Made by a program: the position numbers and the translations under genes
Part shown: one piece after another, positions 1 to 30,470 of the stretch
Layout: each line of letters starts with the position of its first letter
How positions within the stretch are numbered: the stretch's first letter is position 1
Assembly (NCBI GenBank): GCA_008534395.1
Contig: SHMQ01000019.1
Span: 1 to 30,470, forward strand
DNA: 30,470 nucleotides
Source of the DNA: Candidatus Acidulodesulfobacterium acidiphilum
Lineage (GTDB): Bacteria; SZUA-79; Acidulodesulfobacterales; Acidulodesulfobacteraceae
Reading direction: 5' to 3'
Notes under the pieces: generated by a model
What the model was told of the DNA's origin: nothing
The model's input: only the letters and a program-made list of their open reading frames with translations
The model's database searches: none

Positions 1-68
1 CCGTAGTTGAAAAATTAAGGAAAATGTCTCCTCTTTACGAAGAAGTTATGAGACAGAATAAAAAGTAA
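1..68 (+). CDS. 3' end of an unidentified protein-coding gene (partial)
   Basis: Frame 3 is open from the window edge to a TAA at 66-68 and encodes a 21-residue charged tail that ends in RQNKK. The tRNA begins 18 bases later. The piece is too short to assign to a family; the call rests on the open frame and on codon choice like that of the neighbours. Confidence 0.5.
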   Translation, partial: VVEKLRKMSPLYEEVMRQNKK

Positions 69-86
69 AATATTGTATAATAAACA

Positions 87-161
87 GGGCGCGTAACTCA
101 GGGGTAGAGTGTTACCTTCACACGGTAAAAGCCGCAGGTTCGAGACCTGCCGCGCCCACCA
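87..161 (+). tRNA. tRNA-Val (anticodon CAC)
   Basis: A 75-nt cloverleaf can be folded by eye. The acceptor arms GGGCGCG (87-93) and CGCGCCC (151-157) pair perfectly. The anticodon stem TTACC/GGTAA encloses the loop TTCACAC with anticodon CAC, which reads the Val codon GUG. The T arm GCAGG-TTCGAGA-CCTGC is canonical. The discriminator A at 158 is followed by an encoded CCA (159-161). Confidence 0.95.
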
Positions 162-282
162 CGCAAAAATAAAGCAATAAAGCCTTTAGATTTTTCCGAA
201 TAATTTCTTCCGCTTTAATAAACGGTTTTGATAATAAAAAAGCAAACGTCGGCGTCTTCCTAAATGGAACGTTATATCTATG

Positions 283-310
283 TTGATTAAAATTAGTTTA
301 ATGATATAAT
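283..310 (+). promoter_or_regulatory. Candidate sigma-70 promoter for the GGDEF-EAL gene
   Basis: TTGATT (283-288) and TATAAT (305-310) are 16 bp apart, and a TG dinucleotide at 302-303 gives an extended -10. The start codon of the next gene lies about 80 nt downstream. The surroundings are very AT-rich, so chance matches are common. Nothing else is evident between the tRNA and the gene. Confidence 0.45.
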
Positions 311-393
311 AAGAAATAATAAAAAAAATAATAAACATTATTTTCATTAAATATTTTATTGCGTTCTATTGTTAATTTTAATTAACGTAATTT

Positions 394-2691
394 ATGGAAA
401 AAACGGAAAATTTTAACGTTGACAACCTTAATACCTCGCAAAAAATGTACGACGGCTTGTTTCGTTCTTTTAAGTCGCTTGAAACTATGTATGCTACGCT
501 GTCCGAAGTTAACCAGATTATAGTAAGGGCAAAAGACGAAAGTATTTTATTTTCCGACATATGTAAAAGAATAATCAACAGGGGATTATTCGTAGATTCT
601 TTTATAGTTCTGTTTGACTCTGATCTTAATATAATATCCTCCTTTTATAACGAAAAAAGCGATTATTTAAAATTTCTGGAGGGGCATCTAAGTACCGACG
701 AAGCTAAAAAAGGGCCGCTTATTACGTCTTTTACAAAATCAAAGATAATTATTAACAACGATACTTTAAAAAATCCTTACGTCGAACCTTGGAAAGAAGA
801 ACTTGCAAGGAGGGGTTATCTTTCTAGCGCAGCCGTCCCCGTCGTAAAAAAAGGAAAAACGATAGGCGTTCTTTCTTTATATGCAAACGAAAGAGAATTT
901 TTTAAAAGAGAAACTTATAATTTGTTAAAAGAAATGATGTTGGATATAAATTATGCCCTCGATAAAATAGAAGACGAAAAATGGCATTTTATGATTCGCA
1001 CCGCATTAAATTCCGGTTCGGATTTTGCTATTATTTTAGACAAATATTTCAAAATACTGTTTGTTAATGAAAGCGCATATAAAATATTCGGCTATACCGC
1101 AGACGAACTCATAAGCGAACATTATTCCAAAATATTTGAAGGCGGCTCAGGCAAAGAATCGATGGCAAAAAGATTTCTTGCCGCTATTATTTCAGGCGAA
1201 ATTTTAACGGATATATTTGCTTATAAAACGAAAACCGGCCGCGATATATACTGTTATACGACGATTACTCCTTTTTTTGCTGCCGGTAATTTTTCTAACG
1301 GCGTTACCGGCGGCGCAGTCGACGCTATAGAATATTATATAACTACAGGCAAAGATATTACAGACGAAATAAAAGCCGAAGAAACTATAGAACGTTTGAT
1401 AAACTTCGATCCGCTTACCGGTTTTCCAAATAAAAAACTGCTGAAAGAAAAAATAGACGAATTTATAAAAGATGCATCTTATATGAGTATTAGCAATTCT
1501 TCCCATTGTGCATTAGTTATATTAAACCCCGTTAATTTTTCTTTAATAAACCATACTTATGGTTTTGATGCAGGTAGTCATATATTAAAGGAAGCAGGCG
1601 AGAGGATAAAAAAAATTATAAAAAATTTCGATATTTTGGCAAGATGGGACGCAGATAAATTTGCCGTGTTTTTAAAACGCTTAAAATTTGACGAAGATGC
1701 CCTTCATATAATAAACAGAGTTTTGTCGGTTCTAAACGAACCGTTTTATTATTTGCAAGACGGCGAAAAAAAGATAAATATATCTTTTAACGCAGGAATA
1801 TCCGTTTATTCTAAAGACGCCGGCACTGCGCAGGCTATGTTCGACCAAGCCGAATCGGCGCTGCTTAACGCAAAATCAAAGGGAGAAAATGCCGTAAGTT
1901 TTTTTAAAAAAGAATTTGAGGAATCTGCTCGAAAAAAAGTAGAATTAAAAAACGGTCTAAGCGAAGCTTTTGAAAAAAATCAATTCGTACTGCACTATCA
2001 GCCTTATTTTGACGTGAAAACCGGTTCGATAAAAGGAGCCGAAGCCCTTCTTCGGTGGCGTAAAGACGGAATGTTAGTTCCGCTGATGGAGTTTATACCG
2101 TTCATGGAACAGAGCGGGATAATTACTAAAGTTGAAAATTGGATTTTAGAAGACGTATCGCTTAACATTAAAAAGTGGTCGGACGAAGGCCTTAAAGTAG
2201 TACCTATTTCCGTTAATATATCTCCTACAAGTTTTGCCGACCCTAATTTAAAAGACAATATGCATGCGGCGCTTAATAAAAACGGCGTAAACCCTAATTT
2301 GTTTAATTTGGAAATCGTAGAAAGAACGTTTATAAATAACTTAGACTACTCTTCAAAACTTTTGGGAAGTTTAAAAGAAAAAGGATTCGGACTTTCCATA
2401 GACGATTTCGGAACAGGTTATTCTTCCCTTTCCTATCTTGCAGACCTTCCGTTCGATATACTTAAAATAGATATATCTTTCGTAAGGAAAATGCTTGCGG
2501 ACAAACATTCCAGATATATAGTCGAAACCATAATCTATCTTTCCAAGAAATTAAATATGAAATCTATAGCGGAAGGCGTCGAGACCGACGAACAGTTTAA
2601 CCTCTTGAAAGAATTAGGTTGCGATTGCATTCAGGGGTTTTTGCTTTCAAAACCTTTAGAGGTTGAAAAATTTAAAACAATGCTTGTTTAA
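394..2691 (+). CDS. GAF-PAS-GGDEF-EAL protein, probable c-di-GMP phosphodiesterase
   Basis: This 765-residue soluble signalling protein has a GAF-like sensor at about 35-195, a PAS domain at about 200-325, a GGDEF domain at about 335-505 and an EAL domain at about 515-760. The EAL signatures are intact: EALLRW, DDFGTGYSSL, LKIDISFV and the late AEGVE and QGFLLSKP motifs. The GGDEF signature is degenerate: ARWDADKF stands where ARWGGDEF is expected. It therefore probably hydrolyses c-di-GMP rather than making it, and the GGDEF domain may act as a regulatory or GTP-binding module. There is no membrane segment, so the sensor is likely cytoplasmic. The start codon has no clear ribosome binding site. 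cobU begins 5 bases after the stop, which suggests co-transcription with the cobamide genes. Confidence 0.92.
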   Translation: MEKTENFNVDNLNTSQKMYDGLFRSFKSLETMYATLSEVNQIIVRAKDESILFSDICKRIINRGLFVDSFIVLFDSDLNIISSFYNEKSDYLKFLEGHLSTDEAKKGPLITSFTKSKIIINNDTLKNPYVEPWKEELARRGYLSSAAVPVVKKGKTIGVLSLYANEREFFKRETYNLLKEMMLDINYALDKIEDEKWHFMIRTALNSGSDFAIILDKYFKILFVNESAYKIFGYTADELISEHYSKIFEGGSGKESMAKRFLAAIISGEILTDIFAYKTKTGRDIYCYTTITPFFAAGNFSNGVTGGAVDAIEYYITTGKDITDEIKAEETIERLINFDPLTGFPNKKLLKEKIDEFIKDASYMSISNSSHCALVILNPVNFSLINHTYGFDAGSHILKEAGERIKKIIKNFDILARWDADKFAVFLKRLKFDEDALHIINRVLSVLNEPFYYLQDGEKKINISFNAGISVYSKDAGTAQAMFDQAESALLNAKSKGENAVSFFKKEFEESARKKVELKNGLSEAFEKNQFVLHYQPYFDVKTGSIKGAEALLRWRKDGMLVPLMEFIPFMEQSGIITKVENWILEDVSLNIKKWSDEGLKVVPISVNISPTSFADPNLKDNMHAALNKNGVNPNLFNLEIVERTFINNLDYSSKLLGSLKEKGFGLSIDDFGTGYSSLSYLADLPFDILKIDISFVRKMLADKHSRYIVETIIYLSKKLNMKSIAEGVETDEQFNLLKELGCDCIQGFLLSKPLEVEKFKTMLV

Positions 2692-2696
2692 AAAAT

Positions 2697-3341
2697 ATGG
2701 CTAAAATTTTTATAACCGGCGGAATTTCTTCCGGCAAGTCGCAGTTTGCCGAAAATACGGCGCTTGCGCTTTATAAGTCCAATATGAATGCAGATGCGGG
2801 AATGTCGGACGGCATATTGACGGTCATGCGGGGCGGGGCGGAAACGGATGCCGGCAATTTTCCCCTGCTTCATTTTATAGCTACCGCAAATACAAAAATT
2901 AAAATAAACGCAAAAGACGATGAAATGCTTTTAAAAATTAAAAAGCATAAGGAAAAACGGAATAAAACTTTTATCGTGCATGAAAATTTCGACGATTTAA
3001 CCGCCGAGATAGACGCAGTCCGCAATTCTTTCCCCGACGAACGGATTGAGGAAATGTCCGTAATATTAATAGATTCAATGACTTTATGGCTTTCGTCCGT
3101 TTTTTCCGACATAAAATATTTTGATTTTGCCGAGGAAGCGGTCTTGAAGTTTTCCGAATATCTTTCCGCCGTAAGATGTTCCGTAATAACCGTTTCCGAT
3201 TCTCTCGGCTTTAATTTAGTTTCCGTAGATGCATACGTCAGAAAATTCGTAGAACTAAACGGTTTAATGGAGCAGAAACTTTCCGCCGTTTCCGATAAAG
3301 CTTACTGCGTTATTGCCGGAAATCCGCTTGCTTTGAAGTAA
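2697..3341 (+). CDS. cobU: Adenosylcobinamide kinase / adenosylcobinamide-phosphate guanylyltransferase
   Basis: CobU phosphorylates adenosylcobinamide and then transfers GMP to it, giving AdoCbi-GDP for nucleotide-loop assembly. The 214-residue protein opens with the P-loop GGISSGKS (8-15). It also carries the family segments FIATANT, DDEM followed by KKHKEKR (the His lies where the guanylylated His is found in the family), IDSMTLWLSS and a C-terminal AGNPLALK. About 20 extra residues separate the P-loop helix from the FIATA strand, making this copy slightly long. It starts 5 bases after the upstream gene and lies 24 bases before cobT. The family is clear; sequence divergence is moderate. 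Confidence 0.88.
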   Translation: MAKIFITGGISSGKSQFAENTALALYKSNMNADAGMSDGILTVMRGGAETDAGNFPLLHFIATANTKIKINAKDDEMLLKIKKHKEKRNKTFIVHENFDDLTAEIDAVRNSFPDERIEEMSVILIDSMTLWLSSVFSDIKYFDFAEEAVLKFSEYLSAVRCSVITVSDSLGFNLVSVDAYVRKFVELNGLMEQKLSAVSDKAYCVIAGNPLALK

Positions 3342-3365
3342 AATCTAATTTATAATTAATCTTAT

Positions 3366-4487
3366 ATGAATAATAAAGAACGTTTATTTTCTATTGCAAA
3401 GAAAATTAAACCGGTTAATAAAAAAAAGTTTTATAAAATTGCCGAAAACAGGCTGAATAAGCTGATTAAACCTAAGGGCAGCCTCGGCAGATTAGAGGAC
3501 TTTGCAAAAGACGTAGTAGCTATAACGGAAGAAGAAAGGCCTTTTTTGGCTTATTATAATAAAGAAGATAAATGTTTAAATCTTAATAAATGCGTCTGCG
3601 TTTTTGCCGGAGACCACGGAGTCGTCGAAGAGGGCGTCAGTTTGTTTAAGCAGGACGTTACGACTCAAATGGTCAGGAATTTTCTTAGCGGCGGAGCCGC
3701 AATTAACGCCATAGCCGCTTCGGTCGGCGCCGATGTTTTAGTAACCGACGTAGGAATAAAAAGCGATGCGCCGTTTCAGGGAGATAATTTCATAAACGGA
3801 AAAGTAAAAAACGGCGCCTTTAATATTAACAAAGGTCCGGCAATGACGGAAAACGAAGCAGTAGAATCGATTTTAAAAGGAATAGAAACCGCCGATATAG
3901 TAATCAAGGAAAAAGATGCCAAAATATGCGCAACCGGCGATATGGGAATAGGTAATACGACGCCGGCTTCCGCGGTTACCTGCTTTTATTCAAAAAAATC
4001 TCCGGAACTCGTCTGCGGAAAAGGAACTGGTGTGAGCGCCGCCGTAATTAAGAAAAAAGCGGCAATTATTAAAAAAGCCATAGAATCTAATATAAGAGGC
4101 GGCGTAAATAGCGATGCCGTGGACGTCCTTGCCGGCGTCGGCGGACTGGAAATAGGCGCCATAGCCGGATTTATAATAGGGTGCGCTTTAAATAGGACGC
4201 CCGTAGTAGTGGACGGTTTTATTTCTACGGCAGGGGCTTTGATTGCTTTAAATATAAATCAGGCGGTTGCCGATTATATGTTTATGGGTCATCTTTCGGA
4301 AGAAAAAGGGCATAAAACGGCCGTTTCTCTTACCGGCAAAACCCCTATATTAAACCTTTCTATGAGGCTCGGCGAAGGAACCGGAGCAGTTATTGCTATG
4401 AAGATAATCGAAACGGCGCTCGATATGTATAATAATATGCTTACGTTCGACGAAGCGGGCGTTATAGCTTCAAAACTAAATGTTTAG
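3366..4487 (+). CDS. cobT: Nicotinate-nucleotide--dimethylbenzimidazole phosphoribosyltransferase
   Basis: CobT activates the lower-ligand base: it moves phosphoribose from nicotinate mononucleotide onto a benzimidazole to give the alpha-riboside phosphate used by CobS. The 373-residue protein shows the whole family pattern: KPKGSLGRLE near the N terminus, FAGDHGVVEEGVS, GDMGIGNTTPASA, GKGTGVS, PVVVDGFISTAGAL, MGHLSEEKGH and RLGEGTGA, whose Glu matches the catalytic base of the family. Homologues of about 350 residues are usual, so the length is normal. With a ThiC/BzaF homologue in the same locus, its real substrate may be 5-hydroxybenzimidazole. The start has no obvious ribosome binding site. 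Confidence 0.95.
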   Translation: MNNKERLFSIAKKIKPVNKKKFYKIAENRLNKLIKPKGSLGRLEDFAKDVVAITEEERPFLAYYNKEDKCLNLNKCVCVFAGDHGVVEEGVSLFKQDVTTQMVRNFLSGGAAINAIAASVGADVLVTDVGIKSDAPFQGDNFINGKVKNGAFNINKGPAMTENEAVESILKGIETADIVIKEKDAKICATGDMGIGNTTPASAVTCFYSKKSPELVCGKGTGVSAAVIKKKAAIIKKAIESNIRGGVNSDAVDVLAGVGGLEIGAIAGFIIGCALNRTPVVVDGFISTAGALIALNINQAVADYMFMGHLSEEKGHKTAVSLTGKTPILNLSMRLGEGTGAVIAMKIIETALDMYNNMLTFDEAGVIASKLNV

Positions 4488-4597
4488 TTAATTCTGCGCC
4501 GCCTCGTCGTTATCCGTTTAGAATAAATAATAAATAATAGATAATAAATAATACACACTATTATTAATTCATCGTCTGTCGTTTCTATAAAGAGCAA

Positions 4598-5458
4598 ATG
4601 GCTATATTGAGCGAATTTTTAGAGTCCGTAAACTTTTTGACCGTATTTAAATTCAAAAACAAAAAATACGATGCTGTTTCTCGGACGGAACTTTTAATAA
4701 AATCTATTAAATTTTTTCCCGCCGCAGGTCTTTTTATCGGTATTATAACAGCCTTCGTTTTTTACGTATTTAATAAATTTTTGCCCTTATATACCTCGGT
4801 TTTAATTTCGATATTTTGTCTTTATGCCGTTACCGGCGGTCTTCATTTCGACGGACTGTCGGATACTTCGGACGGTTTTTTAGCATATCTGAAAAGCGGA
4901 GATAAAAATAGATTTTATAAAGCTATGAAGGACGTCAATACCGGCGCCGCTGGAAATATTGCCGTTATTTTTTACGTTTTAATTATGTGGTCGCTCATTA
5001 TATCGGCAAATCAAACATACAGCCTGTATGCATCCCTGTCTTCTTTTTTAACTTTTAAACATTTTTACGGAATTTTTAGCGTTTTTAATTTTAAATTTAA
5101 TTTTATATATTTAGTTTTACTGCTTTTCCCCGCGGCGGGAAGATACACCATAGTAGTTACGTCTTATTTTTCGGAAACTCCGGAAAATTTTAAAGGAATC
5201 GGAACGGTTTTTACCGAAGGAACCGATACGAAAACGTTTTTATCCGCCTCAATTATTGCGTTTTTAATTATATGCCTTACGGCGGGGCTTCCAGGTTTTT
5301 TTTCTATTTTAATAACTATTCTCGCCGTTCTTCTGACGTCGCTGTATTTCAAAAAAAAATTCGGCGGGGTAAACGGAGATATGATAGGTTTTACCGTTAA
5401 ATTATCTGAACTTGTATTTGTTGCGGCTTTGCTGGAATTTCATAAAATTCTGTATTGA
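4598..5458 (+). CDS. cobS: Adenosylcobinamide-GDP ribazoletransferase (cobalamin synthase)
   Basis: CobS joins AdoCbi-GDP to the alpha-riboside of the lower ligand in the inner membrane. The 286-residue protein has about six hydrophobic segments. It carries the family's acidic metal-binding loop GGLHFDGLSDTSDGFLA (about 85-102), then KDVNTGAAGN, GRYTIV and a C-terminal GVNGDMIGFTVKLSE. A 110-bp AT-rich gap separates it from cobT, with no hairpin obvious enough to call a terminator, so it could share a transcript with cobU and cobT. The repeat cluster begins about 25 bases after its stop codon. Confidence 0.92.
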   Translation: MAILSEFLESVNFLTVFKFKNKKYDAVSRTELLIKSIKFFPAAGLFIGIITAFVFYVFNKFLPLYTSVLISIFCLYAVTGGLHFDGLSDTSDGFLAYLKSGDKNRFYKAMKDVNTGAAGNIAVIFYVLIMWSLIISANQTYSLYASLSSFLTFKHFYGIFSVFNFKFNFIYLVLLLFPAAGRYTIVVTSYFSETPENFKGIGTVFTEGTDTKTFLSASIIAFLIICLTAGLPGFFSILITILAVLLTSLYFKKKFGGVNGDMIGFTVKLSELVFVAALLEFHKILY

Positions 5459-5483
5459 TATGTTTAAAAAAAGGTGAAAAAAA

Positions 5484-5680
5484 GGTGTCAGATTTATTTA
5501 TCAAAAAAAAGGTGTCAGATTTATTTATTGAAAAAACAAAACGAAAAAGGTGTCAGATTAATTTTACGCAACACCTTAATTTAATTAATTGTTGCTTGTC
5601 ATATGCGTAAAATAAAATCTGACACCTTTTTCTCCCTTTTACGCAGAACTTACTTTAAAATTAACCTGACACCTTTTTCG
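5484..5680. repeat. Cluster of five GGTGTCAG boxes between cobS and cbiA
   Basis: Three plus-strand copies begin at 5484, 5511 and 5549, usually as GGTGTCAGATTTATTTAT preceded by an A run. Two minus-strand copies (CTGACACC) end at 5626 and 5673. The outer minus copy shares about 24 bases with the left arm at 5541-5565, including the leading ACGAAAAA. No open frame fits here. The same box recurs at 19.9, 22.1, 23.5 and 25.1 kb, which marks a dispersed repeat family. It may belong to the REP/MITE type; no transposase for it is seen in the window. Confidence 0.85.
5543..5632. repeat. MITE-like inverted repeat inside the GGTGTCAG cluster
   Basis: Arms at 5543-5570 and 5604-5632 are reverse complements over about 28 bases, with one extra base and one mismatch. 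Both run from a GAAAAAGGTGTCAG end to an inner TTTTACGCA. The spacer of about 33 bases is AT-rich and non-coding. The unit is about 90 bp, the size range of REP doublets or small MITEs. As RNA it would form a long hairpin between cobS and cbiA. Confidence 0.75.
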
Positions 5681-5738
5681 TTTCAATATCGATAAGAATA
5701 AATTTAAAATTTAATTAATTAAAATAAAAAGGGTTTTT

Positions 5739-7406
5739 ATGTTTGCGGTTTATTTTGCTTCAGACAGGTCGTCTTCAGGAAAGTCAACGGTTACTCTTGC
5801 TTTCTCCAGAAAATTAAAGGACGAAGGATATTCATTAAGCATTTATAAAGCCGGTCCGGATTTTATAGACCCCATTATACTTTCTAAAGCTTTAAATTCC
5901 GAAATTCAGGTTAAAAATTTAGACCCCTTTTTAATTCCAGACAGATTTTTAACGGAATGGTTTTTTAAAGAAACGCCCCCCGAATTCGGTTCGACCGTTA
6001 ACGCAGGAGTAAATTTTAACGGCCTAAATTTCTACGGCGGAGAAAGCAAAAAAGCTTTTATAGCCGAAAGCGCAATGGGACTTTATGACGGAAATTCTTT
6101 TAAGGTAGCAAAAAAATTTAAATTTCCCGTCGTATTAGTCATGGACTGCAAAAAAATTTCTTCTACTATGGCATCTTTAATTTACGGATTGAAAAATTAT
6201 AAAAAAGGCATAAACGTTTGTGGCGTTATCTTAAATAATATATCTTCCGAAAGGCACTATGAAATAATACGCAAAGAAATTAAAGAAAATGTTGGCGGAG
6301 TAGAAGTTTTCGGCTATATTAAAAACGACGAAAATATTTTTTCGATTAAAGAACGCCATCTCGGACTTGTAGTTCCGGAGAGCGGATATAAAACGGAAGG
6401 CGGGTATGAAGACGCCGTAGAATTTTGCGGCGAAGACAGAAAAGAAATAAGCGGGTTTGAAAAAACGGTCGTTAAGATAAAAGATGCGGTATTTAAAAAC
6501 ATAGATTTTAAATTTATGGTAAATATACTGGAAAAAAATTCTAAAGATTTTATCGGATTAATTAAAAAACAGACAGACAAAAACTGCGGCGGCAATAATA
6601 AATCCTATAACGATAATAGTCGGTGTTTCACAGATAGCAAAGGTAACAAAATTAACGAGGGCTGTAATAACAGCAATTATAAAACAGGCAAAAGCGTTTC
6701 AAAAATAAAAATAGCCGTAGCTTTCGACGAGGCTTTCTTTTTTTATTATAATTTTAATTTTGAAATACTAAAAAGTTTCGGAGCGGAAATCGTTTTTTTC
6801 AGCCCGTTAAAGGACAGGTTTCTGCCTTCGGGTATAAAAGCGGTTTACATAGGCGGCGGATATCCCGAAATTTATGCAGGCGCTTTGGAAAACAATCATT
6901 CCATAAAAAAAGAAATTTATGAATTCCATAAAAATAATGGTATAATATATGGCGAGTGCGGCGGACTTATGTATCTGTGCGAAAAAATTTCCTATAAAGG
7001 AGAAAGTTACGGCGCATGCGGAATTTTCCCTTTTGAAGCATCTATGGACAAAGGGGGATTGTTGCTGGGTTACAGGACTGTCAGGCTGACGGAAAATACG
7101 TTTCTTGGAGAAGCGGGTTTAACTATTAACGGGCATGAATTTCATTATTCAAAACTTCTGCCGCCTGCGCCTGCTTCAACCGGAGCGTCTGCTGTTCATA
7201 TGTCGGCGGATTCGGCTGGGTTAAAGACGACGTCTTCCGAAACTGCGGTAAAAACCGTTACGGAATACGAAAGTTTAAGCGCTCCGGGCATATGGAAACG
7301 GGAAGGATACAATGTTTTAAATACTATAGGCAGTTACGTGCATCTGTCTTTTTATTCAAACAGGCTTGCTGCGGAAAATATAGTAAAATCGGCTAAAAAT
7401 TTATAA
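5739..7406 (+). CDS. cbiA: Cobyrinate a,c-diamide synthase
   Basis: CbiA uses ATP and glutamine to amidate the a and c side chains of the corrin ring. The N-terminal P-loop synthetase domain has SDRSSSGKST (8-17), KAGPDFIDP and AESAMGLYDG. The C-terminal class I glutamine amidotransferase domain has IGGGYPE, the nucleophile motif YGECGGLMYL, LGYR and GHEFHYS. At 555 residues it is about 100 longer than usual. The excess lies in an Asn/Lys/Gly-rich linker between the domains (about 280-315) and a Ser/Thr/Ala-rich insert after the GHEFHYS motif (about 480-520). The final His is in GSYVHLSF. It begins after the repeat cluster and precedes the ThiC homologue by 37 bases. Confidence 0.92.
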   Translation: MFAVYFASDRSSSGKSTVTLAFSRKLKDEGYSLSIYKAGPDFIDPIILSKALNSEIQVKNLDPFLIPDRFLTEWFFKETPPEFGSTVNAGVNFNGLNFYGGESKKAFIAESAMGLYDGNSFKVAKKFKFPVVLVMDCKKISSTMASLIYGLKNYKKGINVCGVILNNISSERHYEIIRKEIKENVGGVEVFGYIKNDENIFSIKERHLGLVVPESGYKTEGGYEDAVEFCGEDRKEISGFEKTVVKIKDAVFKNIDFKFMVNILEKNSKDFIGLIKKQTDKNCGGNNKSYNDNSRCFTDSKGNKINEGCNNSNYKTGKSVSKIKIAVAFDEAFFFYYNFNFEILKSFGAEIVFFSPLKDRFLPSGIKAVYIGGGYPEIYAGALENNHSIKKEIYEFHKNNGIIYGECGGLMYLCEKISYKGESYGACGIFPFEASMDKGGLLLGYRTVRLTENTFLGEAGLTINGHEFHYSKLLPPAPASTGASAVHMSADSAGLKTTSSETAVKTVTEYESLSAPGIWKREGYNVLNTIGSYVHLSFYSNRLAAENIVKSAKNL

Positions 7407-7443
7407 TAACAAAAATACAAAAATAAAAAGGAAAATAAAAAAA

Positions 7444-8757
7444 ATGACCGAAAAAGAATATGCGTTAAAAAACGGCGGTACGAATGTTTACTCCGAAGGA
7501 ACGGCGTATGTCGCCTCTAAGGAAAATATAGAACCGGAAAATCTTAAAAAAAATATTATTAACGGCAAAGCGGTTATTTTACATAACAAAGATAAGAATA
7601 AATTCGTCGGAATAGGAAAAGGCTTGACGACTAAAATAAACGCAAGCATAGGAACTTCTACCAACCATATAAATATAGAAGAAGAGGTTGCGAAAGCCTT
7701 CATAGCCGAAAAATCGGGAGCCGATACTTTAATGGAGCTTAGCGTAGGCGGCGATTTAGACTTAATAAGAAGGGAAGTACTGGCGAATACTTCCCTTCCC
7801 GTAGGCACCGTTCCGCTTTATCAGGCTTTCAGGGAGGCGATAGACGTTTATAAAAATCCGATAAAAATGCCCGAAGAATTAGTTTTCGACGTGATAGAAA
7901 AGCAGTGCGCCGACGGAATTTCGTTTATGGCTATTCACTCCGGTTTAAACATGATGTCTTTAGAAAGATTAAAAAAGCAGTCTTACAGATATGCCGGTCT
8001 CGTTTCAAAAGGCGGAGCCTACATGATTGCATGGATGATAGAAAACAACAAAGAAAACCCTTTATACGAAAGATTTGAAGACGTACTTAAAATTTTAAAA
8101 AAATACGACACCGTTCTCAGCCTCGGCAACGGTTTGCGGGCGGGAGCGACGGCGGATTCTTTCGACAGGGCTTACATGCAGGAACTTCTTATAAACTGCG
8201 AACTTTGCGATATTGCAAGAGATTACGGAGTTCAGGTTATAGTCGAAGGTCCGGGTCATATTCCCATTGATGAAATAGAGGCAAACGTTAAAATTCAGAA
8301 GAAAATGTCGGGAGACGCTCCTTTTTATGTCCTCGGTCCTTTAGTAACGGATGTAGCCGCCGGTTACGACCATATATCTTCGGCGATAGGCGGAGCTCTT
8401 TCGTCTTCTTTCGGAGCCGATTTTCTTTGTTACGTTACTCCGGCAGAACATCTGGGACTGCCTTCCGAAGAGGACGTGGCTATAGGCGTAAAATCTGCAA
8501 AGATTGCGGCTCATATAGGAGATATGATAAAATTAAAAAAGACGGACGACGACTTGAATATTTCCAAGGCCAGAAGAGATATAGATTGGGAAGGGCAGTT
8601 CAGGCATTCTATAGACCCAGAATATTCAAGGAGTATTTTTGAATCTAAAAATAATAAGGACGAAATTGCCGGCTGCAGTATGTGCGGCGAGTTCTGCGCT
8701 CCTTTAAGGGTTAAAAAATATTTTAGATATGAAATCAAACAAGGAAAAAAAGCATAA
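7444..8757 (+). CDS. thiC/bzaF: ThiC-family radical SAM enzyme: HMP-P synthase ThiC or 5-hydroxybenzimidazole synthase BzaF
   Basis: The 437-residue protein belongs to the ThiC superfamily, which rearranges aminoimidazole ribotide. ThiC makes the thiamin pyrimidine; BzaF makes 5-hydroxybenzimidazole, a cobamide lower ligand. Family segments include NASIGTS, GADTLMELSVGGD, PVGTVPLYQA, VEGPGHIP, PFYVLGPLVTD, AAGYDHISSAIG and VTPAEHLGLP. The C-terminal cluster motif is CSMCGEFC, that is CX2CX3C, one residue shorter than the CX2CX4C of proteobacterial ThiC. It lacks the long N-terminal domain of enterobacterial ThiC. It lies directly after cbiA in a locus with cobT, cobS and cobU, and no TPP riboswitch is recognisable upstream. 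Context favours BzaF, but sequence alone does not settle it. A possible ribosome binding site (AAGGA) lies about 11 bases before the ATG. Confidence 0.9.
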   Translation: MTEKEYALKNGGTNVYSEGTAYVASKENIEPENLKKNIINGKAVILHNKDKNKFVGIGKGLTTKINASIGTSTNHINIEEEVAKAFIAEKSGADTLMELSVGGDLDLIRREVLANTSLPVGTVPLYQAFREAIDVYKNPIKMPEELVFDVIEKQCADGISFMAIHSGLNMMSLERLKKQSYRYAGLVSKGGAYMIAWMIENNKENPLYERFEDVLKILKKYDTVLSLGNGLRAGATADSFDRAYMQELLINCELCDIARDYGVQVIVEGPGHIPIDEIEANVKIQKKMSGDAPFYVLGPLVTDVAAGYDHISSAIGGALSSSFGADFLCYVTPAEHLGLPSEEDVAIGVKSAKIAAHIGDMIKLKKTDDDLNISKARRDIDWEGQFRHSIDPEYSRSIFESKNNKDEIAGCSMCGEFCAPLRVKKYFRYEIKQGKKA

Positions 8758-9037
8758 TATTAAATACGCCCCGTTTATTATATTCTCGACGGTATTTATT
8801 TTAATAATAATTTTTAGCGTAAAGGGCGTTATAAGGGTTTACAGGCTCAGGTCGGAACAGCTTGCCGTACGGAAAAATATTGCCGAAATTAAGAAAAAAA
8901 ACGAAAAAATAGAAAACCGGATACGCGAACTCACATATAACAAGCAGTATATCGCCTATATAGCCCGCGAAAAACTAAATATGATTAGACCAGGCGAAAT
9001 TGTATTTAAATTTATAGGCAAAAAACATAAAAAATAA
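8729..9037 (+). CDS. FtsB/DivIC-family septum formation initiator
   Basis: This 102-residue protein has one membrane segment (about 13-32), then a Lys/Glu-rich coiled coil (about 38-75) ending in the family signature YIAYIAREKLNMIRPGEIVF. FtsB and DivIC bridge early and late divisome proteins at the septum, with the coiled coil in the periplasm. The start overlaps the end of the ThiC/BzaF gene by 29 bases in another frame, so translational coupling is likely. No later in-frame Met precedes the membrane helix. The gene ends 7 bases before the convergent rng. Confidence 0.85.
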   Translation: MKSNKEKKHNIKYAPFIIFSTVFILIIIFSVKGVIRVYRLRSEQLAVRKNIAEIKKKNEKIENRIRELTYNKQYIAYIAREKLNMIRPGEIVFKFIGKKHKK

Positions 9038-9044
9038 CCTGACT

Positions 9045-10586
9045 CTATAAAATTTCAAAATATTCGGGATAAAACCCGTCCTGCATTTTTATATTTATCT
9101 TTTTCTTTATTTTAGATTCAAGGGCGTTAAGCATTTTTTCATTTTCGTACAGCTTGCCCATAACGCTTGGGTTAACCGTTACGGTTATTTTTCTTGCCTT
9201 AGTTTTTTTGGCAAACGCCGAAACCGCTCTCAATACTTCAAAACATATCGTTTGAGCGGATTTTATCATACCAGAACCTTCGCACATAGGGCAGTGTTCC
9301 AGAAACGTAGAGACGAGGCTGTTGCCCGTTCTTTTTCTCGTCATTTCTACGAGACCGAGTTCGGTTATTTTATTTATGGTAGTTTTAACCCTGTCTTTCT
9401 TAAGGCATTCTTCAAGCGTTCTGTAAACTTTTTCTTTATCCGACTCTTTATTCATATCTATAAAATCTATAACTATAATTCCGCCGATATTTCTCAGCCT
9501 CAGCTGGAACGCAATTTCCTTTGCGGATTCCAAGTTGGTTTTTAAAATAGTATCGTCGAAATTTCTTTTGCCTACGAATTTTCCTGTATTTACGTCGATA
9601 GCCGTAAGGGCTTCCGCATGGTCTATTATTATATAACCGCCTGATTTAAGCCATACTTTTTTATTTAAAGATTTAGCTATTTCCTTTTCTATGCCGTATG
9701 AATCGAAGAGCGATACGCCGCTTTTATTTTTATAAAGCTGGAGTATATCTAAATATTCAGGCGATTGAATGGAAAGAAAATCGATAATATTTTGGTATTC
9801 GTCTTTATCGTCTATAATTATTTTATCGAATTTTTTATTCAGGAAATCTCTCAGTACCCTTAAAGAAAGGCTTATATCTTTAAATATAAGTTTAGGCGCT
9901 TTTGCTTCGGTCTGTTTTTTATATATATCGCTCCACAGATTCGTAAGAAACTTAATATCTCTTTCTATGTCTATTTCGGAAGCGTTTTCGGCGGCGGTTC
10001 TTATAATAAAGCCCGTTCCCTCTTTTCTGTATTTTTTAACTAAGCTTTTCAGCCTTTTTTTCTCTTCGTCGCTTTTTATTTTTCTTGAAATTCCGATAGA
10101 CGAAGACGTCGGCATATATACCAGAAACCTTCCGGGCAGGGAGATATGGCTCGTTACTCTTGCACCTTTAGTTTTTACGGGTTCTTTTGCTATCTGAACA
10201 AGTATCTCCTGATTTTTTTTAATCAGCTGGTCTATGGTAAGGTGATTTTTTTTGCCTTTTTTAGCTTTACGGTTCTTTTTTTCCATTTCCGTAACGCCGC
10301 TATCGGCTTCTTCGCTTAAGCCGCTTTCGGATTCAAAAAAATCGTAATCGGCGGTTTCTATTTCGTAAAAATCTCCGGCATAAAGAAACGCTGATTTTTC
10401 CCACCCTATATCTATAAAAGATGCCTGAATTCCCGGAAGCACCTGAGTGACCTTTCCTTTATAAATATTTCCGTGCTTGGGAGTCGATTCGTCGCGTTCT
10501 ATAAATATTTCCGTAAGTATTCCGTCTTCCATTAAAGCTATTCTCGTTTCAAAATCGTCTTTACTTACGACAAGTTCCGTTGTCAA
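9045..10586 (-). CDS. rng: Ribonuclease E/G family endoribonuclease
   Basis: A 513-residue single-strand-specific endoribonuclease for rRNA maturation and mRNA turnover. An N-terminal S1 domain (about 36-125) opens with GNIYKGKVTQVLPGIQASFIDIG and carries a Lys/Glu-rich insert of about 35 residues. The catalytic DNase I-like core has the metal-binding aspartates in TAIDVNTGKFVG and VIDFIDM. The Zn-link motif is CPMCEGSG (from about 432). There is no long RNase E-type C-terminal scaffold, so it is the short RNase G form. The start is TTG at 10586, supported by GGAG about 8 bases upstream. It converges with the ftsB-like gene and is divergent from the small cysteine protein gene. Confidence 0.93.
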   Translation of the reverse strand: MTTELVVSKDDFETRIALMEDGILTEIFIERDESTPKHGNIYKGKVTQVLPGIQASFIDIGWEKSAFLYAGDFYEIETADYDFFESESGLSEEADSGVTEMEKKNRKAKKGKKNHLTIDQLIKKNQEILVQIAKEPVKTKGARVTSHISLPGRFLVYMPTSSSIGISRKIKSDEEKKRLKSLVKKYRKEGTGFIIRTAAENASEIDIERDIKFLTNLWSDIYKKQTEAKAPKLIFKDISLSLRVLRDFLNKKFDKIIIDDKDEYQNIIDFLSIQSPEYLDILQLYKNKSGVSLFDSYGIEKEIAKSLNKKVWLKSGGYIIIDHAEALTAIDVNTGKFVGKRNFDDTILKTNLESAKEIAFQLRLRNIGGIIVIDFIDMNKESDKEKVYRTLEECLKKDRVKTTINKITELGLVEMTRKRTGNSLVSTFLEHCPMCEGSGMIKSAQTICFEVLRAVSAFAKKTKARKITVTVNPSVMGKLYENEKMLNALESKIKKKINIKMQDGFYPEYFEIL

Positions 10587-10752
10587 ATTTATCTCCGTAT
10601 ATATCTGATTTTATTAATTTATTAATTTTTATTCATCCGTCGATATTATTTTATCATATTTACGGTTAAGTTTTTATAAATTTATGCAGATATATAATAT
10701 ATATTTTTATAATATATTTTTTTATTTGGATTTTTTTTAATAATATATGATA

Positions 10753-10761
10753 TGATATAAT
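10753..10761 (+). promoter_or_regulatory. Candidate extended -10 promoter
   Basis: TGATATAAT fits an extended -10 element (TG-N-TATAAT) about 47 bases upstream of the small cysteine-protein ATG. No good -35 lies at 16-18 bp. The 221-bp divergent region is extremely AT-rich, so the call is tentative. Confidence 0.35.
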
Positions 10762-10807
10762 AAAAGCATTAAATTTTTTTTATGTTTAAAAAAAGAGGAT
10801 ATATATT

Positions 10808-10993
10808 ATGGACGAAAATGTGGTGTTATGCGCGGTATGCAGCTGGAGAAGCGTCTGCAAAAAGAAATACGGCATATCGGGTATCGAAATTTTTAACTGT
10901 CCGGATTTTTCGAGGGATGTATCATTTACCATTTCCGGCATAGAAGAATTTATGAATTTTATTAATAATTTTAAAAACGACAGGTTGAATTAA
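10808..10993 (+). CDS. Small four-cysteine protein of unknown function
   Basis: This 61-residue protein has four cysteines in the order CAVC-x5-C-x12-C, followed by PDFSRDV. The spacing suggests a zinc site or iron-sulfur cluster. Small proteins with CAxCxWRxxC and CPDFxRD segments are, as I recall, frequent in deltaproteobacteria as hypotheticals; no function is assigned here. AAGAGGA about 10 bases upstream of the ATG is a good ribosome binding site. The SPOR protein starts 1 base after its stop, so the two are very probably co-translated. Confidence 0.8.
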   Translation: MDENVVLCAVCSWRSVCKKKYGISGIEIFNCPDFSRDVSFTISGIEEFMNFINNFKNDRLN

Positions 10994-10994
10994 T

Positions 10995-11675
10995 TTGAAA
11001 AAAGATAAAATTACCGCGGTAATAGTTTTTTTAACCGTTATATTTATCGTTTTCGTTTTCGGGCTTTATATAGGGAAAAAGTTTTCTTCTAAAAGCCCTA
11101 AAGAGGGAATAATAAAAGAATCGGCTTTAAAAAAGGGAAGCGGAGCTTTTTTTCCGGGAAGCGGTAAAACGCAAAGCGGCGGCGTTGCGGCAGGATCCGT
11201 CAAAAATATAAAGTTTGCACCTATTTCCAAACTTTCCTCATTAAAAAAAGGAAAAACAGGAAAAAAAATAAAAAAACCGGCTGAGAAAATTGCGCATGAG
11301 AAAACCGCTCCTGTAAAGCCGGTCGTAAAAACTAAGATAGTGTACGTAAAAAAGCCGGTATATGTTTACAAGTATAAATACGTAAAAGTTCCAACCTCGG
11401 CGCACGCACCCAACCCCTTTAATTCTAAAGTTTATTATACGATACAGGTAGCGGCTCTTTCAAAATATTCGCAGGCTAAAGCTATGGCGGATAAATTAAA
11501 TGCCATGGGTTTTTTTGCCTATATAGTTCCTATTTCCGTCAGCGGGAAATCAGGAAAAGCCGTTTACCAGCAGGTCAGAGTAGGAAAGTTCGCGACGGAA
11601 CAAGGCGCAAAGTCGGTAGAAGGCGTAATTGCGCAGAAATTTAAAGTAAAGCCCTACGTAATAAAAGTAGATTAG
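10995..11675 (+). CDS. Membrane-anchored SPOR-domain protein
   Basis: The 226-residue protein has an N-terminal membrane segment (about 7-26), a Lys/Pro/Val-rich periplasmic linker (about 30-145) and a C-terminal SPOR domain (about 148-226) beginning YYTIQVAALSKYSQA. SPOR domains bind denuded septal peptidoglycan, so the protein probably works at the division site, like FtsN or DedD. The start is TTG at 10995, one base after the upstream stop, with AGG about 9 bases before it. Its place near the FtsB-like gene fits a division role, although rng and the small cysteine gene lie between them. Confidence 0.85.
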   Translation: MKKDKITAVIVFLTVIFIVFVFGLYIGKKFSSKSPKEGIIKESALKKGSGAFFPGSGKTQSGGVAAGSVKNIKFAPISKLSSLKKGKTGKKIKKPAEKIAHEKTAPVKPVVKTKIVYVKKPVYVYKYKYVKVPTSAHAPNPFNSKVYYTIQVAALSKYSQAKAMADKLNAMGFFAYIVPISVSGKSGKAVYQQVRVGKFATEQGAKSVEGVIAQKFKVKPYVIKVD

Positions 11676-11745
11676 AATAATGCATTGTTAGGTCTATTTT
11701 TATAACTCCTCCCAAAATTCTTTTTTACTTTTCTTTTTTTACTTC

Positions 11746-11774
11746 TTGACACTTTTTTAAAAATAATATATATT
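11746..11774 (+). promoter_or_regulatory. Near-consensus sigma-70 promoter of the peroxiredoxin gene
   Basis: TTGACA (11746-11751), a 17-bp spacer and TATATT (11769-11774). Transcription would begin near 11781, giving a leader of about 55 nt. A strong ribosome binding site TAAGGAGG (11823-11830) lies 7 bases before the ATG. The combination predicts high expression. Confidence 0.75.
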
Positions 11775-11837
11775 AATTAATAATTATTACTAAATTTAAA
11801 ACCATTAATCATTAATAAAAAATAAGGAGGTATTTTT

Positions 11838-12458
11838 ATGTGTGAAAGTTATGAAGAATTTGAAATTGCAGCTCTCGGAAAACAGGTTCCTTCTTTTGGG
11901 GAAATTAACACTTACGAGCCTAAAACCGGAGGATTCGGAAAATTTAGTTTAGAAGAAGCTAAAAAAGATAAAAAATGGACTATTTTAGTATTTTATCCTG
12001 CCGATTTTACCTTTGTGTGTCCTACCGAACTTGCGGATTATGCGGAAAAACAGGAAGAAATAGAAAAAATGGGCGGACGCATAGTTTCCGTCAGCACGGA
12101 CACTCAATTTGTCCATATGGCTTGGCAGAGAGACGAAAAACTTTTAGAAAACGTAAAGTTTTCTATGGGAGCCGATCCGACCGGAAAAGTTTCGAGGCTG
12201 TTCGACGTTTACGACGAAGCGTCGGGACTTGCGTTAAGAGGCACCTTTATTATAAATCCCGAAGGAGTTCTCGTTGCATCGGAAGTTAATTTCTATAACG
12301 TTGGAAGAAATGCAGACGAACTCGTCAGAAAATTAGAAGCCAACATATATGTTGCTACCCATTCCGACGAAGTATGTCCGGCAAAATGGCATAAAGGCGC
12401 AAAAACTATTAAACCGGGACCAAATGCCGTAGGAAAAGTTTACGAAGCATTGAAATAA
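11838..12458 (+). CDS. Typical 2-Cys peroxiredoxin (AhpC/Prx1 class)
   Basis: The 206-residue thiol peroxidase reduces hydrogen peroxide and organic hydroperoxides. The peroxidatic Cys is C61 in YPADFTFVCPTELADY, and the resolving Cys is about C180 in HSDEVCPAKWHKG, as in typical 2-Cys enzymes. The conserved Arg/Trp segment is AWQRDEKLL, and RGTFIINPEG is also present. No ahpF-like reductase is adjacent, so electrons probably come from a thioredoxin-type donor. It has the best promoter and ribosome binding site of the window, consistent with an abundant protective enzyme. No recognisable OxyR or PerR box was found. Confidence 0.93.
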   Translation: MCESYEEFEIAALGKQVPSFGEINTYEPKTGGFGKFSLEEAKKDKKWTILVFYPADFTFVCPTELADYAEKQEEIEKMGGRIVSVSTDTQFVHMAWQRDEKLLENVKFSMGADPTGKVSRLFDVYDEASGLALRGTFIINPEGVLVASEVNFYNVGRNADELVRKLEANIYVATHSDEVCPAKWHKGAKTIKPGPNAVGKVYEALK

Positions 12459-12477
12459 ATAATTAATTTTACCATCG

Positions 12478-12510
12478 CCCGCGGCCGGCAAGTTAATTGT
12501 CTGCCGCGGG
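12478..12510. terminator. GC-rich hairpin between convergent genes
   Basis: CCCGCGG (12478-12484) pairs with CCGCGGG (12504-12510) around a loop of about 19 bases. It sits between the convergent peroxiredoxin and purC genes. The following bases are TACCCCCCTT, without a good U tract, so intrinsic termination is only possible. Confidence 0.4.
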
Positions 12511-12535
12511 TACCCCCCTTATTTAAATTTTATTT

Positions 12536-13237
12536 TTATATAGAAGACGTAATATCGTAAACTCTTTTATAAGCTTCTTCTACGCCGCCGAGGTCTCTCC
12601 TAAATCTGTCTTTATCGACCTTTTCTAGCGTTACTTTGTCCCATAGCCGCATGGTATCGGGAGTTATTTCGTCCGCAAGCAGAACTTTACCGTTTAAAAC
12701 GCCGAATTCAAGTTTGTAATCTACCAGCATGAGTCCGTTTTTATCAAAAAAATCTTTTAAAATTTCGTTGACCGCAAGGGCAATTTTTTTTGCTTCTTCA
12801 ACTTCTTCGGGTTTTCCAAGGTCGAATGCTTTAATGTAGGTATCGTTTATAAAAGGGTCGCCGAGCTCGTCGCTTTTAAAACACATTTCTACTACCGGCG
12901 AAATAAGTTTGACGCCTTCTTCCACCCCCATTTTTTTTGCAAGACTGCCGGCGGTATAGTTTCTGACAATAAATTCGACCGGAAGCATTTTTAAATGATG
13001 AACCAGCATTTCCCTTTCGGATAATTTTTCGATAAAATGGCTTTCGATGCCTTTGCTTTTAAGCAGTTTAAAAAGAGAAGACGAAATGGCGTTGTTAAAT
13101 TCGCCTTTCTGCATAATGGTTCCTTTTTTTTGCCCGTTAAAAGCGGTTGCGTCGTCTTTAAAATACGTTACTAATTTTGTTTCGTCGCTGTCGTAAACGT
13201 AAAGGATTTTAGCCTTGCCTTCGTAAATTTTTTTCAT
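12536..13237 (-). CDS. purC: Phosphoribosylaminoimidazole-succinocarboxamide synthase
   Basis: PurC joins CAIR and aspartate, using ATP, in purine synthesis. The protein has the family segments KIYEGKAKILY, DDATAFNGQKKG, LPVEFIVRNYTAGS, DELGDPFINDTY, LVDYKLEFG and DEITPDTMRLWD. I place the start at the ATG at 13237, giving 233 residues. A GTG six bases upstream (13243) is also in frame, but it overlaps the AGGAGGT ribosome binding site (13242-13248) and so cannot be the start. The length is normal for the short bacterial form. It is monocistronic here and divergent from the TonB-like gene. Confidence 0.95.
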   Translation of the reverse strand: MKKIYEGKAKILYVYDSDETKLVTYFKDDATAFNGQKKGTIMQKGEFNNAISSSLFKLLKSKGIESHFIEKLSEREMLVHHLKMLPVEFIVRNYTAGSLAKKMGVEEGVKLISPVVEMCFKSDELGDPFINDTYIKAFDLGKPEEVEEAKKIALAVNEILKDFFDKNGLMLVDYKLEFGVLNGKVLLADEITPDTMRLWDKVTLEKVDKDRFRRDLGGVEEAYKRVYDITSSI

Positions 13238-13292
13238 AAACACCTCCTATGTTTATAAAAATTAAGTTTAATTAATGCATATATTTTAAATC

Positions 13293-13315
13293 TAAATTGA
13301 TTTAAAATCAATTTA
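13293..13315. promoter_or_regulatory. Perfect 11-bp inverted repeat in a divergent promoter region
   Basis: Arms TAAATTGATTT (13293-13303) and its exact reverse complement (13305-13315) flank a single central base. It lies between purC and the TonB-like gene and could be an operator. A 10-bp direct repeat AAACAAATAT follows at 13341 and 13351. The AT-rich setting tempers the claim. Confidence 0.4.
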
Positions 13316-13387
13316 AATTACGTTAAAATAATGCTAAAATAAACAAATATAAACAAATATAAATTTTAAAAACATAACTTAATATAT

Positions 13388-14248
13388 ATGTCGAATAATA
13401 ACAATAAAGCAATGGCATATGCCGTTATAATATCGGTCATAGTCCATACGGCGCTTATTTTATTTTTATTGGAATATCATAAGCATCCTAATAAACATAA
13501 AAAAATCAGCAAATATACAAAGCCTATTCTGGTAGAGCCGTATAAATTTATTAAAAATTTTGAAAAACTTAAAATAAAAAATCCTAAATATGCAAGCATT
13601 AAGCCTCACTATGCCAAGAAAAACACCAGGCTTAACGCGCCAGCATCTTACGCAAATTCGTCTTCTGCGCCTGCGCCGTATACGCCTCCCGCTTTTTTTA
13701 ACAGAAATTATGCAAATAATTACAATAGGCGGGTAAATGCGCCGAGATACCGCAGAGTTATCAGCAATTCGCATATAATTTCCGACAACAATTCAGTTCG
13801 TCCAAGGCACAGACGCAGACTCAGCAATCTTTTTCCCATGGGGAAGTTTTTTAACCAAACCGCGCCTAAAGCGGCGGGGCAGGGAATAAAAAACCCGTCG
13901 CACGGAATAAAAACGGCTACGGTAAATCTTAATACTACTACTATAAAATATGCCTCTTATTTGCTTGGCGTAAAAAACAAAATAGAAAATGTTTGGGAAT
14001 ATCCTTACAGGGCAAGAAGGGAGGGTCTGTCGGGAGTTCTTGTTATAGAATTTTCCATAAATAGCAACGGTTCGCTGCACGGCGCAACTATTTTAAGATC
14101 TTCCGGAAAAAAAATATTAGACAAGGCGGCGGTTCAGGCCATATATAATGCGGCAAGATACAATCCTTTTCCCCGCCAATGGACGATAAAAAGACTTAAT
14201 ATCGTCGGCACTTTTATTTACAGGCTTTCCGGTTTTTACGTTTACTGA
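13388..14248 (+). CDS. TonB-like energy transducer
   Basis: The 286-residue protein has an N-terminal membrane anchor (about 9-28), a Lys/Pro/Asn/Tyr-rich periplasmic spacer (about 30-190) and a C-terminal TonB domain (about 195-286). Signature stretches are NVWEYPYRARREGLSGVLVI and the ATILRSSGKKILDKAAVQAI helix region. TonB proteins carry proton-motive energy from ExbBD to outer-membrane receptors. No exbB, exbD or receptor gene is adjacent, so the partner is unknown; a structural role like that of TonB-domain relatives is also possible. No clear ribosome binding site precedes the ATG. Confidence 0.83.
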   Translation: MSNNNNKAMAYAVIISVIVHTALILFLLEYHKHPNKHKKISKYTKPILVEPYKFIKNFEKLKIKNPKYASIKPHYAKKNTRLNAPASYANSSSAPAPYTPPAFFNRNYANNYNRRVNAPRYRRVISNSHIISDNNSVRPRHRRRLSNLFPMGKFFNQTAPKAAGQGIKNPSHGIKTATVNLNTTTIKYASYLLGVKNKIENVWEYPYRARREGLSGVLVIEFSINSNGSLHGATILRSSGKKILDKAAVQAIYNAARYNPFPRQWTIKRLNIVGTFIYRLSGFYVY

Positions 14249-14364
14249 AGATATTATTGATATTATCATATATTTTATCGTATTTATTTTATTTTTAATT
14301 TGTTTTATGTTATGTTAATATAAATGACGTATATATAATTAGAGAATCAGGGGGATTTTACCGT

Positions 14365-15681
14365 ATGAAAATATCCATAGTAGGCACGGGCTACGTAGGT
14401 CTCGTTACCGGCGTCTGTCTTGCCGACTCCGGCAATACCGTTTACTGCGTCGATAACGACGAAAGCAAGATTAAATCTTTAAAATCCGGTATTATTCCAA
14501 TATACGAACCAGGCCTTAAAGAGCTTACCGATAAAAACGTCAAACTTGGAAGGCTTTATTTTACGAAAGATTTGAAAGAAGCGGTAAAAAAAACCGACGC
14601 CGTGTTTATAGCAGTAGGTACTCCTCCCCAGGATAACGGAGAAGCGGATTTGTCCAACGTATTCAGGGTAGCCGAAAACATCGCCGATACTATAGACTGT
14701 TTTAAGGCGGTAGTCGTAAAAAGCACCGTACCCGTCGGAACATGCAGAAAAGTAGAAAGCATAATATCTAAAAAAACCAAAAACTTCTGCGTAGTATCCA
14801 ATCCGGAATTTTTAAAAGAAGGAGCGGCGATAGAAGATTTTCAAAGACCCGACAGAATAGTAGTAGGCATTAATTTTAAAAAGGACAATAAGAAAGAAGC
14901 ACAGGCGGCTAAAGAACTAATAGACGAAATATACGAACCGTTCGTAAGGACGGGAGCGCCGATATATTTTATGGATACAAATTCTTCCGAACTTACAAAA
15001 TACGCCGCAAACGCCATGCTCGCGGTAAGAATTACCTTTATGAACGAAATAGCAAACTTATGCGATAAGACCGGAGCAAACGTGGACAGCGTAAGAATTG
15101 GAATAGGTTCCGATAAAAGAATAGGCAAATCCTTTTTATTTCCCGGAATAGGCTACGGCGGAAGCTGTTTTCCTAAAGACGTAAAAGCTCTTTATCAGAC
15201 GGCTAAACAGCATAATTACGATTTTAAACTTTTAAAAGCCGCCGACGAAGTAAACGCCTACCAAAAAGAAATTATAGTAGATTTTATCCTTAAGCATTTT
15301 AAAGGGGATATTGCCGGAAAAACTTTTGCCCTCTGGGGACTTTCTTTTAAACCTAAAACCGACGACATCAGGGAGGCTCCTTCATTAGTCATAATATCGA
15401 AACTTCTTTCCTACGGCGCTAAAATAAAAGCCTACGACCCTATAGCCATGGAAAATACCATGAAGATTTTTTCGGAAATAGAATATGCGGACGATATGTA
15501 CGATGCGGTTAAAGGCGCAGACGGACTTATAGTCGCCACCGAATGGAACGATTTCAGGGCGCCGGATTTCGATAAAATTAAAGCGGCAATGATAACCCCT
15601 GCGGTATTCGACGGAAGGAATATTTACGACAAGAAAAAAATGACGGAAAGCGGGTTCGATTATTATTCTATAGGAAGATAA
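14365..15681 (+). CDS. ugd: UDP-glucose 6-dehydrogenase
   Basis: This 438-residue enzyme oxidises UDP-glucose to UDP-glucuronate with two NAD. The N-terminal Rossmann motif is GTGYVGLVTG (7-16). FIAVGTPP, KSTVPVGT, NPEFLKEG and RPDRIVVG follow, and the catalytic thiol is C268 in GYGGSCFPKD. The C-terminal domain has WGLSFKPKTDDIREAPS. The related GDP-mannose dehydrogenase shares this layout, but the residues here fit the UDP-glucose group. It lies just upstream of manC, so the two probably supply nucleotide sugars for exopolysaccharide or LPS. A GGGGGA-type ribosome binding site lies about 10 bases before the ATG. Confidence 0.92.
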   Translation: MKISIVGTGYVGLVTGVCLADSGNTVYCVDNDESKIKSLKSGIIPIYEPGLKELTDKNVKLGRLYFTKDLKEAVKKTDAVFIAVGTPPQDNGEADLSNVFRVAENIADTIDCFKAVVVKSTVPVGTCRKVESIISKKTKNFCVVSNPEFLKEGAAIEDFQRPDRIVVGINFKKDNKKEAQAAKELIDEIYEPFVRTGAPIYFMDTNSSELTKYAANAMLAVRITFMNEIANLCDKTGANVDSVRIGIGSDKRIGKSFLFPGIGYGGSCFPKDVKALYQTAKQHNYDFKLLKAADEVNAYQKEIIVDFILKHFKGDIAGKTFALWGLSFKPKTDDIREAPSLVIISKLLSYGAKIKAYDPIAMENTMKIFSEIEYADDMYDAVKGADGLIVATEWNDFRAPDFDKIKAAMITPAVFDGRNIYDKKKMTESGFDYYSIGR

Positions 15682-15773
15682 ATTTCTGACGTTGAGTTAA
15701 GGTATTAATATTATATAAAAATCAATAAACAGTTAAATAATATTTAAACGGTATAGCCGGAGGCAGTTTTATT

Positions 15774-17315
15774 TTGACTAACGTTATCTTATGCGGCGGC
15801 AGCGGAACGAGGCTTTGGCCGATTTCAAGGACTTATTTCCCTAAGCAATTCTATAAATTTATTAACGGCAAGTCTCTTTTTCAGTTAACGGTTTTAAGAA
15901 ACCAAGACTTATGTTCCGATTTTATAATAGTCACGAATAAAGACCAATACTTTATAGCTCTTGACCAGTTAGACGAAATAGGGGTTAAAAATTGCAGGTT
16001 TATTTTGGAACCCGTTCCCAGAAATACAGCCGCCGCAGTTGCCCTTTCATGCATCGACGCCGTTAAAAGCGGTTCGGAAACTGTTTTAATCACTCCATCC
16101 GACCATCTCGTAAAAGACGAAAAAAAATATAAAAAGGTAATAGAAAGAGGCGTTTCCGAAGCTATTAAAGGCGGGATTATCATGTTCGGCATCAAGCCGT
16201 CCTATCCGGAAACAGGCTACGGCTATATAGATGCACTGACGGCGGGGCAGGGGCAGGAGCAGACAAAGCCTGATACAAAAAGCAATTTTGCAGGTTCTTC
16301 GGATAAATTTCATAATCAATCTAATGCTGCGCATAATATATATACCGAGCATAATTCCGGTATTATAAGCGGCACCCATACAATATTAAACCCCGTATAT
16401 CCGGTAGTTTCTTTCAAAGAAAAACCTGACGAAGAAACCGCAGAAAAATATATCTCCAAAGGAAATTTTTATTGGAACAGCGGAATGCTTTTGGTTAAAC
16501 CGGAAATACTTATAGACGAACTTAAAGCCGTATGTCCTGCTATTTACGAAAATTCAGAATTTGCTTACGAAAATGCTTCTAAAGACGGTTTTATGATAAG
16601 GATTAAAGAAGACGACATGCTTAAAATAGAAGAGAACTCCATAGACTTTGCTCTTTTAGAAAATACTAAATCCGTCAGGGTGATAGAATCGGATTTCGAC
16701 TGGTCCGACCTCGGCAATTTCGACTCTATTTACAACGAACTGGAAAAAGACGAAAACAACAACGCCGTTAATACAAAAGAAGATATAGTCGGCATTAACT
16801 CCAAAAACAATCTTATAATGTCCGGCGGCAAGATGATAGCCGCTATAGACGTCGAAGACATGATTATTATCAATACCGACGACGCCGTCCTGATTTCAAA
16901 AAAAGGCTCGTCTCAAAACGTTAAAAAAATAGTAGACGAGCTTAAAAAAAGAAATTCCGAACTTCATACGCATCATCTTACCGTACACAGACCGTGGGGT
17001 TCGTATTCCGTACTTCTGGAATCCGCCCTTTATAAACTTAAAAAGATTTCGGTAAAACCGGGCGCAAAACTTTCGCTGCAGAAACACTTTCACAGGTCGG
17101 AACACTGGATAGTAACGAGCGGTACGGCTCTCGTCACGGTTGGGGATAAAGAAACTCTTTTGAGGGCAAACGAATCGACCTATATACCTATGGGTTTCGT
17201 CCACAGGCTGGAAAATCCGGGATTAATTCCGTTAATAATTATAGAAGCGCAGGTAGGGGAGTATTTAAAGGAAGACGATATAGTCAGGATTGAAGACGAT
17301 TATAACAGGTTATAA
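15774..17315 (+). CDS. manC: Bifunctional mannose-1-phosphate guanylyltransferase / mannose-6-phosphate isomerase
   Basis: This 513-residue type II enzyme makes GDP-mannose. The nucleotidyltransferase domain begins with CGGSGTRLWPISR (7-19) and has ITPSDHLV and FKEKPDEETA. The C-terminal cupin isomerase has VHRPWGSY, KPGAKLSLQKHFHRSEHWIV and a final beta-barrel segment. Between YGYIDA and the VSF-EKP motif there is a polar insert of about 45 residues (about 157-205) rich in Gln, Asn, Ser and Thr that is not usual for the family. The start is TTG at 15774, with GGAGG about 10 bases upstream. It is 92 bases downstream of ugd. Confidence 0.92.
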   Translation: MTNVILCGGSGTRLWPISRTYFPKQFYKFINGKSLFQLTVLRNQDLCSDFIIVTNKDQYFIALDQLDEIGVKNCRFILEPVPRNTAAAVALSCIDAVKSGSETVLITPSDHLVKDEKKYKKVIERGVSEAIKGGIIMFGIKPSYPETGYGYIDALTAGQGQEQTKPDTKSNFAGSSDKFHNQSNAAHNIYTEHNSGIISGTHTILNPVYPVVSFKEKPDEETAEKYISKGNFYWNSGMLLVKPEILIDELKAVCPAIYENSEFAYENASKDGFMIRIKEDDMLKIEENSIDFALLENTKSVRVIESDFDWSDLGNFDSIYNELEKDENNNAVNTKEDIVGINSKNNLIMSGGKMIAAIDVEDMIIINTDDAVLISKKGSSQNVKKIVDELKKRNSELHTHHLTVHRPWGSYSVLLESALYKLKKISVKPGAKLSLQKHFHRSEHWIVTSGTALVTVGDKETLLRANESTYIPMGFVHRLENPGLIPLIIIEAQVGEYLKEDDIVRIEDDYNRL

Positions 17316-17342
17316 AATAAATTAGAATTTTATAGCAAATAA

Positions 17343-17615
17343 TTACAGATTAAATTCGGACTCGTAAATTTCTAAATCTTCTTTTAAGTCTTTTAATCTG
17401 TCGTCTAATTTATAAATTTCGCCGTTATATTCGGAATATCCGTCGTTTATTATGGATAAAGCGGCGTTTTTATTTTTCGTCAAAAATATATGTACGGACA
17501 GCGGGTCGTCTATGTTGTAAATAGATATAGTAGAAATGTTTCCCTTTGCATTTTTGCCGTAAAATTGACGCGCAAGTTCTCCCGTCTGCCTGTTTCTTAT
17601 GCCGTAATATTTCAT
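17343..17615 (-). CDS. Small hypothetical protein
   Basis: The 90-residue protein begins MKYYGIRNRQTGELARQFYG and ends with an acidic, probably helical segment (about 68-90). It has no membrane segment, signal peptide or recognised motif. Codon use resembles the neighbours, and no better frame covers this stretch. It converges with manC (27-base gap) and is divergent from the P-loop gene. No clear ribosome binding site is visible. Possibly a small phage- or island-associated protein like its neighbour, but that is speculation. Confidence 0.6.
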   Translation of the reverse strand: MKYYGIRNRQTGELARQFYGKNAKGNISTISIYNIDDPLSVHIFLTKNKNAALSIINDGYSEYNGEIYKLDDRLKDLKEDLEIYESEFNL

Positions 17616-17710
17616 AATTGTTATTTGTTATGTTATTTATTATACTTAAAATTTTAGGCAGGCGCAAATACTTTAATATTGCGGCAGAACGATAAAAACT
17701 AAGGATAAAT

Positions 17711-18439
17711 ATGGATAAGTTTAAATTTAAAGAAGAAACGAACACTATAATTGTCAATATAATGGGAAAAAAAGGTTCCGGCAAAACCTATGCATCCGGC
17801 GAAATTGCAAAATTTCTGCTAAACGAAGGATATTCGGTTTATATGGATGCTTTCGGAACGGAGTTAAAAAAAATAGTAATGCTGTTTTTCGGCGTATCGA
17901 AAACTAATTTCGATAAAGCGGTTAACGGCGGGGCAGTATTAAAAGAACGAATAAAAAGCCTGTATTTATACGTACATAAAAATATAGGCAAAGAATATGA
18001 GTTCAACAATGTCGGCGCAAATAATCACGTCTATAAAGATATAAATAAAGAAATCGAAAAAGATTTAGAATTCTTAAACAGGTTTATGCAGGATAAAGAC
18101 GTCAGAAAAATTCTGCAATATACCGGGACGGAAATAATAAGAAAAATAGAACCGGATTTTTTTACCGAAGCGTTAAAGCATAAGTTAAAAAAGATTAAAA
18201 ACGGCGCCGATTATATAATTATATCCGACTGCCGCTTTATAAACGAATATGAAATGCTAAACAAAGAATTTCAAAACGTAAAAAACTTTTATATAACGGC
18301 GGACGAAATCGACGATAACGACAAACATATATCGGAAATTGAAATAAATCAAATAATCGTTGCATACGGAAACGAAATAATTAACGTAAAAAACGATAAA
18401 AATAAACCTTTGGACATAGGAATGTTTAAATTATTTTAG
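17711..18439 (+). CDS. P-loop kinase resembling phage deoxynucleoside monophosphate kinase
   Basis: The 242-residue protein has a P-loop MGKKGSGKT (18-26) following a beta strand. The middle and C-terminal part resemble the dNMP kinase family seen in tailed phages: ILQYTGTEIIRKIEPDFFTEAL and DYIIISDCRFINEYEML match the family's Q-x-x-G-T-[DE]-x-x-R and ISDxRFxNE segments. That suggests phosphorylation of a nucleotide substrate, but activity is unproven. It stands alone with no phage structural genes nearby, so it may be a domesticated or recently acquired gene. The start has a weak AAGGAT-like ribosome binding site. Confidence 0.7.
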   Translation: MDKFKFKEETNTIIVNIMGKKGSGKTYASGEIAKFLLNEGYSVYMDAFGTELKKIVMLFFGVSKTNFDKAVNGGAVLKERIKSLYLYVHKNIGKEYEFNNVGANNHVYKDINKEIEKDLEFLNRFMQDKDVRKILQYTGTEIIRKIEPDFFTEALKHKLKKIKNGADYIIISDCRFINEYEMLNKEFQNVKNFYITADEIDDNDKHISEIEINQIIVAYGNEIINVKNDKNKPLDIGMFKLF

Positions 18440-18460
18440 TTTAGACGAGACCGTTTAAAT

Positions 18461-18489
18461 TTGACATTTTAAAAATCGAATTATATAAT
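18461..18489 (+). promoter_or_regulatory. Consensus sigma-70 promoter of the lipoprotein gene
   Basis: TTGACA (18461-18466), a 17-bp spacer and TATAAT (18484-18489) match the consensus at every position. The leader would be about 45 nt. It is the best-matching promoter in the window. Confidence 0.8.
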
Positions 18490-18541
18490 TAAGAAGAATT
18501 CAATTTTTATAAAATTAACTTAATAACCTAAAATTACGATT

Positions 18542-19063
18542 ATGAAGAAAATATTAATTTTAACCGTTGCAGTTCTTCTTACCGTTTCGGTGTTTGCTTT
18601 AAACGGATGCGCTCCTTTTAATTCGCCGCTTATGCAAGGCGGAGGTCCGACATCAATCAGCGCCCAAACCCCTAATTTTGCATTTTCCTATTCCAACGGA
18701 GTGAATGCATATTATGTACCCGAATATCCGGGTTATGTTTATAATTACAATGGATATTACTATTTATGGAGAGGCGGAAACTGGCTTTATTCGACTTTTT
18801 ACGGTGGACCGTGGTCGCCGGTCCCTCCGGCTATGATACAGGTTTTACCTCCGTTATTTCAGGGACCGCCTCCCCCAGGCCCTCCAGGACCGCCTTTAGG
18901 ACATCCGGGACCGCCTCTGGGACCTCCAGGCCCACCACCAGGACAACCTGGACCACCTCCAGGACAGCCGGGCACACCTCCAGGACAACCTGGACCACCA
19001 CCAGGCCCTCCAGGACCGCCTCCGGGCAGAGGCTGGCATCGCGGCTGGTATAGACATCGATAA
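18542..19063 (+). CDS. Lipoprotein with Tyr/Trp-rich domain and Gly-Pro heptapeptide tail
   Basis: The 173-residue protein has a lipoprotein signal peptide with lipobox L20-N-G-C23. The mature part has a Tyr/Trp-rich segment (about 58-98) with PEYPGYVYNYNGYYYLW and GGNWLYSTFYGGPW, then a Pro/Gly-rich tail (about 107-163), and ends in a basic W/H/R patch. The tail is built of seven-residue units of the type G-x-P-G-P-P-P/L, not a continuous collagen Gly-X-Y run. It is probably anchored in the outer membrane or periplasm; function unknown. A perfect promoter lies upstream and a strong terminator downstream, so it is monocistronic. Confidence 0.85.
   Translation: MKKILILTVAVLLTVSVFALNGCAPFNSPLMQGGGPTSISAQTPNFAFSYSNGVNAYYVPEYPGYVYNYNGYYYLWRGGNWLYSTFYGGPWSPVPPAMIQVLPPLFQGPPPPGPPGPPLGHPGPPLGPPGPPPGQPGPPPGQPGTPPGQPGPPPGPPGPPPGRGWHRGWYRHR
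18863..19023 (+). repeat. 21-bp tandem repeat coding the Gly-Pro tail
   Basis: Seven to eight degenerate 21-bp units, each coding G-x-P-G-P-P-P/L (variable second residue P, H or Q; one unit has T). Synonymous drift is uneven: units with CCACCTCCAGGACA-like codons near the 3' half look more alike, which suggests recent copying by slippage. Confidence 0.8.
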
Positions 19064-19090
19064 TATATTGAAAGTTAGCTTAAAATCTTA

Positions 19091-19140
19091 AAAGACCGTT
19101 TAATATTAAGCATATTATGCCGAACATTAAACGGTCTTTT
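19091..19140 (+). terminator. Rho-independent terminator after the lipoprotein gene
   Basis: A perfect 14-bp stem (AAAGACCGTTTAAT at 19091-19104 with its complement at 19126-19139), a 21-base loop and a terminal T run. Because the stem begins with an A run, it could also work on the other strand. Confidence 0.8.
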
Positions 19141-19208
19141 AATTAAAAACCTGTTTATTTGCCTTAATCCCCCTGTTTGACTGCATAAATTCCTTTTTTT
19201 TAACCTAA

Positions 19209-19276
19209 ATGTAACATAAATTTAATATATTTGTAACTAATTTGTCATAATCCTGTAACAATAGCCGTGTTATTAT
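19209..19276 (+). promoter_or_regulatory. Candidate tandem Pho box and PhoB-type promoter
   Basis: Heptamers TTGTAAC (19231), TTGTCAT (19242) and CTGTAAC (19253) repeat at exactly 11 bp, and ATGTAAC (19209) lies two periods upstream. Consensus PhoB half-sites are CTGTCAT-like 7-mers with a 4-bp spacer, as here. The last half-site ends 11 bp before a -10-like TATTAT (19271-19276), where a weak -35 would be replaced by PhoB, which is the known layout of Pho promoters. The leader to the next ATG would be about 65 nt. A second TG-T-TATAAT at 19322-19330 lies too close to the ribosome binding site to be a good promoter. Confidence 0.6.
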
Positions 19277-19347
19277 ATTTATGATTATATATTTTATAAA
19301 TATTGAAAAATTTAGTTTCGGTGTTATAATAAAAGGAGAAATAAACG

Positions 19348-19770
19348 ATGGAAGAAATTAAAAAAAGCGAAGATTATATGAATATGAGCATGGCTATATC
19401 TCCCGAAAAATATTTTGACAGCAGGTTCGACGGTCAGGAGAAGCTTTTCACCGAAAAGTTTAATACCCTCCAGACGCAAATTAATTCCATCCAGACGCAA
19501 ATAGAGACTTTATCCGATAGATTAGGTTCCGAAATTTCGAGGCTCGACGATAAAATAGACTTTGAAATAACCAGCCTTAAAGAAAACGAAATTAAAAATC
19601 TAAACGATAAAATGGATGCAGGATTTAAAGCGCAGAGCGAAAAATTTGAAACCAAGATAGATGCTTTAGATAAAAGGCTAACCTTCGGATTTACCGTAAT
19701 ATTGTCGGTACTCGGCGTTTTAACTGCGGTACTCGGTGTTTTGGTAACGCTGCATTTTATAGGACGATAG
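19348..19770 (+). CDS. Coiled-coil protein with C-terminal membrane anchor
   Basis: The 140-residue protein has a polar N terminus, a long heptad-patterned region (about 30-110; LQTQINSIQTQIETLSDRLG and following) and a C-terminal hydrophobic segment (about 112-137). This is a tail-anchored layout like that of small Bdr/DUF1640-like coiled-coil proteins; no function is assigned. AAGGAG lies about 9 bases before the ATG. The upstream Pho-like array suggests induction by phosphate limitation. It appears monocistronic, with a repeat unit about 80 bases downstream. Confidence 0.8.
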   Translation: MEEIKKSEDYMNMSMAISPEKYFDSRFDGQEKLFTEKFNTLQTQINSIQTQIETLSDRLGSEISRLDDKIDFEITSLKENEIKNLNDKMDAGFKAQSEKFETKIDALDKRLTFGFTVILSVLGVLTAVLGVLVTLHFIGR

Positions 19771-19847
19771 ACGATAAATCAGAAAAAATAAATCGGATGC
19801 CTGACGCACAAGATATGCAACACTCCCCCATTGCCTGTTAAATAAAA

Positions 19848-19950
19848 ACTCCCGACCGCGTCAAACGCAGTCGGGAGTAAGATACGTAGGCGGGCGCTTA
19901 TGAAAGTGAAGCTTTTATGCCCGCCGGAGTGAAATAAATCTGACACCTTT
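19848..19950 (-). repeat. Composite repeat, copy A (hairpin plus GGTGTCAG box, minus orientation)
   Basis: On the minus strand the GGTGTCAGATTTATTT box (from 19947 down) is followed by a GC-rich hairpin with arms at 19848-19860 and 19866-19878, loop of five bases, then a T run and TTTAACAGGCAAT. A second hairpin, GGCGGGC (19889-19895) with GCCCGCC (19919-19925), is inserted between box and hairpin in this copy only. The hairpin plus T run would act as a terminator for leftward transcription. Confidence 0.85.
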
Positions 19951-20005
19951 AATTTTAAAACAGTCGTCCGACAGCGGCTGATATTAGGCGGGTATTCGGT
20001 AAATT

Positions 20006-20569
20006 TTAACGCTTTACGAATTTAAGATAGCATCCCAATAAATCGCAATTTCTGGAGCTTTCGGCATACTTAAAACCGTGCGCGGTTATAAACTCTTTAT
20101 ACGATTCCCTGTCTTTGCCGAAGACCTCAAATCTCGGCTCTTTAATGGATAATAAGCCGCCTGGTTTCAATACCCGGCGCAGTTCGGCGACGGCTTCTTC
20201 CTTTTTGCCAATCTCGTGAAACGAATAATATAAAAATGCTAAATCTATAGAGCCGTCCTCTACCGAATTTAAATCCGATACGCTGGACGCCCTGAAATCG
20301 ACGTTTTGAAGATATCCTCTTTTTCTTTTAGCTTTTTCTATCATCTTTTTCTGAATATCTACAGAGATTACGAATCCTTCCTTTCCGACGGCTTTCGATA
20401 ATGCCGGAGTAACGAAGCCGCTTCCGCATCCCGCTTCAAGAACTTTCATTCCGCTTTTAACTCCCATAATATCGACGTTTTTTTCCATGTTTTCTATCAA
20501 ACTTCTAAGTTTGTTGTCGATAATAAAGGAAAAAAATGCGGGAAATAAATCGTAAGTTTTTAGTTTCAT
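20006..20569 (-). CDS. Class I SAM-dependent methyltransferase
   Basis: The 187-residue protein has methyltransferase motif I VLEAGCGSGFVTPAL (about 43-57), the acidic SAM-ribose strand VISVDIQ, DLAFLYYSFHEI (motif III region) and LRRVLKPGGLLSIKEPRF. It resembles small UbiE/ArsM-like methyltransferases, but the substrate cannot be told from sequence. It lies 50 bases downstream of the SQR-like gene on the same strand and probably shares its transcript. The start ATG at 20569 has no clear ribosome binding site. Confidence 0.85.
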   Translation of the reverse strand: MKLKTYDLFPAFFSFIIDNKLRSLIENMEKNVDIMGVKSGMKVLEAGCGSGFVTPALSKAVGKEGFVISVDIQKKMIEKAKRKRGYLQNVDFRASSVSDLNSVEDGSIDLAFLYYSFHEIGKKEEAVAELRRVLKPGGLLSIKEPRFEVFGKDRESYKEFITAHGFKYAESSRNCDLLGCYLKFVKR

Positions 20570-20619
20570 AAATATTGACGGATAGAGGGCTTTTACGATA
20601 TTTTTTGCCCGGTTTTGAT

Positions 20620-21783
20620 TTAAAATCCGGGTATTCTCGGAAACCTGTTTAATTTTGAATTTTTATAATACCATCCCCAGAATCTTTTAAGCCAGTGTCC
20701 GACGACCGGCAGCGCGATTACCGTTTCCTTATTCGTATCCCTTTTGATATAGACCGCGCCTTTGCCGTTGTCCATTACGCACAAGATATGCACGTGCTCT
20801 TTGTAGCCTTTATAATTATTCGTTCCGGCTTCTTTTTCGTTTATATTGTAAGCCGCGATACCCGCCATCATCTCGGCGACGTGCCCCTGTTTTCCCCTGA
20901 AAGGAGGCCCGTCGAGGCTGGCCGAATCGCCTATCGCGTAAATATTTTCTAAGCCCTCTACTCTTAAATAATCGTCGGTTTTTATGAATCCGGCTTCCGT
21001 GAGCGGCAGTTCCGAACCGGCAAATATCCCGTGGGCGCTTCCGGCGGGAACAAAAATAATAAGGTCGCTTTCAAGCCTTGAATCGTCTTCGAATACGACT
21101 GCGCCGTTTTCGAATCTTTTTATTTTTTTGCCTAAATATTTGTTAATTTTAAGGTCTTCGTAAAACCGGTTTAGCAGTTTATACGCTTTATCGCCCAGCC
21201 GCTTGCCCGGAGTTTCCATAGGGGCGAAGATGCTTAATTCGAAATTATGGCGCAATCCTTTATCTCTTAAGAGGTTGTCGATATTAAACAGCTCTTCGAA
21301 AGCAGGTCCGCCTCTCATAGCGGAAGGGTCTTTGGGATTTCCGCCTATTCCTACGGCTATTCTGCCTTTTCCGGCTTTAACCAATTCTGCTAATTTTTCT
21401 TTTATTTTAATCGATTCTTCCGGAGCGCCGCAAATAGAATAAGTATTTTCTATTCCTTCGGGTTTGGCTTTTCCTGCGCCGACGGCGACGACGAGATAAT
21501 CAAAATCATAGGTGCCATTTTTACATAATACTTTCTTTTCTTTAGCAGAAATTTTAACCGCCGAGTCTATTATTAAATTAAATTTATGGACTGCGCTTAA
21601 TTTATTTAACGGCAGCATCGCATCCTTAAAATCCAGAGCGCCGACAGGAATCCATATCGAAAGCGGATAAATATACATAAAATCCCTTTCGGAAATCAAA
21701 GTAACGTCGAAATTATATTTCTTTAGCCTTATCGCGGCTTCTACTCCCGCAAAACCGCCTCCTATAACGAGTATTTTTTTCAT
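20620..21783 (-). CDS. SQR-like FAD-dependent oxidoreductase
   Basis: This 387-residue flavoprotein belongs to the disulfide-reductase superfamily, close to sulfide:quinone oxidoreductase. The FAD-binding GGGFAGVEAA lies at 8-17, and the second FAD motif is IYAIGDSASL (about 281-290). Cysteines are C87, C118 (SICGAPEES) and C335 (HILCVMDNGKGA). C118 and C335 match two of the three usual SQR cysteines, but the middle one, expected in the stretch GGNPKDPSAMRGGPAFE, is absent. An aromatic amphipathic C terminus (HWLKRFWGWYYKNS) suggests monotopic membrane attachment. The substrate could be sulfide, a polysulfide or something else. A GGGGGA ribosome binding site precedes the ATG. It leads a two-gene operon with the methyltransferase. 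Confidence 0.85.
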   Translation of the reverse strand: MKKILVIGGGFAGVEAAIRLKKYNFDVTLISERDFMYIYPLSIWIPVGALDFKDAMLPLNKLSAVHKFNLIIDSAVKISAKEKKVLCKNGTYDFDYLVVAVGAGKAKPEGIENTYSICGAPEESIKIKEKLAELVKAGKGRIAVGIGGNPKDPSAMRGGPAFEELFNIDNLLRDKGLRHNFELSIFAPMETPGKRLGDKAYKLLNRFYEDLKINKYLGKKIKRFENGAVVFEDDSRLESDLIIFVPAGSAHGIFAGSELPLTEAGFIKTDDYLRVEGLENIYAIGDSASLDGPPFRGKQGHVAEMMAGIAAYNINEKEAGTNNYKGYKEHVHILCVMDNGKGAVYIKRDTNKETVIALPVVGHWLKRFWGWYYKNSKLNRFPRIPGF

Positions 21784-22000
21784 AATTATTCCCCCGAATA
21801 AATTAAATAATTTTATAATAATTTAATATATATCATTATTAATATATATATATATTTATTTATTATAAATGCAAATTAATTATAATGCAACAGGTATATA
21901 AAAGAATTATACCGTATATTTTTATCCTGCGATGCCGATAACTTTTAATTTGCCTATTTGTTTAACCGACTGCTTCCACATTTCTCTTTCCGCTTTTATT
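21784..22000. other. Non-coding AT-rich region with a possible CDS tail
   Basis: The first 130 bases are A/T runs and hold the SQR-like promoter region, but no clear promoter is seen. On the minus strand, 22005-21922 is open and codes a plausible 27-residue tail that begins QAIKAERE and ends VIGIAG before TAA. It is cut at the repeat boundary and could be the last part of a lost gene. No family was recognised. Confidence 0.3.
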
Positions 22001-22084
22001 GCCTGTTAAACAAAAACTCCCGGCCGCGTCAAACGCAGTCGGGAGTAAAGGAATAATTAAATCTGACACCTTTATTTTGACACC
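22001..22084 (-). repeat. Composite repeat, copy B (minus orientation)
   Basis: On the minus strand, two boxes (GGTGTCA ending at 22078 and GGTGTCAG at 22070-22063) are followed by a GC-rich hairpin with arms at 22016-22028 and 22034-22046, then a T run and the tail GTTTAACAGGCAAT. It directly follows a pilin fragment that ends in TAA, as copy C follows the intact pilin gene. Confidence 0.85.
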
Positions 22085-22090
22085 TTTATT

Positions 22091-22129
22091 TTAAGCCTCG
22101 CTGTCCTTTGCCCTGTTGACGTAGCTTAA
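22091..22129 (-). pseudogene. Inverted fragment of a type IV pilin gene
   Basis: Read on the minus strand, 22129-22094 codes [12 protein letters not shown] and then TAA (22093-22091). The intact pilin downstream has the same 12 residues directly after its hydrophobic helix. The codons differ (AGGGCAAAGGACAGC against CGCGCAAAGGATTCG), so this is a diverged paralogue, not a recent copy. The preceding codon frame meets a TAG, and no hydrophobic helix or leader is present upstream. Confidence 0.7.
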
Positions 22130-22248
22130 ATCCTAGTAAGAATTTAATTAAACCGGCACTCCGCCTTGCTTTGCAGGAATACCAAGAGTTTGACGACATT
22201 CTGTATTTTACCGGATTTTCTGTATTTTCTGTATTTTGATTTAAGTTC

Positions 22249-22386
22249 TGACACATTTTTGTCACAGTTTTAAAAATCCAAGTGACAATTTTTGTCAATT
22301 AGTGACAATTTTTGTCATACCTTTAAATATAAGTAAAATTAAGCATTTTAAGGAATTTATTAATTAGCGGTTGACAATTTTTGTCA
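22249..22386. promoter_or_regulatory. Four palindromic sites upstream of the pilin promoter (candidate activator sites)
   Basis: Three identical palindromes TGACAATTTTTGTCA (22283-22297, 22303-22317 and 22372-22386) and a variant with the same TGACA/TGTCA arms at 22249-22264. Two of them are exactly 20 bp apart, placing them on one face of the helix. They lie about 100-240 bp upstream of a sigma-54 promoter, the usual place for enhancer-binding proteins. A PilR-type activator is the likely reader; PilR sites in Pseudomonas contain a TGTC core. Three TTCTGTATTTT-like direct repeats precede the array. Confidence 0.65.
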
Positions 22387-22483
22387 AATAACATATTTTA
22401 AGAAAGAATATTAATTTATTGAGATTTTATATAAGCGCTATTAAAATGAATAGGTTAAGGTAATTTTAATACTTTTTTATGCT

Positions 22484-22500
22484 TTGGCATAAAATATGCT
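22484..22500 (+). promoter_or_regulatory. Sigma-54 promoter of the pilin gene
   Basis: TTGGCA (22484-22489) and TGCT (22497-22500) carry the invariant GG (22486-22487) and GC (22498-22499) separated by exactly 10 bases, as RpoN requires. Transcription would begin near 22511. The RNA would run through the truncated pilin leader copy (22609) before the intact gene (22784), giving a leader of about 270 nt. PilA promoters are commonly RpoN/PilR-dependent. Confidence 0.75.
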
Positions 22501-22608
22501 TATCTATAATATAAAGTATAAAGTAAAAACAAATAAAAAAATAAAATAATTGTTTGCGGATTAAATTAACTAAATTAACATATCTAACTTTTTAAGGAGG
22601 CAGTAAAA

Positions 22609-22674
22609 ATGAACATTAACAGATTAAAGGGAAAGAAGGGTTTCACCCTATTTTGCATATATGTAACATATTGA
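22609..22674 (+). pseudogene. Truncated pilin leader copy
   Basis: A strong ribosome binding site (TAAGGAGG) and an ATG open a frame with the leader [14 protein letters not shown], identical in its 14 residues to the intact pilin. It then diverges into seven unrelated residues and ends in TGA. The similarity covers about 60 bases including the ribosome binding site, with synonymous differences (AAGGGAAAG against AAAGGAAAG; TTCACC against TTTACG). It is either debris of a deleted pilin gene or a 5' duplication. It could be translated as a 21-residue peptide. Confidence 0.75.
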
Positions 22675-22783
22675 TTTTATTAAATTATTTTAAGCATAAA
22701 ATTGCTAATGGGGTTAATTTTGGGTACATATTTAAAGATTTTACTAATTAAATAAATCATTAAGCTTTAAGGAGGTAACAAAA

Positions 22784-23461
22784 ATGAACATTAACAGATT
22801 AAAAGGAAAGAAAGGTTTTACGTTGATCGAGCTTTTAATCGTCATCGCCATTATCGGTATCTTGGCGGCGATAGCGATTCCGACGTATTTGTCATACGTC
22901 AACCGCGCAAAGGATTCGGAAGCGTCCACGAACCTTGGCGCAATTTTCACGGACGAAACGGCGTTTAACGCGACGAATTCGACTTACATCAGCGCGGGGT
23001 TAGCAGCCAATAGCGGAACAAATGCTATTACTTCATTCTCAAATACCGCAGCTACATCTACTCATCCGTTCTATGCTGTCGGCACTTCATATTATATTGA
23101 CACTCCACCATTTCAATGTGTAAATTATACATTAGAAACTTACGGCGGTTACACTACGGAACCCACAGGGGGAACACAGCCGGCTGGAGCAACTCTTGTA
23201 TCAGCTAAAGGCGGATTTGGAGATATTGGCTTTTTGCCTAAAGGAACATTGTATTTTTACTATGAAGTCAATTCCGCTACAGCAGCCAATACCGCTGTTC
23301 CTGTTTCAACGACTACGCCTTGGGTTACTCCTGCAAACGCTGCTTGTGGACCAGGCTATACCGCTTTAGCGGTGGCCAATTTTACAGGTTCTAATTTACA
23401 AGCTTTTGCGGTAAACGATTACACCACTAAAGCTACATTAATTACGGGAACAGCTTACTAA
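22784..23461 (+). CDS. pilA: Type IV pilin (major pilin-like)
   Basis: The 225-residue prepilin has a class III leader [11 protein letters not shown], cleaved before F12, and the mature N terminus [20 protein letters not shown] with Glu5 conserved. The helix continues to [13 protein letters not shown]. The globular part (about 55-225) is Ala/Thr/Gly-rich and has two cysteines, in FQCVNYT and NAACGPGY, that could form a disulfide. The N-terminal codons are GC-richer than the rest, which suggests a mosaic gene with a conserved 5' end and a replaced 3' part. TAAGGAGG is a strong ribosome binding site. The gene has a sigma-54 promoter. No pil assembly genes are in the window. Confidence 0.9.
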
Positions 23462-23615
23462 AAAAAAGGTGTCAGATTTATTTATAATAAAAAAAAGGTG
23501 TCAGATTTATTTATTATCTTACTCCCGACTGCGTTTGACGCAGTCGGCAAAAAAGGTGTCAGATTTATTTATTCTCTTACTCCCGACTGCGTTTGCCGTG
23601 GTCGGAAGTTTTTAT
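23462..23615 (+). repeat. Composite repeat block C (three boxes, two hairpins)
   Basis: GGTGTCAG boxes begin at 23468, 23497 and 23555. Hairpin one has arms CCGACTGCG (23525-23533) and CGCAGTCGG (23539-23547). Hairpin two spans 23579-23609 and is followed by TTTTTA. The block begins right at the pilin stop codon. Hairpin two keeps its pairing through G-T pairs (CCGTGGTCGG arm). Either hairpin could terminate pilin transcription. Confidence 0.85.
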
Positions 23616-23631
23616 TTTTATAATAGAATTA

Positions 23632-24558
23632 ATGAAATTTATAACACTATATGGGAATGATATTAAAAAAATGTTTATAATTCTTTTACAAATCATAATA
23701 GTACCAATTATATTATTCATTCTCGGACTAGTAATTCGTCATAAATATAAATTAAAACAGGATGACAGAATAGCTCATTTTAATAAACACAAAGAAAATT
23801 TAAAATCAATTAAAATTGTATTAGAAGATGTGAATAGTAGTTTTTTAACAAATATTAATGAAATAATTAGAAGTATTAATAATAATTTGTCAGCTACTTT
23901 TAATCTTCGTTATGAGCCTGATGTTGAAAAGACGAAAAGTGATTTAGCAACGGCTTGTAAAATGACTTTCAATTACGAATATTTTTTAAATAATTTTTCT
24001 ATATTAAATTATAGTTACAATAAAGGGAATTTTTTAATTAATACCGTTAACCCCAATTCTTCTAACTTGGATTATAAACCTAAGATTGATAAAAAATTGT
24101 ATGCCGATATAGAAAACCATTTTAAAGAACTATCAGATAAACTTAAAGATTTTGAGAGAGAGGCAAAGAGCGTTATACCTGACTTTATTAAAAATGTCTG
24201 TGAAATTTTGCAACTTATATATATGGAAATAGAAAAAACAAAAGAACAAAATAAAGAAAATAGAGATATGTATTATTTATTACCGAGACATGATTATGCA
24301 ATCTCAATTTTTTATGATTTAATTAAATTACAGGATCCCAATAATTCTTTTGGAAAGATTCCTGAAAACTCGATAAATGATTACAATATTATATCTTATA
24401 ATTGTAATAATAAATTGGAAGAAAAGCTTAAAGAATTTCAATCTAATTTAGGCAAACTTAATAAATCAGAAGACATAGGCGAAGATTGTATTGATATAAT
24501 AGACGGATTGATAAATACGGGAGCAAATAAATTTAAGGGAAAGTGCAAATTAATTTAA
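23632..24558 (+). CDS. Membrane-anchored coiled-coil protein, unknown function
   Basis: Counting from the ATG at 23632 gives 308 residues. One N-terminal membrane segment (about 14-35) is followed by a Lys/Asn/Glu-rich, largely helical cytoplasmic part with coiled-coil tendency (about 40-60 and 160-215). No family was recognised. The frame extends back to a TTG at 23593, but that lies in the repeat hairpin, so I reject it. The ATG at 23671, just before the helix, is an alternative. No start has a convincing ribosome binding site. Codon use is AT-rich (Asp almost always GAT) and unlike the neighbours, suggesting recent transfer. It sits between two copies of the composite repeat. Confidence 0.7.
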   Translation: MKFITLYGNDIKKMFIILLQIIIVPIILFILGLVIRHKYKLKQDDRIAHFNKHKENLKSIKIVLEDVNSSFLTNINEIIRSINNNLSATFNLRYEPDVEKTKSDLATACKMTFNYEYFLNNFSILNYSYNKGNFLINTVNPNSSNLDYKPKIDKKLYADIENHFKELSDKLKDFEREAKSVIPDFIKNVCEILQLIYMEIEKTKEQNKENRDMYYLLPRHDYAISIFYDLIKLQDPNNSFGKIPENSINDYNIISYNCNNKLEEKLKEFQSNLGKLNKSEDIGEDCIDIIDGLINTGANKFKGKCKLI

Positions 24559-24560
24559 TT

Positions 24561-24620
24561 AAAGTCAGATTTAATTATTCATTTATTCCCGACTGCGTTT
24601 GACGCGGTCGGGGGTTTTTA
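24561..24620 (+). repeat. Composite repeat, copy D (degenerate box)
   Basis: GTCAGATTTAATTATTC (from 24564) lacks the first bases of the box. The hairpin at 24585-24615 has the arm ATTCCCGACTGCG and a matching arm ending GTCGGGGGT, so the closing A-T pair has become a wobble. TTTTTA follows. It would terminate transcription of the coiled-coil gene. Confidence 0.8.
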
Positions 24621-24663
24621 TTTATAGAATATTGTCAATATTGTAGAAGGAGGCACAGGCACT

Positions 24664-25089
24664 ATGAGTAAACCTTATTGGTTTTTAAATAGTATAACTT
24701 TTATACTTGCTTTTATGGGAATGATTATTTTTTTTGCTCCCGCTAAGTCTTTTGCTTATAATAATAATACATTGATACCATCGCAGACAATATATCGAAT
24801 TCGCGCAGGTGCGGCTGAATCTATTAAATTTAAAGTTTATAGCAACGAAATATTAAGGGGTAGCTTTATTACCACCGAAAATATAACAGTTTATCTTTTA
24901 ACTCCGTACGAATATTTTAGGCTTGGACAGTATCCTTTTTCATATATTGATACTACTGGTAAAGTTAGGCAGGGAAGTATCCAATGGTTAGTTAATCCTG
25001 GAACTTACTATCTTGTTTTTGATAATAGAAATATAATATTAGAAACAAATGTTATGATACAAAGTTCATTTGAATTGTCTAGCGAATAA
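24664..25089 (+). CDS. Small secreted protein, unknown function
   Basis: The 141-residue protein has a signal peptide: a hydrophobic core IILAFMGMIIFFA-like at about 10-26, with likely cleavage after FAPAKSFA (about residue 32). The mature part is beta-rich in pattern, with ITVYLLTPYEYFRLG and GTYYLVFDNRN. It contains no cysteines, so it would be a small exported or periplasmic domain. AAGGAGG lies 10 bases before the ATG. It is flanked on both sides by composite repeats and follows the same cassette-like pattern as the preceding gene. Codons are AT-rich. Confidence 0.75.
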   Translation: MSKPYWFLNSITFILAFMGMIIFFAPAKSFAYNNNTLIPSQTIYRIRAGAAESIKFKVYSNEILRGSFITTENITVYLLTPYEYFRLGQYPFSYIDTTGKVRQGSIQWLVNPGTYYLVFDNRNIILETNVMIQSSFELSSE

Positions 25090-25093
25090 AAAG

Positions 25094-25153
25094 GGTGCCA
25101 GATTTATTTATTCTCTTACTCCCGACTGCGTTTGCCGTGGTCGGGAGTTTTTA
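25094..25153 (+). repeat. Composite repeat, copy E
   Basis: GGTGCCAG (one change from GGTGTCAG) begins at 25094, then ATTTATTTATTCTCTTACT leads into the hairpin at 25118-25148 with T-rich tail. The inner stem again uses G-T pairs (arm CCGTGGTCGG). It would terminate the secreted-protein gene. Confidence 0.85.
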
Positions 25154-25252
25154 TTTTTTTATTTATTTTTTATATAATCGTTATGATATAATTTAACATT
25201 TGCGTAATACTTATGGAATTTTAATTAAATTATAAAAAGAAAAGAAAATACG

Positions 25253-27160
25253 ATGAAAAAATCGTTTCTTTCAAACATTTCGATAATTTTCCTCTATTTC
25301 TTAATATGGGTATATATGACATACCCTTTAATCCTGCATTTTTCGTCCGTTATGCCCGGAAACGGCGGGGACGAATACTTAATGGCTTGGTTTTTCTGGG
25401 AGTTTTACCGTTCCGTTTTTATTCTTCACAAACTGCCCTATTTTACGCATTTAGTTTATTACCCGCACGGCGTTCCTTTATATGTTACGACCGCCATGCC
25501 CGTTAACGCCGTAATAGCTTCCGTAATATATTTTTTTACAAAAAACTTAATACTTTCGTTTAACGTTCTTTTCTTAGCGGCTTCTATTTTAAACGCGTAT
25601 TTTGCTTATCTTTTAGCCTATGATACGGTCTGCAGCAGAACCGCTTCGTTTTTTGCGGGTCTTATATTTGCGTTTTCTCCTATTTTAATAGAGCAGGCAA
25701 GGTGGGGGGATATAAACATCTGGAGCGCATACGGTATTCCTTTATATATACTATTTTTTAACAGGCTTTATAGAAACCCTAACCTAAAAAACGCCCTGCT
25801 CGCGGCTCTGGGGCTTTTTTTAGCCACGTATGCCGGTTTTTACGAGTTTACCGCAATTTTATTTTTATATTCCGTATTTTTTATTTTATATAAATATATT
25901 TCAAACTACTCGGATTATAGAAAGTCTTTAATAAAAGGTCCTGAAAGTTCCAAACCTGTAAACGATATAAGCCGTAAAATAAAATCCCTGCTGAATAATC
26001 CCGCGCTTAACCGGCGGTATTTAAAATATCTATCGGTAATGATTTTATCTTTTGTTATAGTATCGTCGCCTTTGCTTCTGCCCGCTTTTTATTATGTATA
26101 TTTTAAACCGCGTCTTTTAAACTTTAATCCCAATCTTTTCTGGTCTAAGGCATATTCCTCGACCATAATAAGCTTTTTTACGCCGCCGTTTTATAACCGT
26201 CTGCTGATTAATTTTACCAAAGCGATTTATTTTAACGGGATTTACCCCATTATGTACAGGGGCGCAAATTCCGTTGATTTTTTAGGATATATCCCGCTTG
26301 TATTTTTTATAATAGCGGTAATAAAAATGAAAAGCGTTAAAGATAAGGAATTAAAATTCTATCTATCCGCTTTTATATTATTCGTATTAATGAGCCTGTC
26401 CCCTTTAATCCATATCGTAAACAACATAAGGGTATTCGACCCGTTTGTGTATTTATTGGATATTATGCCGGTTATTAAAGATATTCAGGAGTCCGGCAGG
26501 TATATGATAATAGGGTATCTGTTTTTCGGGATAGTATGCGCATACGGGATTAAGGCGTTTTTTGATTATTTAGGCGGTAAAATTAAAACAAACGAGAGAG
26601 CGGGCGGAAGCATTAAAAAAGCTTTAAGCGGGATTATGGTTATATTGATTTTTGCGGGGACTCTTGCGGGATACTCCGCCAGTCCGTTCGAGATGAGGGC
26701 GGAAAAGGCATCGAGAGGCGTATATATTCTTAAAAAAGAGCCTTACGGGGCGGTATTGACTATTCCTTTTATGCAGGGCGGGTTTAAAATGTACGAACAG
26801 ACTATTTACGATAAGCCGATGATAGGCGGCTATATAATAAGATACGGTTTCCACGACCTTTACAAAAAATACCTGCCCCAGAGGTTTTACAGCCTTAAAG
26901 GTATTCATTACAACGGAAACGGCATTAATCAGATTGTTATAAACAGGCTCGGCGACCCGTCCGATATTGCAAGAAATTTTAAATACCTTAAAGTAATCGG
27001 GGTAAGATATATTATAATTAAAAAAAATCTTCTTTCCCAGGAATACGGCTGGGACAAGAAGCGGGCAAAAGAAGTATTGCGCGGATTAAAGCCGGACGGC
27101 TCTATTTTGAGCGTTATATATAACGGAAAAAATATTATGATATTAAAACTTAAATTTTAA
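25253..27160 (+). CDS. Large polytopic membrane protein, GT-C-like glycosyltransferase
   Basis: The 635-residue protein has about 11-12 membrane segments and a C-terminal soluble domain (about 500-635). The first periplasmic loop holds an acidic pair in GNGGDEYLMAWFFWEF (about 37-52), the position of the catalytic acidic motif in GT-C fold glycosyltransferases, and a later ARWGDINIW-type motif follows. GT-C enzymes use polyprenyl-phosphate sugars at the outer face of the inner membrane. The acceptor is unknown; a pilin or surface glycan is possible given the neighbours. It is followed after 13 bases by a second protein of similar design. Function is inferred from topology and the loop motif only. 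Confidence 0.7.
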   Translation: MKKSFLSNISIIFLYFLIWVYMTYPLILHFSSVMPGNGGDEYLMAWFFWEFYRSVFILHKLPYFTHLVYYPHGVPLYVTTAMPVNAVIASVIYFFTKNLILSFNVLFLAASILNAYFAYLLAYDTVCSRTASFFAGLIFAFSPILIEQARWGDINIWSAYGIPLYILFFNRLYRNPNLKNALLAALGLFLATYAGFYEFTAILFLYSVFFILYKYISNYSDYRKSLIKGPESSKPVNDISRKIKSLLNNPALNRRYLKYLSVMILSFVIVSSPLLLPAFYYVYFKPRLLNFNPNLFWSKAYSSTIISFFTPPFYNRLLINFTKAIYFNGIYPIMYRGANSVDFLGYIPLVFFIIAVIKMKSVKDKELKFYLSAFILFVLMSLSPLIHIVNNIRVFDPFVYLLDIMPVIKDIQESGRYMIIGYLFFGIVCAYGIKAFFDYLGGKIKTNERAGGSIKKALSGIMVILIFAGTLAGYSASPFEMRAEKASRGVYILKKEPYGAVLTIPFMQGGFKMYEQTIYDKPMIGGYIIRYGFHDLYKKYLPQRFYSLKGIHYNGNGINQIVINRLGDPSDIARNFKYLKVIGVRYIIIKKNLLSQEYGWDKKRAKEVLRGLKPDGSILSVIYNGKNIMILKLKF

Positions 27161-27173
27161 CAATTATGAAAAT

Positions 27174-28865
27174 ATGAAAAAGATTTTAAAAGCAAGTTTG
27201 ATTTTCGTCTTTGCCTTAGCCGTTTTCGGGCTCTGGCTTATTGCTCTTTTTCACATTTCAAGCCTGTGGAGAGGGGATTCCGATAACGCTTATTTAGTTA
27301 TAGCCGGAAACGCCATAGCCAAAGGAAATTATATTTTACGGGGATATTATCTGTCCCAGCTTGACCCGTTTTATTCCATAGATATGTTTGTTAATGCCGC
27401 CTTTGTTAAACTGCTTGGTTTTAGACCGCTGATAATGCACGCAGTCCCCGTCTTTTTATATGCCGTATTTATTTTAATAGCCTGTTTTTATATTCCGCGT
27501 GAAAAAGACGAAGTAAACGGCAACGCCGGCTTAATATTTAAAACCGGTTTATTTTTATTCATAATTTTTTTGGTATTTCCTTCAAGAGGTTTAGCTTTCT
27601 GGGCGCTTCAGGAAGGCATGCATCTTTCCGCCGTTATCGTTTCTCTTTTAGTTTTCCTATTAATTAATAAATTTTTAAAAACGGCTTCGCGTTTATCTTA
27701 TTTATTTTTAACGGTAGCTTTTATAATTTTAACCGCCGGTTTTGCAAACGATAACGTAAACGTCGTAATTTGCGGAGTTCCTTTGATAGTTTTAAACATT
27801 GTTTTTATTGCCAAAGAAGTTATTGGAAAAGACGAAAATTATAACAATATCGGTAAGTATCTGCTTATAGTTTTATCCGTTATAACAGCTTATCTGCTTA
27901 AGGAGTTAATATTTTTAGCAATTAAGGCTGACGGCGGTTTTGTAACTGTTCCTTCAAGGCTTTCCATAGCCTTCGTCCGTTTAAAATTTTTCGTAAAAAA
28001 CTTTTATTTTTATATAAACGGAATGTTAAATCTTTTGGGAATAAAAGTATTCGGCAAAAATCTATTTTCATTAAAAACAGTTATAGAAATTTTTAAGATT
28101 ACGGGTTTCATTATATTTATATACGGAATTAAAACTACGGTAAAAAAAGTAAAAGAATTTAAAGATGATGATTTTCTGGATATTTTACTGTTAGGCGGAA
28201 TGCTATTTATGTCTTTAGGTTTTTTAATGAGTCAAATTCCCGTAAATAAGGCTTCTTCCAGATATTTAATGCCAGTAGCAGTTTTCGGATTTATTCTTAT
28301 TATAAGAAATTTTGGATACGTAATAAACGGCTTTATGAAAAATAAAACCTTAGATATTATAAAGAAAGACGGCGTAAAAGTTAAAAATTTTAAACCTGTT
28401 TTTTTAGAAATCTCCGTCGCCTTCGTTTTCATGATTTACGCCGGTTCGTTTACCTTAAATTCTTTAGCCGTTATTCCAAAAAGTCCGGTCAGGCCTTTAG
28501 GGAAATGGCTCATAAGGCATAATTTAACATACGGTTACGGAACTTACTGGGATAGTTCTATAATTACGCTTAAAACCAAAGGTAAAGTAAAAGTTAGGCA
28601 GTTAATTTCCGGCGGTAACGGAATAGTTCCGTATAGATGGCTTTGCAATAAGAAATGGTATAAAGAGAAAGGATTTTTTGTAATTTATACGGAACATTTT
28701 ATATGGTTTGACAGACAGGCTATAATAAAAGTATTCGGCAAACCTTCAAAAGTTTATATAGAAGATTTTCAAGGGACGCTCGGGAAGCCTTACGGAAGGT
28801 CAAGCGGAAGAGGAACGCTTGCTCCGTACGTAATAATGGTGTATAAAAACGGGATTATGCCGTGA
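27174..28865 (+). CDS. Second GT-C-like polytopic membrane protein
   Basis: The 563-residue protein has about 10-11 membrane segments. The first loop has LWRGDSDNAYLVIAGNA (about 31-47), an acidic motif again placed as in GT-C enzymes, followed by LSQLDPFYSID. The C terminus (about 435-563) is soluble and aromatic. It is not a close copy of the upstream gene but has the same architecture and the gap between the genes is only 13 bases, so the pair is probably an operon. It may be a sugar transferase with the same unknown acceptor. Confidence 0.65.
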   Translation: MKKILKASLIFVFALAVFGLWLIALFHISSLWRGDSDNAYLVIAGNAIAKGNYILRGYYLSQLDPFYSIDMFVNAAFVKLLGFRPLIMHAVPVFLYAVFILIACFYIPREKDEVNGNAGLIFKTGLFLFIIFLVFPSRGLAFWALQEGMHLSAVIVSLLVFLLINKFLKTASRLSYLFLTVAFIILTAGFANDNVNVVICGVPLIVLNIVFIAKEVIGKDENYNNIGKYLLIVLSVITAYLLKELIFLAIKADGGFVTVPSRLSIAFVRLKFFVKNFYFYINGMLNLLGIKVFGKNLFSLKTVIEIFKITGFIIFIYGIKTTVKKVKEFKDDDFLDILLLGGMLFMSLGFLMSQIPVNKASSRYLMPVAVFGFILIIRNFGYVINGFMKNKTLDIIKKDGVKVKNFKPVFLEISVAFVFMIYAGSFTLNSLAVIPKSPVRPLGKWLIRHNLTYGYGTYWDSSIITLKTKGKVKVRQLISGGNGIVPYRWLCNKKWYKEKGFFVIYTEHFIWFDRQAIIKVFGKPSKVYIEDFQGTLGKPYGRSSGRGTLAPYVIMVYKNGIMP

Positions 28866-28921
28866 AATAAAAAGCACTTAAATTTTTATTATTTTAAATT
28901 TTAAGATTATGAGGCAATAAA

Positions 28922-29059
28922 ATGGATGTAAAACCGGATATTGTTTTTTTATTAGGCGCGGGCGCTTCGAAAGAAGCGGGTGTTCCCGATACCGTAGAAT
29001 TTGTTAAGAAAAGAGGTGTCAGCAACTGTGTTATTTGTCAAGTAAAATATTTAATGTAA
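28922..29059 (+). pseudogene. N-terminal stub of a SIR2-like gene, truncated by the insertion sequence
   Basis: The first 30 residues (MDVKPDIVFLLGAGASKEAG and following) show the NAD-binding beta-strand plus GAGAS loop of SIR2-like domains, such as those found in several antiphage defence proteins and in stand-alone SIR2 proteins. At about 29013 the sequence leaves the family and reads 14 residues that look like insertion-sequence DNA, ending at TAA (29057-29059). A GAGG ribosome binding site lies 8 bases before the ATG. The rest of the gene is not on the far side of the element, at least not in this window. Confidence 0.75.
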
Positions 29060-30206
29060 GTTATTGAAATAATTAATAAAATATAAAATCCATTTTTTGG
29101 TTATTTTATTTCAATTTAATTAATTTTTTTCTATAAATTTCCAAATATTTTATTAAGCAGATAACATAGTTGCATCCCACATTTTATCGTTTTTCATCAT
29201 GCTGTTTAATATCGTTATTAATTTTCTCATGCAGGCGACTATAGCAACCTTTTTAGGTTTTCCCTTAGATACGAGCCTGTCGTAAAATGTTCTTATTACG
29301 TCGTTAAATCTTATCGAAGATAGTGTTGACATATACAAAATCTTTCTTATAAACGACCTTCCGCCCCATATGCTTTTTTTGCCTCTATACTTGCCGCTGT
29401 CTTTATTAAACGGAGCGACTCCTACCAAAGAAGCGCACTGTTTTCTGTTTAAAGTACCTAGTTCCGGCATAACTGCTAAAAGGGTAGTGGTTAATATTTT
29501 GCCTACCCCGGGTACCGAATTTAAAATATCCGATTTATGGTTTATAGGGCCTTCTTTTTTAAGAAAGTCGTCTATGTCTTCGTCTATCCTCCTTAGATGT
29601 TTCTCTAAGGTTCTTACGATTCTTAATATATCGTTCCTAACCGATTTATGGGAAACTTCGAGCCTGTTTTTTTCCGCCGTTATCATATTGATTAACTGAT
29701 CCCTTCTTGTAATCAAAGCCGTAAGTTCCTGAAGCGTTTCGTCTTTAAAGCTTCTGTATTCGGGTTTAATCTCTTTTGCGAATAAAGCTATTATTTCCGA
29801 ATCAATCTTATCCGTTTTGGCAAGTTTGTTTTTGGCTTTGGCAAAGTCCCTAATCCTTCTCGGATTAGTTACTACTACCGGAAGATTTTCCTTTAGCAGA
29901 GAAAAAACCAGATTGTTCTGATAAACTCCGGTTGATTCTACTACGATAGAAGCAGGCTTTAGCTCTTTAGCTATTTTTACTATTTCTTCTATGCCTTTTT
30001 CGTCGTTGGTAGTTTTTAAAACTTTGTTAGACGGAACGATAAATAGATCCAAATCGGCTTTTGATACGTCGATTCCAAAAAAAGATTCTTCCATAAATAC
30101 CTCCAATTTTTAAATAAACTCATTCTTGCAAAGATTCGGGCTTATAAGCCCAGGCAACTGTTCGAGCTTTATTTAATATGAGGCCGGTAGCGAAAAATGC
30201 TGACAC
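29016..30206 (-). mobile_element. IS110-family insertion sequence (approximate ends)
   Basis: The recombinase is IS110-type. A 9-base inverted repeat GTGTCAGCA flanks it (29016-29024, and its complement at 30198-30206), giving a 1.19-kb unit. IS110 elements lack long terminal repeats, and IS1111-type members have short subterminal ones, so the true ends may lie slightly outside. If the leader hairpin pair (30182-30249) belongs to the element, its upstream end is near or beyond 30250. Confidence 0.7.
29153..30094 (-). CDS. IS110-family DEDD recombinase
   Basis: The protein has the RuvC-like DEDD domain at the N terminus: FGIDVSKADLDL, IVVESTGVYQ and KTDKIDSEIIALFA supply the acidic residues. 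The C-terminal Tnp20 domain has SVPGVGKILTTTLLAVMPEL, LVGVAPFNKDSGKYRG (the Ser is a candidate catalytic residue) and RSFIRKILYMS. IS110 recombinases move circular intermediates with an RNA guide. I set the start at the ATG at 30094 (313 residues): the in-frame TTG at 30106 overlaps the GGAGG ribosome binding site. The full length and intact motifs suggest an active enzyme. Confidence 0.92.
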   Translation of the reverse strand: MEESFFGIDVSKADLDLFIVPSNKVLKTTNDEKGIEEIVKIAKELKPASIVVESTGVYQNNLVFSLLKENLPVVVTNPRRIRDFAKAKNKLAKTDKIDSEIIALFAKEIKPEYRSFKDETLQELTALITRRDQLINMITAEKNRLEVSHKSVRNDILRIVRTLEKHLRRIDEDIDDFLKKEGPINHKSDILNSVPGVGKILTTTLLAVMPELGTLNRKQCASLVGVAPFNKDSGKYRGKKSIWGGRSFIRKILYMSTLSSIRFNDVIRTFYDRLVSKGKPKKVAIVACMRKLITILNSMMKNDKMWDATMLSA

Positions 30207-30250
30207 ACGAACTTATAAGTTCTTGATTTATTACTTTCTGCTACCTGCCG
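30107..30250 (-). ncRNA. Candidate structured leader RNA of the IS110 element (possible bridge RNA)
   Basis: The leader upstream of the recombinase, read on the minus strand, has an outer pairing GGCAGGTAGC (30249-30240) with GCTACCGGCC (30191-30182), 9 of 10 bases. Inside and after it are two perfect hairpins with one core: GAACTTATAAGTTC (30222-30209) and GGGCTTATAAGCCC (30151-30138). IS110 elements encode bridge RNAs in non-coding ends, and this leader is a plausible place. No target or donor loop pairing was verified. Confidence 0.3.
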
Positions 30251-30470
30251 TTTACTGCCAAAACTTAAATTTTTAAATGCTAATTGTTAATGTTGCGTTT
30301 ATCTCATCAAGTTATGCATTATAGCAATTAGGCGGAGTAATTTTCAACTAAGTAAGATTTTAATCTGCTTTAATTATTTTCGGCGGCCTAATTATCCCCG
30401 CCCTCCCGCCCTAACGTCTTAAATAAATATGTATATTAAATTATATTATGTATATTATACAAGATTTATT
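30251..30470. other. AT-rich non-coding end of the window
   Basis: No open frame, RNA gene or continuation of the SIR2-like gene was found in this stretch on either strand. It may be flanking DNA of the insertion or promoter DNA of a gene beyond the window. Confidence 0.4.

Follow-up and report, generated by a model that had tools for sequence, protein, structure and literature searches.

Insertion of a mobile element into a pilin gene has been described in pneumococci. According to the excerpts of two reports drawn on here, Int2b prophages are integrated in comGC, which encodes the major pilin of the competence pilus, excision restores comGC, and the lysogens, in which comGC is only disrupted, are not transformable (PMC7600539, PMC10383233). 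The locus we describe here resembles that system in that a phage-type integrase appears to place an element inside a major pilin gene, near its 5' end, and the pilin in both cases belongs to a type IV pilus-like machine. It differs in that the excerpts on the prophages describe no replacement pilin, whereas the element here carries a complete, different pilin beside attR. Segments of the type 4 pilin of Moraxella are reportedly inverted by Piv (as cited in PMC11208160). The Moraxella system shares with ours the opposed pilin segments, one silent C-terminal part and a site-specific recombinase, but here a tyrosine integrase would insert an element, and nothing shows IS110-like inversion. Elements and phages that insert in protein genes such as icd complement their target by rebuilding its end in frame. 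A protein gene is likewise targeted at this locus and its function would stay available, but through a whole divergent gene that brings along its own upstream region. In Rhs loci and in those for contact-dependent inhibition, orphan C-termini persist, and here too a headless, old variable C-terminus stands beside a new complete gene; the difference is that this orphan would be the distal part of the gene that holds the attachment site, stranded there when the element inserted by an integrase-type reaction. We found no account in the open-access literature of an element that targets a pilin gene and also supplies a pilin; this is weak evidence of novelty, as subscription journals lie mostly outside that literature.

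The window analysed is the whole 30,470-nucleotide stretch of contig SHMQ01000019.1 (C19) of Candidatus Acidulodesulfobacterium acidiphilum (genome G000). The short pilin remnant within it is very probably the attR of an integrative element, with attB located within a type IV pilin gene. Pili function in adhesion and DNA uptake and, for many bacteria, in phage entry as well, and an element that breaks and replaces a pilin gene would exchange the surface fibre in a single recombination step. With such an element, gene conversion would not be needed to explain why pilins are diverse in this bacterial family and why some occur as headless fragments.

The pilin remnant and its relatives

On the minus strand, positions 22129-22094 encode 12 residues, in the codons TTA AGC TAC GTC AAC AGG GCA AAG GAC AGC GAG GCT. 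They are directly followed by TAA at 22093-22091, either the old pilin's own stop or a product of deletion, and then by the GGTGTCA boxes of repeat copy B (22008-22090, minus strand), which abuts the truncated remnant. As the initial annotation had stated, the residues are the same as in the window's intact pilin and the codons differ, with 24/36 nt identical to those for residues 36-47. The best match to the peptide elsewhere in the window, in all six frames and with the intact pilin and the remnant excluded, is only 6/12, and shuffled controls reach 5-6/12 (n = 10 shuffles); the match is therefore not due to chance. By contrast with the intact pilin, the remnant shares 33/36 nt with the uninterrupted pilin of G012:C36 and 35/36 nt with a headless pilin piece in G016:C54. 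Judged by its codons, the remnant is of a pilin lineage other than that of the intact pilin.

Upstream of the remnant the similarity runs on into a conserved noncoding header (22131-22262, minus strand) that is found in other genomes and with which the element would end on its right side. When attL, attR and pilin core sites are aligned, the attR core TTTAAGCTACGTCAACAGGGCA falls at 22109-22130 on the minus strand, its first ~9 nt probably coming from the element and the remainder from the host. Codon and core comparison point to 22094-22121 (minus strand, CGTCAACAGGGCAAAGGACAGCGAGGCT) as the residue of the C-terminal part of the interrupted host pilin.

With the intact pilin of the window as query, a search of 30 family genomes found many complete pilins, together with headless pieces starting at residue 36. 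These pieces are opposed to a nearby complete pilin in G016:C54, G025:C26, G008:C3, G024:C33 and G005:C85. Such orphans are pilin C-terminal parts without a start codon, each standing behind the ~130-nt noncoding header, which ends at a core like TTTAAGCTACGTCAA. Header and orphan occur together at eight loci in seven genomes (G000, G024, G025, G016 twice, G008, G006 and G005). The orphan frames are open for 175-202 codons in G025, G024, G008 and G016:C28, and decayed in G005, G006 and the window. A complete second pilin lies ~470-900 bp inside attR at all six loci with enough sequence inside the header, G016:C28 and G006:C46 having been left out because their contigs end. A single 17.7-kb contig, G016:C54, holds part of the integrase, cargo, the complete pilin, header and orphan. 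The possibility that the 12-residue match might be isolated was thus not borne out, since near-complete C-terminal pilin pieces occupy the corresponding place in related elements. G000 keeps the header and the first 12 codons of the C-terminal part, with the rest absent; after insertion the host's orphan C-terminus would have been deleted, leaving ~28 nt, and the attL side rearranged.

At ~3477-3885 of G005:C85 (L129), in contrast to other elements, the inner part of the header forms a series of partial tandem copies. In G028:C29 (L127), a 454-aa open frame at 1-1362 takes in a C-terminal pilin part corresponding to query residues 38-225 and may be a fusion.

Attachment sites, integrase and cargo

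The matching left ends were found in G008:C1, G012:C51 and G019:C42, where a ribosome-binding site and pilin codons 1-42 are followed by GCCTAATTTCC. Only ~40 bp separate attL from the end of an integrase gene in G008 and G012 (PF00589, E=1.9e-36 and 2e-35), and this gene is preceded by an excisionase-like HTH_17 gene; the G012 element also has primase-like Toprim and DUF3987 genes. A 22-bp core, TTTAAGCTACGTCAAYAGGGCA, is common to the N-terminal (attL) and C-terminal (attR) pieces. To the left of the crossover attL has host letters (ATGAGCTA in G012) and to the right element letters, while attR has host letters to the right (TGTAAACCGTGC in G016:C28). We infer from these few variants that strand exchange takes place at, or just before, the end of AGCTA. 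In G008, attL and attR share the core and rebuild an intact attB: its flanks joined at the core give an open 246-residue frame that reads as a normal pilin. In G000 attR has the core, and attL is rearranged.

The attachment site would be nt 105-126 of the pilin gene (about codons 35-42), at the border between the conserved N-terminal and the variable part. Sequence comparison shows that insertion splits the host pilin, with codons 1-42 at attL and the headless C-terminal part at attR, and that the right end of the element has a complete, different pilin in divergent orientation, often with two large membrane-protein genes. The tyrosine integrase may recombine the core via arm-type repeats. The element pilin would be expressed from its own sigma-54-like promoter and take the place of the host pilin, so that the pilus function of the cell would be kept and the type of fibre exchanged on arrival of the element; excision would presumably restore the host gene. 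The inverted geometry at the window's locus would arise because the mobile element carries its own pilin divergently beside attR.

Two sets of repeats in the right arm are as expected of arm-type integrase sites. The 19-mer AAACTGTGACAAAAATGTG at 22252-22270 (minus strand) is repeated exactly at the integrase end (C14:575-593), and three TGACAAAAATTGTCA boxes follow within 22283-22386 on the same strand (22283-22297, 22303-22317 and 22372-22386); both are candidate arm-type sites. The element defines attB, candidate attP arms and an integrase, and header-core-GCCTAATTT is a predicted integrase substrate against the pilin core site. Viral contigs yielded no attachment-site sequence that would represent attP in a circular form. 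Viral contigs and phage records together gave no attachment-site sequence and no pilin relative, and integrase relatives merely 25-37% identical. In plasmid records the best ten integrase relatives listed were 31-34% identical, with one of 3,693 records in the 60-80% band.

Within the window's genome the element can be followed over three contigs. The last 122 bases of the window (30349-30470, plus strand) are identical to the first 122 of contig C57 and match in full nowhere else, and the end of C57 overlaps the start of C14 by at least 125 bp. The C19-C57 join through the 122-bp overlap is likely rather than certain; by these overlaps the element continues to the integrase and is ~14.5 kb long. 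On C57-C14 the integrase gene is intact (353 aa) and is accompanied by another integrase-like gene, HTH_17 and an MNT/HEPN pair, and the same contigs include the left end. The integrase frame across C57-C14 shows, by eye, GMRKSE, RTKNG, HDLR, GHTS and QRYAH, the R-K-HxxR-H-Y residues of a tyrosine recombinase (PF00589 E=1.9e-36 being the value for the G008 copy). The selected element genes scanned (integrases, primase-like, HTH, MNT/HEPN) included none recognised as coding for phage structure, and no relaxase or type IV secretion gene was noticed among the proteins scanned. An Rfam scan of the window gave a single tRNA and nothing else. The left-end core lies at C14:663-682 without a pilin N-terminus, adjoining a fragment of a homologue of membrane protein 2. 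The N-terminal half of the pilin must have been lost in some later rearrangement. As both halves of the old pilin are lost, excision could not restore the gene and the insertion in G000 is probably permanent. The assemblies are draft metagenomes, and the two-ended element is not intact in G000. At C14 663-2931 (L183) the integrase-end core is fused to the membrane-protein-2 homologue within the latter's coding frame, and an inverted copy of the window's 19195-19800 region (93-95%) directly follows.

An empty host site may be represented by G012:C36. There an uninterrupted pilin lies ~2 kb from the flanking oxidoreductase gene and from homologues of the window genes 20623-21783 and 20009-20569. 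This synteny rests on one genome; in stretches from G016, G019 and G024 there was no pilin beside the flanking oxidoreductase gene.

The element's own type IV pilin is complete (225 aa; 22784-23461, plus strand) and has a prepilin cleavage/N-methylation motif (PF07963, E=1.7e-9, and TIGR02532, both above cut-off). Upstream, a GG-N10-GC sequence, TTGGCATAAAATATGCT (22484-22500, plus strand), common to several related pilins, is consistent with a sigma-54 promoter. At 22609-22674 (plus strand), 175 bp before the intact ATG, an abortive pilin start runs into a stop; it is probably where the element's pilin formerly began. The same layout is seen in G024:C33, and similar short pilin starts occur in G028:C6, G009:C8, G004:C14 and G007:C25, a pattern that would fit replacement of the pilin module downstream of an old start. 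Downstream are the two cargo genes, for a large multi-pass membrane protein 1 (25253-27160, plus strand) and a large membrane protein 2 (27174-28865, plus strand). Homologues of membrane protein 1 adjoin the pilin in G025:C26, G016:C54 and G024:C56. Membrane protein 1 has no match in Pfam, NCBIfam or PDB sequences, and its predicted fold (mean pLDDT 46) is too poor for use; membrane protein 2 has no NCBIfam match, and a homologue searched against Pfam gave none. From their multi-pass make-up one might guess that these proteins glycosylate the pilin. An IS110-family transposase gene also lies inside the element (29153-30106, minus strand). Just before it, window positions 28883-29008 are 78% like G008:C3:12393-12533 and look like a gene start cut off before the IS110 gene.

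Other origins of the opposed pilin pieces

The initial annotation had proposed that a pilin-plus-repeat unit was duplicated or inverted beside itself and then deleted internally. What stands of this proposal is that the remnant comes from an older pilin gene, inverted relative to the intact pilin and internally deleted; the neighbouring unit as its source does not. The inverted orientation, the same 12 residues and the similar repeats behind both copies had spoken for it, but the codons, with 24/36 nt shared with the neighbour and 33-35/36 with other pilins, largely refute it. Against it too are the conserved non-pilin header ahead of the remnant and the mirror halves linked to an integrase. 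The boxes do follow the intact pilin as well, as had been noted, but the genome holds 147 matches with ≤1 mismatch, against 3 in a backwards control, and sharing a genome-wide family says little on common descent. We consider this origin very unlikely.

Only a little less unlikely is an invertible switch, in which a promoter and N-terminal codons flip between two opposed C-terminal cassettes, as in Moraxella. The opposed C-terminal parts would fit a switch, as would a shared core (87-95% alike, ~35 bp; L070, L080 and L066) around a promoter segment and silent frames that are open in four loci. Insertion, and not inversion, accounts for the integrase-proximal N-terminal halves and for an integrase half that is near-identical in two genera; furthermore, the recombinase at the junction is a phage-type integrase (PF00589) and not IS110-like Piv, and the silent side in the window has almost no C-terminus. 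The window's own IS110-family gene was considered as an invertase, but it is 6 kb away and no link to the site was found. Least probable of all is that silent cassettes donate to the expressed pilin by gene conversion, as in Neisseria pilS. Headless orphans open over 175-202 codons in four loci might serve as donors, and in G024:C33 the orphan and the expressed pilin are 79% alike and unlike all others. Yet there is a single orphan per locus, exactly at the attachment core, own-locus pairs are no closer than others in G025 (49%) and G008 (60%), and several orphans are decayed. Both the switch and the conversion reading were given up because the integrase-proximal N-terminal halves were found. 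With integration into the pilin gene as the preferred reading, a secondary inversion between the attR core and the core of the element pilin could still have taken place.

Movement of the element and the repeat family

The element has moved recently between genera, as DNA comparison shows. G008 belongs to another genus than G000, and the RNase G proteins of the two are 73% identical in amino acids, whereas DNA identity with G008:C3:1-3429 and G008:C1:1-2188 reaches 99.3-99.7% over C57 and the first 682 bases of C14. A single G008 contig, C3, holds the same integrase half together with attR and a pilin of its own. The element pilins of G000 and G008 are only 58% identical against 99.3-99.7% for the integrase half, so the pilin module has been exchanged and the integrase half has not. 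A further case across genera is the C-terminal part of the G016:C10 pilin, which shares 92% identity with the corresponding part of the G008 element pilin.

It is possible, although we hold this only tentatively, that elements compete for the pilin gene, each arrival silencing the expressed pilin, which may be that of an earlier element, and installing its own, with some carrying a pilin recoded at the core and thereby escaping their own integrase. If so, the type of pilus, and perhaps the sensitivity to pilus-dependent phages, would change with each insertion. In G016:C28, membrane-protein genes sharing 93% DNA identity with the window's cargo come after the header and orphan, which suggests nesting by insertion into an element's own pilin. 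Recoding would fit the mismatches to the core, which leave the amino acids unchanged and number 7 of 22 nt for the element pilin of G000 and 6 for that of G008, against 0-2 for several other pilins. Self-immunity by such recoding was rejected: the G025 element pilin differs from the core at only 1 nt, G016:C28 shows insertion into a recoded pilin, and the pattern is inconsistent over the elements.

The repeats consist of GGTGTCAGATTTA boxes with CTCCCGACTGCG hairpins and occur in the window at 19840-19955, 22008-22092, 23460-23620, 24555-24628 and 25088-25161. Contig C68 has one Y1_Tnp gene, which might encode a REP-associated transposase. Repeat copies also flank 20006-21783 on both sides, and recombination between them could delete that stretch.
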